DNA of 64,000 nt from Chloracidobacterium validum. GTDB taxonomy: Bacteria; Acidobacteriota; Blastocatellia; Chloracidobacteriales; Chloracidobacteriaceae. Position numbers and translations under genes: made by a program. Below are positions 1 through 64,000 of the stretch, in pieces; the stretch's first letter is position 1; each line of letters opens with the position of its first letter. Location of the stretch: assembly GCF_018304825.1 (NCBI RefSeq), contig NZ_CP072648.1, positions 417,501 to 481,500 on the forward strand. The letters run 5' to 3'. The notes below the pieces were generated by a model. The model was not told the origin of the DNA and did no database searches. It saw only the letters and a program-made list of their open reading frames with translations.

Positions 1-285
1 ATCACCATCGGCGAAAAAATTGGCAAGGACCACCTCACCTACGGGCAGGGCGCATCCGCCGAACTCGTCGCCATGTCGAGCATCGGGATGGCGTCGTATT
101 TGGGGCTTCCGGTCAGCACGACGCATGTGCTGTCATCCGGCGTCGCCGGGACGATGGTGGCAAAAGGGTCAGGCTTGCAGTCGGCTACGGTCATCAAGAT
201 TGCTTCGGCCTGGGTACTGACCTTGCCGGCCTCAATTTTTCTCTCCGGCGGGCTGTTTCTGCTCTTCACCTGGCTTTTCGTCTGA
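1..285 (+). CDS. PiT-family inorganic phosphate permease, 3' part
   Basis: This reading frame is open from the first base of the window, so the gene begins upstream and only the last 94 residues are present. They carry the C-terminal PiT signature: a GEKIG start, then [12 protein letters not shown] and [17 protein letters not shown], the duplicated PiT motif region, followed by two hydrophobic segments up to the stop. PiT proteins are inner-membrane transporters that couple phosphate uptake to a proton or cation gradient. The gene converges on the minus-strand esterase, with 26 bases between the stops. Family assignment is firm; substrate details cannot be judged from this fragment. Confidence 0.9.
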
Positions 286-311
286 GCTGGACAGCCTGAG
301 CGAGTTGCCTA

Positions 312-2081
312 TCAGGGCTTGAATTCCCACCCACCGTTGCGCATGGTCCAGCCTGGCGGAGCCGTTGCCCGCATTCGAGCGATGATCTTGGGGACGTACA
401 TTTCGTTGTAACGCAGTCGAGACAGGGCGTTCGGGCGGGTCGGGTCTCCATTCCAGCAATGTTCGGCCCGGTCGCCATACTGCACCTCACCTTGGTACGG
501 TGGGTCGGTCGTGGACTTGAGGAAGTCTTCGACAAGGTACACCGCATTGTTGAGGTAGTAGTTGTCCATATCGCCGCAGTAGATATGAAGCTTGCCCTGT
601 AGCTTCGGTCCCAGGGTCTTCCAGTTGCGGCGCAGGATGTCGCCCAAGTCGTAATGCTCGCGCCAGTATGCTGCCACCGACTTGTCAATCACACCGGTGC
701 GCCTGTCCCAGATCGGCTTGGGGTAGCCATCCGGGCCGACGGGTGAATACACGGCCTGCCAGATGTCCCACTGCCCACCAGAGCGCCCGTTTGAGCCAAG
801 CGCCAGCTCCAACTGGTGCATTTGCTCGATGGTGGATTGAAGATGGCCGAGGTAGTCCCGCTTGCCCGGACGCCGTACCGTTTTCCAGGGACCGTTGAAC
901 GTGTAGGCGTTCTCATCTTCATAGATGTTGACGGTGGTGTAGGCGCGAAAGTCAATCGGGTCGGGACAAGCAGCAAAGCACCCGTTGAAGTCATCCGGGT
1001 AGAACACCTGCGCCGCCAGGGCTTCCCAGCCACCGGTCGAGCCGCCATAGGTGAAGCGCGCCCAACCCTGCCCAATGCACCGAAAGCGTTTTTCGACTTC
1101 AGGAATCAGCTCGCGCATGATGGCGTCACCATAAGGACCGAGGTTGGCCGAGTTGACCGCATAGGAGTCGTCGTAATAGGGGTTGGCGTGCTGGATTTCG
1201 ACAATCACCAGGCGCGGAAAGTCCGGGCTGGTCCAGGTTTTGTAAAAGTCATAGGCCGCCTGCTGCTGAATCCGGTTGTAGCCTTCCAACTTGAACCGCT
1301 TGCTGTAGTCCGGCTTCAGGTCAGGGTCGGGCGGCGTTTCCCGAAATCCATCGAAGGTGTACGGGAAGTGGCCGTGAAACACGCAGAGGGGGTAGCGCAA
1401 GTCTGGGTTTTCATCGAAACCTTCTGGCAACAAGACACAGGCTCCAAGCTCCATGGGACGCCCCCAAAACCTTGAGAGCAGTTCGCTGCGGATTTTGAAG
1501 TGCTTGATGTACTTCGTGTCCGGTGGCGGCGGAATCGGGGGAATTTCCTGGTCGAGCGTCAGCGCCAGCGTTCCACCCTGGCGCGGGTCAAGGCGAACCC
1601 GCTGGGGTTGGCTGTGCAGGTTGCCCGGCGCGCGATTCCACTGCTGCCCTTCGCCGCGGTCCATGGGTAGTTTCACGACATGGCCATCACTGCGCCGGAA
1701 CGTTTCGTAGCGGTGAAACAACGCCTGAACGTAGTACTCGCCAGGTGGAATGTCCGCCAGACGCAGCGTGGGGTAGCCATCCGCCAGCGGGTCGAACGTC
1801 ACGACCTGGCCGGGTTCGATGTGGTTGACATCCATGCCAAACACCTGCTGGGTGTCGAGGTCTTCGCTGATTTGGAAACGCGGTTCGGCGCTGGGGTCGG
1901 TTGAGATCAGCAACAGCAAGCGCCCATCGCAAGGAGCGCTCAGCCGGGGCTTGGGAAACGTGATGCGAATGGCGAGCGGGCGGGCAGAGCCTTTTTGGCG
2001 GCGTTCAGCCATACCGGCCCCTGCCCACGGCAAGCCGATGCAGAGCAGAATCAAAACAGACTGACGCAGGGCAACCAACAT
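312..2081 (-). CDS. Secreted putative esterase (alpha/beta hydrolase)
   Basis: The 589-residue product has an N-terminal hydrophobic signal segment (about residues 5-24). A beta-rich region follows (about 35-190) with a proline-rich linker PPIPPPP near 182, then an alpha/beta-hydrolase domain of the putative esterase (esterase D/enterochelin esterase) type. The nucleophile elbow is visible as YGGSTGGWEA, with the serine near residue 348. An Asp in ACPDPIDF and a His in AEHCWNG near the C-terminus are plausible partners of the triad. The protein probably acts outside the cytoplasm on an ester; the substrate cannot be named. It lies downstream of the spermidine-synthase-like gene on the same strand with about 39 bases between them. 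Confidence 0.75.
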   Translation of the reverse strand: MLVALRQSVLILLCIGLPWAGAGMAERRQKGSARPLAIRITFPKPRLSAPCDGRLLLLISTDPSAEPRFQISEDLDTQQVFGMDVNHIEPGQVVTFDPLADGYPTLRLADIPPGEYYVQALFHRYETFRRSDGHVVKLPMDRGEGQQWNRAPGNLHSQPQRVRLDPRQGGTLALTLDQEIPPIPPPPDTKYIKHFKIRSELLSRFWGRPMELGACVLLPEGFDENPDLRYPLCVFHGHFPYTFDGFRETPPDPDLKPDYSKRFKLEGYNRIQQQAAYDFYKTWTSPDFPRLVIVEIQHANPYYDDSYAVNSANLGPYGDAIMRELIPEVEKRFRCIGQGWARFTYGGSTGGWEALAAQVFYPDDFNGCFAACPDPIDFRAYTTVNIYEDENAYTFNGPWKTVRRPGKRDYLGHLQSTIEQMHQLELALGSNGRSGGQWDIWQAVYSPVGPDGYPKPIWDRRTGVIDKSVAAYWREHYDLGDILRRNWKTLGPKLQGKLHIYCGDMDNYYLNNAVYLVEDFLKSTTDPPYQGEVQYGDRAEHCWNGDPTRPNALSRLRYNEMYVPKIIARMRATAPPGWTMRNGGWEFKP

Positions 2082-2100
2082 GGTGCGCTGACTCCTCGGT

Positions 2101-2122
2101 ACTGAATTTTCACTGAATTTTC
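2101..2122. repeat. Two tandem copies of an 11-base unit at a stop codon
   Basis: ACTGAATTTTC occurs twice in perfect tandem (2101-2111 and 2112-2122). The second copy overlaps the TGA stop of the minus-strand membrane protein, so the duplication sits at the gene's end and does not change its product. Confidence 0.8.
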
Positions 2123-4277
2123 AGGCATCAGCCGGGAAAGCTGTGGCGAACGCCGGGGGCGTCGCTTTCGCTTCTTCGGGGGTGGCGCGTTGACGCCGGA
2201 TGATCATGAGATACGCCGCCAAGTAGAGTGCCAGCGCCAGTAGTGTCATCTTGCCAAGTCCGGCATACATCGAGAGATACTCCAGGCAGCCACCGACCAC
2301 AGCACCCAGGATATTCGAGCCAAGCGCGGCTGACGCCTGACTGGTTTGCTTGAGGAGATTGGACACAACGACACCGGCAAAAAACACCGGAAGGGCAAAG
2401 AGACATCCACCCAAAATGCCCCGTGTCACCAGGGGAAATTGGTTGAGCAGTCCGGCCCCAAACCACCAAATCGCCACCAACGAGAGCGACAGCGGCAAGA
2501 ACCAAAGCCGCACATCCGGCGCTGGACGAACCAGGACAAAGGTGTTGGCGGCAAGGGCCATGACGAGCACGCCGGCAAAGACCGAAGCGTTGACGACCCA
2601 GGTCGAGCCGAAAAGCAAGCTCAGTTCCGTGACCATACGGGTTTCAAGCAAGAGAAATGCCGCGCCCATCAGAAAGAGCGGCCAATCAAAGCGTTGGCCG
2701 GTGAGCAGTTCCTTACCGAAAACGCGGCGGATGCCATAGGCGGCGGTGACCAGGAGCAGCCCAATCACGACCAAGTAGGCGTAGGGTGTCGCTCCGGGCC
2801 GCAGATAGAGAAACGGCCAGTCATCGGTTGGCGTCCGAATGGCTGGGTTGGGAGCGAAAGCGTAGGTCGGGAACACCAATCGTGACTGGACGCCGGCCTG
2901 GGTTACGTTTGGCCCAACGAGAAAAGTCACCCCATGGTTGTAACCGTGCGCAATCACAACCGGCGCGAGACCGGTGGCTTCGGTCATGAGGTTGTTGAGG
3001 CGTTCGACAATCCACGGCCCGGCGGCGGCGGAGAATGACACCGATAAGATGCCGCCCGGCGCCACATGCTGCCAACCCGAACGCAGACCTTCGACGGTGT
3101 AAAGATAATTGTCTAGGCGCAGCGTGGACATGGCCGAAAACATGGCGTGCGAGTCCACCAGTCCGTAACAGACCACGTCGTACTGGTCAGATGTGTTTTG
3201 CTCGAAGTAAGCCCGCGCGTCATTGTTGATGAGTCGGACCCGCGGGTTGGCGTAGGGTTGTTCGGGGTGCAAGGCGCGTCCCAAGTGGAGAATCACTGGG
3301 TCAATTTCGACACAGGTGACATGGCTGAAACCGACGCGCAGCGCCGCCGCCACGTCATTGCCGGTGCCGGCGCCAAGCACCAGCGCCCGTTGCGCGCTAG
3401 GGGCGAGCCGGAATGGAATCTCATACGCGGCCTGTACGGCGGGGCGTGTTGAATGCTCTGGCGATGCGTCCACCGCCGAGTCGGAGAGGTTGAGCAAGTA
3501 CTGATGGAAGTCACGGTTGACGCTGAGACGATACTCTGGCGCACCGGGTTGCGCCGGCAACTCCTCCGGCAGTTCCAAGTCGCTTTTGACATCAATCCGG
3601 TTGTAGGGCGAGAAATAAGCCCCCTGGTGCGACCATCCGGCCAACGCCACGGCGGCGAAGCCAGCGATCAGCCACCGACTTCGCTCAATGTATGCCAGTG
3701 GCAAGACGCCCAGCGCCAGCCAAGCCAATGGTGGCAAATGCCAGGCTGCCACGGCCGTCATGGCCACGACGCCAAGTAACGATCCAATCAAGTCAATGGC
3801 ATAGGCCCGCAGCGGCGGCATCGTCTCAAACCACCAGCCGACCGGTATCGCCGCAAACAAAAAGACCAACGCGATGAGCCAAAACAGCCCAAGCACGACG
3901 CTGACCGCAAATGTGAACCCAAGGAGGTTTCTCGTTCCAAACTCGGCGCCCCACAAACTAATCGCCGGATCGGGGAAGCTCAGGTGCATCAGCCCAATGT
4001 GTTCAGCCAAAGTCAAGAGTCCGGCCAGGACAAACAGCGTCGGGAAAAACCACTTGAACAACGCTGGATGCTTTCGCCCCAGCGCCACGCCAAGCCCCAT
4101 GCCAAGAAAAGCGGCAATCAAGACTAGGTTGGCGAAGTAAGCAAAGATACGTATTTGCGAGCCAGTCCAGCGAATGATCGCCAGCTCGAGCGCGAGTATG
4201 GCAAAGGTAGCCACCCCCAGCGTCAGCGGCGACCGTCCCGCGGCCCAACTGGGAACTGGGTTGTGAGCGCGCGTCAT
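2121..4277 (-). CDS. Polytopic membrane protein with spermidine-synthase-like methyltransferase fold domain
   Basis: I chose the ATG at 4277 (MTRAHN, 718 residues); the frame stays open 22 codons further upstream. Residues 18-215 hold about six hydrophobic segments. Residues about 230-470 form a Rossmann domain with the nucleotide-binding motif LVLGAGTGNDVA (299-310) and an acidic VEID (about 323-326), as in spermidine synthases and class I methyltransferases. From about residue 490 further membrane segments follow. This membrane-soluble-membrane layout matches the fused MFS/spermidine-synthase proteins common in bacteria, whose substrates are mostly unknown. Polyamine synthesis is therefore possible but not shown. 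The first codons past the stop carry a tandem 11-base duplication. Confidence 0.7.
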   Translation of the reverse strand: MTRAHNPVPSWAAGRSPLTLGVATFAILALELAIIRWTGSQIRIFAYFANLVLIAAFLGMGLGVALGRKHPALFKWFFPTLFVLAGLLTLAEHIGLMHLSFPDPAISLWGAEFGTRNLLGFTFAVSVVLGLFWLIALVFLFAAIPVGWWFETMPPLRAYAIDLIGSLLGVVAMTAVAAWHLPPLAWLALGVLPLAYIERSRWLIAGFAAVALAGWSHQGAYFSPYNRIDVKSDLELPEELPAQPGAPEYRLSVNRDFHQYLLNLSDSAVDASPEHSTRPAVQAAYEIPFRLAPSAQRALVLGAGTGNDVAAALRVGFSHVTCVEIDPVILHLGRALHPEQPYANPRVRLINNDARAYFEQNTSDQYDVVCYGLVDSHAMFSAMSTLRLDNYLYTVEGLRSGWQHVAPGGILSVSFSAAAGPWIVERLNNLMTEATGLAPVVIAHGYNHGVTFLVGPNVTQAGVQSRLVFPTYAFAPNPAIRTPTDDWPFLYLRPGATPYAYLVVIGLLLVTAAYGIRRVFGKELLTGQRFDWPLFLMGAAFLLLETRMVTELSLLFGSTWVVNASVFAGVLVMALAANTFVLVRPAPDVRLWFLPLSLSLVAIWWFGAGLLNQFPLVTRGILGGCLFALPVFFAGVVVSNLLKQTSQASAALGSNILGAVVGGCLEYLSMYAGLGKMTLLALALYLAAYLMIIRRQRATPEEAKATPPAFATAFPADA

Positions 4278-4361
4278 GGATGCAGATTGCCTCCAAAGTG
4301 AGTAGCCAGCGCAAAGGTATGGTCGGCGCGGCTTCGGTGCCACCGGCTGGCAGGTGTCTTG

Positions 4362-6236
4362 TTAGCGCAGCGCCTCAAACACTTCCAGCGCATAGGCGAC
4401 ACGCCCAAATGGCGCGCTCACCTGGACCCCCTGCACGATGTCGCGGACTTCGGCCAGCATTTCACGAGCTATGGCCAGCCCCTCGCGCTGTCCGGCTTCC
4501 GGGGATGTGTTGGCGCAGCGCATGCGTTCCAGAATCTCCGGCGAAACCACGACGCCGGGGACTTCGTTGCTGAGAAACTCCGCGTTTCGATAACTCGTCA
4601 GCGGCCAGATACCGGCAATAATTGGAATCCGGCAGTGCTCGATGCGCTTGAGGAAGGCGCGAAACATCGCCACGTCGAAAATCGGCTGGGTAATGGCGAA
4701 CTCCGCGCCAGCTTCGACCTTGTACTCAAAGCGCCGGATTTCGTAATCCAGATCAACCGCGCAGGGGTTGACGCCGACGCCGATAAAGTACGATGTCGGC
4801 TGACCAATCGCATTGCCGCCCAAGTCAAGGCCAAGGTTGAGCCGTTTGACCATGTTGGTCAGCCCGATGGAATCAATGTCGAAGACGGCGGTGGCGTCTG
4901 GATAGGGTCCCATTTTGGGAGGGTCGCCGGTGATGATGAGGATGTTCCGCAGTCCGAGTCCGGCCGCGCCGAGCAGGTCCGAGGTCATGCCGAGCAGATT
5001 GCGGTCGCGGCAGCAGTAGTGCGTTACGGTTTCGATGCCGACTTGTTGCTCGATGATGAGCGACGTGGCAATGGCGCCCATGCGCGACTGCGCGCGCGGA
5101 CCATCCGGGACATTGACCGCGTCAACCCCGGCTTCCTTGAGCAATCGCACGCCTTCCAGCATTTTCGTTGGGTCGCACCCACGCGGTGGGACGATTTCCA
5201 CACTGGTGACGAACTCACGCTGGACAATCTTTCGCGCGAAGCGAGATTTTTCCTCCGGCGGAGTGATGCGCACGTCCGGGAGCTTGGTTTCGGCAACGCT
5301 GATGACGGGTTCGACACGCTTGGCCGGCGACAGCGCCCGCACTGCCGCCGTCAAGGTCTTGATGTGTTCGGGCGTCGTCCCACAGCAGCCACCGATCAAC
5401 CGGACACCGGCCTGAATCAAGCGCCGGGCATATTTCGCCATGTATTCTGGCGAGCAAAGGTAAATTTTGCGTCCGTGCAAGTCCTGCGGCATCCCGGCGT
5501 TGGGCTGGGCTGACAGCGGTTTTTCCGTCAGCGCCGCCATGCGCTCGATGGCTTCGAGCATGGGCTTGGGCCCGACGCTACAGTTCAGCCCGATGACATC
5601 CGCGCCCCATTCATCCAGCCGTTTCGTGAAGGTTTCTGGAGCCGTCCCATAACCGGTCATGCCATCTTCGCCAACGGTCATTTGGGCAACCACCGGGAGG
5701 TCTGGCGCGAGTTCGCGTACGGCAGCCAGCGCCTGGCGGATTTCGGTGAGATCAGTAAACGTTTCGAGAACGATGAGGTCCACGCCACCGTCTAGCAAGG
5801 CTTCTGCTTGTTCCCGGAAAAAGGCCTTGGCTTCATCAAACGACGTCGGTCCCCACGGCTCGATCCGAATGCCGAGCGGCCCAATCGAACCGGCGACATA
5901 AACGCTTGCTCCAACGGCTTCCCGCGCCAGCTTGGCCGACTTGTAGTTGATTTCCTGAATGCGATCCTGAAAGCCATGGGCTTCCAGCTTCGGACGGTTG
6001 GCCCCAAACGTATTGGTCTGGACGATTTCTGCGCCGGCTTTGGCGTATTCACGGTGAACTTCCTGCACCAGGGATGGATTGGAAAGCGAGATCTCGTCAT
6101 AGCAGCGATTGACATAGACACCCTTGGCATACAGCAGCGTGCCCATCGCCCCGTCAAAGACATGGATGCCACCGGCAGCAAGGAGTTCACGGAAGGGTTT
6201 CAGAGCTTTCATGAGCGTGAAAACAGAAATGGCCAA
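4362..6236 (-). CDS. Bifunctional homocysteine S-methyltransferase / 5,10-methylenetetrahydrofolate reductase
   Basis: The 624-residue protein fuses two one-carbon enzymes. Residues about 20-305 form a homocysteine methyltransferase barrel: HVFDGAMGTLL near 25, LNCSVGPKP with the first zinc-ligand cysteine at about 219, and GGCCGTTPEH with the other two at 284-285. Residues about 335-624 form a MetF-like flavin-dependent reductase (VTSVEIVPPRG, ITGDPPK, ITQPIFD, PIIAGIWPL). This matches the known bacterial YitJ-type fusion, which would reduce methylene-THF and use a methyl donor to make methionine. All three zinc cysteines are present. A second in-frame ATG at 6212 is an equally reasonable start because neither start has a clear ribosome binding site. 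Confidence 0.9.
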   Translation of the reverse strand: MAISVFTLMKALKPFRELLAAGGIHVFDGAMGTLLYAKGVYVNRCYDEISLSNPSLVQEVHREYAKAGAEIVQTNTFGANRPKLEAHGFQDRIQEINYKSAKLAREAVGASVYVAGSIGPLGIRIEPWGPTSFDEAKAFFREQAEALLDGGVDLIVLETFTDLTEIRQALAAVRELAPDLPVVAQMTVGEDGMTGYGTAPETFTKRLDEWGADVIGLNCSVGPKPMLEAIERMAALTEKPLSAQPNAGMPQDLHGRKIYLCSPEYMAKYARRLIQAGVRLIGGCCGTTPEHIKTLTAAVRALSPAKRVEPVISVAETKLPDVRITPPEEKSRFARKIVQREFVTSVEIVPPRGCDPTKMLEGVRLLKEAGVDAVNVPDGPRAQSRMGAIATSLIIEQQVGIETVTHYCCRDRNLLGMTSDLLGAAGLGLRNILIITGDPPKMGPYPDATAVFDIDSIGLTNMVKRLNLGLDLGGNAIGQPTSYFIGVGVNPCAVDLDYEIRRFEYKVEAGAEFAITQPIFDVAMFRAFLKRIEHCRIPIIAGIWPLTSYRNAEFLSNEVPGVVVSPEILERMRCANTSPEAGQREGLAIAREMLAEVRDIVQGVQVSAPFGRVAYALEVFEALR

Positions 6237-6318
6237 TGAGAGTCGGGCAAGGGTTTGGTCTGGGCTTGAGACCTCGATTGTCGGGAATTAGGGCGGGCAA
6301 TGCAACCAATCGGCGAAC

Positions 6319-6347
6319 TTGACCTACCTGCCAGCGCGTACTAGGTT
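6319..6347 (+). promoter_or_regulatory. Sigma70-like promoter of the efflux operon
   Basis: TTGACC (6319-6324) and TAGGTT (6342-6347) are separated by 17 bases, the optimal sigma70 spacing. They lie just upstream of the small membrane protein and the RND efflux genes, in a divergent spacer. The expected start near 6354 leaves a very short leader. Confidence 0.5.
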
Positions 6348-6368
6348 AGCAACAGTGAAAGGAACGCG

Positions 6369-6791
6369 ATGGTCATGCGGGCGCACGACTTCTGGCTTCA
6401 GTTGACCCGTCTTGGTTGGCGACAAAGCTTTGGCTGGCTCTTTCTGGGTTGGCTCTTCCTTGATTTGTGTGTCGTGCATTTGCTCTGCCCGCAGTATGCC
6501 GCCGGTGAACTCTTTGGTTGCGCCGTGCCGGCCGTGGTCGCCGTCCCGTCTGAAGCGCCGCTTGATGCCTCGCTAGTCGTTGCTTTGCCGTCCACGCCGG
6601 ACAGCCTCGCCGACAAATCCGCCCTTGCTCATTCCTGTTTTTGGAATACGTCATCGCTGCTCAAGCCGGCTCCTTTTGCCCTTCCGCCGCGCCAATCGCA
6701 CCCGCTGTGGGTGGTTCGGACACACGCACTTCCCTCGCCCTACACGCGCCTCTCCATCGGAGCCATCTTTCATCCGCCACGACTGACCTGA
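6369..6791 (+). CDS. Small membrane-anchored hypothetical protein upstream of RND efflux genes
   Basis: I do not recognise a family. The 140-residue frame starts with ATG five bases after AAAGGAA, a good ribosome binding site, and lies directly after the promoter at 6319-6347. It has one strong hydrophobic segment (about residues 18-42: FGWLFLGWLFLDLCVVHLL) followed by an alanine/proline-rich, probably periplasmic tail with cysteines in LLCPQYA, LFGCAVPA and HSCFWNT. Small proteins of this kind often precede heavy-metal RND operons, so a role linked to efflux or metal sensing is conceivable. The composition is not strongly coding-like, hence moderate confidence. Confidence 0.5.
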   Translation: MVMRAHDFWLQLTRLGWRQSFGWLFLGWLFLDLCVVHLLCPQYAAGELFGCAVPAVVAVPSEAPLDASLVVALPSTPDSLADKSALAHSCFWNTSSLLKPAPFALPPRQSHPLWVVRTHALPSPYTRLSIGAIFHPPRLT

Positions 6792-6875
6792 CCACTTGCG
6801 AATGTCATCGGTCGCGTGCCCAGAAACGGGCGCGCAGCCTTGCCATGTATCAACAGATTGGTCAGGAGCGTGGTT

Positions 6876-8297
6876 ATGACAGTCGAAGCCAAGCCGGACG
6901 TCTTGCCGGCTCAGAATGAAGTTGAATTGGTGGTTCCGCCGCCCAGCGTTGCGCCACGTGGCGTTGGCGGCCGGAAAGCTTGGGCCGTGACGGTTGGGAT
7001 ATTGGTTGTCATCGCCGCTGCCGGTGGACTCTGGCTGCGCGCCCGCCGTTCAACCGACGTCGCATCGCCGCCGGCAACGTCCACGCCACCAGCGGCGGTT
7101 ACCAAGGCCGTGGTTGAGCTGGCGTCACTTGACGATATTGCCCTCGAACCGGTTCGCCAGGAGGCACTCACAACCAGCCTTCAGGTGACGGGAACGGTCG
7201 AACTCAACCCCCAGACCATCGTCACCGTGACACCGTTGGTTTCTGGGCGCGTAAAACAAGTTTTGGTTCAGCAGGGAACGCGCGTTCGCGCCGGACAACC
7301 GGTGGCCGTGCTCGATAGCCCGGAGATCGCCGAGTTGCACGTGCGTCTGCACGACGCCGAAACCCGCCGCGATATTGCTGCTCGCCAAGTCCAACGGGTC
7401 GAGCGCGAGGAAAGCCGTGTGGCCTTGGTTCAGTCCCGTACGCGCCTCAACCAAACGGAAGCCGCGTTTGAGCGGTTGAAGCAGTTGTTTGAGGCTGGGG
7501 TCATTTCGCGGCAGGAGCTGCAGGATGCTGAAGCCGCCTATGCCGCGGCCAAGGCCGAGTATGACTTTCAGCGCGTCGTCGGATTGGAGCGCGATCTGCG
7601 CGAAGCCCGTGCGGCCCTGGAGACTGCAACCGTTGAGGTCAAGCATCTGAGTGAGCAACTTGCAGCGCTTGGCGGGAAGGCGAGCCCAACAGATGACACG
7701 GTACACCCGGCCGGAGAAATCCAGCTCGTTGCCCCGCTGGCCGGGCTAGTGACGGAACGGACGATCAACGTCGGTGCCTTTGTTCCGGCCGGCACGGCGC
7801 TGCTGACCGTTGCCGATTTGCGGACGGTTTGGGTGATGGCGGCCGTACCCGAAGCCCAGCTTGGGCAAATTCGGATTGGACAGGCCGTGACGGTACGCGC
7901 TCCGGCGCTCGGCGAACAGACGTTGCGCGGACAGGTCGCGTTTGTCGAAGCGCAAGTCAACGCCGATACCCGTACGGCCCGGGTGCGCATCGAAGTGCCA
8001 AATCCAGGCGAACGGCTGCGCTCTGGGATGTTTGTCGAGGTGGCTTTTTTGTCCTCCACCCCCACGCCGCAACTCGTCGTGCCGGTGGCTGCCGTTCAGC
8101 GGATCGGGGCGCACACGGTCGTGTTTGTCGCCGGAGACAATCCCCACCAGTTCACGGTTCGTGAAGTTGAGCTTGGCGACGCGCAGGGAGAGTCCGTCCT
8201 GGTTCGCAGCGGGCTGACCCTTGGCGAGCGCGTGGTGGTCAAAGGTGGGCTGGCGCTCAAAACGCAACTGGCGGGCCTGGCGGCCGAAGGAGACTAG
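6876..8297 (+). CDS. RND efflux periplasmic adaptor (membrane fusion protein, CzcB/CusB type)
   Basis: I chose the ATG at 6876 because TCAGGAGC lies 7-13 bases upstream; this gives 473 residues. An N-terminal membrane anchor (about 28-50: AWAVTVGILVVIAAAGGLWL) is followed by the paired lipoyl-like halves (TVTPLVSGRVKQVLVQQGT; IQLVAPLAGLVTERTINVG). Between them runs a long coiled-coil hairpin of about 100 residues (LHDAETRRDIAARQ to LSEQLAALGG). Beta-barrel and membrane-proximal segments close the protein (TARVRIEVPNPGERLRSGMF, GLTLGERVVVKGGLAL). The adaptor bridges an RND pump to an outer-membrane channel. It ends two bases before the pump gene. No TolC-like outer-membrane gene is in the operon. 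Confidence 0.9.
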   Translation: MTVEAKPDVLPAQNEVELVVPPPSVAPRGVGGRKAWAVTVGILVVIAAAGGLWLRARRSTDVASPPATSTPPAAVTKAVVELASLDDIALEPVRQEALTTSLQVTGTVELNPQTIVTVTPLVSGRVKQVLVQQGTRVRAGQPVAVLDSPEIAELHVRLHDAETRRDIAARQVQRVEREESRVALVQSRTRLNQTEAAFERLKQLFEAGVISRQELQDAEAAYAAAKAEYDFQRVVGLERDLREARAALETATVEVKHLSEQLAALGGKASPTDDTVHPAGEIQLVAPLAGLVTERTINVGAFVPAGTALLTVADLRTVWVMAAVPEAQLGQIRIGQAVTVRAPALGEQTLRGQVAFVEAQVNADTRTARVRIEVPNPGERLRSGMFVEVAFLSSTPTPQLVVPVAAVQRIGAHTVVFVAGDNPHQFTVREVELGDAQGESVLVRSGLTLGERVVVKGGLALKTQLAGLAAEGD

Positions 8298-8299
8298 CC

Positions 8300-11200
8300 A
8301 TGCTCGACCGCATACTCCGCTTCTCAGCGAAGCATCCACTGCTGATGCTCATCGGCGTCGGCTTGTTAGTTGTCGCCGGACTGGATGCGTTCCGGCGGTT
8401 GCCGATTGACGCGGTGCCCGATGTCACCAACAACCAAGTGCAAGTGCTCACGTCCGCCCCGGCGCTGACCCCGCTGGAAATCGAACGCCAAGTCACATTT
8501 CCAGTTGAGACGGCCCTGGCCGGACTGGTCGGCGTCGAGGAAGTTCGCTCACTGTCAAAGTTTGGACTGTCGGCCGTCACGGTCGTCTTCGATGACGACG
8601 TGGACATTTACCGCGCGCGCCAGTTGGTGTTTGAGCGACTGGCAGCGGCCCGGGAGCAAATCCCGCCCGGCAGCGGAACTCCGCTGCTGGGTCCAATTAC
8701 GACCGGACTCGGCGAGGTGTACCAGTACGAGTTACGCGGCGCCCCTGACAGCGGACACGACGCCATGAGTTTACGCGCCATTCAGGACTGGATTGTGCGT
8801 CGGCAACTCCTCGGAACGCCCGGCGTGGCCGAGGTCAACAGTTATGGCGGGCTGGCCAAGCAGTACCAAGTTCGTCTTGATCCGGTCAAGCTTCAGGCCT
8901 ACAGGCTGACGCTGCGCGAAGTCATGGATGCCGTTGCCGCCGGCAATGCCAATGTCAGCGGCGGGGCGATTGTGCGCGCCCAGGAGCAGTACCTGCTGCG
9001 GGGACTGGGCTTGGCGCAGTCGGTCGAGGATTTGGAGCAGACCGTCGTGACGACGGGGCGGGATGGCGTCCCGGTCTTTGTCCGTGACTTGGGGGAGGTC
9101 GTCTGCGCCCCACCGGCCGTGCGCCAAGGAGCGGTCACGGCCGACGGCCAGGGCGAAACCGTGTGCGGGATTGTGCTCATGCTCAAGGGCGCAAATGCGC
9201 GAACCGTCACCCAGGCCGTCGCCGAACGGTTGGATGACATTGCCGCCACCCTGCCGCCGGGCGTTCACATCGTGCCGTTTTACGACCGCGCCGAACTCGT
9301 GGGGCGGACGATCCGCACTGTGATCTGGAATCTGACCGAAGGGGCGCTGATTGTCATTGGCATCCTCGTGCTGCTCCTCGGTCATTGGCCGTCGGCGCTG
9401 CTGGTCGCCACGGTCATTCCGCTCTCGATGCTGGGTGCGGCGATCGGCATGCAGGCGTTGGGTCTCTCCGGCAATCTCATGAGCCTGGGCGCGATTGATT
9501 TCGGTCTCATCGTGGACGGCGCGGTGATTTTGACCGAAAGCAGCATCCGGCGCGTGGCCGAGCGACAGCACGACGTGGGGCGGGTCTTGACGCTGACCGA
9601 ACGGCAACAAGTCGTTGTTGCTGCCTGTAGTGAAGTCCGCCGGGCGACGATGTTTGGCGAAATCATCATTGCCCTGGTGTACGTGCCGCTGCTGGTGCTG
9701 CGTGGGATTGAGGGCAAGATGTTCGCGCCCATGGCGTTGACGGTCATGTGCGCGTTGGGAAGCGCCGCCGTCCTGTCGCTGACCTATGTGCCGGCCATGC
9801 TGGTCTTTGTGTTGCGCGGGCGAGTGCGGGAACGCGAGGCGTGGCTGATTCGGCAGGCCAAGCGAATCTATGTTCCCGCGTTTGACGTTGTCCGACGGCA
9901 GCGCCCCCAAGCCACGGCGCTGTCCGGTGGGCTGGTCGTGCTGGCGGGCGTGGGCGTTTTTGCCCTAGGGGCCGAGTTCATTCCACGCTTGGAGGAAGGC
10001 GCACTGGCCGTTCAGATTCAGCGCCTGCCGAGTGTGTCGGTGGCCGAAGCGGTGCGCACGGCGACCGAAGCCGAGCAAGTGCTGCTGACGTTCCCTGAAG
10101 TGACGAAAGTCGTCACCAAAAATGGCAGCGCCGAGATTGCCACCGACCCAATGGGGATCGAGCTGGGCGACATGTACATTGGGCTGAAGCCGCCAGGCGA
10201 GTGGAAGACGGCGCGCACCCGCGAAGCGCTGATTGCCGCCATGGATGCCGCGCTCAGGGCGAAGATTCCAGAAGCGCGGTTCAGTTTCAGTCAGCCGATT
10301 GAACTGCGCGTCTCAGAACTGATCTCCGGGGCCAAATCGGATGTGGCCGTCAAGATTTTTGGCGATGACCTGGACATCCTGCGCAGCCGCGCCGAGCAAG
10401 TCGCCCAAGCGCTCGCGCGTGTTCCAGGCGCGGCCGATGTCAAACTGGAAACGATTGCCGGGACGCCTCAGATTCAGGTTCGTCCCGATCGTGCGGCGCT
10501 GGCGCGGTACGGCCTGCGGGTGGAAGACATCAACTTGCTGGTCGAGACCCTGGTGGTTGGGCGCGAGGTGGGTCTCGTTTACGAAGGCGAAAGGCGATTT
10601 CCGTTGGTGGTTCGGTTGGATGAGGCAAGCGGACGCAGCCTGGAGATGCTCAAGGCGCTGCCGTTGCTGACGCCGACGGGTGTTCGCGTGCCGTTGACTG
10701 CCGTGGCCGACGTGACCGTTGTGGAAGGCCCGGCCCAGGTGTCGCGTGAGCACGGACGGCGACGCATCGTGGTCGAGTGCAACGTGCGCGGCCGCGACTT
10801 GGGAGGCTTCGTCGCCGAGGCCCAGACACACCTGCGGCAACATGTCGCGCTCCCGCCCGGCTACCAAATGGTGTTTGGCGGGCAGTTCGAGAATCTACAG
10901 CGCGCGGCGGCGCGGCTGGCGGTGGTCGTTCCGGTTGTTCTGCTGTTGATTTACGCGCTGCTTTACGCCTCGTTTGGGCAAGTTCGCGCGGCGGCGGTGG
11001 TGTTTACCGGCGTGCCATTTGCGGCCGTGGGCGGCGTGGCAGCCTTGGCGCTGCGCGGAATGCCCTTCTCGATTTCGGCCGGGGTGGGCTTCATTGCGCT
11101 CTTCGGAGTAGCCGTCCTCAACGGGTTGGTGTTGGTTTCGGCCATCATGAACCTGCGCCGGGAAGGCCTGCCGGTTGCGCAGGCGGTACGCCAGGGAGCG

Positions 11201-11410
11201 CTGACGCGCGTCCGTCCGGTGTTGACGACGGCGCTTGTCGCCAGTCTTGGGTTTCTGCCGATGGCGACGGCCACCTCGGCCGGAGCGGAAGTGCAGCGAC
11301 CGCTTGCCACGGTCGTCATTGGCGGGTTAGTGACAGCTACCGTGTTGACCCTGCTCATCCTCCCGTCCCTGTACGAGTGGATGGAGACGAGGAACACGAA
11401 TGCTACTTAG
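8300..11410 (+). CDS. HME-type RND efflux pump (CzcA/CusA family)
   Basis: The 1036-residue protein has the RND plan of two halves, each with one N-terminal helix, a large periplasmic loop and a helix bundle. CzcA-family marks include RLPIDAVPDVTNNQVQV near residue 33, SKFGLSAVTVVFDD near 90 and the TM4 motif LGAIDFGLIVDGAVILTE near 396, whose acidic residues belong to the proton relay in heavy-metal exporters. The C-terminal half repeats the fold (GVGFIALFGVAVLNGLVLVS). It is most likely a divalent or monovalent metal exporter driven by proton influx; the metal cannot be read from the sequence. GGAG eight bases upstream supports the start. Length is normal for the family. Confidence 0.92.
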   Translation: MLDRILRFSAKHPLLMLIGVGLLVVAGLDAFRRLPIDAVPDVTNNQVQVLTSAPALTPLEIERQVTFPVETALAGLVGVEEVRSLSKFGLSAVTVVFDDDVDIYRARQLVFERLAAAREQIPPGSGTPLLGPITTGLGEVYQYELRGAPDSGHDAMSLRAIQDWIVRRQLLGTPGVAEVNSYGGLAKQYQVRLDPVKLQAYRLTLREVMDAVAAGNANVSGGAIVRAQEQYLLRGLGLAQSVEDLEQTVVTTGRDGVPVFVRDLGEVVCAPPAVRQGAVTADGQGETVCGIVLMLKGANARTVTQAVAERLDDIAATLPPGVHIVPFYDRAELVGRTIRTVIWNLTEGALIVIGILVLLLGHWPSALLVATVIPLSMLGAAIGMQALGLSGNLMSLGAIDFGLIVDGAVILTESSIRRVAERQHDVGRVLTLTERQQVVVAACSEVRRATMFGEIIIALVYVPLLVLRGIEGKMFAPMALTVMCALGSAAVLSLTYVPAMLVFVLRGRVREREAWLIRQAKRIYVPAFDVVRRQRPQATALSGGLVVLAGVGVFALGAEFIPRLEEGALAVQIQRLPSVSVAEAVRTATEAEQVLLTFPEVTKVVTKNGSAEIATDPMGIELGDMYIGLKPPGEWKTARTREALIAAMDAALRAKIPEARFSFSQPIELRVSELISGAKSDVAVKIFGDDLDILRSRAEQVAQALARVPGAADVKLETIAGTPQIQVRPDRAALARYGLRVEDINLLVETLVVGREVGLVYEGERRFPLVVRLDEASGRSLEMLKALPLLTPTGVRVPLTAVADVTVVEGPAQVSREHGRRRIVVECNVRGRDLGGFVAEAQTHLRQHVALPPGYQMVFGGQFENLQRAAARLAVVVPVVLLLIYALLYASFGQVRAAAVVFTGVPFAAVGGVAALALRGMPFSISAGVGFIALFGVAVLNGLVLVSAIMNLRREGLPVAQAVRQGALTRVRPVLTTALVASLGFLPMATATSAGAEVQRPLATVVIGGLVTATVLTLLILPSLYEWMETRNTNAT

Positions 11411-11424
11411 GAAGGCTGATAACC

Positions 11425-12132
11425 GTGGCTGAACTGCCAATCTACAACGATTCTTACCGTCCATCCTCAAACTGGGCCAAGCAGCTCGAAACCGCCCAAC
11501 GCGCCCACCCGGCCGAAGTCATCCAGGTTGCCGGTGAGCGATTGCTACCTATGTGGGTGGAAGCGTTGCTGGCCTATGAACCGCCACCCCCGCCGGTGGT
11601 GGCGGTGGAAGACGTTGCGCGGTGGCTCCTGGCGCGGGCAACGGCAGTAGCGAAAGAGGAGCGCGATGCGCTCACCCGCGCTGATCTAACCCATGCCTAC
11701 CAAACGTTGGTGGGCGGTGCAGCGGAGGCTCCGGTGTGGCGCGTGGAGGCAGGTTGCCCGCAGGTCGAAAGCCACCAGCCAGCCGCCCCGACCGCCGTGC
11801 CGCTGTTGCTGGATATGACGCTCGACTGGTTCACGACGGATGCCTTTGCCGAACTCCATCCAGTTGAGCAAGCCGGACTGTTTCACCTGCGCTTGTTGGA
11901 CTTACAGCCTTTTGCCGCGCACAGTAATTTGCTTGTACGTCTGCTGTCGAGTTTTTATGTTTTGCGCGCTGGGTTGCCGCCGCTGATACCAGTCGCTCAG
12001 GAGCAAGCCGCTTACCAGGCCGCCATTGGGTATGCTTTTCAAATGATTACACAGCCGAGCTTGGAACTTTTTGCGCGGTGGCTGCTAGCGACCTATGCCC
12101 AGATTGAAGCCAAGCAGGAGGAGCATCCGTGA
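11425..12132 (+). CDS. Fic-fold protein with a degenerate active-site motif
   Basis: The likely start is GTG 11425, preceded by GGAAGG, giving 235 residues. The region about 140-190 aligns by eye with the Fic/Doc core: HPVEQAGLFHLRLLDLQPF matches the helix leading into HPF, and VRLLSSFYVLRAGLPPLIPV matches the helix after the catalytic loop. The consensus HPFxxGNGRxxR reads LQPFAAHSNLLVR here: His is Gln at about 161, and the GNG and first Arg are gone. Fic enzymes transfer AMP or other phosphate groups to proteins; this one is unlikely to do so by that chemistry. It sits between the pump and an MBL-fold gene and overlaps the latter by four bases, so they are translationally coupled. Confidence 0.65.
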   Translation: MAELPIYNDSYRPSSNWAKQLETAQRAHPAEVIQVAGERLLPMWVEALLAYEPPPPPVVAVEDVARWLLARATAVAKEERDALTRADLTHAYQTLVGGAAEAPVWRVEAGCPQVESHQPAAPTAVPLLLDMTLDWFTTDAFAELHPVEQAGLFHLRLLDLQPFAAHSNLLVRLLSSFYVLRAGLPPLIPVAQEQAAYQAAIGYAFQMITQPSLELFARWLLATYAQIEAKQEEHP

Positions 12133-12776
12133 GATTTTTTCACGTAACGACCGGAGCGTTTCAGGCGCATACCTACTTTTTGATTTGCGAGCAGACCCGC
12201 CAAACGCTGGTAATTGATCCGGGAGAAGAATTCGAGGTCATCGCCGATGCCATTCGCGCGGAGCGGTTGGAGGTCGTGCGCATTGTCGTCTCACACGCTC
12301 ACCTTGACCATTTCTGGAGTGCCGGGGCGCTCAAAGCCATGACCGGAGCGCCGATTCATCTGCATCCAGCGGATGACTTCCTCTACACGCAGTTACCGGA
12401 ACAGGGTTCTTGGTTTGGCTTTGATCTGGAAGACGCGCCACCAGTGGATGTGTTTTTGAAAGATGGCGATGTGCTGACCTTTGGACGGGAACAAGTCAAC
12501 GTACGGCACGTGCCCGGACATTCGCCCGGACACGTGATGCTTTATAACGAAGCCGATGCTTGGGTGGGCGATTGTTTGTTTGCTTCATCGGTTGGGCGGG
12601 TGGACTTACCAGGTGGTGATGGACCAACGCTCATCCGCTCAATTGAAGACCGCATTGTGACACTCGGTGAACACTATCGCATTCACCCAGGCCACGGGCC
12701 GTCAACCACCGTCGCCCGTGAGTTGAACGACAACCCATTCCTGGGCGGACGCATCCCGTGGAGGCCGTCCCTGTGA
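12129..12776 (+). CDS. MBL-fold metallo-hydrolase (glyoxalase II-like)
   Basis: The GTG start overlaps the preceding TGA (GTGA) and has a strong AGGAGG site nine bases upstream. The 215-residue protein has the metallo-beta-lactamase signature SHAHLDHFWSAG near 56-67, HVPGHSPGHVMLY, the bridging aspartate in VGDCLF, and HPGHGPSTT near the C-terminus. These are the binuclear metal ligands of the hydroxyacylglutathione-hydrolase-like group. Many such short proteins are general thioester hydrolases or of unknown substrate. Coupling to the Fic-fold gene suggests joint expression with the efflux operon, perhaps only by position. Confidence 0.85.
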   Translation: MRFFHVTTGAFQAHTYFLICEQTRQTLVIDPGEEFEVIADAIRAERLEVVRIVVSHAHLDHFWSAGALKAMTGAPIHLHPADDFLYTQLPEQGSWFGFDLEDAPPVDVFLKDGDVLTFGREQVNVRHVPGHSPGHVMLYNEADAWVGDCLFASSVGRVDLPGGDGPTLIRSIEDRIVTLGEHYRIHPGHGPSTTVARELNDNPFLGGRIPWRPSL

Positions 12777-12803
12777 GTCATCGCTCGCTACGCTGGCAGC
12801 GGA

Positions 12804-13016
12804 CTAGAATTTCGTAATGCTGATATCTTCAGCGCGCTCCTCCGGTTTGGTCAGGAAGAAGCCCAACACTGATCCACCAGCGGCAACGAAGCAGGCAACA
12901 GCAATCCAAAACTTGTAGGTTTCGGTTGACGAGGCCTGGCTCATATAAAGCCAAGCACCAACAATGGCCAGAAGAATCGCAACACTGAGTAATCCAATCC
13001 GAAGAGGGGACATAGG
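12804..13016 (-). CDS. Small two-helix membrane protein
   Basis: The ATG at 13016 is preceded by GGAGG at a spacing of about nine bases, so I prefer it to the longer open frame; it gives 70 residues. Two hydrophobic segments are visible (about 5-23, IGLLSVAILLAIVGAWLYM, and about 35-55, FWIAVACFVAAGGSVLGFFL), with a short charged tail. I recognise no family. It converges on the MBL-fold gene and is divergent from the tRNA cluster. Confidence 0.6.
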   Translation of the reverse strand, partial: PMSPLRIGLLSVAILLAIVGAWLYMSQASSTETYKFWIAVACFVAAGGSVLGFFLTKPEERAEDISITKF

Positions 13017-13175
13017 CTCAGCCTCCAAGGTGTAACGTCGTGAGGGTTGATGGTGTGGCAACTGAAGAACGCGCCGGTTCAGCCGCCAAGTGGTCAGGTT
13101 TCGCAAAGTGTTAACATTATTACATGATTAGAGAGGACTAGACAAGTCAGCCCGGCGCATGGGAAAAGAAAGTCA

Positions 13176-13203
13176 TTGCGCTTTGTGAAGCCTGTGCTAT
13201 CAT
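13176..13203 (+). promoter_or_regulatory. Putative promoter of the tRNA-tuf operon
   Basis: TTGCGC (13176-13181) and TATCAT (13198-13203) are separated by 16 bases and stand about 48 bases before the first tRNA. This is the only good sigma70-like pair I found in the spacer. Confidence 0.45.
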
Positions 13204-13250
13204 CCGTGCTTTTCTGGGAAATTATGGTGCAGGGCACCGAGGAGGTTTAT

Positions 13251-13323
<73 letters not shown>

Positions 13324-13340
13324 CTTCAGAAAGGATCGTT

Positions 13341-13427
13341 GCAGGGGTGGCCGAGCGGTCAATGGCAGCAGACTGTAAATCTGCCCTCCGAGTGAGTTCA
13401 CAGGTTCGAATCCTGTCCCCTGCACCA
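13341..13427 (+). tRNA. tRNA-Tyr (anticodon GTA)
   Basis: Acceptor GCAGGGG pairs with CCCCTGC, and the anticodon loop CTGTAAA reads GTA. A long variable arm (CCTCCGAGTGAGTTCA region) marks it as a class II tRNA, as expected for bacterial tRNA-Tyr. CCA is encoded (13425-13427). Confidence 0.97.
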
Positions 13428-13439
13428 GCTTGGACCTGA

Positions 13440-13514
<75 letters not shown>

Positions 13515-13519
13515 TCCAC

Positions 13520-13592
<73 letters not shown>

Positions 13593-13610
13593 CTTGTGAT
13601 TTTCGCGCGC

Positions 13611-13631
13611 CGTCCACCTCGCTGGTGGACG
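13611..13631 (+). promoter_or_regulatory. Hairpin between the tRNA cluster and tuf
   Basis: CGTCCACC (13611-13618) and GGTGGACG (13624-13631) form a perfect 8-bp stem with a 5-base loop, followed about eight bases later by a run of T. It could be an attenuator or an RNA-processing site separating the tRNAs from the tuf message. It ends 50 bases before the tuf start. Confidence 0.5.
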
Positions 13632-13681
13632 ACGCACTATTTTTCGCGGCAACTCGCGCGGTTATTCATTGAGGTCTTGAC

Positions 13682-14869
<1,188 letters not shown>

Positions 14870-14885
14870 GCTGTTTGGGTTCTGT

Positions 14886-14961
14886 AGGGGTATGGTGTCA
14901 ATGGTTAGCACGTCGGTCTCCAAAACCGAAAGTACGGGTTCGAGTCCTGTTACCCCTGCCA
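14886..14961 (+). tRNA. tRNA-Trp (anticodon CCA)
   Basis: Acceptor AGGGGTA pairs with TACCCCT, anticodon stem TCGGT/ACCGA encloses CTCCAAA, and the T loop is GGTTCGAGTCC. CCA is encoded. Its place between tuf and secE is common in bacteria. Confidence 0.97.
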
Positions 14962-15008
14962 ATCCAGTTTGAATGAACACTGAAGTCAAGCAGTGTTCGG
15001 GGTACTTC

Positions 15009-15275
15009 ATGGAACGAGCTTCCGAAACAGTGACTGCGCCGGCGGACAAGCCAACTGCCTCGGTTTCAAAGCTAACTGGCTGGTGGTCGTCTTCGGTGCA
15101 GTTTCTGCGCGATACACGAGACGAGCTGAAGCAGGTGACCTGGCCGACGCGGAAAGAGGTCTATGATACGACACTGGTCGTGATCGGCATCGTCACATTC
15201 TTTGGTTTCTTTTTATGGGGCGTGGATGTCGTGGTGGCACGCATCCTCGACGCCTTTTTGAAGTGGTTGGCCTAG
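15009..15275 (+). CDS. secE: Preprotein translocase subunit SecE
   Basis: The single-helix SecE form is shown by the amphipathic segment [20 protein letters not shown], followed by one transmembrane helix ([20 protein letters not shown]). SecE clamps SecY in the SecYEG channel in the inner membrane. The WPTR motif is the family hallmark. Two ATGs are possible: 14973 would give 100 residues and lies 11 bases after tRNA-Trp without a ribosome site; I chose 15009 (88 residues), with GGGG about seven bases upstream. No rpmG lies between tRNA-Trp and secE. Confidence 0.9.
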
Positions 15276-15327
15276 GGATGCGCAACCCAAAGCGTGTGAC
15301 CCAAGCGCGCGATGGCTGAGACGGTTT

Positions 15328-15891
15328 ATGGCAAAACGCTGGTACATCATTCACACATACTCAGGCCATGAGAAAAAAGTGCGCGAAAGCCTCCAGACGC
15401 GCCTCAGAGCCTATGGTATGGAAGACGAAGTGACGGAAGTCCTCATTCCATCTGAAACGGTCGTCGAAATGCGTGGCAATAAGCGCGTTGAAACTTCGCG
15501 GATGATTTTCCCGGGCTATGTTCTTGTCCAGATCGAAACCGACGACACGACAGGGGAGATGTCCGAGCGGGTGTGGCATACCATCAAAAACACCCCCAAA
15601 GTCACAAGTTTCATCGGTGGACAGAAGCCAACCGCGCTCACTGAGGAAGAAGTCAATCAAATCATCAACCACGTTACCGAAACCACCGATCACCCTAAGC
15701 CAAAGGTCCTGTTTTCGACCGGTGAGACGGTGCGCATCATCAGTGGCCCTTTTACGGGTTTTACGGGTGTGGTTGAAGAAATCAACGTCGAGCGCAACAC
15801 GCTAAAAGTTATGGTGACGATCTTCGGCCGGGCGACACCGGTTGAACTCGACTTTCTCGGCGTTGAGAAACCCAACTTCACAGAATCCTAG
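15328..15891 (+). CDS. nusG: Transcription termination/antitermination factor NusG
   Basis: The 187-residue protein has the NGN domain ([20 protein letters not shown] at the N-terminus; [28 protein letters not shown]). It ends with a KOW domain ([21 protein letters not shown]). NusG binds RNA polymerase, suppresses pausing and links it to Rho and ribosomes. Length is normal. It follows secE by 52 bases, the standard order. Confidence 0.97.
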
Positions 15892-15959
15892 ACACTTGTT
15901 GAGCTGCAAGGGCGTTGTGCTGCCGACAGCTACACCAAGTCGTCCCGTAGGCGAAAGAT

Positions 15960-16385
15960 ATGGCAAAGAAAGTTACGGCATATATCAAGCTTCAAGTGCA
16001 GGCCGGAAAAGCGAACCCGGCCCCGCCGATTGGTCCCGCGCTAGGTCAGCACGGGGTCAACATCATGGAGTTCTGCAAGCAGTTCAATGCTCGGACGACC
16101 GACATGGGTGATCTCAAAATCCCAGTCGTTATTACCGTCTATGCCGACAAATCATTCACATTTGTGACCAAGACACCCCCGGTGCCAGACCTCATCAAAA
16201 AGACACTGGGGATTACCAGCGGCGCGGCGCGTCCAGGGCGTGAGCGGATTGGAAAGTTGACGATGGCGCAAGTGCGCCAGATTGCGGAAACAAAAATGCC
16301 GGACATGAACTGCGCTTCGCTGGAGTCCGCTATCCAGTCGGTCAAAGGTACGGCCCGCAGCATGGGGCTTGAGGTGGTGGAATAG
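15960..16385 (+). CDS. rplK: 50S ribosomal protein L11
   Basis: At 141 residues it has the normal length. The N-terminal domain contains [23 protein letters not shown] and the C-terminal 23S-binding domain contains [19 protein letters not shown]11 forms part of the GTPase-associated centre. It follows nusG in the conserved order and precedes rplA by 71 bases. Confidence 0.98.
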
Positions 16386-16456
16386 GCGCTACCAAGGCGT
16401 CAACGGCATTCGGGGAGCGACCGGCCTGTCGCGTTTGCACCTGAAAGGAGACACAC

Positions 16457-17152
16457 ATGGGACGAATGGGGAAGAAGTATCGGGCAGCACTGGCCCAGAT
16501 CGAGCCAGAGCGCCTCTACACCTTGGTTGAGGCAGTGCCGCTCATCAAGCGGATGGCCTTCGCAAAGTTTGACGAGACGGTTGAGGTTACGATGGTGCTG
16601 GGCGTTGATCCGCGCAAAGCGGACCAGATGGTGCGCGGAACCGTCGTTCTGCCAAACGGTCTTGGGAAAACGAAGCGGGTCGTCGTGATCGCCTCTGGTG
16701 AAAAGCAGGCGGAGGCGCGTGGGGTTGGTGCCGACGAAGTCGGCGGCGAGGAGTTTGTGGAGCGCATCAAAGGCGGTTGGCTCGACTTTGATGTTCTGAT
16801 TGCCACGCCGGATATGATGAAGTCAGTCGGGACGCTGGGCAAGGTGCTCGGTCCGCGTGGGCTGATGCCGAATCCAAAGACCGGAACGGTAACGTTTGAA
16901 GTGGGCAAGGCAGTGCAGGAAGTCAAGGCCGGCAAGGTCGAGTTCCGGGTGGATAAAACCGGCGTGGTGCATGTTCCGGTTGGGCGCGTCTCCTTCTCTG
17001 AAGAAAAACTCATCGAAAACATTCGCACCCTGATTGATGCCGTGCTGCGCGCCAAGCCCTCGGCAAGCAAGGGAAGGTATGTGCGAGCGGCTTACTGTGG
17101 TTCGACGATGGGTCCCGCCGTGCCGCTCGCCCCGACAGAGTATCAGGGCTAA
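16457..17152 (+). CDS. rplA: 50S ribosomal protein L1
   Basis: The 231-residue protein carries the L1 motifs [40 protein letters not shown] and [15 protein letters not shown]1 forms the ribosomal stalk at the E site and often represses its own operon. A strong AAAGGAG stands eight bases before the ATG. Length is typical. Confidence 0.98.
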
Positions 17153-17235
17153 CCAAACTACTTTGAATGAACGCTCTTGGCGCTGCCCTGAAGCAAGTGT
17201 GGCCTGCCGGGCGTGAGAGTTGAGTTGAGGAAAAG

Positions 17236-17754
17236 ATGACGCGACAAGAGAAAATGTCGGAAGTAGAACAGTTGGCAGTGGCCTTCCAAGGGACTCGCCA
17301 TGCGTTTCTCGTTGGCTTTCAGGGGATGACCGTGCAGGCTGACACGGCGCTGCGGAATGAGTTGCGTCGCGCTGGGGTGGGCTACCACGTCGTCAAAAAC
17401 ACCCTGGCTCGCCGGGCCGCCAAGGGAACCGTCCTGGAACAGTTAGGCGACAAGTTTAGGGGGCCAACCGCCGTGGCGCTTGCGCCCGAAGACCCGGTCG
17501 GCGCGGCGAAATTGCTCGTCAAGCTATTCAAGGACTATCAACAGTTTGCTTTCAAGGCAGGCGTTGTGGATGGGAGCGCCATCGCGGAGGGCGATGTCGA
17601 GGCCTTGGCCAACATGCCGTCTCGTGAGGAGTTGCTCTCCCGGATCATGTTCTTGGTCAACTCCGGGGCACAGCGGATTGCCTCTGTGACGAGCGGCGTC
17701 GCTCGGAATGTGGCAGTGGTGACGGCTCAGGTGCGCGACCAAAAGGCCGAGTGA
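17236..17754 (+). CDS. rplJ: 50S ribosomal protein L10
   Basis: The 172-residue protein has the L10 N-terminal domain (FQGMTVQADTALRNELRRAG, YHVVKNTLARRAA, GPTAVAL) and the C-terminal helix that docks L7/L12 dimers (LPS-like MPSREELLSRIMFLVNSGAQ). GAGGAAAAG provides the ribosome site. The 83-base leader after rplA is where autoregulatory L10 binding would be expected, but I could not identify a defined L10 leader by eye. Confidence 0.97.
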   Translation: MTRQEKMSEVEQLAVAFQGTRHAFLVGFQGMTVQADTALRNELRRAGVGYHVVKNTLARRAAKGTVLEQLGDKFRGPTAVALAPEDPVGAAKLLVKLFKDYQQFAFKAGVVDGSAIAEGDVEALANMPSREELLSRIMFLVNSGAQRIASVTSGVARNVAVVTAQVRDQKAE

Positions 17755-17922
17755 TATTCACGGTTGCGTTGCGCCGTGAGCGTTACTCTCAGTGCGCGAG
17801 CCGTTGACGCAAGCGTGAGGCCCTGATGCCAACCAGTGCTGAGTGGTGAGCAGGCAAAGGCTCGGCGGAAAACAAATACATCTTGTGATTTCACGTTCTA
17901 GTTCAGAAAGGTAGGAACGACC

Positions 17923-18315
17923 ATGTCGGAGAAGTTGACGGCCATTGTTGATCAAATTGGCTCACTGACCTTGTTGGAAGCGGCTGAGCTTGTCAAGCTG
18001 ATGGAAGCGAAGTTCGGCGTGTCAGCCGCCGCTGCGGCCGTGGCCATGCCGGCGGCCGGCGGCGCGGCGGCCGGCGCGCCAGCCGCCCCAGCCGAGGAAG
18101 CCAAAGACGAGTTTGATGTGATTCTCACCGCGGCCGGTGGAAACAAGATCAATGTCATCAAGGTGGTTAGAGAAATTACCTCGCTTGGTCTCAAGGAAGC
18201 CAAAGACCTCGTGGATGGCGCGCCCAAGCCAGTCAAGAGTGGCATTCCAAAGGCCGAAGCCGAAGCCATCAAGGCCAAATTGACCGATGCCGGTGCGTCG
18301 GTTGAAATCAAGTAG
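17923..18315 (+). CDS. rplL: 50S ribosomal protein L7/L12
   Basis: At 130 residues it contains the N-terminal dimerisation domain ([20 protein letters not shown]), an alanine/proline-rich hinge and the C-terminal domain with [35 protein letters not shown]. It recruits translation factors to the stalk. AGGTAGGA precedes the ATG. A 168-base spacer separates it from rplJ. Confidence 0.98.
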
Positions 18316-18351
18316 GTGGGCGATCACTACTGTCCGGGTGATACAAGTCTT

Positions 18352-18384
18352 CACCATCCTCAAGCTGAGTCTGGGCGGATGGTG
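18352..18384 (+). terminator. Terminator-like hairpin after rplL
   Basis: CACCATCC (18352-18359) and GGATGGTG (18377-18384) form a perfect 8-bp stem with a 17-base loop, followed by AACCTTTTAT. The T tract is short, so it is more likely a partial terminator or attenuator than a full stop. Confidence 0.5.
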
Positions 18385-18406
18385 AACCTTTTATCTACGA
18401 ATCGCC

Positions 18407-18433
18407 AGAGGTCGAAACGTAGTTTCGACCTCT
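18407..18433 (+). terminator. Perfect 12-bp hairpin in the rplL-rpoB spacer
   Basis: AGAGGTCGAAAC (18407-18418) and GTTTCGACCTCT (18422-18433) pair perfectly around a 3-base loop. TTGG follows with no long T run. It is a strong candidate attenuator or RNase III site between the ribosomal protein and polymerase genes. Confidence 0.55.
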
Positions 18434-18555
18434 TTGGCTAGCTTGGTTTTCCACCAGCCGGGTGTGCTTTGGCCAGTTAAGGGCGCTACCTAGCTTACTT
18501 TGCTGAATACACACGAGTGACATTGTCTTGTCATTTGAGTATCGTGTTGTCACTT

Positions 18556-18575
18556 GCTTGTATGAGCATACAAGC
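18556..18575. promoter_or_regulatory. Palindrome upstream of rpoB
   Basis: GCTTGTATG (18556-18564) and CATACAAGC (18567-18575) are perfect inverted repeats around AG. The very short gap fits a protein-binding palindrome better than an RNA hairpin, although either is possible. It lies 170 bases before the rpoB start. Confidence 0.35.
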
Positions 18576-18744
18576 CAGCCCTCGTCGTAGTTTACCCTCT
18601 CCCCGGATCTCTTCGCTGAACAAGTCTCTTTTTGGCTCCCCTCTATCTCACTCGTATCAGGTGGACGCATTGGTGGCGGGCAAGGTGTTACGTGCCCGCT
18701 GGCATCGTTTTCATTCCTGATGCGGAAAGGCTCGTCTCTGGCTT

Positions 18745-23187
<4,443 letters not shown>

Positions 23188-23256
23188 GGACGGTCAACCC
23201 GTGGCGGTGCGGATGCGTTCTGGCACCGCCACCTTTGCTCACTTTGGAGGTCATCC

Positions 23257-26200
23257 ATGTTCAGATATCAGGACAAGCAAACCGTCGCGCCCGACTTTGA
23301 AGCCATTCGGATTTCGCTCGCCTCGCCAGACAAGATACGGTCGTGGTCGCGTGGCGAAGTAACCAAGCCAGAGACCATCAACTATCGGACGTTCAAGCCG
23401 GAACGGGACGGTTTGTTCTGCGCGCGGATTTTTGGACCCATCACCGACTGGGAATGCTTGTGCGGCAAGTACAAGCGGATGAAGTACCGCGGGGTGGTCT
23501 GCGACAAGTGCGGTGTGGAAGTGACCCTCTCGCGGGTTCGGCGGGAACGGCTGGGGCATATCGAGCTGGCCTCGCCCTGCTCGCACGTCTGGTTTTTCAA
23601 GGGACTCCCCAGCCGGATCGGCCACTTGCTTGACATTCCGCTGCGCGACTTGGAGAAGGTGCTGTATTACGAGTCCTACATCGTGGTGGATGCGGGCGAT
23701 ATGCCGGACATCAAAGAGAAGGACCTCCTGACGGATGAGCAGTATCGCAAGCTCTTTGACGCCTATCCGGGGCAGTTCATCGCGCGGATGGGGGCGGAGG
23801 CGATCAAAACGCTCCTGGAGCGCGTGGACTGTGATGCCTTGGCTGAGGAACTGCGCCAGAAGATGCGCGAAGAGACCTCACAGCAGAAGAAGCTCAAGCT
23901 GGCGAAGCGGCTCAAGGTCGTAGATGCCTTCCGGCGTTCGGGCAACCGTCCAGAATGGATGATTCTCGATGTCATTCCGGTCATCCCGCCTGAGCTGCGT
24001 CCCCTGGTGCCGCTCGACGGCGGACGCTTCGCCACCTCGGATTTGAACGACCTCTACCGGCGCGTCATCAACCGCAACAACCGCCTGCGCAAGCTGCTTG
24101 ACCTCAAAGCGCCGGAAGTCATCGTCCGCAATGAGAAGCGCATGCTCCAGGAAGCCGTGGACGCACTTTTTGACAACGGCCGCCGGGGGCGCGTCCTGCG
24201 TGGCGCCAACAACCGTCCGCTCAAGTCGCTTTCCGACACACTCAAAGGGAAAACCGGACGCTTTCGGCAGAACTTGCTGGGCAAGCGGGTGGATTATTCC
24301 GGTCGCTCGGTTATTGTCGTTGGGCCGGAACTCAAGCTGCATCAGTGCGGGCTTCCAAAGAAAATGGCGCTGGAGCTGTTCAAGCCATTCATTTACCACC
24401 AGCTCGAGAAGCAAAAGCACGCCCAGACGATCAAGCAGGCCAAGGAAATGGTGGATCGCCAAGCGCCAGAGGTCTGGGACATCCTGGAGGAAGTCATTCG
24501 GGAACATCCGGTGCTACTCAACCGTGCGCCGACGCTCCACCGGCTCGGTATTCAAGCCTTTGAGCCGGTGCTGGTCGAGGGCAAGGCCATCAAGATTCAC
24601 CCCTTGGTGTGCACGGCGTTCAACGCCGATTTTGATGGCGACCAGATGGCGGTTCACATCCCGCTGTCGCACGAAGCCCAGATCGAAGCCGCTGTCCTGA
24701 TGCGAGCGGACAACAACATCCTGTCGCCGGCCAATGGGCAGCCGATTGCCGTGCCCACCCAGGATGTCGTGCTTGGGTGTTACTATCTGACCTACGAGCG
24801 AAAGGACGATCCGAAAGGCGGACGCGCCTTTGCCAGTCTCGATGATGTGGTCATCGCCCACGATGCTGGCGTGGTCAATACCCAGTCACCCATCAAGCTC
24901 CACTACGAGGGGCTGCTCATTGATCTGGAACAAGAGCGCAACCAACAAGACTTGCTCCGGGCAACCCCGCGCCATGTACGACAGGTCATTAGCACCACGG
25001 TTGGCCGGGTTATCTTCAATCAGTCTCTGCCGGAGGGGATGCCGTTTGTCAATGGTGTCCTCAAGAAGAAAGGTCTCCAGTCGTTGGTGAGTTACTGTCA
25101 GCTCAACCACGGCTTGGAAACGACGGTGAAGATGCTCGATTCGCTCAAGTCAATGGGCTTCCTCTATGCGATGAAGGCGGGTATCTCGATTGGAATTGAC
25201 GACCTCGTGACGCCGCCGCGCAAGGCGGAACTCATTGCTGCAGCCGACCGTGAAGTGGCGCGTTTCCAAAAGGAGTATGAGGAAGGTAGCATCACCGACG
25301 GAGAGCGCTACAACAAGGTCGTGGCCACTTGGTCGCAGACGACGGAAGCTGTCGCCAAGGAAATGAGCGAAGCCATGAAGTCGTCTGAAAAAAACAACAA
25401 CGAACTCAATCCCATCATGGTCATGGCGGATTCCGGGGCGCGTGGCTCGGCCCAGCAAATTCGTCAGTTGGCCGGAATGCGCGGGCTGATGGCCAAGCCG
25501 TCGGGCGCCATCATTGAAAAGCCCATTCGCGCCAACTTCCGCGAAGGCTTGGACGTTTTGGAGTACTTCATCTCGACGCACGGGGCGCGCAAGGGACTCG
25601 CTGACACCGCGCTCAAAACAGCCGATTCAGGTTATTTGACGCGGCGGCTCGTGGATGTCGCGCAGGATGTCATCGTGTCGGAAGAAGATTGCGGCACGAT
25701 TCGTGGCATCTGGGTCGAAGCCATCAGTGAGGGGGGCGAAATCATCGAACCCCTGCGCGACCGCATCATCGGGCGGGTGGCGCTTGACGACATCGTTGAC
25801 CCGGTGACAGGGGACGTGCTGGTGCAGGCCAACCAGGAAATCACCGAAAAGCTGGCGGCCGAAATTCAGGATGCCGGCGGCATCGAGCGCGTCAAGCTCC
25901 GTTCGGTACTAACCTGTGAAGCGCGTCGGGGCGTATGCATCAAGTGCTACGGCCGAAACCTGGCAACCGGGCGCATGGTCGAGTTGGGCGAGGCCGTTGG
26001 CGTCATTGCCGCTCAATCCATCGGCGAGCCGGGGACGCAGCTCACCATGCGCACCTTCCACTTGGGTGGCGCCGTGAGTGGTTCTTCCGAGCAGTCTTCC
26101 CACGAGGCCCGCAAGGCCGGGCGCGTGAAGTTTGAAGACCTGCGCACGGTGACTGGGCGCGATGGAAAGCTGGTGGCGATGAACCGCACCGGATACATCG

Positions 26201-27462
26201 TGCTGATTGATGAAAACCGAAGCAATCGAGAGATTGGGCGGTATCAAGTCGTCTATGGCGCGCGACTTGCCGTGACCGACGGCCAGCTCGTCGAAGATGG
26301 AGATACCTTGGCGACGTGGGACCCGTACACCTTTTCAATCCTGACCGAGGTGGAAGGCACGGTGCGGTATCACGATCTCATCGAGGGCATCACGATTCAG
26401 GAAGACATTGATGCCAACACCGGCAACCGCAGCATGATTGTCCGTGAGGCGACGGATGAGAAGCGACAGCCGCGCATCGAAGTCCTGGCTGATGATGGCA
26501 AGACCGTCCTCAAGGCCTATCAGATGCCGGTTCGGGCAAACCTGAGTGTGCGTGATGGGGATCGGGTGTTGCCGGGCGATGTCATCGCCAAGATTCCCCG
26601 CGAGTCAACCCGCGCCAAGGACATCACCGGCGGTTTGCCCCGCATCACGGAGCTGTTCGAGGCCCGGAAACCACGCGAAACGGCTGTGATGGCTGAAATC
26701 GATGGCGTGGTCAAGTTCGGCAACATCGTCAAGGGCCAGCGCAAGGTGCAAATCATTGGCGATGACGGTGAAACGCGCGAGTACTCAATCCCGAAAGGCG
26801 TCAACATGTTTATCCAGGAAGGCGACCGCGTCAAAGCCGGTGAGCCGCTCGTGGATGGACCACTCAACCCGCATGACATCCTGGCCATTCAGGGCATGGA
26901 TGCGCTCCAGCGGTATCTCGTCAATGAAATTCAGGAAGTCTATCGCCTGCAAGGCGTAAACATTGCCGACAAGCACATCGAGGTCATTGTTCGCCAGATG
27001 CTGCGGTGGGTGCGCGTCAAAGATGTCGGCGACACCGATTTTCTCATTGACGAACAAGTGGATCGCTTCCGCTTCGAAGATGAAAACAACCGGGTGATGG
27101 AAGCTGGGGGACAACGAGCAACGGCAGAGCCACTCTTGCTAGGAATCACCAAGGCTTCACTGTCAACGGAAAGCTTTATCTCGGCGGCGAGTTTCCAAGA
27201 GACGACCCGCGTATTGACGGAAGCTGCCATCTCTGGTCGCGTGGATTACCTGCGCGGTCTCAAGGAAAACGTCATCATGGGACGCCTCATTCCAGCCGGC
27301 ACCGGGATGGAGTATTACCGCCGGGTACGCCTCTACGAAGAAAAGCGCTTTGACATGGATGACAACCGGTCTGATTCTGAAGCCTATCACTTCGACGATG
27401 CCATGACGCAGATGGTCGAAGAGGATATTCAGATTCGGAAGGCAGCGAAAGCGAGCGAATAG
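23257..27462 (+). CDS. rpoC: DNA-directed RNA polymerase subunit beta'
   Basis: The 1401-residue beta' subunit has the N-terminal zinc site (C67, C69, C82, C85 in [19 protein letters not shown]), the rudder and switch region ([18 protein letters not shown]), the catalytic motif NADFDGDQM with its three aspartates at 458, 460 and 462, the trigger-loop area ([20 protein letters not shown]) and the second zinc site (C812, C887, C894, C897). GGAGG at a spacing of five bases precedes the ATG, 69 bases after rpoB. Length is close to that of other bacteria. Confidence 0.99.
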
Positions 27463-27494
27463 CTTCTCGGACGTTTCGAGAGCGGCAACCTGAT

Positions 27495-27532
27495 GGGCGC
27501 GCGTCCTGGGAGCACTCCCGGCGCGCGCCTTT
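27495..27532 (+). terminator. Rho-independent-like terminator after rpoC
   Basis: GGGCGCGCG (27495-27503) and CGCGCGCC (27522-27529) form a GC-rich stem, extended inside by GGGAG/CTCCC around a CA loop, and followed by TTT. It closes the polymerase operon 33 bases after the rpoC stop. The T run is short. Confidence 0.65.
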
Positions 27533-27583
27533 CACGTTGGTCCGTGGCTAGGTAGTCCAAGTTGACTGACCAGGAGAAGCCCA

Positions 27584-29227
27584 ATGGCAGTAGATGAAAA
27601 GGTCCGCCTTGCCCAAGCCTTGCGCCAAAGCCGCGCTCCGATGCTTGACCGACCATCCATCGGCAGTTGGTTGCAAGCCTGGGCCGCGCAGCGGCCAACG
27701 GCGCCGGCGCTGGTTGCCTATGACGCGCAGGGAACACGGAGCGAAGTCAGCTATGCCACCTTATGGGAAGCTGTCCAAGCCGGGGCGGCCGCGTTGCAGG
27801 CACAGGGCATTGCTCCAGGTGACCGCGTAGCGACGCTTGCCCACAATGACGGCGAGACGGTCATTGCGTATCTCTCCATCTGGACCCTTGGCGCCTGTGT
27901 GGTTCCGGTCAATATGACCGAAGAGGCCGAGCGGCGGCGGTTCATCGTTGAAAATTCTGAAGCGCGGCTGATCCTGGCCCTTGACGACTATCTTGATGAA
28001 GCGGAGGCATTGGCCGCCACGCTACCGACGGTGTGTGGAGCGCTCCCACTTGAATCCAAGCAGTGGCGTGCGGTGACCGTCAGCTCCGCTTACTGCCCGG
28101 ACGCGGAGCCAAACCGCGAGGCCCTGATTGTGTACACGTCTGGCACGACTGGCCCACCAAAAGGCGTGGTCTTGACGCAGGCCAACTTGCTGCTTGACGC
28201 GCAGGCGTTACGTGACTGGCACCGCGTCATGCCAGATGACGCGCTGATGTGCGTTCTGCCCATTCACCATGTCAACGGCATCGTCGTCACCTTGTTGACC
28301 CCGCTGGTCGCAGGCGCGCGCACGGTGCTGAATCACAAATTTTCGCCGATGACGTTTTGGCAGCGGATTGCCCGCGAACGGGTGCGGATCGTGAGCGTCG
28401 TTCCAACGCTGCTCGCCTTTTTGCTGGAGCGGCCGGCTGGGCTTGCTTCCGAGAATGTCACCGGGCTGTCGCACCTCATCTGTGGTGCCGGCCCGCTGAC
28501 GGTCGAGTTGGCGCGCCAATTTGAGGAGACCTTTGGCATTCGCATCGTCCATGGCTATGGACTGAGTGAAACAACCTGTTACTCGACGATGCTTCCACTG
28601 GATTTGACGCCGGAAGAGCATCGGCACTGGATGCGGGACTTTGGTTTTCCATCCATCGGGGTGGCACTGCCGGTTTGTGACGTGGCCATTCACGACGCCG
28701 ATGGCAATGCCTTGCCGCCCGGTCAGCGCGGTGAAATCGTGGTCTGTGGGCCGAGCGTCATGGCGGGGTATTTCAAGCGCCCCGACGCCAATGCCGATGC
28801 CTTCACGCATGGCTGGTTTCGGACCGGAGACGAAGGCTTTTACGAGCGGGACGAGCAGGGGCGAGCTTTTTTCTTCATCACCGGGCGCATCAAAGAACTC
28901 ATCATTCGCGGGGGTGTCAACCTTTCACCCTTCGAGATTGACGAAGCGCTATCGCACATTCCCGGCGTCAAGTGCGGCTTGGCCGTTGGTTTTGAAAATC
29001 GCTGGTACGGCGAGGAAGTTGGAGCCTACGTGGTGCTGGAAGATGGCGTCACACTCAACGCCGAAACCGTTCTCCAGGCGGCACGTCAGCGTCTGCCCTT
29101 TCACAAAGCGCCCAAGGTGGTGGTTTTTGGCACCGAAATACCGGTGACGTCGACCGGCAAGTACCAGCGCAACAAGCTCAAGCCCTATTTTGCAACCTGG
29201 CGTGAAACCCAGTTTACGGCATCCTGA
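27584..29227 (+). CDS. AMP-forming acyl-CoA synthetase/ligase
   Basis: The 547-residue ANL-family enzyme activates a carboxylic acid as acyl-AMP and passes it to CoA. Motifs are in order: the P loop VYTSGTTGPPKGVVLTQAN near 180-198, GYGLSETTCYS near 323, GWFRTGDEGFYER near 409, RIKELIIRGGVNLSPFEID near 430 and the C-terminal lysine motif TSTGKYQRNKLK near 523. AGGAG lies seven bases before the ATG. It stands alone between the rpoC terminator and a minus-strand run. Residues that would fix chain length are not interpretable by eye, so the substrate (fatty, aryl or short acid) is open. Confidence 0.88.
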   Translation: MAVDEKVRLAQALRQSRAPMLDRPSIGSWLQAWAAQRPTAPALVAYDAQGTRSEVSYATLWEAVQAGAAALQAQGIAPGDRVATLAHNDGETVIAYLSIWTLGACVVPVNMTEEAERRRFIVENSEARLILALDDYLDEAEALAATLPTVCGALPLESKQWRAVTVSSAYCPDAEPNREALIVYTSGTTGPPKGVVLTQANLLLDAQALRDWHRVMPDDALMCVLPIHHVNGIVVTLLTPLVAGARTVLNHKFSPMTFWQRIARERVRIVSVVPTLLAFLLERPAGLASENVTGLSHLICGAGPLTVELARQFEETFGIRIVHGYGLSETTCYSTMLPLDLTPEEHRHWMRDFGFPSIGVALPVCDVAIHDADGNALPPGQRGEIVVCGPSVMAGYFKRPDANADAFTHGWFRTGDEGFYERDEQGRAFFFITGRIKELIIRGGVNLSPFEIDEALSHIPGVKCGLAVGFENRWYGEEVGAYVVLEDGVTLNAETVLQAARQRLPFHKAPKVVVFGTEIPVTSTGKYQRNKLKPYFATWRETQFTAS

Positions 29228-29397
29228 GCCGGCTCTGGCTGGAGCCGCTTCGGCAAAAGCTGGTTGTCTGTTGGATGATGATAGGGGCAATGTCGGCAGC
29301 CCGATCCACAGCACTGCCCACGCACCAGCAGGTAGTGCGCCGTAAACACATAGCGCCCCTGCTCGATGTAGTAGTCGCGACCTTCCAGAAGTGCCAT
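29185..29397 (-). CDS. DUF5522-like cysteine-rich small protein
   Basis: The 70-residue protein has a family-like core, DYYIEQGRYVFTAHYLLVRG, then CCGSGCRHCPYHH with four cysteines and histidines that could bind a metal or Fe-S cluster. This pattern matches what I know as DUF5522, whose function is unknown. The last 14 codons overlap the 3' end of the acyl-CoA ligase gene on the opposite strand. It is the last gene of the minus-strand run after the glycosyltransferase, 38 bases away. Confidence 0.7.
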   Translation of the reverse strand: MALLEGRDYYIEQGRYVFTAHYLLVRGQCCGSGCRHCPYHHPTDNQLLPKRLQPEPAQDAVNWVSRQVAK

Positions 29398-29435
29398 CCC
29401 GGTTGACCAATCCGCGCGCCAGCGCGGTCACTGGT

Positions 29436-30656
29436 TTATGGGGACGGTGGCGGTGTTCGCCAAAGGATTTCCGTGCGCTGGGCAGACACAAGCCGATACG
29501 CAATGCCACGCCAGACCACAACCCGGTGAAAGAGCGAAACGACCGTATTGGCAGCATACAGCATCGCCGTCGGAATGTGGAGCAAACAGAAGATAAGGCG
29601 CTGCCACCAACGACCGATGGGTTGCGGCCCGAGCGCCTGGCGCACGGCCGTGAGCGACAGTGCGTCGTCAAGCGCCCCAAGTGCGAGCAGCAGGACCAAG
29701 CCAAGGTGGGCCGTCGAGACAACGCCTGCCAGTCCATCGCCAAGGGCTTCGAGCGCCAGTCCGCTGACGACGACGGTGAACAACCCGTACCACAGCAAGG
29801 CAATGCGCCACATGGTGGGATGATAGACCCGCGTGATGACAATCTGACGAATGGTAAACTCCCACAGCTCACGCCAACTGACGCGATCTGGCGAGCAAAC
29901 GAGACAGGTTGGGACGAAGACCATGCGGCGACGGGACGCACGCAGTGCTGCACTGGCGGCGTAGTCATCGCTGAGTGTGCCCTGCCAGCGTTCGGCTAGG
30001 CGTAACTGCTCAAATGCCACCCGCCGGATCGCCATCGAGCCACCCCAGATGAAGCTTGAGCCGGCCGGCTTGAGGTTGGTCAGGATGACGGTATTCCAGT
30101 TTGACCGCCACAGGCTTGGCAAGTCTGCGCCGTCGAGCGAGTACCAGCGCATCCCGGTGGTCGCCCCAACCTGTTCGTCGGCTAGTGGCGCGACCAGTTC
30201 CCGCAACCAGTCGGCAGCGATTTCAACATCGGAGTCGAGAAACGCGAACACTTCACTTTCGGCGCACGCAGCAGCGACACCGGCCAGCAGATTATGGACT
30301 TTTTGTCCGCTATCGGTGGCGCGGCCGGCGACCACGACCCGCCGGCGCTGTGGGGCTTGCTGGGCAAACGCGGAAAGCCTGGGAAACGCCGCATCCGTTT
30401 CACTTTCGACTACAAAGACGACCTCGTAGTGCGGGAAGTCAAGCGCGGCCAACGTTGGCAAGCTGCGGCGCAGACCCTCATCGTCACCTTTGCACGGGAC
30501 AATCACCGTCGCGCACGGCGCGTAGGCTTTGAACTGCGCGCGCGACGCCACGAACTGCCGCGCATAGCAAACCAGCCTCCACCCTTCCCACAGCCGCAGG
30601 AGTCCCCGGCCAAGCAGTGGGCAGAGCAGGGCATCAAACCAGTGCGCGGCAACCAT
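29436..30656 (-). CDS. Family 2 glycosyltransferase, membrane-bound (ceramide glucosyltransferase/HpnI-like)
   Basis: The 406-residue protein has a short N-terminal hydrophobic stretch and a GT-A domain: VIVPCKGDDEGLRRSL near 50-65, the DxD-type FLDSDVEIAADW near 140, WGGSMAIRR near 206 and LSDDYAAS near 228. Several C-terminal membrane segments follow (from about 285). This layout matches ceramide glucosyltransferase-like and hopanoid-associated HpnI enzymes. The acceptor is likely a lipid, with no hopanoid genes beside it to confirm. It starts three bases after the glycerate kinase stop, so the two are translationally coupled. Confidence 0.8.
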   Translation of the reverse strand: MVAAHWFDALLCPLLGRGLLRLWEGWRLVCYARQFVASRAQFKAYAPCATVIVPCKGDDEGLRRSLPTLAALDFPHYEVVFVVESETDAAFPRLSAFAQQAPQRRRVVVAGRATDSGQKVHNLLAGVAAACAESEVFAFLDSDVEIAADWLRELVAPLADEQVGATTGMRWYSLDGADLPSLWRSNWNTVILTNLKPAGSSFIWGGSMAIRRVAFEQLRLAERWQGTLSDDYAASAALRASRRRMVFVPTCLVCSPDRVSWRELWEFTIRQIVITRVYHPTMWRIALLWYGLFTVVVSGLALEALGDGLAGVVSTAHLGLVLLLALGALDDALSLTAVRQALGPQPIGRWWQRLIFCLLHIPTAMLYAANTVVSLFHRVVVWRGIAYRLVSAQRTEILWRTPPPSP

Positions 30657-30659
30657 GGG

Positions 30660-31793
30660 TTATATCGTCCATGAGCGTAGGTTGGTCATCGCCTCGGCGG
30701 CACAGGCCGAGAGCGCCCGTCCGGCTTGATTGAGGGGGTGCGGCGGCAGCTCCTGAACTGCCGTAAAGCCGGCTTCCTGCCATTCGTCCGCTGTCAAGGT
30801 CACGCGACCGGCAAAGGCGACGACCGGTATGTTGCGCGACCGCCCCAATGCCGCGAGAACCCCAGTGGTTTTGCCGTTGAGGGACTGGCGATCGAGTTGC
30901 CCTTCCCCGGTGAAGATCGCGGTGGCCCTGTCCAACACCGCTTGAAACGCCGGCAACTGGGTCAACCACTGGGTGCCTGAAACAAGCTCGGCCCCGGCCC
31001 AGGCGGACAGCGCGAAGGCGACGCCGCCGGCCGCGCCAGCGCCCGGTAGTTGACTGGCCTGGCGACCGGTTGTCGCTTCGAGAAACGCGGCCCAGTGGCG
31101 CATGTTCGCTTCCAGTTCGGGTAGTTCTTCGGGTTTCGCACCTTTTTGCAGCGCAAAGGTATGTACTGCACCATCTGGGCCCAGGAGCGGATTGCGCACA
31201 TCGCACGCGCCAATGAGGCGGCCACCGCGCGCACGAAACGCTTGCCAGTAGTGGCTCAGTTCGGTCAGGTCAAGCTTGGAGACTTGACCCAGCCCCACAT
31301 TGCCTGGGGCAACGGCAGTGCCATCCGACGCGAGAAGCTTGACCCCCAGCCCGTGCAGGAGACCGGCCCCGCCATCCATAGTCGCCGTGTCGCCCAAGCC
31401 AAGAACAATCGTTCTGATGTGTGGCTCAGCCGCAAGCTTGTGCAGCAACTCGCCGACCGGACGGCTGGAAAGGTGAGCCGGCTGCCGAGCTGCTTCGGGA
31501 ATGAGATGGAGTCCGGCGACCGTTGCCATTTCCGCATAGGCTGTACCGGCTTCCGACTCGAGGAAGCGAACCGTCACACGCTTTCCAACCAGCGGCCGGA
31601 CATTGGTTTGGCGGCGGCGCAGACCGGTCTGAAGACGCCGCAGAACAGTAAGAAAGCAGCATCCGCCATCACTGAGGGGCAGAAGTTCTACCGCCAGGCC
31701 GGGACTGGCACGACGCAATCCATTCGCTATCGCTTGCGTGGCTCGAACGGATGACAGCGTTCCTTTGAAGGGATTGGATGCAACAAGAATCAC
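30660..31793 (-). CDS. Glycerate kinase (GarK-type)
   Basis: The 377-residue protein starts with GTG; ILVASNPFKGTLSSVRATQAIANGL is the family N-terminus, followed by LLPLSDGG, GLGDTATMDGGAGLLHGLG, LIGACDVRNPLLGPDGA, GAGAAGGVAFALSAW and FTGEGQLDRQSLNGKTTGV. These enzymes phosphorylate D-glycerate, usually to 2-phosphoglycerate. The length is normal. It stands 26 bases after the hybrid kinase gene and is coupled to the glycosyltransferase, suggesting one transcript. Confidence 0.93.
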   Translation of the reverse strand: MILVASNPFKGTLSSVRATQAIANGLRRASPGLAVELLPLSDGGCCFLTVLRRLQTGLRRRQTNVRPLVGKRVTVRFLESEAGTAYAEMATVAGLHLIPEAARQPAHLSSRPVGELLHKLAAEPHIRTIVLGLGDTATMDGGAGLLHGLGVKLLASDGTAVAPGNVGLGQVSKLDLTELSHYWQAFRARGGRLIGACDVRNPLLGPDGAVHTFALQKGAKPEELPELEANMRHWAAFLEATTGRQASQLPGAGAAGGVAFALSAWAGAELVSGTQWLTQLPAFQAVLDRATAIFTGEGQLDRQSLNGKTTGVLAALGRSRNIPVVAFAGRVTLTADEWQEAGFTAVQELPPHPLNQAGRALSACAAEAMTNLRSWTI

Positions 31794-31819
31794 CTGGGAA
31801 AGCCCCTTTCAAGCAGAGA

Positions 31820-33643
31820 CTAGGTGGTTAGCGCTTGCTTGACGGCGTGAAGGAGTTCATTTTCGCTGAATGGCTTGCTGAGGAAGACGGCTTGCGCCCT
31901 CAGTTCTGCTGACCGCTCACGCGCGCCAAAGGATCCGCTCATAAGAACGCATCGGCAGTTTGGGTGCTCCTTCAGGACGATGTCCAGCACCCGTTGTCCA
32001 CCGCCTTCCGGCACGATGTCATCGGTAACGAGCAAGTGGATGGGTTTGCCCTGCTGCGCTGCAACCTGGTGGAGCGCCTCTTCCGCCGTCTTAGCGGCAA
32101 GGACCATGAAGCCGGCGTCGGTCAGCCACTCACAGACCAGTTCGAGTAAATCGGCTTCATCTTCGACGACCAAGGCGGTCAATCCGGTGTACCGACTGCT
32201 CGGCCGCCACGCATGGCTTGGTTTGGGAAGGAGGTCTGGACTGACTTCAACAATCGGCAAGAACAGAAAAAACGTCGTTCCGCCGCCAAGGACTGACTCG
32301 ACTTCGATAAAACCGCCACACCCGGTAATGCAGCCGTAGGCTGTGGAAAGCCCCAGTCCGGTTCCCTTGCCACTGGGCTTGGTGGTAAAAAACGGCTCGA
32401 AGAGCCGCTGGCGAGTTTCCTGGCTCATGCCGATGCCCGTATCTGACACCGTAATCAAGGCATAGTTGCCCGGCTGGGGCGGTAACGTGCAGGCGCGGAT
32501 ACGTCCCGGGGCAGGCTGGAGGTTGGCATCCGTCAGGGTAAAGAGGCGCGTTGCTACCGTCAGTGTGCCACCTTCCGGCATGGCATCTCGCGCATTGACG
32601 ATCAAGTTGAGCACGGACTGCGAAAGTTGACCGGCATCCACTGAGGCATACAACGGCTCGCGATGAATAATCTTGGTAAATGTCACCCGCGCTGACAGCA
32701 GGCGCTCGGCAAGCAAAACTACCTCGGCGATGATGGGGTTGATGTCCTGCGCGAGGGCGACTAGGTCGCTTTTGCGGCTAAAAATCATGAGTTGACGCAC
32801 CAACTCCGCGCCACGCTTGGCGGCGGTCAGAATCGCTGCCCGTTGTTTGGCCAACCGCACATCGAGTTGACTCGACCGCGCCCCAATCATTTCGGCATAG
32901 CCCTGGATGACCGACAGGATGTTGTTAAAGTTGTGCGCAACGCCAGACGTCAGTTGGCCGATGGCTTCCAATCGTTGCATTCGCTGAAACTGCTCTTCAC
33001 GTTGCTGTCGGCCAAAAACATCTTCAACTAAAACGACACAAGCGGTTTCCGATCCGAGTTTCAAGCGCACCAGGGATAAGTGAACGCTGACCGGCGCGCC
33101 ATCCTTGGTTTGATGCCGCCAAATGGCTGATGCCTTGGGCATGTTGGCGTATTTTGGTACGCCTGGCTCACTGGCGAGATATTCCCGCCAGTCCTCTGCC
33201 GTGTCGGTCGTTGCCAGCTTGTGCGCATCGAGTCCGACCCACTCATCGGCTGTGTAGCCATAGAGCGCAAGGGCCGCCGGGTTGCCATAGGTGATCGTCC
33301 GCGTATCGGGACTCATGAGCCACAGCGGCAGTGGAAGTCCGTCGAACACAGCGCGCCACGTGCGGGCAACGGCCGCTTGTTCAATGGATTGTTCATAGCT
33401 TGCTTGCAGGGCAGCCAAGAAGTCAGCGGCGAGCGCCAGGTCCTGCGGGGATAAGTCTCCGGCAGCGAGTAAGCCGGCTAACGCCTGGTGATGGATGGCG
33501 GTGAGCTGCGCTGAGTGTTCGAGTCCGGCGGCGATGAGGTTGGCAACGAGTGAGGCTTGCGCGCTGGCAAGGTCAGCCGGCTGCTCAAGGTAAGCGTTTA
33601 GCGCATTGGCGTAGATCGTCAGCAGGTCGCTTGGAGTCGACAT
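31820..33643 (-). CDS. Hybrid sensor histidine kinase with PAS and receiver domains
   Basis: From the ATG at 33643 the protein has 607 residues (another in-frame ATG is ten codons upstream). Residues about 5-90 are an all-helical domain resembling the RsbU N-terminus. A PAS domain follows (about 95-215: SPDTRTITYGNPAALALYGYTADEW). The HisKA motif is GVAHNFNNILSVIQGYAEM with His237. The ATPase domain is intact: N box LNLIVNARDAMPEGG, DTGIGMS at 401 and GKGTGLGLSTAYG. The C-terminal receiver (about 490-605) has VVEDEADL and VTDDIVPEG as phospho-acceptor site. No transmembrane segment is present, so it is cytoplasmic. No output regulator is adjacent. Confidence 0.92.
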   Translation of the reverse strand: MSTPSDLLTIYANALNAYLEQPADLASAQASLVANLIAAGLEHSAQLTAIHHQALAGLLAAGDLSPQDLALAADFLAALQASYEQSIEQAAVARTWRAVFDGLPLPLWLMSPDTRTITYGNPAALALYGYTADEWVGLDAHKLATTDTAEDWREYLASEPGVPKYANMPKASAIWRHQTKDGAPVSVHLSLVRLKLGSETACVVLVEDVFGRQQREEQFQRMQRLEAIGQLTSGVAHNFNNILSVIQGYAEMIGARSSQLDVRLAKQRAAILTAAKRGAELVRQLMIFSRKSDLVALAQDINPIIAEVVLLAERLLSARVTFTKIIHREPLYASVDAGQLSQSVLNLIVNARDAMPEGGTLTVATRLFTLTDANLQPAPGRIRACTLPPQPGNYALITVSDTGIGMSQETRQRLFEPFFTTKPSGKGTGLGLSTAYGCITGCGGFIEVESVLGGGTTFFLFLPIVEVSPDLLPKPSHAWRPSSRYTGLTALVVEDEADLLELVCEWLTDAGFMVLAAKTAEEALHQVAAQQGKPIHLLVTDDIVPEGGGQRVLDIVLKEHPNCRCVLMSGSFGARERSAELRAQAVFLSKPFSENELLHAVKQALTT

Positions 33644-33991
33644 AGAACGTGATGTTATAGCTGGAGTTTGCAAAATTACAACTTGGGCTTTCTACCTTGT
33701 GAACGACCCATCAACAGTTCTCATGCCTGCGGACAGAACAGTGCACTTGCCTTGCCGGCCCACTATTCATCATGCCGAGCGTGCCTGAAAAGTCCCAAAG
33801 GCGGCAAAGTTGTTTGGCTGGTTGAGTGCGTGGCCAGTCTCAAATCCAAACCGCTTGTCATGACGTTGGGTCAGAAAACGGCTGTTCGGTGGACTGATCG
33901 CAATTTCGTGGACTGATCGCAATTTCATTGACCGAGGGGAACCCTGCCGGGTGGCGATGACGGTGTTGTTCTACGGCGTGTTTGGCGCACA
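33644..33991. other. Spacer with a tandem repeat, no supported gene
   Basis: The 348-base stretch separates the hybrid kinase start from the stop of the membrane protein gene. An 82-codon open frame on the plus strand (33668-33916) has no recognisable family and no clear ribosome binding site, so I do not call it. The 19-base tandem duplication at 33889-33926 is the only clear structure. Confidence 0.5.
33889..33926. repeat. Two tandem copies of a 19-base unit
   Basis: GTGGACTGATCGCAATTTC occurs twice in perfect tandem (33889-33907 and 33908-33926) in a non-coding spacer. Confidence 0.9.
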
Positions 33992-35641
33992 TTATTCCTC
34001 AGTCTTTGCGCGTAATCCGTAGGTAAGCAGTCCGCATCCGATGGCCCCAGCCGTCAGCGTACCGAACAGCCACCAGCGGATCGGAATTGGCTGGCGTTCA
34101 CGCGGCTGGCGCGGCATCCAAATGATCCATGGCCGCCCGACGTAAAACACCTCGAAGTTGAGCGCCCACAGGGGCGAGTCGTCCGCCCACTCCGGCGCCA
34201 ACCCAAACAAGCAATAGGTGTTCGTATCGTCATAGGGCCCGGGTCGAAACCAGCAGGCTTTGTCCCGCGCCGAAGGGTTGACCGGATCAAGTAGCTCAAA
34301 CGGTCGCGCCAGCAGCGCGCTTTCCCGGAAGTTGAAGCCCGGATCGGTCGCCCAGAAGTGTGGCGGCAAGCAGCGCTCCAGAAAAAATCGCTGGTGATCG
34401 AGGCTCAGGCCCAGCCCCTGGACGCCGAGTCCGGCAACGACGACCACCGCCGTGGCCCAGCGCGCAAAGGTATGCCGTGGCAAAAAAGCCAGGGTCAGTG
34501 ACCAGAGTGGCAGCACCGGGAGCAAGTACCGCGGCCCCCAGCACCAATCCCCGCCATAAAATGAAATACATCCGACAAAGCCGACCAGCACGACCGACGC
34601 CAGCAGGGTCAGGCGCGCCACCAGCGGCGCTCGGTTGCGAAGTCCTGCATAGCCAAAGATAGCCAGTATGATGGGTGGGCTGTACCACAAAACGCCCTTG
34701 CCCGGACTTAGGAGCAGCCCCGGTATGCCATAGAGTGGATTGCCCCAAAACGATGGATGGCCTGGGATGGCAAACTTGCCGGTGTTGAGCGGATGCCCAA
34801 AGCGGAGCAGGTTGTACAGTCCGAAGATGAGTAGGCCAACCCCGCAGGCCGCGCTGAACGCTACGATGCGTTGCAACGAGGCCCGCCCAGCCGTTGTCCT
34901 CCAAAACGCCGTCCAGAGTTGCGCCAGCCACGGACGTACATCACCGACCAACGGCGGCCAAGTGATGCTCACCCGTGAGCACATCAGTGCCAGGCAGGGC
35001 CAGAGCAGAATCAGGTGCTCGACGAAATTCACGAGCCAGCCGGCACAGAGTCCCCCGGCCACGGCATAGCCGAGCGACTGCCGCTGGGCGCTGCGATAGG
35101 CCAGCCAGGCCGCACCGAGCACGAAAAAGGCTTGCTGGATATTGTCAAACGTCGTGGTCGCGCCAATGAATGTCAGCGTCGCAAAGGCGTTGACCAGCGT
35201 CCAGAGGACGGCGCGTCCGGGCGATACGCCAAGATCGAGAAAGAACAAAAACAAAACGCTCGCCAGCCCGGCGCCAAACACCGCCGAAGTCAGCGAGAAA
35301 AGGAATCGCTGCTGTTCGCCTTTCCAGTCATTGCCAAGCTTGCCCAGCGCGACGAGCGGCGCGCCGGTGGCTGAAGCGCCAAGTCCGTAGTGACTATAGG
35401 GCCGCCCGTCACGGCCACGGACGGCAATCCACTGAAGCATCGGATCCCGCAGCGTGGGCTGTCCAATTTCGACCAGGCTGCGCGCCACTTCATAGCGGCA
35501 CTGGCCGTCAATCATGTCAATCCGGCCGGGACTGGCTAGGACGTACACTGCGCCCACGAGCAAAAACAATCCAACGGCTATCCACCCTAAGCCATGCTTC
35601 ACGCGAAAAACCATCAAGGGGACAGTGGAATCGGTTTGCAT
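33992..35641 (-). CDS. Polytopic membrane protein, putative GT-C-type glycosyltransferase
   Basis: The frame gives about 549 residues from ATG 35641; GTG 35668 or ATG 35614 are alternatives, and none has a good ribosome site. It is strongly hydrophobic, with about ten membrane segments. An early periplasmic-loop-like region contains IDMIDGQCRYEVARSL and RDGRPYSHYGLG, and a recurring motif is LSPGKGVLWYSPP then FYGGDWCWGPRYLLPVLP. Proteins of this kind are usually annotated as hypothetical or as lipid-carrier-dependent glycosyltransferases. The function is inferred only from topology. It is divergent from the next gene, with starts within about 30 bases. Confidence 0.7.
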   Translation of the reverse strand: MQTDSTVPLMVFRVKHGLGWIAVGLFLLVGAVYVLASPGRIDMIDGQCRYEVARSLVEIGQPTLRDPMLQWIAVRGRDGRPYSHYGLGASATGAPLVALGKLGNDWKGEQQRFLFSLTSAVFGAGLASVLFLFFLDLGVSPGRAVLWTLVNAFATLTFIGATTTFDNIQQAFFVLGAAWLAYRSAQRQSLGYAVAGGLCAGWLVNFVEHLILLWPCLALMCSRVSITWPPLVGDVRPWLAQLWTAFWRTTAGRASLQRIVAFSAACGVGLLIFGLYNLLRFGHPLNTGKFAIPGHPSFWGNPLYGIPGLLLSPGKGVLWYSPPIILAIFGYAGLRNRAPLVARLTLLASVVLVGFVGCISFYGGDWCWGPRYLLPVLPLWSLTLAFLPRHTFARWATAVVVVAGLGVQGLGLSLDHQRFFLERCLPPHFWATDPGFNFRESALLARPFELLDPVNPSARDKACWFRPGPYDDTNTYCLFGLAPEWADDSPLWALNFEVFYVGRPWIIWMPRQPRERQPIPIRWWLFGTLTAGAIGCGLLTYGLRAKTEE

Positions 35642-35672
35642 CAACACATCGGGCGCAAGTATATGCACGGCT

Positions 35673-37238
35673 ATGAACTTTGCCCATGCTTGGTTTCATA
35701 CGCTTTGGCAGCGGAACGCGCGCCGGACAATCGCCGTCGGTTGCGCGCTGGCGGCTGTGCTGCCCATCCTGACCACGCCATTTCCACCGGCGACCGACCT
35801 GCCACAACATGTGGCGCAGGTCCGACTTTGGTTTGAAACCTGGGCCGGAGTGTCGCAGCCGAACGGCGTTCGCTATGTGGTTCAATGGTGGACGCCCTAC
35901 AGCCTCGCCTATCTGGTCATGGGTGGGTTGTGGCAGCTCTTGCCGCCGGTTCGGGTTGGGCAGGCCATGCTGGTGGTTCTGGCCGTAGCCTGGACACTGA
36001 CCGTTCACTGGGTAGCGGCGCGCCGGTCCCGGTCGGCCGCCGCGGCGGCGCTGGCAACGACGCTGTTTTTCAATCACACGCTCTACTGGGGATTTGTGAG
36101 CTTTGCGGCCGGCATGCCGCTGTTTTTGCTATGGCTCCACACCACCACAACCGACGCCCCCCTGACCCGGCGGCGGCAGGCCTGGCTGGTGGGACTGGCG
36201 GCTGCGCTCTATGCAGCCCATGCCCTGTGGTTTGCGCTGGCCCTGGTCTGGTTTGGACTGGCCGGGGTGGCGCTGCGGCGTCCGTGGCGAACGCTGGTTT
36301 ACGAAGGCATCTGGTTGCTGCCGCTCATTGCCCTGGCAGGTCTGATGTATAGCCAAATCGGTCAGGCGACAACGCTCGTCGAACACAAAACCATTTGGCT
36401 GTCACCGGTCGGTTGGCGGTTGTTCACGCCTTGGCTGCCGGCGTCAGTGTATGGCGGGCTGCGCGGCTGGCTCGAACCGGTGGCGCTCGGCATCCTGGGG
36501 GCATGGATGGCCGCCGGATGGCTATACCACCGGCACCAGGTATCGGCTGCGACTGATCCCGCCCTGCTGCTGGGCGGAGGCTTGTGCCTGGCAGCCGGGC
36601 TGGTGCTCCCCTACCAGTATCAATACACCATCGAGCTGGCGGAACGCTGGATGCCAATGGCCGCGACCGGCTGGCTGCTGGGGAGTCCGGGACTAGACGC
36701 GCCGACCAAAGGCAGACTGTTCGGGATGTGGCGGCTGCCGGTGTGGCGACTACAAGCCGTAGCCGTGGCAGGCTGCGTGGCGTTCTGTGGCTGGACGGCA
36801 CTCGTTTGGCAGGCATTTCATCGGTCGTATCTGCCCGGACTGCCCGATGCTCTGTCCGCGCTTCCGCCCCGGCCGCGCGTAGTTGGCCTGGATTTCGTCA
36901 AGGAAATCCCAGCCTTTACCCGGCGGCCGCTGATGCAGATGCCGGCTTATGCCCAAGTCGTGCAGGGTGGCGGGTATAGCCTTTCCTTTGCCAAGTTTCC
37001 GCAGAGCTTTGTCCGCTATGAGACGGATACCGCCGTGCGCTGGACGGATGGACTGGAGTGGTCGCCAGAGCGGTTGACCGAGCTGGATTTGGCGTACTTC
37101 GATTTCGCCCTGGTCGTCGGCGACCGGTGGGCGCACGAGCGCCTGCAAGTCCGCTTTCCACGGCTCCAGCTCGTGACTGGCGACGGTCAGCCTTGGCGGC
37201 TTTACCGCGTGACCAGACCGGCATCGCCAGATCGGTGA
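35673..37238 (+). CDS. Polytopic membrane protein of unknown function
   Basis: I chose the ATG at 35673 (521 residues); upstream codons of the open frame lie inside the divergent gene. About ten hydrophobic segments are visible. The first loop holds TPFPPATDLPQHVAQVRLW, with an acidic residue soon after the first helix, as in GT-C glycosyltransferases. A soluble C-terminal part starts near residue 395 (LPPRPRVVGLDFVKEIP). I do not recognise a specific family. Divergent arrangement with another large membrane protein of similar size suggests a shared envelope-related role, by inference. Confidence 0.65.
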   Translation: MNFAHAWFHTLWQRNARRTIAVGCALAAVLPILTTPFPPATDLPQHVAQVRLWFETWAGVSQPNGVRYVVQWWTPYSLAYLVMGGLWQLLPPVRVGQAMLVVLAVAWTLTVHWVAARRSRSAAAAALATTLFFNHTLYWGFVSFAAGMPLFLLWLHTTTTDAPLTRRRQAWLVGLAAALYAAHALWFALALVWFGLAGVALRRPWRTLVYEGIWLLPLIALAGLMYSQIGQATTLVEHKTIWLSPVGWRLFTPWLPASVYGGLRGWLEPVALGILGAWMAAGWLYHRHQVSAATDPALLLGGGLCLAAGLVLPYQYQYTIELAERWMPMAATGWLLGSPGLDAPTKGRLFGMWRLPVWRLQAVAVAGCVAFCGWTALVWQAFHRSYLPGLPDALSALPPRPRVVGLDFVKEIPAFTRRPLMQMPAYAQVVQGGGYSLSFAKFPQSFVRYETDTAVRWTDGLEWSPERLTELDLAYFDFALVVGDRWAHERLQVRFPRLQLVTGDGQPWRLYRVTRPASPDR

Positions 37239-37249
37239 ACGGTAGCCAC

Positions 37250-37277
37250 TTTACTCGTACTGCTTTACTCGTACTGC
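37250..37277. repeat. Two tandem copies of a 14-base unit spanning a stop codon
   Basis: TTTACTCGTACTGC is repeated in perfect tandem (37250-37263, 37264-37277). Read on the minus strand, the first unit met encodes the last residues (QYE) and stop of the coiled-coil protein; the second repeats that end just after the stop. Confidence 0.9.
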
Positions 37278-38116
37278 TCGCGACGGGGCGGCCCCTGAAA
37301 AGGCTCTGGATAGTTCGTGCTTTCAATCAGGTTGAGGCCAGACAGGGCCGGGGCCGATTCTTCCAAGATTTGCTTGGTGATTTCGATGTTGGCCAGCAGT
37401 TCATCAAAATTGAGGTCGGTGGCCGCCGTGCCATCCAGCGCCGTCATCGTTACGATGTTGTCATTGATGAGGCTAAACCGATTTTCAATGGCTTGAAGCT
37501 GCGCTTCGACACGCCGGACGCTGCGCTCGATTTCTTCAAAGGTTTTGAGGCGACGCCGGAGCACGTCCAGATTGTGCTCCAAAAGCGGTCGGGTGGCCGC
37601 ATCCGCCGTGGCAATTTGGCGTTCCACCTGGATGATTTGATTCTGAATGGCCGTTCGATTCACCGACCGCAGGTGGGTCTTCCGCCGCCGGTACACATCG
37701 AGCAAGTCCACGAACTGCTCCCACATCGTGTCGAGGCACTGAATGGATTCAGGGAGTTGCTCAAGCTTGGTGAACTTCAGGTAGTTTTCGTAAATTTTGG
37801 TCTTTTGAAAGCGTAGATATTCGACCATCTCGCGGTCTCGCGGCTCGAGCGTGCGGATGAGTTCCTCACGCTGCCGTCGCCGCAGCATTTGCCGGTGCCG
37901 CGCTGCGCGCCGCTCGACCAGTCGCCGGTAAGCATTCATCGCGGGAACGACCGTCAAGTAAGCCGCTTCGAGGGCCGCGCCGGCCGCCAGTGGTGTCCAG
38001 TCTTGCGTGTAAGCGGCAGCAGATAAAAAGAGGACCATCGTCCAGATGTTGTAAGGTTCGCCTGCGGCTTCCTTGACGTAGTTGATTCTGGAGGTAGCAG
38101 AGGTAAACCGGCTCAT
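37265..38116 (-). CDS. Membrane-anchored coiled-coil protein of unknown function
   Basis: The 283-residue protein has two hydrophobic stretches near the N-terminus (about 24-36 and 42-60), then a long charged helical region from about 62 to 245 rich in Arg, Gln, Glu and Leu, with heptad-like spacing (RRLVERRAARHRQMLRRR; LLEHNLDVLRRRLKTFEEIE). No enzymatic motif is seen and I know no family name. It resembles scaffold or shape-related coiled-coil membrane proteins only in outline. The stop lies inside a tandem duplication. Confidence 0.6.
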   Translation of the reverse strand: MSRFTSATSRINYVKEAAGEPYNIWTMVLFLSAAAYTQDWTPLAAGAALEAAYLTVVPAMNAYRRLVERRAARHRQMLRRRQREELIRTLEPRDREMVEYLRFQKTKIYENYLKFTKLEQLPESIQCLDTMWEQFVDLLDVYRRRKTHLRSVNRTAIQNQIIQVERQIATADAATRPLLEHNLDVLRRRLKTFEEIERSVRRVEAQLQAIENRFSLINDNIVTMTALDGTAATDLNFDELLANIEITKQILEESAPALSGLNLIESTNYPEPFQGPPRREQYE

Positions 38117-38346
38117 GGCGCTCGAACTCAGGTGCGGTCGGCGATTCGCTCGGAGAGAGCGCTTGAGTGTCGCACCATCGAACTAGCATTTCAAGGCATT
38201 CTCACATTGGCGCGCCTAGGCGGCCACCCTGGAGCAAAGGTGGCTCAACGTGGGTTTCGGGGTGCTTTGAAAGCGCAAATCAGCTACATGGTGCTATCTG
38301 CCATGTTGCGACGTGACCTGTGCCAGCGTTTCCGTTACTTCCGCCA

Positions 38347-40809
38347 ATGACCGCACCGCACCTCATCCCATCTGCGCCACCGCCAGCACCTGTGGGGAAG
38401 AACCTCAAGTTGATTGGGACTGGCTGGGCAATGCTGTTGTCACTGGTGGTCATCGTGTTTTGCAGCGGTCGGGTGTACTCGCCGCCCATGGCGCGGTTGA
38501 CCGAACACCAGGCCCGCGCGCGGGCTGAACAACTCTTGCAGCAGTTGCAGTCCGTGGCGCTCTCCGGCCAGCCGGTGTCTGCCTACCAAGTTGCCTGGCA
38601 ATGCCTGCCCGACCCCATTGACCAGTCCCGCTGGGAGTTTGGGTTTCTGGCGCCTGACGAGCGTCATTACTACCGCCTGACCTTGGCCGGAACAGGCGCG
38701 TTTCGTGCCTTCGCGCTGTATCAGCGCGCAAAACCGGCAACTACCTCGGAAGCCCCTAGTGACGCTACCTTGCGGTCACTGGCTGAAACCTGGCGAGATT
38801 TTCTGATGAAGGAAGCCCAGGTGACGCCCGTACCGGCCGCCGAAGCGCCTCCAGTCGTTCGGCAAAGCCCACTGCCTGGCCATGTTCGAGATGTCATCCG
38901 CCGGTGGAAGACAAATGATGCCGCGTGGCCCTTTGTAGAAGTAGCGTTTGAGGGGCAAGCCCTCCAGTCCCTAGCGTTGGCTCAGGCTGAGTCGCCTACC
39001 CCACCGTCGCTTGATAGGACTGGTCGTGGATTGCTGGTTTTGCTGCTTGGGAGTGCGCTGTGGCTCCCCTGGTTCATCGTGTTTTTCCGAGGAGTTATCC
39101 GGCGCGAGATGGGGTCGCTGACCATGCTCTCCGTAAGCGGCGTGTTGGCCGCGCTCCTGCTGGTCTGGCTGGTCAGCCTGTTTGCGTTTGCCTTCCTGAG
39201 TCCGTTTGCCTGGCGGGGGGCCTCCCTATCGGAAAGTGAATTTGTCGCTTTGCCCGATCTCACCTTTCGGATATTTCTGTTTATCATCCTGTTGCTCGTC
39301 TCCGGTACGATAACGCTGATCGTGACTGGGGCAGGGTTTGTCTCGCTGTCTGTGACGGAGTCTTACGACTGGAAGCGGCGGCGGCAGCTTTTGGAAGATG
39401 TATATCGTCTTTCGCGGCGGGGTGATGTGCCGCCGGGCCGGGTTGCGCGATTGTATCTGGGGGGACTCGCGCTGGCGCTCTGGGTGCTGGCCGTTGAGTC
39501 CGGCGTCGAGTGGCAGAGTGGGCAGCCAGTTCTGCCTTGGCACGAGTTTTCGGCCTGGACTCGGTCTCTGGCCGTTGGCAACTATCCGGGTTGGAAGCTA
39601 TGGGGTGAATGTCTCTTTGACATCTGGCTGGTGATTATCTGGCTTTTGCCAATGCTGGCTTTCGCCCGTAATCGCCTGCAGGACCGTTCTGCGGCGCTGG
39701 CCATCGTTGGTCTGTTTGGGTTGATCGGTTTTCCGCTCATATCGCAGTCCTGGATGGTTGTGGTTGGGTATGGGCTGTTGTTGGGTGGGCTGCTGTGGAC
39801 GCTTGTGCACTATGGCTGGATGTCAGTCGGCTTTGCGTCGCTCTTCATCGGCGGACTGTTCCCCGTGCTGTGGGTTCTGCGCTTCCCAAGTGGATTTGAA
39901 CTGACCTTTTTGGCTGGCAGCGGGGTGGTGGCCCTGCCCCTGGTGCTGGTGATGTGGTCTCGCCGTCGGCTGCGTCCCGCGCGCAACGAAGCTTTTGCGC
40001 TCGCGCCTAACTATGTTCGGGAGCGGTTGCGCCTCGAGCGCTGGCGCGAAGAGCGCGATGTCCGATGGCTCATTCACTGCAACTTGCTTCCGCCCTCCGG
40101 TTTTCGGGATGAGCGGCAGCGGGTGGTCGCCGAATACGCCCACCTACCAGAGCACGGGCGTGAGTGGTTTATGGTGTTGCCACTGGGTGATGACCGCGTT
40201 GGGATTGCCATCGGCGAAGTCAGTGGGCAAGAACTGCAAGCCTCCCTGCTGATGGCGACGATGCTTGCGGCTATCAAATCCAAGGCAGCGCGCTATCCAA
40301 CCTGTCCGGTGCGGGTCGTCGAGCGGTTGAATGATTTTCTGTCGCCCCGGTTAGGGAGTATTGATTCACAGGTGCGCATGCTGTACGGCATTGCCAATTT
40401 TCGCACGGGTGAGTTCACCTACTGCAATGCCGGCTATGTGGCCCCGGTCGCGTTGCGTGTAATGCCAGATGGCACGCGGCAGTCCGAAAGTCTCGCGCTG
40501 ACAGCGAATCCACCGCTGGATGGTCGGACCGACCTGCGGTTTGCCGGGCAGACGGTTCACCTCGAACGTGGCAGTTATTTGGTTCTGATGAGTGACTGGG
40601 TTGGCGAACTCTCCGGTCTGCCCACCGATGCCACTGCCTTGGCGCAGCGCAATGCTAACCTGCTGGCAAATTTTGGCGACCTGTCTTGCCAGGACTTGCC
40701 TGCGGCCGTGATCCGTCATGGACGCGAGCGCTTGCTGAAGCTGCCTGGCGCGTCGCCCCCTGAGACCGATTCCAAAGTTGAAATTACCGTCGTGTGCGTT
40801 GAGTTCTGA
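38347..40809 (+). CDS. Membrane protein with C-terminal SpoIIE/PP2C-type phosphatase domain
   Basis: I chose ATG 38347 (820 residues); a GTG nine codons earlier is possible. One N-terminal helix (about 22-40) precedes an extracytoplasmic region (about 50-220). Some seven to nine membrane segments follow, to about 545. The cytoplasmic C-terminus is a SpoIIE-type domain: VLPLGDDRVGIAIGEVSGQELQASLLMA near 610-640, YCNAGYVAPVALRV and LVLMSDWVGELSG. Such domains dephosphorylate anti-sigma-factor antagonists. The usual metal-binding Asp of GDVSG is Glu here (E624) and the following GxG is GQE, so activity may be altered. The downstream radical SAM gene starts 125 bases later. Confidence 0.78.
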   Translation: MTAPHLIPSAPPPAPVGKNLKLIGTGWAMLLSLVVIVFCSGRVYSPPMARLTEHQARARAEQLLQQLQSVALSGQPVSAYQVAWQCLPDPIDQSRWEFGFLAPDERHYYRLTLAGTGAFRAFALYQRAKPATTSEAPSDATLRSLAETWRDFLMKEAQVTPVPAAEAPPVVRQSPLPGHVRDVIRRWKTNDAAWPFVEVAFEGQALQSLALAQAESPTPPSLDRTGRGLLVLLLGSALWLPWFIVFFRGVIRREMGSLTMLSVSGVLAALLLVWLVSLFAFAFLSPFAWRGASLSESEFVALPDLTFRIFLFIILLLVSGTITLIVTGAGFVSLSVTESYDWKRRRQLLEDVYRLSRRGDVPPGRVARLYLGGLALALWVLAVESGVEWQSGQPVLPWHEFSAWTRSLAVGNYPGWKLWGECLFDIWLVIIWLLPMLAFARNRLQDRSAALAIVGLFGLIGFPLISQSWMVVVGYGLLLGGLLWTLVHYGWMSVGFASLFIGGLFPVLWVLRFPSGFELTFLAGSGVVALPLVLVMWSRRRLRPARNEAFALAPNYVRERLRLERWREERDVRWLIHCNLLPPSGFRDERQRVVAEYAHLPEHGREWFMVLPLGDDRVGIAIGEVSGQELQASLLMATMLAAIKSKAARYPTCPVRVVERLNDFLSPRLGSIDSQVRMLYGIANFRTGEFTYCNAGYVAPVALRVMPDGTRQSESLALTANPPLDGRTDLRFAGQTVHLERGSYLVLMSDWVGELSGLPTDATALAQRNANLLANFGDLSCQDLPAAVIRHGRERLLKLPGASPPETDSKVEITVVCVEF

Positions 40810-40934
40810 CGGTGGCTTTCGGCAGGTCATCACGGCATTGGCTTGCCGTCGGCGCGTTGAACAAGTACCTTGCAGGCTTAGGCGCTGCGTCCTTGGTGGC
40901 CGGCGCTTGGACTTTCTCCTGGAGATGTCGCCCC

Positions 40935-42104
40935 ATGTCATTTCTCGATCAAATGACGAAAGAACTCCTCAAGCGCTACGGACGCCTGGCATTGGGCAAG
41001 CCCTTCGCTCCCGTTTTCCTCAACATTCTGGCCACTTCAGTTTGTGACATGCGCTGCGTTCACTGCTTTTTCACCGATGAGCTGGACGACAAGGAGCGCA
41101 AAAAGTCTCAGATGAAGACGGAAAACATCGTCCGGGTCAGCGAAACCCTTGGTGGAAACCTCTCCGTGCTCGTGATTGCCGGCGGCGAGCCGTTCACGCG
41201 CCTCGATATGCCAGACATTGCGCGGGCGTTTTATGAAAACAATCGGTTGGAATCGCTCTACTTGATGTCGAATGGGCAAATTCAGAAGCGCATCTTGCCC
41301 GATGTGGAACGCATTCTGACCGAATGCCCGAACTTGCACGTCACCGTCGCGCTTGGATTGGATGGTCTCGAAGCCGAGCATGACAAAATCCGCCAGAAGC
41401 CCGGTAGTTGGGCGCGCGCGATTGATACGGCGCGACAGCTTCAGAAACTCAAGAAAAGCTTTGGCCGGCTTGACATCCAGACCTGCACCTGCGTGATGAA
41501 CTCAAACCAGGACCGCCTGTTTGAGTGGTATGACTTTCTCAAGTCTGATCTCAAGCCAGACAAAATCAACCTCAACTACATCCGCCCACCAGCCGCCCGG
41601 CCAGAAGAACTCAACATTGACCTGGAGCGGTACCGGCAGCTTTCCGAGCTGATTCTCGAAGACTCGCGCAGTGGGCAGACCAAAAATGTGTACGGTGGCC
41701 CAAGCGGCGCGTTCAAGGCAGCGGTGGATATCTACATGCACGAGCTGATCGCCAAAACCCAGGAAGAGAAAAAAGCCCAACTGCGGTGCTTTGCCGGCAC
41801 GGCCGGCGGCGTCATCTATGACGAAGGCACGGTGTCGAGCTGTGAGAACCTGCCGCCCATTGGCAACCTGCGTGACTACGATTGGAACTTTTCGGCGCTG
41901 TGGTATTCCGAAGCGATGAAGCTGCGGCGCGCGCGCGTCAAGGACGGCTGCTTCTGTACGCACGAAAGCAACTGTTACTACCCGTCACTGGCGTTCAACC
42001 CAGGGCACTTGGTCAAAATCAAGCGGCTCGAACGCGACATCATCGCGGCACGGAAGCGCGTCGAGGCCGTCGAGGCAACTCCAACGGCCATCACGGCTTC
42101 GTAG
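40935..42104 (+). CDS. Radical SAM protein with C-terminal cysteine cluster (SPASM-like)
   Basis: I chose ATG 40935 (389 residues), with GGAG upstream; earlier codons overlap nothing but lack family-like sequence. The radical SAM motif CDMRCVHC holds C37, C41 and C44 for the catalytic 4Fe-4S cluster, and VIAGGEPFTR is the SAM-binding GGE motif. Later cysteines (LRCFAGTAGG, VSSCENLPPIGNLRDY, DGCFCTHESNC) resemble a SPASM/twitch auxiliary cluster region. Such enzymes modify peptides, proteins or lipids. No precursor peptide gene is evident nearby; the upstream phosphatase is the only same-strand neighbour. The target is unknown. Confidence 0.85.
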   Translation: MSFLDQMTKELLKRYGRLALGKPFAPVFLNILATSVCDMRCVHCFFTDELDDKERKKSQMKTENIVRVSETLGGNLSVLVIAGGEPFTRLDMPDIARAFYENNRLESLYLMSNGQIQKRILPDVERILTECPNLHVTVALGLDGLEAEHDKIRQKPGSWARAIDTARQLQKLKKSFGRLDIQTCTCVMNSNQDRLFEWYDFLKSDLKPDKINLNYIRPPAARPEELNIDLERYRQLSELILEDSRSGQTKNVYGGPSGAFKAAVDIYMHELIAKTQEEKKAQLRCFAGTAGGVIYDEGTVSSCENLPPIGNLRDYDWNFSALWYSEAMKLRRARVKDGCFCTHESNCYYPSLAFNPGHLVKIKRLERDIIAARKRVEAVEATPTAITAS

Positions 42105-42130
42105 CGCGCCCAGCGACATGTCACCAGAGA

Positions 42131-42170
42131 AGCCGGTCGCCCGTGATGCGGGCCGACCGGCTATGTTTTT
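42131..42170 (+). terminator. Terminator after the radical SAM gene
   Basis: AGCCGGTCG then CCCG (42131-42143) pairs with CGGG then CCGACCGGCT (42149-42162) around TGATG. The stem is long and GC-rich and is followed by ATGTTTTT. It lies 26 bases after the stop codon, and on the other strand it is beyond the receptor stop, so it may serve both. Confidence 0.7.
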
Positions 42171-42204
42171 GCCAGCCAGGGGACGGAAGCCGCTTCGTCT
42201 GCGT

Positions 42205-42252
42205 GACGCCGGTGAAGACGCCGGTGAAGACGCTGGTGAAGACGCCGGTGAA
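42205..42252. repeat. Four tandem copies of a 12-base unit
   Basis: GACGCCGGTGAA occurs four times in tandem, with one C-to-T change in the third copy. It lies between the terminator and the stop of the TonB receptor gene. The unit is a multiple of three but no real gene covers it. Confidence 0.9.
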
Positions 42253-42261
42253 CTGGATGCC

Positions 42262-45200
42262 TTAGAAGTTGATGCGCAGCGAGAACTGGAGCTGGCGATT
42301 CGCCCCCAGGCCGACGGCCCGGCCCACCGTTGCGGTGACGACCCCGAACAGGTTCGAGTTTGCCGGATTGAAGGGCGTGCCCGGTTGGAAGGTGGCGCTA
42401 AACGACGCCGGCAATGATACCGGCGGGTTGGCAACGTTGGCGCGGTTGAACAGGTTGTAAACTTCAGCCCGAAACTCGATGTTGAAGGACTCCGCGATGG
42501 CAAAGCGCTTCTGAAGGGTGAAGTCAAACTGGTGGAAACTTGGCCCATAAAATGCGTTGCGCGCCAGGTTGCCATGCGTGCCAGGGCGCGGTGTTGTGAA
42601 CGCTCCCGGGTTGATGAAGAGAAGGTTATTCGAGGTTCGCCGGAAAGGGTTTCCGCCCGGCACCACGTCTGGACGCCGGGCATTCCGGCTGGCCCCGCCG
42701 CCAGGGGTATTGATGACGGCAAAAAAACCGGCCGGGAGTGGCGTCGTGGCATTGATGGTTGCGGGAAGTGTCCGAACCTCGCCAGTCGTGAGATGTTGGA
42801 TGACCACGTCGGGACGCGAGATACGAATGTCGAGCGGGACACCGGAGCGGCCGTTGTAAACGCCACCGAGCTGAAAACCACCCAGCAGCGTGTTTGCCAG
42901 ACCGTCCAAATCAATCAGCCGTCCTTTGCCAATCGGCAGCTCATAGAGCGCCGAGATGTTGACGCTATGCCGAATGTCGAAGGTATTGTTCCCACGCTCG
43001 CCGCGGTAGTCGAAGGGATTCTGAGCCGTTTGGGCTTCGTTGGAACCCTGCGTGTTTCCGATGCTGTGCGACCAAGTATATTGTCCGCCCAGCATCAATC
43101 CCTTTGTCAGGCGGCGACTGGCGGCGATCTGAAGCGCATTGTAGTTGTCGTTGCCCCCACTGGTTTTGATGTCCACTTCGCCAAACGGATTCACAACTGA
43201 GCGGTTATTGACCACGAACTGCCCGGTTGCGGTCTCAAAAGCGCGGTTGATGATTGAAAACTGGCGGATGACGTTGACCCCAACCACCCGACCGGTCGCG
43301 TCAACCCGATTGACAATACCGACGCCGGCCGGGATGGGGCTTCCATCAGGAATGGTTGCCGTTCCTGGAAGGATGAGATTGCCAATGGTACGCAAAAAGA
43401 GATGGCGCCCCTGGCTTCCGACATAACCGACCGTCAACACCGTCTTGCCGGGCACTTCCCGCTGAATGGAAAAACCATACTGCGCGACGCGCTCGGGCAC
43501 ACGGTAGCCACCGAGGTCATACACCCGCGGCGTGAAGCTCCCGACCGGCACGCTTGTGTTGGAGACCAAGCCAACTGTCGTGGGACTGATGCCTTCGGCA
43601 AGGTTTTGCGACGCGCGATAGACATTGCTTTCGATGGGCTGGATGAGGTCTTCAAACTGGCCCGGCCCGAAAAAGAGGCCGCCGCCAAGGCGGAAGACCG
43701 TCTTACCCTTGAACCGGGCCGGCGCCCAGGTTACGCCGAGGCGTGGGGCGAAATTGGTTTTCAACGCCTGATAGAGCGCGGTATCGCGTGGATTGCGTAT
43801 CTGACCGGTGGCCGGGTCAAGCAGGATGGCGCGGTCGTTCGCCTCGCGGACCGGTGAATAGTACTCATAGCGCAGACCATAGTTGAGCGTGACATGCTGG
43901 CGAACCCGCCACTCGTCCTGGGCAAAGCCGATGATGAAGAACTGTCGAGCGCGCGCAGGACCGCTGCTTGGACGGGAAAACGTCGTCAGCGGTTCGGTCA
44001 GGATGCGGAAGTCACCGGGCTGACTCAAATCGCCGATGAAGGCCACGGCTACATTCTGGTTACGGATGAAGTCATTGAGGTTGCTGAAGGTGAATTGTGT
44101 GCCGCCCAGTTGGTCAAAGCTCACCTGCTGAATACGGATTTCGCCCCCAAACTTCATCGTGTGGCTGCCGCGGACGTAGGTCACGGTATCCAGGATGCTA
44201 ACGCTACGCGGATCGATGGGCTGCGCGCGTCCGTTGCCGGCTGAAGATTGGCGCGTCAGTCCGCCTGGCGACACCAGCCCGGTTGAAGCGCCACCGTTGA
44301 CGCCGGGCGATACGACGTTGCCGCCAAAGCTGATGAGGACGTGAGAGAGCGGGAAGCCCGTCACCCCTGACACGTTTGGAATCGAGGCGCGCAGGTCGGT
44401 TTTCGGACGATTCACACCGACCTTTGTTTCGTTGACGAGCGACCCGCCAGAGACCCAGGTGAGCGAGCCGACGACGTTGAAAAACGCCTGGCTGGCCCGA
44501 AGGAAACGACCGGAAGCCCCGTCTGGCGAAGCCAAGTCGCCGGCGTTGCGGTTGAAGCGGACAAATCCGTTGAGATTGCCGTTGAGCTGTCCATCCACTC
44601 GGACGCTGAAAGCGTTTTCATCCAAACGCGCCACCGGAGCAACCTGAATGAGCTGTCCACCGTTGGTCACGCCACCTAGGTCGAGCAGTGGTCCTGACCC
44701 GACCGGAAACGCCTGCATGGCACCTGTCAGGCGCAGGTTGTTGATGCGCGCAATGTCGGCGGCAGTGAGTGTGTCCGGGTTGATGCCAAGCGTGATGGCC
44801 GCGGCCGTCCAGCTTGGGGTTTGATCGGCCGTCGTTCCTGGGCGAATCAGGTTGACGAAGTCACGGGCTGGCATGGATGGCGTCAGTTCGGTGAGGTTGA
44901 ACCCAGCGCGCTGGCGCAGCCCCTCAAAGCTCGTAAAAAAGAAAAGCCGGTCTTTGATCATCCGGCCGCCCAAACTCCCTCCAAACTGGTTGAGACGAAG
45001 CCGGGACTTGTTCCTGCCGTCGAAGAAGTTGCGCGCGTCCAGGGCGTCGTTGCGTAGGTAGTGAAAGACTGCACCATGGAACTCGTTCGTGCCGCTCTTC
45101 CCGATGACGTTGATCTGCCCGCCCGTGCCCGTGCCGTATTCGGCCGGGTAGTTGGATGATTCCACGCGGAACTCCTGGACGGTTTCCAAAGATGTCTGCA

Positions 45201-45849
45201 ACCGGAACTGTGAGCCCTGGACCGTCAGGTAGCCAGGTGAGTTGTCAAAGATGGCCGTGGCGTCAACACCGTCGAGGCGTGTTTGGTTCTGCTGGTTTGA
45301 GCGTCCGTTGAAGCGAACTTCGTTGAAATTACCAACCCCGATGTTGGTGGCGCCGGGTGTCAGTAACTGAAGCTGTGAGAAGTTGCGTCCGTTGACCGGA
45401 AGCTCCTTGACTTCGCGGGCGGTGACATTGACGCCAAGCCGGTTGGATGACAGGTCAATCGTGGCCGAACCCTCGATTGACGCGGTGACGTTGACGACCT
45501 CTTCGCTTCCGCCGACCTCCAGCTTGAACTCAACCGACCGGACTTGTCCAACGGCCAACTCAACCCTGGCTTCTGCCGGCCTGAAACCGGCCTGGGTGAC
45601 CCGGATGCGGTAAACTGCCGGACGCAATGGCGAAACTGAGAAATAGCCAGCCTCGTTGGTGACGACGCGCCGCTCGAATCCGACACCAGCATCCTGGATG
45701 GAAATCGTTGCGCCGCCAATCACGGCGCCGGATGTGTCCAGCACCGTGCCACTGATTTGCGCGGCATTCGTTTGCGCCCACCCGGTCAGGGTTGAGAGCC
45801 AGAGGAACAAAGCGGCGCAAGCCGCTTGGGCAAGTCCCAGCCTGTACAC
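42262..45849 (-). CDS. Oar-like TonB-dependent receptor with carboxypeptidase-regulatory domain
   Basis: The 1195-residue outer-membrane protein has a signal peptide (about 1-25, cleavage near GWAQT). An N-terminal carboxypeptidase-regulatory-like beta domain follows (about 28-110: ISGTVLDTSGAVIGGATISI). The plug domain contains REVKELPVNGRNFSQLQLL and GGQINVIGKSGTNEFHGAVF. A large beta barrel ends in LQFSLRINF, with the terminal Phe typical of Bam substrates. This Oar-like architecture is much expanded in Acidobacteriota and is thought to import large or complex nutrients. No TonB, ExbBD or degradative genes adjoin. The length is normal for the group. Confidence 0.9.
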   Translation of the reverse strand: MYRLGLAQAACAALFLWLSTLTGWAQTNAAQISGTVLDTSGAVIGGATISIQDAGVGFERRVVTNEAGYFSVSPLRPAVYRIRVTQAGFRPAEARVELAVGQVRSVEFKLEVGGSEEVVNVTASIEGSATIDLSSNRLGVNVTAREVKELPVNGRNFSQLQLLTPGATNIGVGNFNEVRFNGRSNQQNQTRLDGVDATAIFDNSPGYLTVQGSQFRLQTSLETVQEFRVESSNYPAEYGTGTGGQINVIGKSGTNEFHGAVFHYLRNDALDARNFFDGRNKSRLRLNQFGGSLGGRMIKDRLFFFTSFEGLRQRAGFNLTELTPSMPARDFVNLIRPGTTADQTPSWTAAAITLGINPDTLTAADIARINNLRLTGAMQAFPVGSGPLLDLGGVTNGGQLIQVAPVARLDENAFSVRVDGQLNGNLNGFVRFNRNAGDLASPDGASGRFLRASQAFFNVVGSLTWVSGGSLVNETKVGVNRPKTDLRASIPNVSGVTGFPLSHVLISFGGNVVSPGVNGGASTGLVSPGGLTRQSSAGNGRAQPIDPRSVSILDTVTYVRGSHTMKFGGEIRIQQVSFDQLGGTQFTFSNLNDFIRNQNVAVAFIGDLSQPGDFRILTEPLTTFSRPSSGPARARQFFIIGFAQDEWRVRQHVTLNYGLRYEYYSPVREANDRAILLDPATGQIRNPRDTALYQALKTNFAPRLGVTWAPARFKGKTVFRLGGGLFFGPGQFEDLIQPIESNVYRASQNLAEGISPTTVGLVSNTSVPVGSFTPRVYDLGGYRVPERVAQYGFSIQREVPGKTVLTVGYVGSQGRHLFLRTIGNLILPGTATIPDGSPIPAGVGIVNRVDATGRVVGVNVIRQFSIINRAFETATGQFVVNNRSVVNPFGEVDIKTSGGNDNYNALQIAASRRLTKGLMLGGQYTWSHSIGNTQGSNEAQTAQNPFDYRGERGNNTFDIRHSVNISALYELPIGKGRLIDLDGLANTLLGGFQLGGVYNGRSGVPLDIRISRPDVVIQHLTTGEVRTLPATINATTPLPAGFFAVINTPGGGASRNARRPDVVPGGNPFRRTSNNLLFINPGAFTTPRPGTHGNLARNAFYGPSFHQFDFTLQKRFAIAESFNIEFRAEVYNLFNRANVANPPVSLPASFSATFQPGTPFNPANSNLFGVVTATVGRAVGLGANRQLQFSLRINF

Positions 45850-46161
45850 TTGCTATCCCCTTCGAGTAAAGGTTCACTGCGGCCGTTGTCGTGACGAGTT
45901 GCATGCTCACCGGTCGGTTGCCATAATCAATATACGAAAGTAATGGCTCCCTGGCTTCCTCAGGATACGCCTTCAGGTTTTCATAGTATGCCGATGCTCC
46001 GTCGCTATGCTCCATCGCTTCGTCTGCGCGTTGCGCTGACCTGCCTCCCGTTGCGGCGGCGAGCTGACCTCTTTGCCGACTAGATCAACCCTTGGTGACA
46101 GCCAACACATCGCGCGCGTTGAGCGCGTCCGGGTTTGTTTTCTTCATTAAAAGGAGTGTCT
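45850..46161. other. Divergent spacer between receptor and aminotransferase
   Basis: No gene is supported in these 312 bases. An AT-rich patch at about 45920-45947 has short inverted arms (GCCAT and ATGGC) flanking TATACGAAAG and may hold the receptor's control region. AAAAGGAG at the right end is the aminotransferase ribosome binding site. I could not assign clear -35/-10 pairs. Confidence 0.4.
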
Positions 46162-47517
46162 ATGTCGGCCACCATACCTGCGCTTACCAAATTCCCACAA
46201 CTCGTCACTGAACTTCCCGGCCCAAAGGCCAAGGCCATTGTTGAAAAAGATCATCGCTACGTATCGCCGAGCTACACCCGTGCTTATCCGTTGGTCATCG
46301 AGCGTGGGTGGGGGGCTATGATTCAGGATGTGGACGGGAACGTTTTTCTGGATTTCAATGCTGGCGTCGCCGTGCTGGCCACCGGGCATGCGCATCCAGA
46401 AATCGTTGCTGCCATCTCGAAACAGGCGGCGGAGTTTGTCCACATTGCTGGCGCGGATTACTACTACCCACAGCTTTCGGAAATTGCCGAACGACTCCAG
46501 CATGAAACGCCGGGTGATTTTCCCAAGCGGGTTCACTTTGGCAATTCGGGCGCGGAAGCCGTCGAATGCGCGCTGAAAGTCGCCATGTACGCCACCCGGC
46601 GGACGAAGTTCATTGCTTTCTTCAACAGCTTCCACGGGCGGACGATGGGCGCGTTGTCGTTGACCTCCTCGCGCGCAGCGCAGCGGCTGGGCTTCGGCCG
46701 CGCGGCGCTCGACGTGACGCATATCCCGTACGCCAACTGTCTGCGGTGCGCCTACGGCAAGACGCCGGATAGCTGCAACGTCGAGTGCGTCAAGGTCATT
46801 GAGGAGCGGTTGTTCAAAACCACCTGCCCGAAGGAAGAAGTCGCCGCGATTGTGGTTGAAGCGGTGCAGGGTGAGGGTGGCTATGTCGTCCCGCCGGCGA
46901 AGTTCCACCAGGAACTACGTCGGGTGTGCGATGACAACGACATCGTGCTGATTGTGGATGAGGTGCAGTCGGGGATGGGGCGTACCGGCAAGATGTTTGC
47001 CATTGAGCATTTTGGGGTTGTCCCGGATGTGCTGTGCGCGGCGAAGGGCATTGCCTCGGGGGTGCCGTTGAGCGCGACCGTCGCCCGCGCCGACCTCATG
47101 AACTGGCACGTCGGCGCCCATGCCTCGACCTTTGGTGGCAATCCGGTGGCCATTGCCGCTTCGCTCAAGACCTTCGAGTTGCTGCACAATGGATTGCTCA
47201 AAAACGCTGCCGAGATGGGCGAGCGAATGCTCGGCGGCTTGCGGATGGTGCAGGCCAAGTACGCCGACCATATCGCCGATGTGCGGGGTGTCGGTTTGAT
47301 GATTGGCGTTGAGTTTGTTGCCGACCGTCAGACCCTGCGGCCCGATGTCGAGCTGCGTAACCGCATCGAGCAAGAATGCTTCCGGCGCGGGCTGATCGTT
47401 CTCGGCGCGGGTGAGTCCACCATCCGCTTTTCGCCACCGCTGGTGATTGATGCCGAACAGGTGGACTGCGCCGTGGAAATTTTTTCTGAAGCCATTGGCG
47501 CGGCTCTCAACCGGTGA
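46162..47517 (+). CDS. Class III aminotransferase (4-aminobutyrate/acetylornithine type)
   Basis: ATG 46162 follows AAAAGGAG at a good distance and gives 451 residues; a longer frame is not needed. The PLP fold is shown by FLDFNAGVAVLATGHAHPEI, FGNSGAEAVECALKVA, FHGRTMGALSLTSS, IVDEVQSGMGRTG and the catalytic lysine at about 295 in CAAKGIASGVPLSA. The extended N-terminus and length favour the GABA or related omega-aminotransferase group over acetylornithine aminotransferase (about 400 residues), but substrate cannot be settled. It stands alone, followed by a terminator. Confidence 0.88.
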   Translation: MSATIPALTKFPQLVTELPGPKAKAIVEKDHRYVSPSYTRAYPLVIERGWGAMIQDVDGNVFLDFNAGVAVLATGHAHPEIVAAISKQAAEFVHIAGADYYYPQLSEIAERLQHETPGDFPKRVHFGNSGAEAVECALKVAMYATRRTKFIAFFNSFHGRTMGALSLTSSRAAQRLGFGRAALDVTHIPYANCLRCAYGKTPDSCNVECVKVIEERLFKTTCPKEEVAAIVVEAVQGEGGYVVPPAKFHQELRRVCDDNDIVLIVDEVQSGMGRTGKMFAIEHFGVVPDVLCAAKGIASGVPLSATVARADLMNWHVGAHASTFGGNPVAIAASLKTFELLHNGLLKNAAEMGERMLGGLRMVQAKYADHIADVRGVGLMIGVEFVADRQTLRPDVELRNRIEQECFRRGLIVLGAGESTIRFSPPLVIDAEQVDCAVEIFSEAIGAALNR

Positions 47518-47525
47518 GTCAGGGT

Positions 47526-47585
47526 GCGGGCCGGCGGCGGTGACGCCTGGCCAGCCCGCGCCTCGCTTCGCGGTGGATTTTGTTT
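47526..47585 (+). terminator. Terminator-like hairpin after the aminotransferase
   Basis: GCGGGC (47526-47531) pairs with GCCCGC (47554-47559), with a further short GGC/GCC stem inside. The T-rich GGATTTTGTTTT follows about 15 bases later. It is imperfect but well placed, nine bases after the stop. Confidence 0.4.
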
Positions 47586-47662
47586 TATAAGTCTGTCCTT
47601 GGTTTCCGTGCGAATATGCTTCCCGTGCCTTGTGCAACCAGTGAAAGGACAGTTTACTCTCT

Positions 47663-48388
47663 ATGCAACCGATGCCTTACGCGCCGCCGCCACCGGCTAA
47701 AAAAAGTAATGTCTGGCTATGGGTACTCGGTGGCTGTGGTGCCATCGCCGTAATTGGGATCATTGCGACTGGGGCTTTTCTCTACTTTGCATACTACGCG
47801 GCCTCGCGGGCAATTGATGAAGTATCGAAAAATCCGGTTCGCACCGCTGCAAAACTCATCGAAAACATAAACCCGGATATCGAAGTCGTCTCGGTGGATG
47901 AAGAAAAAAAGCTGGTCACTTTTCGTGACAAGGCGACTGGCACAACGACGACCGTTTCACTGGATGAGTTTGAAAAACAGGCCGGCCGTGGCAACGCGAG
48001 CCGCGACGACAGCGCCGCGCAAGGTGGTGACAAGTCAACGAAGTCGCCGGAGTCAGATGTTGGTATCAGCGACAAGGACAACATCCCGGCTTGGGTGGTG
48101 CTGTATCCGGGGGCAAAAGTCATCGCCAAGGTAATATCTGGAAGCGCGGACAAGGCCTCTGGTTCACTCACGCTCAAAACGAGCGACAAGGTGGACGCCG
48201 TTTTCAAGTTCTATGAAGGCAAGCTCGATGGCACTGGCTTTACGGTTACACGCGCGGCGGCCGGCGGCTACCGAGCCATCAGCGCCAAGCGCGATTCTGG
48301 TGAAAGCCTAACCGTCATGGCTACTGCTGCCGAAGCTGACGATGATGACAGTGAAACCAATATCATCTTGACGTACAGTACGCAGTAA
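47663..48388 (+). CDS. Membrane-anchored hypothetical protein
   Basis: The 241-residue protein has a proline-rich cytoplasmic start (MPYAPPPPAKK), one transmembrane helix (about 17-42: WLWVLGGCGAIAVIGIIATGAF) and an extracytoplasmic part. In that part a charged, low-complexity stretch (about 100-135) separates an N-terminal region from a C-terminal domain beginning IPAWVVLYPGAKVIAKV. AAAGGA stands upstream. I know no named family; proteins of this layout recur in Acidobacteriota as hypotheticals. A strong terminator begins at the stop codon. Confidence 0.7.
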   Translation: MQPMPYAPPPPAKKSNVWLWVLGGCGAIAVIGIIATGAFLYFAYYAASRAIDEVSKNPVRTAAKLIENINPDIEVVSVDEEKKLVTFRDKATGTTTTVSLDEFEKQAGRGNASRDDSAAQGGDKSTKSPESDVGISDKDNIPAWVVLYPGAKVIAKVISGSADKASGSLTLKTSDKVDAVFKFYEGKLDGTGFTVTRAAAGGYRAISAKRDSGESLTVMATAAEADDDDSETNIILTYSTQ

Positions 48389-48424
48389 GCCGACCGGGGC
48401 GTGGCAACGTCCGGTCGGCTTGTT
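48388..48424 (+). terminator. Strong terminator after the membrane-anchored hypothetical
   Basis: AGCCGACCGG (48388-48397) and CCGGTCGGCT (48411-48420) form a perfect 10-bp stem with a 13-base loop, followed by TGTT. The first stem base is the last base of the stop codon. Confidence 0.75.
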
Positions 48425-48474
48425 GAGGTGCGCAAAGCCTCTGTTGCTGGTGTCTGCGCGGAGCGCGTCCGGCT

Positions 48475-49698
48475 TCACGCTTGCAAGGCGTACATCAACA
48501 GCCCAGAGCGCAGTTTTGGCTCAAACCAAGTTGACTTGGGTGGCATGACCAAGCCTTGGTCGGAAACGGCAAACAGGTCATCTAGCCCGGTTGGGTAGAG
48601 CGAAAACGCCGCGGCTGCCCGGCCTTCGTTGACCCGGCGTTCCAGCTCGGCCGTGCCGCGAATGCCACCCACAAAGTCCAGCCGCTTGTCCGTTCGCGGG
48701 TCGGCAATGCCCAGCAGCGGCTGTAAGACCTGATACTGCAAGCGGCTGACATCGAGTCCGGCTAGGGGATCGGCGCCGTCCACCGGATGGAAGTGAAAGC
48801 TATGCCATGCCCCGGCGCAATACACTGAAAACTTGCCCTGCGTTGTTGGGTTTGGCGTTGCCGGGCAGGACGCGAATGTTGCGCGGAGCGTTGCCAGAAA
48901 GGCGTCCGGCGTATGGTGCGCTAGGTCGGTGACCACGCGATGGTAGGGCAAGATCTGGAGCTGGCTGGCCGGGAACAGCACAGCCAGGAAAAAGTTGTAG
49001 GGCGCATCATCGGTTGGGTTGGCATCCTGGTTGCGCAAGGCTGCCCGCGCGCGACTCGCGCTGGCCGACCGGTGGTGCCCATCGGCAACATAGAGCGCCG
49101 GTATGTCGGCAAAAGCCGCGCTGACCGCCGCCGTGTCGGTCATCCGCCAAATCGTATGTTGAATACCATCCGGCGCCATGAAGTCATAGAGTGGCACATC
49201 GGCGCTGGCGCGCGCCACGAGTTCGTCTAGCGCCGGTGCATCACGGTAGGCCAAAAACACCGGTTCGACCTGGACGCCAAGCGCCAGCAAGTGACGAGTG
49301 CGGTCATCCTCTTTGTCAGGGCGCGTTTTTTCGTGCTTGCGAATCACGTCCCGGTCGTAGTCGTCCACGGCGCACACCCCGACGATGCCGGTTTGCGCCC
49401 GTCCCTGCATCACCAGCCGATAGACAAAAAAGCTTGCCTGGGGGTCGGTCGTGAGTGGAGCTTCGTGGATGAGCCGCTCAAGGTTGGTTCGGGCTGTCTG
49501 GTACTGGAGGTCGGCGTCGGGTGGCGTGTCATCTGGTAAGTCAATGTCGGGGCGGGTGATGTGCAGCAGGCTGTACGGATTGCCGGCCGCCAGCGCGCGC
49601 GCTTCAGCCGTGTTCACCACGTCGTAGGGAACGGACGCAACGGCGGAAACCTTACCTGCATCGGGGCGAAGTGCGCGAAATGGACGAACGATGGCCAT
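48475..49698 (-). CDS. DUF1015 family protein
   Basis: ATG 49698 has AGGAG nine bases upstream, giving 407 residues; the longer open frame is not family-like. The sequence starts MAIVRPFRALRPDAGKVSAV and contains VPYDVVNTAEARALA, NPYSLLHITRPDI, VYRLVMQGRAQTGIVGVCAVDDYDRDVIRKHEKT and LYVADGHHRSASASRAR, all DUF1015 hallmarks. The function is not established; some annotations link the family to serine metabolism by gene neighbourhood. It follows the amidotransferase gene by 41 bases on the same strand. Confidence 0.9.
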   Translation of the reverse strand: MAIVRPFRALRPDAGKVSAVASVPYDVVNTAEARALAAGNPYSLLHITRPDIDLPDDTPPDADLQYQTARTNLERLIHEAPLTTDPQASFFVYRLVMQGRAQTGIVGVCAVDDYDRDVIRKHEKTRPDKEDDRTRHLLALGVQVEPVFLAYRDAPALDELVARASADVPLYDFMAPDGIQHTIWRMTDTAAVSAAFADIPALYVADGHHRSASASRARAALRNQDANPTDDAPYNFFLAVLFPASQLQILPYHRVVTDLAHHTPDAFLATLRATFASCPATPNPTTQGKFSVYCAGAWHSFHFHPVDGADPLAGLDVSRLQYQVLQPLLGIADPRTDKRLDFVGGIRGTAELERRVNEGRAAAAFSLYPTGLDDLFAVSDQGLVMPPKSTWFEPKLRSGLLMYALQA

Positions 49699-49739
49699 TT
49701 TGAAAAACTCCTGGTTGGCGGTTTTGGGTGGCTCGCACC

Positions 49740-50492
49740 TTACTCTAGCGGCGGACCCTGCTGATACAGGGCGGCTTCGGCCACGAAATGCTTGAAAAGC
49801 GCCTGTGAAAACGGGTCGTTTTCGGCATTGATTTCGGGATGCCACTGGACGCCAAGGACGAAGTGGTTGGGACGGGTTCCGATGACGGCCTCGATGACGC
49901 CATCCGCTGCCCAGGCAATTGGGCGTAAGTCGCGCCCAAGTTCGTCAATTGCCTGGTGGTGGTGGCTGTTGACGCGGGCTGTGATGCCACCGGCCAACTT
50001 GGCCAGGAGACTGTCGCGGTCAATCTGAATACCGTGCGCCACCCGCCGGAAGCTCCCGCGCTGCTGGTGCTGCATGACGTTTTCAACCTGTGCGGTCAAA
50101 TCCTGGAAGAGCGTCCCCCCACGGTGAACATTGAGCATTTGCATGCCATAGCAAATGGCCAGCACGGGCAGCCGCTTGGCATCGGCCAATTCAAGCAGAT
50201 GGGCGTCTGTTTCATCGCGTTCGGGATGGACTGGCCCGAGTGCCACGTGCGGCGCTTGGCCGTAGCGCATTGGGTCAACGTCGCCCGGATTGCCGGTCAG
50301 CAGCAAGCCGTCGAGCAAGTTGGCGACGGTATCCAGGTAGCTCGCTTCGGTGAGCAGGGGGAGCAACAGCGGCGTGCCGCCAGCGTGGAGAATGGCGTGT
50401 GGGTAGGTGGTGCGCAAATGGTACGTGTCTTTATCTGGGTCAATGCGAACCGTGATGCCGATGATGGGGCGTTTCGTGTATGGTGTGGGCAT
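49740..50492 (-). CDS. Gamma-glutamyl-gamma-aminobutyrate hydrolase-like class I amidotransferase
   Basis: The 250-residue protein is of the PuuD/peptidase C26 type. It starts [11 protein letters not shown], has [17 protein letters not shown] for the oxyanion side and the nucleophile elbow [17 protein letters not shown] with Cys. [10 protein letters not shown] supplies the His-Glu pair. It would hydrolyse a gamma-glutamyl amide in the cytosol, possibly in polyamine breakdown, though the Puu pathway genes are absent here. It precedes the DUF1015 gene. The GTG/ATG choice at 50492 is the first in-frame start. Confidence 0.88.
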
Positions 50493-50622
50493 GTGGCAGG
50501 CTTCTAGGGGATCAAGCGTAAAGCAGTGGAGGTTTTCCTGGAATCTGACGCCAGACCAGAAACGTTCACGGCGCTTTGTTTACGTCGCTGCAACGGTATC
50601 GAACCTCAAGGATGATGACAAC

Positions 50623-50949
50623 GTGGCAAACCTTGGCATGGATGACCTTCAGATGGGAACGGGCGCGCTGGCTGAAAACGGCAAGGTCGTGGCCGTTCAT
50701 TACACCGGCTGGCTGCTCGATGGGACAAAGTTTGACAGCTCGCACGACCGCCGGCAGCCATTCGAGTTTGTGCTGGGCTTAGGGGAAGTCATTCGCGGCT
50801 GGGACCTGGGCGTGGCGGGCATGCGCGTCGGTGGCAAGCGCCAGCTCACCATTCCGCCGGAGTTGGCCTATGGCAGTCGTGGCATCGGCCCGATTCCACC
50901 CAATGCAACCTTGCGTTTCGAGGTCGAGCTGTTGTCGGTCCGCCCGTGA
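50623..50949 (+). CDS. FKBP-type peptidyl-prolyl cis-trans isomerase
   Basis: The FKBP domain is nearly the whole protein: [72 protein letters not shown], with the aromatic pocket residues in place. It catalyses proline isomerisation in protein folding. The start is uncertain: GTG 50623 gives 108 residues, ATG 50638 gives 103, and an open frame extends to 50407 through the divergent gene without family-like sequence. None has a good ribosome site. Without a signal peptide it is cytoplasmic. It overlaps the next gene by four bases. Confidence 0.85.
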
Positions 50950-51605
50950 CAGATGTGGTACTCGTTCCGGGGCATGCCGTCTGTCTGAGGCCGGACACGC
51001 CAGATTTGGCAGATGACGAGGCGTGGTGGCTGGAGCCGTACCAGCGCGGCGAAGGGAGCTGCTATGTGGCGCACATCGCGCAGGGCGTCCGGCTGACGGC
51101 TGAAGTCCCACAGCGGTGGTTGGTGTTCTCCGGTGGCTACACGCGCCAGACGCACCCACCGCAGAGCGAAGCTGAAAGCTACCGACAGGTCGCCCAAGCT
51201 CAGGGTTGGTGGGGGCACCTGGACGTTGCGGCGCGGACGCTGGTGGAGGATTTTGCGCGCGATTCGTACGAAAATCTGCGCTTCGGGCTGTATTGCTTCC
51301 GCGACGCGGTTGGCGCCTGGCCGGAGCAGGTTTACGTCATCGGCTGGCGGTTCAAACAACGCCGGTTCGAGCTACACGCTGCCGCGTTGGGCTGGCCGCT
51401 GGAGCGGTTACATTACATCGGTGTCAACGATCCGCCGGACGTGGTTGCCGCCCAAGGTGGCGAAGCCCAAACCCTAGAGGCCTTTCGAGCCGACCCCCAC
51501 GGCCTGGGTGAGCGACTGGCGGCAAAGCGCGCCACGCGCAACCCCTTCCGGCGCTTTCCACCGGCGCACTGGCAAGCTATGCCGGTTCTGCCAGTAACGC
51601 CTTGA
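50946..51605 (+). CDS. DUF218 (YdcF-like) protein
   Basis: The GTG start overlaps the FKBP stop (GTGA), so the two genes are coupled. The 219-residue protein has [11 protein letters not shown] at the start, [10 protein letters not shown] near 58, [10 protein letters not shown] near 75 and [19 protein letters not shown] near 105, the conserved pattern of DUF218. Members are of uncertain function; some bind SAM. The C-terminus ([12 protein letters not shown]) overlaps the convergent TlpA-like gene by 29 bases. Confidence 0.75.
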
Positions 51606-52146
51606 CCTTTTGTTCAAAGGCGGACTCGCTCATCCCGCCGGTCACCTTGTCGCGGATGTTGCCCTGGCGGTCAATGAAGACGGTGTAGGGGATGCCGTTA
51701 CCGATGCCGAAGCGCGTAGCAAGCGTGCTGTCACCCATGGCAATCGGATAACTGATCGGACGCTTGGCGAGAAACGCCTTGACGACGCTAGGGCCTTCCT
51801 GGTCAAGCGACAGTCCCACGATTTCAAGTCCATCACCTTTCAGGCGGCGGTAGGTCGCGTCAAATCCCGGCATCTCTGCCACGCAGGGCGGACACCACGT
51901 CGCCCAGAAGTTGACGACGACAACCTTGCCCCGGTGATTGCTCAAATCGAAGGCGCCAGTATTGAAGGTTTCGACCGTGAACGTCGGCGCTGGGTTGGCC
52001 GCGCGGGGTGGTGAGGTCGCCGGCGTGGAGGGTGGGGTGTTTGCCGGAGGACTCGCTGGTGACTCAGTTGAGGCGGGCTGACAGGCCGCGCCCAAGAGAC
52101 CGCCGAGTGAGAGAAGGCTTGCGAGAAAGAGACGTGAAACGATCAT
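51577..52146 (-). CDS. TlpA-like thioredoxin-fold protein, probable lipoprotein
   Basis: ATG 52146 has GGGGGA upstream and begins a signal sequence, MIVSRLFLASLLSLGGLLGAAC, with Cys22 as a possible lipidation site (the -3 residue is atypical). A Pro/Ser/Thr-rich linker follows (24-52), then the thioredoxin fold with VVVNFWATWCPPC (CPPC), EIVGLSLDQEG and PYTVFIDRQGNIR. It would act in the periplasm as a thiol-disulfide reductase, for example for cytochrome maturation. The total is 189 residues. The upstream open codons to 52506 lack family-like sequence. Confidence 0.85.
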   Translation of the reverse strand: MIVSRLFLASLLSLGGLLGAACQPASTESPASPPANTPPSTPATSPPRAANPAPTFTVETFNTGAFDLSNHRGKVVVVNFWATWCPPCVAEMPGFDATYRRLKGDGLEIVGLSLDQEGPSVVKAFLAKRPISYPIAMGDSTLATRFGIGNGIPYTVFIDRQGNIRDKVTGGMSESAFEQKVKALLAEPA

Positions 52147-52290
52147 GAAGTCCCCCGAATTAGTGAAATGCTCAGAGTGATTATGCGCTGGCTTGCTGGT
52201 CAAGTCCAACAAGCTTGCGACGCCTAGGGGCTTTGTGTAGCGTCCAGAAACAGCCAGCCTGGTTGTAACTGCTCTGAGGAGGCGCGCCGT

Positions 52291-52725
52291 ATGGGGTTTG
52301 TTCCACTCATATTGGTTGGGATCATCCTGCTGCCGCTGGTTTGGCTCGAAGTCAAACGCTATACGACTGCGCGTTTGGCGGGCAAGGTCTCGGATGCGAT
52401 GCGGGCGCGTCTCGGGCGTCGCCTCCTCAGCGCCGGGTTGCTTTTGAGTGTCACGGCTCTGGTAGGATTGGGACTTGAGTTTCGTGAGCTGTTCGGGCCG
52501 GCCCAACTGGTGGGTTACTTTCTGATTTGCGCACTGCTGCTCTGCGTATCAATGGCGACGATGGTTTATGACATCCGCGCCGTCATTCGCCAGTCGTTGC
52601 GTGACTTTCATGATCGTGATGCCGAGGCTCAGCGCTTCCAGGCTTTCATGGCGCGTGAAGCGAGTCCGTCACGGGAACTGTCGAATGGCGCAGGAGGAGC
52701 GCCAGAGCGCAAACCTTTACGCTGA
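52291..52725 (+). CDS. Small integral membrane protein of unknown function
   Basis: GAGGAGG lies nine bases before the ATG. The 144-residue protein has three hydrophobic segments (about 2-18, 46-64 and 72-93), followed by an Arg/Asp/Glu-rich cytoplasmic-like tail. No family recognised. It precedes the Ser/Thr kinase gene by 38 bases on the same strand and may be co-transcribed. Confidence 0.7.
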   Translation: MGFVPLILVGIILLPLVWLEVKRYTTARLAGKVSDAMRARLGRRLLSAGLLLSVTALVGLGLEFRELFGPAQLVGYFLICALLLCVSMATMVYDIRAVIRQSLRDFHDRDAEAQRFQAFMAREASPSRELSNGAGGAPERKPLR

Positions 52726-52763
52726 ACATCGTTTGTTGCGTCGTTCGTTTTGAGTGAGCCGTC

Positions 52764-54755
52764 ATGACTGAAACCATCGCCATGATTCCGCAGCCTGCGT
52801 CGGGCGGCGACCCATTGATCGGACGAACCATCGCCGGCCGCTTTCGCGTCGTCAGCAAGCTGGGTGAGGGCGGCATGGGCGCGGTGTACAAGGCTGAACA
52901 GCTCAAGGTCAACCGCCTCTGCGCAGTCAAAATCCTGAGTGCCGCCTTTGCCGCCGACCCGGACGCGCTTGCCCGCTTCAATCGTGAGGCACAGATGTCG
53001 AGCGCCTTTAGTCATCCCCATGCGGTGACGATTTATGACTTTGGCGACGACGACGGGTTGCACTATCTGGCCATGGAGTTTGTCGAGGGAGAAACGCTGT
53101 CGTCGGTGCTGCGACGCGAGGTCACGCTATCGTTGCCGCGGACGCTCGGCATTGCCCGCCAGGCGTGCGCCGCGCTGGATGCCGCCCATCGCCTGAACAT
53201 CGTTCACCGCGATCTCAAACCCGACAACATGATGATCTGCCAGCGCGATGGGGGGGATTGGGTCAAGGTTCTGGATTTTGGGATTGCCAAGATTGCCGGT
53301 GATGCGCCGCAGCGCGGTCAGGACTTGACCCAGGCCGGGCTTGTCGTGGGCACACCCATTTACATGTCGCCTGAACAGTTGGCGGGCGAGCGCCTGGATG
53401 CCCGCTCTGACATCTACAGTTTAGCCATTATCATCTACCAAATGTTGACGGGGCAGTTGCCATTCGCCGGCGATAACATGCAGGCGATCATGGTCAAGCG
53501 GCTAACTGAAGCCCCACTGCCAATGCGAACCGCCAACCCGGCCGTCACTGTGCCACCGGGCGTTGAGGCGGCCCTGATGCGCGCCCTGACCCGTCACCGT
53601 GACCAGCGTACGCCGACAGTTCGAGATTTTATTGGCGAGTTAGAGTCTGGGCACAGCGCAACGCAGGGAGTCACCGTGATGCCAGGACGAACGCAAGCCC
53701 AGCCGGCCGCCAGCAGCACGTCGCCTCTCATGCCAGCCACTTCGTCTTTTCCAGGCGAGGAAGCGTATCGCACCACCCCAAGCTTATCACCGGGGATGTC
53801 CACACCGCCCCCATTGTCGCCGTCCACGGGTGCGCCGGCGCCGGCGCCAACTGTGGCGGCTCCACGGCCACTGGCGACTGGTGGAACGCCGATGCTGCCA
53901 AGTAGTTCAATGCCAGCTAATCAAGCCTTTGTGGCCGGCTCGGTTGCCGCCGGAGCGAACCCAGACATGCATAGCCCCCCTCCAATGGGGCAACCGCCTC
54001 CGATTGGTTTCCCTCCGTCACCGCTACCGGCGACGGCCCCGGCCAAATCAGGCAGCGGAACGGGCATCATCCTGGCTATTCTGGCGTTTGTGGTGGTCTT
54101 CGTCGTAGGGGCCGGTGCGCTCGGCCTGTACTTCTTCTGGCCGCGTGATGGCGAACAACCTGTCAGCCGTGACAAGCCACCACCTGACAAGCCAAAAAAC
54201 ACTGACAATGGCTCACCGACCGCACCCTCCAACACCAGTCCATCCAATGCGCCCAAGGAAGCTTTTGACCGCGGCATTCGGGCGTTGGCGCAGAAAGACT
54301 ACGTGACAGCCGAGCGTCACTTCCGAGACGCGCTGGACACTGCCCCCGGTTTTGGCAAAGCGCAACTCAACCTTGGTATTGCGCTCTATCACCAGCGGAA
54401 ACTGAGCGACGCGCTGGACCGCTTTGCTGAAGCGGCACGCATCTGCGAGGACGAAGCCTGCAAAAACTTCGCCTATAACTACCGGGGACGTGTTCACTGG
54501 GAGCAACGCGAGTACGCTTTAGCGGAAGAGGACTTTCGACAGGCAGTCGCGCACGACGCGAATGACCTTTCGTCCCTAGCCTTTCGTGGTTTCATGCTGC
54601 GGCTGGGCGGACAAGCTGCTGCCGCCAATCAACTCTTTGACCAAGTGCTGGCGCGGAGTCGGGATGAAACCCTGAAATCGGTTGTTCGGCAGTGCAAAGG
54701 CGAGGCGCTCCCACCTGCCACAGCCTCCGATGCCGGTATTGGCCCTGGGCAGTAG
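52764..54755 (+). CDS. Membrane-bound Ser/Thr protein kinase with C-terminal TPRs
   Basis: The 663-residue protein has a Hanks-type kinase domain (about 26-290): GEGGMGAVYKAEQ, AVKIL with Lys56, IVHRDLKPDNM with Asp150, DFGIAK with Asp171 and GTPIYMSPEQ. All catalytic residues are present. A Pro/Ser-rich linker (300-432) leads to one transmembrane helix (433-459). The extracytoplasmic C-terminus (from about 498) contains three TPR-like repeats (ALAQKDYVTAERHFRDALD, QLNLGIALYHQRKLSDAL, YALAEEDFRQAV). This is the common PknB-like layout with a protein-binding sensor. The next gene starts 47 bases later. Confidence 0.93.
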   Translation: MTETIAMIPQPASGGDPLIGRTIAGRFRVVSKLGEGGMGAVYKAEQLKVNRLCAVKILSAAFAADPDALARFNREAQMSSAFSHPHAVTIYDFGDDDGLHYLAMEFVEGETLSSVLRREVTLSLPRTLGIARQACAALDAAHRLNIVHRDLKPDNMMICQRDGGDWVKVLDFGIAKIAGDAPQRGQDLTQAGLVVGTPIYMSPEQLAGERLDARSDIYSLAIIIYQMLTGQLPFAGDNMQAIMVKRLTEAPLPMRTANPAVTVPPGVEAALMRALTRHRDQRTPTVRDFIGELESGHSATQGVTVMPGRTQAQPAASSTSPLMPATSSFPGEEAYRTTPSLSPGMSTPPPLSPSTGAPAPAPTVAAPRPLATGGTPMLPSSSMPANQAFVAGSVAAGANPDMHSPPPMGQPPPIGFPPSPLPATAPAKSGSGTGIILAILAFVVVFVVGAGALGLYFFWPRDGEQPVSRDKPPPDKPKNTDNGSPTAPSNTSPSNAPKEAFDRGIRALAQKDYVTAERHFRDALDTAPGFGKAQLNLGIALYHQRKLSDALDRFAEAARICEDEACKNFAYNYRGRVHWEQREYALAEEDFRQAVAHDANDLSSLAFRGFMLRLGGQAAAANQLFDQVLARSRDETLKSVVRQCKGEALPPATASDAGIGPGQ

Positions 54756-54802
54756 CCTTGCATCGAAGGGGTGTTGAGGTCACATCCCCTGCTGTGAGTT
54801 CC

Positions 54803-55384
54803 ATGACCAGCCTCATTACCATTCTGGATGATGAGAGTTCGGCGGCTTTCAACGTCGCCCACGCTATCGCTGCCCTCGGCTGGATGCCCGAGGTTCGCCC
54901 GCTGGCACGCGCCGGACTAACGGCATCTGAGGCGTCATCCCCAGCGCACTTGGTGCTGGTGACTGGGAGCGCCCCGGCTACGATGCAGGCTACGATTGAT
55001 GAACTCGTTGCCGCGCAACTCGGACATGCCGCATTGGTGGGCATTGGCAATGGCGCGCTGGCGCTGGCGCTGGCGCTTGGCGTGCGCTTGCCTGAAGAAC
55101 GTCCGGTTGGGCCGGGCATTGTTGAGGTTTGCCACGACGGTTGTTTGGCGTTTGGCAATCTCAACTACCGCTTTCGGGCGCGGATACCACGCTTGCCGCA
55201 CCTGGGGCGCGAAGCCTTGCCGGAGTTTTTAGAGATGACGGCAACGACGCCGTCCGGGGCGCTGCTCGCCTTTCGGCATCAGACCCATCCCTGCGAAGGG
55301 GTGTTGTTTCATCCCGAATCAAGCGGCACGCCGGAGGGCTTGCGCTGGTTTGCGAATGTCTTCGGCGTTAGGGCTAGCAGTTAG
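54803..55384 (+). CDS. Class I glutamine-amidotransferase-like protein lacking the catalytic cysteine
   Basis: The 193-residue sequence follows the PabA/TrpG plan: SLITILDDESSAAFNVAHAI at the start, and at the end LPEFLEMTATTPSGALLAF then EGVLFHPESSGTPEGLRWF, very like the anthranilate/aminodeoxychorismate synthase glutaminase C-terminus. The His-Glu pair HPE (170-172) survives. The nucleophile elbow, normally GVCLGHQ, reads GIGNGALAL (81-89) without Cys, and the oxyanion SPGPG region reads TGSAPA. It therefore cannot act as a glutaminase. I call it a degenerate paralogue of unknown role. Start chosen at ATG 54803; no synthase partner is adjacent. It converges on ribD with a four-base overlap. 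Confidence 0.65.
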   Translation: MTSLITILDDESSAAFNVAHAIAALGWMPEVRPLARAGLTASEASSPAHLVLVTGSAPATMQATIDELVAAQLGHAALVGIGNGALALALALGVRLPEERPVGPGIVEVCHDGCLAFGNLNYRFRARIPRLPHLGREALPEFLEMTATTPSGALLAFRHQTHPCEGVLFHPESSGTPEGLRWFANVFGVRASS

Positions 55385-56553
55385 GGCAGAACAAGTTGCG
55401 CGGCGGCGCGGTGGGCGTCCGCAAGCGCCTGTTTGATGGTCTGCCCCGCATAGCCGGTGAGCGCCCAGTCCGATCCCGCCGGCTCGGCCGTGACCTCTGC
55501 CAAGTCGAGGGTATCGTTCAGTGTCGCCGCGCCACATCCGCCGATGGCGCTCAGGGACGTGGCCCCCCCAATGATGCGCGGCGCAATGAACCAAGTGACT
55601 TTATCAACGAGGCGGTGATCCACAAACGTCCCGGCCAACGCGCTTCCGCCCTCGACAAGGAGGCTGGCTATACCCTCTGAAAAGAGTCCGGCAAGCGATT
55701 GGTCGAGGTGTGGGCGACCCTGAGCATCAGCTTCCACCCGCAGGAGGCGAACCCCCAATTCCTCAAGTTCAGCCAAGTCTGCCGTATTGCCTGCCGAGTT
55801 CACCGTAACCAACCAAGTTGGAATCTGGCGTGCTGTCTGGGCAAGTCGCCCCGTCAGTGGCAGGCGCGCGCGCGCCGAGCCGAACACGACCCGCGCCAGT
55901 GGCCGGTGGCGGTACTGTCCGGTTCGGTCAGTCAGTTGGGGATCGTCGGCGAGAACCGTGCCCATGCCGACCGCGATGGCATCGTAGCGGTGGCGGAGGT
56001 TCTGCCCGGCCAAACGTGCTGCCGCACCGGTCAGCCACTGGGACTGTCCTGTGCACGTAGCAATTTTCCCATCCAGGCTCACGGCGAGCTTGAGATGGAC
56101 AAAGGGTCGGTGCTCAAGCTGATTGACGATGAAAACCTCATTCAGTTTGACGCCTTCCACCGCCAGGACATCCGTCAAAACTTCAATTCCAGCCGCGCGC
56201 AACTGCTCAAATCCGCGTCCGTTGACCTGTGGATTGGGGTCCCGAATGCTGGCCACGACCCGGTGAATGCCGGCCGCAATGATGGCTTCGGTGCAGGGAG
56301 GCGTCCGGCCGTGGTGGGAACAGGGTTCGAGATTGACATACAGTGTTGCGCCGCGCGCACGCGCGCCGGCTTCGCGCAGCGCCCACACTTCGGCATGGGC
56401 TGGCTCTGGTTCATGATAGAAGCCACGCCCCACGATGACACCCTGCTGGACGACCAGTGACCCCACCAATGGACGTGGGCTGACCCGACCGTATCCTTGT
56501 TCGGCAAGGCGCAGCGTTTCACGCATCAGGATGTCATGTTGTGACGGCATCAT
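55381..56553 (-). CDS. ribD: Bifunctional diaminohydroxyphosphoribosylaminopyrimidine deaminase / 5-amino-6-(5-phosphoribosylamino)uracil reductase
   Basis: The 390-residue protein has the N-terminal deaminase domain with zinc ligands in HAEVWAL near 54 and PCSHHGRTPPC near 81-91. The C-terminal reductase domain starts near 150 (RPFVHLKLAVSLDGKIAT) and includes NDTLDL. It performs two steps of riboflavin synthesis. The other rib genes are not adjacent. A perfect 9-bp inverted repeat lies about 27 bases upstream. No FMN riboswitch pattern was recognised. Confidence 0.93.
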   Translation of the reverse strand: MMPSQHDILMRETLRLAEQGYGRVSPRPLVGSLVVQQGVIVGRGFYHEPEPAHAEVWALREAGARARGATLYVNLEPCSHHGRTPPCTEAIIAAGIHRVVASIRDPNPQVNGRGFEQLRAAGIEVLTDVLAVEGVKLNEVFIVNQLEHRPFVHLKLAVSLDGKIATCTGQSQWLTGAAARLAGQNLRHRYDAIAVGMGTVLADDPQLTDRTGQYRHRPLARVVFGSARARLPLTGRLAQTARQIPTWLVTVNSAGNTADLAELEELGVRLLRVEADAQGRPHLDQSLAGLFSEGIASLLVEGGSALAGTFVDHRLVDKVTWFIAPRIIGGATSLSAIGGCGAATLNDTLDLAEVTAEPAGSDWALTGYAGQTIKQALADAHRAAAQLVLP

Positions 56554-56579
56554 AGGAACTTTGCCGAGAGAAGCTCAGT

Positions 56580-56610
56580 CTGCTTGGCCGTTTTTCTCAA
56601 AGCCAAGCAG
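56580..56610. repeat. Inverted repeat upstream of ribD
   Basis: CTGCTTGGC (56580-56588) and GCCAAGCAG (56602-56610) form a perfect 9-bp stem with a 13-base loop. It lies in the ribD leader on the minus strand; role unknown, possibly a leader hairpin. Confidence 0.5.
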
Positions 56611-56827
56611 GGAAGCCACGTATGGAAGCACAAGCGCGCGCTGGATGCATCCTTCTGCACCCCGTTGTGGCTCACGCCAAGCATCCTAGCAACAGCTTGC
56701 GACGGACGACACTACCGGATAGCCGCTATGGTATAGTGCAACTAGTTTTCACCCCGGCAAGCTACGTAGTGGATGCGCGTAGTGGTTAATGCCCTAATCA
56801 AAGCTCCTGCCACAGAGACTAAGGTTT

Positions 56828-57925
56828 ATGTCGCAAACGCAGCCACCCGTTGACCCTAGTTTGAACAGTTTGCTTGCGACGCTATCGCCACTCAACCTTC
56901 TCCGTAGCCTGTCACATGAGCTGCGCGCCCCGCTTGCCGCCATTTTGGGTTGGACGGAATGGCTCCTGGAAGGCACCACCGAGGCGCACCAACCGGCGGA
57001 AGGCATTCGGCATATTCGGTCGGCGGCGGAAAAGATGCTGCAACTTCTGGATGATTACTACGACTTGGCGCGATTTGGTGATGAGGAAGCCACCGCAACG
57101 GCCGCGACGGACCTCCTGGTTACACTTCGTCGGATTTGCCATGGACTGGATTTAGTCGCCCAGCAACGCCGCCAGACCCTTCGGATTGAAGCCGAAGACC
57201 GAATCCCTTCCCTGGCGGTGTCCCCAACCCTTCGGCGGGCGCTCTGGTTGGTCGTTCGCTATCTGCTCCGCGCGGCCCCAGAGGGCGCGACGGTAACACT
57301 TTCTCCAGACTTGGCAGCGAGTCCGCTGCGGTTGTTGGTAAGCAGCGATCAGGGGCTAAGCGAGACGGCCGATCCAGGTGGGCTAAACTTGGCCCGGTTG
57401 TTTATCACCCGTGAAGGTGGCACGTTGGCGGTTGAACGACTCCAGGATACCTGGAGATTGATTATCCAGTTGCCGACGGTTCACCCGACAAGCGCGACCG
57501 ACTTGCCAAGCTTTACTGAATCACCGCAACTTTTGAATCCCATCCCTTCGACCATCTCGGATACCAAGAAAGTCCTGGTCATTGACGATGATGAGAATCT
57601 GCTAAAACTGCTTGGCGCGGTGGTCAGCGCGGCGGGGTATCGCCCTTACTTGGCAGCAAGCGGGGTGCGCGGCGTTGAAGCTGCCCGTGCCACCGCGCCG
57701 GATGTCGTCCTGTTAGACATCGGTATGCCCGGCATGGATGGCTTCGCCACCTTTAATGCCCTGCGCACCGAGCCTTGTCTTGCGAAGTCGAAAATCGTGG
57801 CATTGACGGCTTACACCAGCGTGTCGGAACGCGAGCGCATTGCCCGTCACGGTTTTGATGGTTTCATTCCAAAGCCATTCCGACGCGAACAGTTGATTCA
57901 AGTGCTTTCTGAACTTTCAGTCTGA
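56828..57925 (+). CDS. Histidine-kinase-like protein with degenerate ATPase domain and receiver domain
   Basis: The 365-residue protein has a HisKA-like dimerisation region with the phospho-acceptor motif SLSHELRAPLAAILGW (His30). The following ATPase region (about 105-215) lacks the usual N box and DxGxG; ALWLVVRYLLRAAPEGATV stands where the N box should be, so ATP binding is doubtful. A canonical receiver domain occupies about 247-365: VLVIDDDENLL, LLDIGMPGMDG with Asp297, and the conserved Lys in FIPKPF. It is probably a regulator receiving a phosphate from another kinase. It lacks membrane segments. It precedes the PCD gene by 15 bases. Confidence 0.8.
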   Translation: MSQTQPPVDPSLNSLLATLSPLNLLRSLSHELRAPLAAILGWTEWLLEGTTEAHQPAEGIRHIRSAAEKMLQLLDDYYDLARFGDEEATATAATDLLVTLRRICHGLDLVAQQRRQTLRIEAEDRIPSLAVSPTLRRALWLVVRYLLRAAPEGATVTLSPDLAASPLRLLVSSDQGLSETADPGGLNLARLFITREGGTLAVERLQDTWRLIIQLPTVHPTSATDLPSFTESPQLLNPIPSTISDTKKVLVIDDDENLLKLLGAVVSAAGYRPYLAASGVRGVEAARATAPDVVLLDIGMPGMDGFATFNALRTEPCLAKSKIVALTAYTSVSERERIARHGFDGFIPKPFRREQLIQVLSELSV

Positions 57926-57940
57926 GGGCTACACACTGGT

Positions 57941-58240
57941 ATGTCTAAAACCCGCCCCATGTTACTCGACGAAAGCGATCTCGAAGCGAGATTGCGTGAG
58001 CTTCCCGCCTGGCAGCGCCAAGACCAGCGGTTGACGCGAACGCTGACCTTTCGCAACTTTGCCGACGCACTGGACTTCGTCAACCGCGTCGGCAAGCTGG
58101 CTGAAGAGGCTGATCATCATCCCGACATCCTGCTGCACAACTGGAATCAAGTCACGCTGACACTCTGGACACACGATGCCGGTGGGCTGACCATGCTGGA
58201 TGTGAGTTTGGCTCACAAAATCAATGCTATTACCGGTTAG
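57941..58240 (+). CDS. 4a-hydroxytetrahydrobiopterin dehydratase (pterin carbinolamine dehydratase)
   Basis: The 99-residue protein has the family signature EEADHHPDILLHNWNQV, with the catalytic His-His-Pro, then LTLWTHDAGGLTMLDVSLAHKIN. The enzyme dehydrates 4a-carbinolamine pterins and regenerates the cofactor of aromatic amino-acid hydroxylases; no hydroxylase is adjacent. Length is standard. Confidence 0.93.
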   Translation: MSKTRPMLLDESDLEARLRELPAWQRQDQRLTRTLTFRNFADALDFVNRVGKLAEEADHHPDILLHNWNQVTLTLWTHDAGGLTMLDVSLAHKINAITG

Positions 58241-58297
58241 CCCTCCCGTTTCGGTGGGCAACCTGGCTCACGCCGACCCGCCTGTGGGGGATACGAC

Positions 58298-59434
58298 TCA
58301 GCTCGTCCTAATCTCAATCTGGTCTGCCTCAAGCGGCAAGTAGTAGCAGCTATACGTGGCGTCGTTCCGCTTACCGGAGCGAGCAATGACGTACCGGTTG
58401 GCAGCTTTTTTCCCAAGAGCTTCCTCAAAGGCCTTTTTGAGACGCGACTTGTGCGGTCCAAAGTACTTGGCCCGCTCATTATCATCTTTGCAGCTTTCAA
58501 GAGCCTGCTTCATCCGCTCATAGTCGCCCCCGTAAGGATTCAGGATGCGCTGTCCATAGGTGAGAAATTCGTTGGCTGCCTCGACGTTGCGCCACTCGAC
58601 TTCCGGCTTGCCTTGCTGGACACGCTCGGCCAGCCACAGCAAGAGCGCAAGCTCGGTCGGTTTTACGTCAATGTTGAGGTCATCGGCCCAAACCTCTTCC
58701 TTCAGGAGGTCGAGAACAAGCCGAGGTGGTTGCAGGCTGCGATTGGCGGCTGCCACGGCCGCGCTCATGGTCACTTGACCTTTCAGCAATGCTGGCGGCA
58801 AGCCATCACGCAGGCGCACAAAGGGAATCTCGGCCAGCATGACTTGCGCCGTGGCGCAATCGGCCAGCTTTCCATCTTTCGTCTCGATGATGCGCTCATA
58901 CGGTGTTGGATAAAAAAATGACCAGCTCGACTCGAATGGTTCGCTGACCAGCACATGCGACAACCGATCTTGCGGACGCCCGAACAACGACAGCGCATAG
59001 CCAAGGTAGTAACCCATCGTTTTACGGCCACCGGCCAACGAGACATGGAGTGCCGCCGCTTCGTCAGTTGTTAAGTCACGCACCAGCCTAGTGAGCTGGT
59101 CAGCCGCTCGCTCATTATCCTCAGGTGTCCGAATGTCGCTCAGTGGAGTCCCGGACTGATCCTGCAAGATGTGAATGTGGCTTGCGTCAAACTGGATTGG
59201 TGGCAGTCTGTAATCCTGGCACAGCCGACGAAACCAGCCGGGATCATCAGAAAGCAGTGACAAGCGAGCACGCTCTGCTCCCTCCAGCGTCGTTGCCAAG
59301 TGAACCTCGGTCGGGATGAATGGCGGATGCTGGTGACAGAGCGCGTAAAGCGTTTCCGTGACGACTTGGGGCGTCATCCCGGTGACAAGCAAAAGAATCC
59401 GGCGTTCGTAATCAGCCGGTGCACGGTCTGGCAT
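58298..59434 (-). CDS. CRISPR-associated CARF protein of the NE0113 type (putative ring nuclease/Csm6-like)
   Basis: ATG 59434 follows GGAGAG by eight bases, giving 378 residues; codons upstream are not family-like. The N-terminal Rossmann-like CARF domain (about 10-170) has the two expected motifs, VTGMTPQVVTETLYAL (17-32) and SLAGGRKTMGYYLGYALSL (132-150). These bind cyclic oligoadenylate in type III CRISPR signalling. The C-terminal part (about 240-378) looks like a winged-helix-type domain with SRLKKAFEEAL. I see no HEPN RxxxxH motif. This matches the minor Cas family NE0113. No CRISPR array or cas gene lies in the window, so it is an orphan here. Confidence 0.8.
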   Translation of the reverse strand: MPDRAPADYERRILLLVTGMTPQVVTETLYALCHQHPPFIPTEVHLATTLEGAERARLSLLSDDPGWFRRLCQDYRLPPIQFDASHIHILQDQSGTPLSDIRTPEDNERAADQLTRLVRDLTTDEAAALHVSLAGGRKTMGYYLGYALSLFGRPQDRLSHVLVSEPFESSWSFFYPTPYERIIETKDGKLADCATAQVMLAEIPFVRLRDGLPPALLKGQVTMSAAVAAANRSLQPPRLVLDLLKEEVWADDLNIDVKPTELALLLWLAERVQQGKPEVEWRNVEAANEFLTYGQRILNPYGGDYERMKQALESCKDDNERAKYFGPHKSRLKKAFEEALGKKAANRYVIARSGKRNDATYSCYYLPLEADQIEIRTS

Positions 59435-59624
59435 CGGTTTCGCTCTCCTTGAAAGCACAGGTTGGATTGATGGCAAGTGGGATTGTAATGAGGCAATTGC
59501 GGCCAACCAGGCTCGCAAGCTTGCGAACGCCAGCCTGACGTTGCTCGTTGGCGTCACCTCGGCCTAGGCTGTGGGCATCTGGTCCGCGCCACCGGACGTA
59601 GAGCTGGCGACGCTGCGCGCTTCA

Positions 59625-59650
59625 TCATTCGGCGCGATCATTCGGCGCGA
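59625..59650. repeat. Two tandem copies of a 13-base unit
   Basis: TCATTCGGCGCGA is repeated in perfect tandem (59625-59637, 59638-59650) in the 272-base spacer between the CARF gene start and rimI stop. The spacer holds no supported gene. Confidence 0.85.
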
Positions 59651-59706
59651 CAGTGCATCAGGGTTGCCACCTACGGGAGCGACGTTCTCGGCCGTGGCGC
59701 TTGCGC

Positions 59707-60222
59707 TTACAGGGCAGCTTCCATGAGCAGCCCGTCTTCGGTAGGGTTGGCATAGAATCCACGTTTATGGGCGATTTGGGTAAAGCCCAACGACGTGTAG
59801 AGGGCCTTGGCGCCCGTATTCGACTGACGCACTTCAAGGAAGGCCGTTGTCGCCCCGTACAGTCGCCCGGTGTAAAAGGCTTCCTTCAACAGCCGCCGCC
59901 CCAGTCCCTGCCGCTGGACTTCAGGATGAACCGCCACATTGGCAATATGTAGTTCCCGTCCATCATGACGGGCTGAAAGCTGAACCCGTCCGGCCAGGAA
60001 TCCATAAATGGGACGAGTCACAAACGGCGCTCGTCCACGCGCCACCAGCATGACCGCCAGTGGATTGTGGCGTAACTCTGAGCGATACCCATCATAGCCC
60101 CACGGATTCAAGCGTGTGACTTGCTCCAGTTCCACCACCGCCGCCAAATCGCTTTCCAACATTGGCGCAATATAAAAACTGGCGTTGTAGAAACTAGGGT
60201 CAAAAAAATCCTTCATGGCCAT
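59707..60222 (-). CDS. rimI: Ribosomal protein S18-alanine N-acetyltransferase-like GNAT protein
   Basis: The 171-residue GNAT protein contains LHIANVAVHPEVQRQGLGRRLL, the acetyl-CoA binding loop with QRQGLG, and FLEVRQSNTGAKALYTSLGF, the RimI-type C-terminus. RimI acetylates the N-terminal alanine of ribosomal protein S18. LNPWGYDGY corresponds to the conserved PW motif of the family. An ATG two codons downstream is an alternative start. Confidence 0.87.
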   Translation of the reverse strand: MAMKDFFDPSFYNASFYIAPMLESDLAAVVELEQVTRLNPWGYDGYRSELRHNPLAVMLVARGRAPFVTRPIYGFLAGRVQLSARHDGRELHIANVAVHPEVQRQGLGRRLLKEAFYTGRLYGATTAFLEVRQSNTGAKALYTSLGFTQIAHKRGFYANPTEDGLLMEAAL

Positions 60223-60304
60223 ACGCCGAAGACAGGAGCGAATAACCTTGGCTTGATTCGTTCGGCGGGGGCAGCCGCAGTTGGCGGCGATTATGAGCTA
60301 TCCA

Positions 60305-61249
60305 CTACCCTTGACAAGCGCGCTCGGCGTAAGCCCGCTCGGCGGCGACTACCGTATTGCGCATAAGCATCGCAATCGTGAGTGGTCCAACGCCGCCCGG
60401 CACAGGGGTGACATAGCGTGCCCGTTCGGCGGCGTGGCGCGGGTGAACGTCCCCAATCAGCGTGTAGCCTTTCTTTTCAAGATCGGCCAGTCGCTCCGCG
60501 TTGTCGCCAAAGTATTCCAGGACTTGCTCACGGGTGGTAATGCGATTGATCCCGACATCCACCACCACGGCGCCAGGTTTGATGAAGTCTTCCGTGACAA
60601 AAGCCGTCTTCCCAATTGCCGCAATCAGGACATCCGCCGAGCGGGCGATGGCAGCCACCTCCTTGGTGTGAGAATGGCATACCGTCACCGTTGCATCCTG
60701 GTGCAGCAGGAGCAACGACAGCGGCAACCCAACGATGTTGCTGCGGCCCAACACGACGACCCGTTGCCCGCGCAGCGGGATGCAGTAGAGCTTGAGCAGC
60801 TCAAGAATGCCGGCCGGCGTACAGGGCACGAAGCCCGCTTGCTTCAGCGCCAAGCGCCCCACACTGACCGGGTGGAAGCCATCCACATCTTTTGCCGGGT
60901 CAATGGCTTCGATGACGGTTGGCACGTCAATCTGCGGCGGGAGCGGCATCTGGACGAGAATGCCATGAATGTTGGTCCGCACGTTGAGCGTCTTGATCAC
61001 CCCCAGGAGGTCAAGCGTTGTCGCATGTTCTGGCAACGACAACACTTCGGTGCGTAATCCGAGCCGGACGCACATCTTGGACTTGCTCGTGACATAGGTG
61101 CGTGACGCCGGGTTATCACCGACCAGGACGGCGGCTAGTCCTGGCTGAACGCCGGCCTGGGTCAAGGCGGCACACCGGTCCACGGTCTCTCCATTGAGCT
61201 TCAGAGAAAGCCCTACGCCATCCAGAATACGAGCCGTCACCTTAGTCAT
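60305..61249 (-). CDS. folD: Bifunctional methylenetetrahydrofolate dehydrogenase / methenyltetrahydrofolate cyclohydrolase
   Basis: From ATG 61249 the product has 314 residues; GGAGG directly abuts the start, so the ribosome site is unusually close, yet family alignment (ARILDG) fits. The catalytic lysine lies in YVTSKSKMC, followed by VQMPLPPQID, IDPAKDVDGFHP, GRSNIVGLPLSLLLL for NADP binding and the C-terminal TPVPGGVGPLT. The enzyme interconverts methylene- and formyl-THF. It links functionally with the MTHFR fusion gene. It is divergent from the next gene. Confidence 0.95.
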   Translation of the reverse strand: MTKVTARILDGVGLSLKLNGETVDRCAALTQAGVQPGLAAVLVGDNPASRTYVTSKSKMCVRLGLRTEVLSLPEHATTLDLLGVIKTLNVRTNIHGILVQMPLPPQIDVPTVIEAIDPAKDVDGFHPVSVGRLALKQAGFVPCTPAGILELLKLYCIPLRGQRVVVLGRSNIVGLPLSLLLLHQDATVTVCHSHTKEVAAIARSADVLIAAIGKTAFVTEDFIKPGAVVVDVGINRITTREQVLEYFGDNAERLADLEKKGYTLIGDVHPRHAAERARYVTPVPGGVGPLTIAMLMRNTVVAAERAYAERACQG

Positions 61250-61615
61250 CCTCCACAGCAATTCAGGGATCAATGCCCTGAAACGGTAAATGAGTGGCCG
61301 ATGTGGCGACAAGGGGAGAAGCTCATAACGGATGAATAAATCGTGTGCCGCGGCGCGCTTCGGTGAGCAAGTGGAGCGCGGAGCAGCCGAGAGATGCCCG
61401 TCACGTTCAAAACCTTTCACGCCTGCTTTGGTTTCCATCGAAACGCGAACGTGAAGGATGAACGTCGGCAGATGTGAAAGTATCAAAGCTCACAAAACGA
61501 AACTTGGCTTGGCTGGCGCGGCAATGTAGGGTGGAAGAGTAAGGTGCGCGACGGATTCCTGTGTCGTACCTGAGACTCGCGTCGCGCCGGACCTTTCTCG
61601 TGAGCGAGATGCACG
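61250..61615. other. Divergent spacer, no gene seen
   Basis: No supported gene occupies these 366 bases between folD and the next plus-strand gene. Open frames here run on the minus strand into folD but show no family-like sequence. No clear promoter or hairpin was identified. Confidence 0.4.
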
Positions 61616-62749
61616 ATGACAGACGGAGTACAACTGCTGTTCTTTTCAGTGCTAGGGCTAGCCGGGCAAGTCGTGGCCGTGGGCGGGGCACTCTTGGCAT
61701 TCCGTCTCGGCGCGCAAATGGAACGTCGCCGTGACCGGTCTCGGCGCTTGCTGCTTCCAACGGCCGATCCGTCTTCGCGCCCGCGCCTCAACGAAGGTTC
61801 CTCGCCAGAGGCGACACCGCTTCTGGATGCCAAGTCGGCGGCGCTGCTCCGTCAGCTTCGTCTGCCGCCCGTCACCGATCAAGCCGCCCTGTTTGCGTGG
61901 TACAGCCGACTTCAGCTTGAAGGCATGGCTTTAGCGACCGACCTTGCGCCCGTTATCCAAGTCAACTTTCGACAGGCGCTGGGCGCGATCCGTGACATTC
62001 TCGAGACGCAGAATCTCGATGACCGGTATGAGTTGCTCGCGGCAGCCCTGCTTCCGGTTTATGAAAGTCTCCACGTTGAACCAGCCGCTCCCAAGCCAGA
62101 AACACCGGTCTCCTTCACGCCAAGTCCCGTGAGCCGCTTCACGGCTAACGGGCATCAGGCAGCGTCGGCTGCCTACCGTGAAACACCGCCACGGGCTTCT
62201 GAAAAGTCAAGCTTGGCCAGTTTATTTGAACAGGTTGAAGCCGCCGCGCGGGCGCGCGACGCGCTCACCACCAACCCATCCGGCACTCACCATGGCGAGG
62301 AAATCCACCCCGGACAGGATCAGTCCGCCTTTGGAAAAACGATGCTGGAGGCAGACAGTGCCGCCCCAGGTTCACACCTCGACACATCGCGGCTCTCGCG
62401 GCGATTGGCTGAAATTCTCAAAACTGCCGACCGGAATGATCACCTTGGTGACCCGGCGGACAGCTCCCAGCGCGCGTCAGAACCAGGTGGGGCAGACCAT
62501 GGTGCTCCAGACTTGCATCTGGTGATGCCACCGCTCAAGTCGCGGCTCAAGCGAAACGGCACGCTCACGCCGGAACAGGATGTTGCGCGCAAGGCGGCCT
62601 ATGTCGTCGGACAGGCGCGGGAATGGTATGGTCGTCCTGACATTACACTCCGTGAGGTACAGTCAGCCTGCGCCGCCTTCGGATTAGAGTTCAATGAAGT
62701 TGCCGCGCGGACTGAGCTGGCAAAGCCGCTTGCTGAAGAAGTTTCCTGA
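61616..62749 (+). CDS. Hypothetical protein with N-terminal membrane helix
   Basis: The 377-residue protein begins with one hydrophobic helix (about 5-29: LLFFSVLGLAGQVVAVGGALLAF), then a basic stretch (RRRDRSRR). A helical domain spans about 60-155 (LFAWYSRLQLEGMALATD). The middle (about 155-310) is low-complexity, rich in Ser, Pro, Asp and Gly. The C-terminal 60 residues are a short helical region (LTPEQDVARKAAYVVGQAREW). I recognise no family. It overlaps the DegT-family gene by 56 bases if that gene begins at 62694. Confidence 0.65.
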   Translation: MTDGVQLLFFSVLGLAGQVVAVGGALLAFRLGAQMERRRDRSRRLLLPTADPSSRPRLNEGSSPEATPLLDAKSAALLRQLRLPPVTDQAALFAWYSRLQLEGMALATDLAPVIQVNFRQALGAIRDILETQNLDDRYELLAAALLPVYESLHVEPAAPKPETPVSFTPSPVSRFTANGHQAASAAYRETPPRASEKSSLASLFEQVEAAARARDALTTNPSGTHHGEEIHPGQDQSAFGKTMLEADSAAPGSHLDTSRLSRRLAEILKTADRNDHLGDPADSSQRASEPGGADHGAPDLHLVMPPLKSRLKRNGTLTPEQDVARKAAYVVGQAREWYGRPDITLREVQSACAAFGLEFNEVAARTELAKPLAEEVS

Positions 62750-63929
62750 GACCATCTCGCATACAGACGGCCATGTGCCGATCTTGGATCTGGAATCGCA
62801 GTATCAGTCCCTCCGTCCGGCGCTCCAGGCAGCGTTCGAGCGCGTGTGTACTTCGCGGCAGTTCGTTCTGGGCGAAGAGGTTGCTGCCTTTGAGTCGGAA
62901 GCGGCCAGTTACTTGGGTGTCGCCCATGCCGTTGGCGTCAACTCCGGCACGGACGCCCTCGTGATTGCCCTGCGCGCCCTGGACATCGGCCCCGGCGATG
63001 AGGTCATCACCACGCCGTTTTCATTTTTCGCCACGGCTGAAGCCATCAGCCTCGTCGGGGCCAAGCCGGTCTTCGTGGACATCGAGGCCGAAAGCTTCAA
63101 CCTCGATCCACGCGGCATTGCAAACCATATCACCCCGCGCACGCGCGCGCTGATGCCCGTTCACCTCTTCGGCCGTCCGGCTGCGATGGGGGCGGTGCTT
63201 GAAGCCGCCGAGCGCCATGGTTTGGCTGTTATCGAAGACGCGGCCCAGGCCTTCGGCGCGCGATACCTTCCGCCCTGTGCCGAGTGCAACGGTCAGCGCT
63301 GCACGTCCGCTACGCAGACACGACTACGCGGACGCTTCGTTGGGACGCTCGGAACGCTGGGCGCATTTTCGTTCTACCCATCCAAAAACCTCGGCGCGTA
63401 CGGCGATGGCGGTTTGATCGTCACGCATGATGCCCAACTGGCCGAACGCGCCCGCAAACTGCGGTCGCATGGGTCGCTGGTGGCTTATCAAAATGAAATG
63501 CTGGGCTACAACTCCCGGCTCGATGCCATTCAGGCGGCAATTCTGCGCGTCAAGCTGCCGTACGTCGAGGCCTGGAACAGCGCGCGGCGACGCATTGCGG
63601 AGCAATATAACGCCGCGCTTGCCCGACTGCCGGGACTGGTAACGCCGGACATCTCGCCAGGTCATGTCTTCCACCAATATACAGTGCGAATTTTGGGTGC
63701 GCGCCGCGACATCGTGCGTCAATTACTGACGGCGCAGGGCATCGGGACGATGGTTTACTACCCAACCCCGATTCACCGCCTGCCGGTCTATGCTGGTCAG
63801 TTCCCCCCGCAGCCCGTCAGCGAAGCCGTCGCTGGTGACGTGTTGAGCCTGCCCATCTGGCCGGAGCTGACCGATGCGGCGCGTGGTCGTGTGGTTGACG
63901 CGCTTGAGCAAGCGCTGGCCGCGGCGTAG
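62694..63929 (+). CDS. DegT/DnrJ/EryC1/StrS-family PLP aminotransferase with a cysteine insert
   Basis: From ATG 62694 the protein has 411 residues; GTG 62775 would avoid overlap with the preceding gene and is also plausible. The sugar-aminotransferase fold is shown by ILDLESQYQSL, NSGTDALVIALRAL, GDEVITTPFSFFATAEAI, VIEDAAQAFGARY and the catalytic lysine at 231 in FYPSKNLGAYGDGG. GYNSRLDAIQAAIL and HVFHQYTVRI follow. It would transaminate a nucleotide-linked keto-sugar. Residues about 192-212 are an extra segment with three cysteines (195, 198, 203). Confidence 0.85.
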   Translation: MKLPRGLSWQSRLLKKFPETISHTDGHVPILDLESQYQSLRPALQAAFERVCTSRQFVLGEEVAAFESEAASYLGVAHAVGVNSGTDALVIALRALDIGPGDEVITTPFSFFATAEAISLVGAKPVFVDIEAESFNLDPRGIANHITPRTRALMPVHLFGRPAAMGAVLEAAERHGLAVIEDAAQAFGARYLPPCAECNGQRCTSATQTRLRGRFVGTLGTLGAFSFYPSKNLGAYGDGGLIVTHDAQLAERARKLRSHGSLVAYQNEMLGYNSRLDAIQAAILRVKLPYVEAWNSARRRIAEQYNAALARLPGLVTPDISPGHVFHQYTVRILGARRDIVRQLLTAQGIGTMVYYPTPIHRLPVYAGQFPPQPVSEAVAGDVLSLPIWPELTDAARGRVVDALEQALAAA

Positions 63930-64000
63930 AGTGCATTTTTACCGAAAGCCATAACGAGAACGTAACTGGAAGCGAGGCAACATGCGAAGTGGTGGGCGAG

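What the first reader, a model, noticed from the sequence alone, without database searches (positions are those of the whole stretch)
11425..12132. Pseudo-Fic protein inside a metal efflux operon
The region around 140-190 aligns with the Fic core, but HPFxxGNGR has become QPFAAHSNL, removing the catalytic His, the GNG and Arg. The gene is coupled to an MBL-fold hydrolase and follows a CzcA pump. A retained fold with lost chemistry suggests a binding or regulatory role not described for efflux systems.
Basis: partly seen in the sequence, partly recalled or inferred. Interest (0 to 1): 0.6.

Follow-up and report, generated by a model that had tools for sequence, protein, structure and literature searches.

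The report
A phylum-wide dead Fic protein family
The gene encodes a relative of the protein-modifying Fic enzymes that has lost the residues needed for catalysis, yet it has been inherited and kept under selection across much of the Acidobacteriota, so it probably works by binding something; its place in a metal-pump operon is a quirk of one genus.

Summary
Window 11425-12132 (+) encodes a 235-aa protein whose relationship to Fic is real: profile vs FICD E ~7e-26; AlphaFold model pLDDT 91.5; every Foldseek PDB hit shown is Fic, FICD first. HPFx(D/E)GNGR has become QPFAAHSNL. This is not one decayed gene. 40 of 43 sampled genomes of the class (outside one family) carry one clear orthologue; motif-dead homologues occur in other Acidobacteriota classes; sampled members form one clade, and dN/dS in the genus is 0.12-0.26. 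The motif loop varies more than most of the protein, while flanking helices gained invariant residues that canonical Fics lack. Some members of another class keep DGNGR but not the His. The efflux interpretation fails: CzcA precedes the gene only in Chloracidobacterium. Elsewhere the neighbours are galU and an RNase II/R-family gene, or rmlABD-smpB-pepA with an hfq-like gene. Best reading: a vertically inherited, ATP-independent Fic pseudoenzyme that works by binding a partner (shown: homology, motif loss, constraint; inferred: binding). Main rival: an AvrB-like nucleotide-sugar transferase. New variant of a known kind (degenerate Fic/Fido proteins).

The parts
11425..12132 (+). Pseudo-Fic gene, 235 aa, GTG start
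11409..11415 (+). AGGAAGG, Shine-Dalgarno-like, overlapping the czcA stop (TAG 11408-11410)
   Evidence: sequence
11434..11475 (+). N-terminal segment LPIYNDSYRPSSNW (residues 4-17); its first residues are predicted disordered (pLDDT <50 at 3-9) yet similar segments occur in f1, f2 and f7 members; W17 invariant in the class
11740..11781 (+). Former Fic flap, residues 106-119: R106 (52/52 sequences), H117 and P119 (29/29 in the class); predicted ordered but without a beta-hairpin
11827..11832 (+). W135-F136: W135 in all 52 sequences, F136 in all class sequences
11866..11901 (+). Helix E148...R156..D159, the most conserved helix; R156 in 52/52, position 159 D or E in 52/52; neither conserved in canonical Fics
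11905..11940 (+). Degenerate Fic motif QPFAAHSNLLVR (canonical HxFx(D/E)GNGRxxR); loop 164-169 far more variable than its flanks
12043..12066 (+). Family-specific C-terminal motif M207-x-T209-Q-P-x-x-E214 (T209 in 47/52)
12129..12776 (+). MBL-fold hydrolase (Lactamase_B, resembles hydroxyacylglutathione hydrolases), 4-nt overlap with the fic stop
8300..11410 (+). CzcA/CusA-family RND metal efflux pump, directly upstream only in this genus
6816..8297 (+). RND periplasmic adaptor (CzcB-like)

Best explanation
The gene encodes a Fic pseudoenzyme. SHOWN by computation: it derives from a self-inhibited (class II, FICD-like) Fic protein; the catalytic His, the Mg-binding acid, the GNG anion hole and the first Arg are gone; sampled members form one clade, usually one copy per genome, largely following the taxonomic groups; the protein is under purifying selection; and residues not conserved in canonical Fics have become invariant (W17, R106, H117, P119, W135, F136, E148, R156, M207, T209 in the class; R106, W135, R156, D/E159, P162 across the phylum). 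INFERRED: it neither binds ATP nor AMPylates. It works by occupancy: the remodelled flap/groove side and the conserved helix face dock a cytosolic partner and hold, mask or present it. In Chloracidobacterium the gene is co-directional with an older MBL partner and, secondarily, with a CzcBA pump, which is not its target. The partner is unknown; neighbours in other lineages (SmpB, an RNase II/R-family enzyme, an Hfq-like protein) make RNA/translation quality control the first place to look. That last step is weak.
For: Homology and fold. Full-length match to canonical class II Fics from the same class, hhalign E 2e-26, including a vestigial inhibitory motif (SNAIEGN in canonical, HDLRLDG in f5/f8/f9 members). 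One clade against canonical Fics, SH-aLRT 100, also with the motif columns blanked. 40 of 43 class genomes outside family f4 (tally; motif checks). dN/dS 0.12-0.26. Dead-only invariant columns. Loop 164-169 entropy 2.52 bits against 0.73 and 1.03 in its flanks and 1.85 for the whole protein. Intermediates with DGNGR but no His. Precedents: the BepC FIC domain acts independently of its motif and binds GEF-H1 (PMC7842960); Bep8 keeps the fold with a degenerate motif thought unable to bind a nucleotide triphosphate (PMC8401265).
Against: No partner is known and no binding was tested. Invariant residues could equally serve folding, dimerisation or a new chemistry. AvrB shows that a Fido protein without the motif can still be an enzyme (PMC10866546). 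No coordinates were available, so clustering of the invariant residues in one surface patch is not shown. The selection estimate uses saturated dS in most pairs and sets no neutral baseline.
Confidence: 0.55

Rival explanations
1. AvrB-like transferase: the Fido fold was repurposed to use a nucleotide sugar (UDP-glucose or dTDP-rhamnose) to glycosylate a protein, with new catalytic residues.
For: AvrB lacks HPFxxGNGR yet rhamnosylates RIN4 with UDP- or dTDP-rhamnose without divalent metal (PMC10866546). Two different neighbourhoods each hold nucleotide-sugar genes: galU directly upstream in f5/f8/f9, and rmlA/rmlB/rmlD-smpB-pepA-fic in several families of other classes. New invariant polar residues exist.
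Against: The phosphate-binding loop is among the least conserved parts of the class family, where a donor-binding enzyme should keep something. AvrB appears neither in the profile search nor in the 50 Foldseek rows shown. galU and rml genes are absent nearby in the window's own family. The rml genes are 2-4 kb away, beyond smpB and pepA.
Confidence: 0.12
2. Regulator or assembly factor of the CzcBA metal efflux pump, specific to metal stress.
For: Co-directional 14-nt spacing after czcA and a 4-nt overlap with the MBL gene; czcA-fic order found in all members of the genus examined.
Against: Outside the genus the gene is not linked to an RND pump, even in the same family (G007, G008, G009). fic is 63-70% identical across the genus against 83-86% for czcA and 88-92% for MBL, giving no sign of co-evolution with the pump.
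Confidence: 0.07
3. Antagonist of canonical Fic proteins: it binds a Fic target or a Fic protein and blocks modification.
For: Many class genomes also hold canonical Fic proteins, and the protein retains class II architecture.
Against: The window's own genome has no canonical Fic: the only PF02661 match at E<=0.01 is this gene. Most of its genus also has none, so there is no Fic to antagonise.
Confidence: 0.1
4. The protein decayed recently and is on its way to becoming a pseudogene.
For: Motif loss; faster divergence than its neighbours.
Against: Intact frames throughout, purifying selection, presence across a class and beyond, new invariant residues.
Confidence: 0.02

Closest known systems
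FICD/HYPE and other class II Fic AMPylases
   Same: Fold and full-length alignment; vestigial inhibitory-helix region in some members; flap-end H-x-P
   Different: No catalytic His, Mg-binding acid, anion hole or first Arg; adenine-contact Asn position (by alignment to FICD) is hydrophobic; conserved residues differ
AvrB (Fido rhamnosyltransferase)
   Same: Fido fold without the HPFxxGNGR motif
   Different: AvrB has an inserted upper lobe and R266/G267/D297; none is apparent here; AvrB is an injected effector of a plant pathogen, this is a chromosomal gene of free-living bacteria
Bartonella BepC and Bep8 FIC domains
   Same: Degenerate or non-canonical motif on a Fic fold; BepC acts by binding (PMC7842960); Bep8 judged unable to bind a nucleotide triphosphate (PMC8401265)
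   Different: Those are host-targeted effectors with further domains; this is a single-domain, vertically inherited gene
Doc kinase
   Same: Member of the Fido superfamily
   Different: Doc keeps His in its motif and is a toxin paired with Phd; no antitoxin here

Membership tests
Fido (Fic/Doc/AvrB) superfamily | Fic fold | tested here: met
   AlphaFold pLDDT 91.5, pTM 0.88; Foldseek 4u04 FICD E 3e-9, TM 0.73; profile E 7e-26. Predicted, not solved.
Canonical Fic AMPylase | HxFx(D/E)GNGRxxR motif | tested here: not met
   QPFAAHSNLLVR; motif absent in 29/29 class members, present in all 21 canonical Fics used for comparison
Canonical Fic AMPylase | AMP transfer from ATP | not testable with these tools
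   Needs biochemistry
Pfam PF02661 | Score over the curated cut-off of 24 bits | tested here: not met
   19.5 bits for the window protein; several orthologues pass, e.g. L016 42.6 bits
Class II Fic (N-terminal inhibitory helix, (S/T)xxxE(G/N)) | Inhibitory motif | tested here: not met
   Absent in the window protein; degenerate (HDLRLDG) in f5/f8/f9 orthologues at the corresponding place
Fic/Doc toxin-antitoxin | Adjacent small antitoxin gene | tested here: not met
   Neighbours are czcA and an MBL hydrolase; no antitoxin noted in related loci
AvrB-type Fido transferase | Donor-binding residues (R266, G267, D297) and upper lobe | tested here: inconclusive
   The class family has no conserved residue in loop 164-169; AvrB not retrieved; no direct alignment made
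CzcCBA efflux system component | Association with czc genes beyond one genus | tested here: not met

The most novel reading that the evidence does not exclude
A chromosomal, non-effector Fido family that turned from AMPylation to nucleotide-sugar-dependent protein glycosylation, or to a binding adaptor, of the RNA/translation quality-control machinery (SmpB, RNase II/R family, Hfq-like) in Acidobacteriota.
Probability: 0.08. Interest if true: 0.8.

Novelty: new variant of a known kind. Interest (0 to 1): 0.5.

Why it matters
Degenerate Fic domains are known mainly from injected effectors. A Fic pseudoenzyme conserved as an ordinary chromosomal gene across a phylum, with members that still show intermediate stages (His lost but DGNGR kept; vestigial inhibitory motif), gives a natural series for asking how an AMPylase becomes a non-enzyme and what the Fic fold does without catalysis. 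It also warns against annotating such genes as AMPylases or as efflux components.

Tried and rejected
Efflux-specific role: rejected by synteny. Recent pseudogene: rejected by selection and distribution. Mobile or viral origin: no relative found in viral contigs; plasmid hits are only 25-35% identical partial matches, mostly annotated Fic family protein; the best viral structural match is a phage Fic protein at E 6e-4. Antagonist of a resident canonical Fic: none in the own genome. PADLOC no match; PHROGs only a weak match to a family of unknown function. A literature search for Chloracidobacterium with Fic found nothing relevant. Not reached: search outside the phylum with the profile ('of' accepts only genome handles), so restriction to Acidobacteriota is not shown. 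The greedy ORF picker missed the gene in a few loci because of long overlapping frames; profile and tblastn placement corrected this. A second model, of orthologue L016, was made but not searched against PDB.

Full report
OBSERVATION. The ORF at 11425-12132 (+) is real: GTG start 14 nt after the czcA stop, a Shine-Dalgarno-like AGGAAGG, 235 aa, and a 4-nt overlap with the GTG of the MBL gene at 12129. The Fic resemblance is real. Pfam gives 19.5 bits, below the cut-off, but phmmer against PDB sequences reaches 6e-11 and the family profile 7e-26, both to FICD homologues. The AlphaFold model (pLDDT 91.5, pTM 0.88) matches FICD first and only Fic proteins among the 50 PDB hits shown. The motif is QPFAAHSNLLVR in place of HxFx(D/E)GNGRxxR.

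THE FAMILY. In one search, 44 of 58 relatives gave a match at E<=1e-3. Setting aside weak matches to other Fics (motif-checked examples L062 and L063), I count clear orthologues in 40 of 43 genomes outside family f4 and in none of 15 within f4. Record titles place the genus as Chloracidobacterium, class Blastocatellia. Profile searches over the class and phylum added members in other Acidobacteriota classes. Reading their motifs separated dead members from canonical Fics that the profile also reaches. In the 29-member class alignment all have lost GNGR; 22 have Q in place of His, five (f7) still have His, and two have another residue.

ONE CLADE, OLD AND CONSTRAINED. Trees with canonical Fics from the same genomes put the dead proteins in one clade (SH-aLRT 100), also with the motif columns blanked, and the dead tree largely follows the family groups. 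Long branches and quick searches limit the deeper order. In the genus dN/dS is 0.12-0.26 (dS is saturated in many pairs; the closest pair, G005/G001, gives 0.12). Profile-profile alignment with canonical class II Fics covers almost the full length (E 2e-26). In f5/f8/f9 members a degenerate inhibitory motif (HDLRLDG, for SNAIEGN) has its Asp 131-142 residues before the motif, close to the place of the canonical inhibitory Glu. Members G215, G344 and G424 of another class keep DGNGR but have L or A for His and fall inside the dead clade. This fits a stepwise loss with His going first; the order is an inference.

WHAT IS CONSERVED. The loop 164-169 has a mean entropy of 2.52 bits in the class, against 0.73 in the preceding helix, 1.03 in the following helix and 1.85 for the whole protein. 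R106, W135, R156 and P162 are invariant in 52 phylum-wide sequences, position 159 is always D or E, and T209 is in 47 of 52. In the class, H117, P119, F136, E148, M207 and A217 are also invariant. Most of these are not conserved in the canonical Fics compared. In the gapless FICD alignment, the position I take for the adenine-contacting Asn of FICD is F here; the FICD residue assignment is from my own knowledge.

CONTEXT. czcA-fic is found only in the genus. fic-MBL with the 4-nt overlap also occurs in G008 (same family, other genus) without czcA; G007, G008 and G009 have a divergent type I phosphodiesterase/nucleotide pyrophosphatase gene next to fic. In f5/f8/f9 the order is galU-fic followed by an RNB-domain (RNase II/R family) gene in nine of the ten loci with galU. 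In several families of other classes it is (rmlA, rmlB, rmlD)-smpB-pepA-fic with a converging hfq-like gene; not every locus shows every gene. These neighbourhoods may reflect old operon order rather than function.

MECHANISM. I infer a non-catalytic, ATP-independent binding protein. Two facts carry the inference: the former nucleotide loop is unconstrained, while new residues around it are fixed. BepC and Bep8 are precedents for the fold working, or persisting, without the chemistry. AvrB is the counter-precedent: a Fido enzyme without the motif. The nucleotide-sugar neighbours keep an AvrB-like transferase open at about 0.12.

LIMITS. No coordinates were available to test whether the invariant residues cluster. 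The family was not searched with a profile outside the phylum. Numbers of genomes are samples. The partner is unknown.

Noticed in passing
window 13251-13593: Four tRNA genes (Thr-TGT, Tyr, Gly, Thr-GGT) lie between the MBL gene and tuf (13682); tRNA-Trp follows tuf at 14886-14961. tuf is found downstream of fic-MBL in six genus loci examined.
   Followed up: partly
L047 6710-8326 (-): GalU preceded in the same open frame by a segment resembling the ClpK N-terminal region (539 aa); a fusion or a read-through frame.
   Followed up: no
window 11434-11475 and relatives: Segment LPI[YF]x[DN][SN]...SS.W recurs in f1, f2 and f7 members although its first residues are predicted disordered; possibly a short binding motif.
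   Followed up: no
L154-L156 (G424, G344, G215): Fic relatives that keep DGNGR but have lost the catalytic His; good candidates for nucleotide binding without transfer.
   Followed up: partly
window 10777-12132: A long open frame (451 aa) runs in the fic frame through the 3' end of czcA; an overlapping frame that misleads ORF callers.
   Followed up: yes
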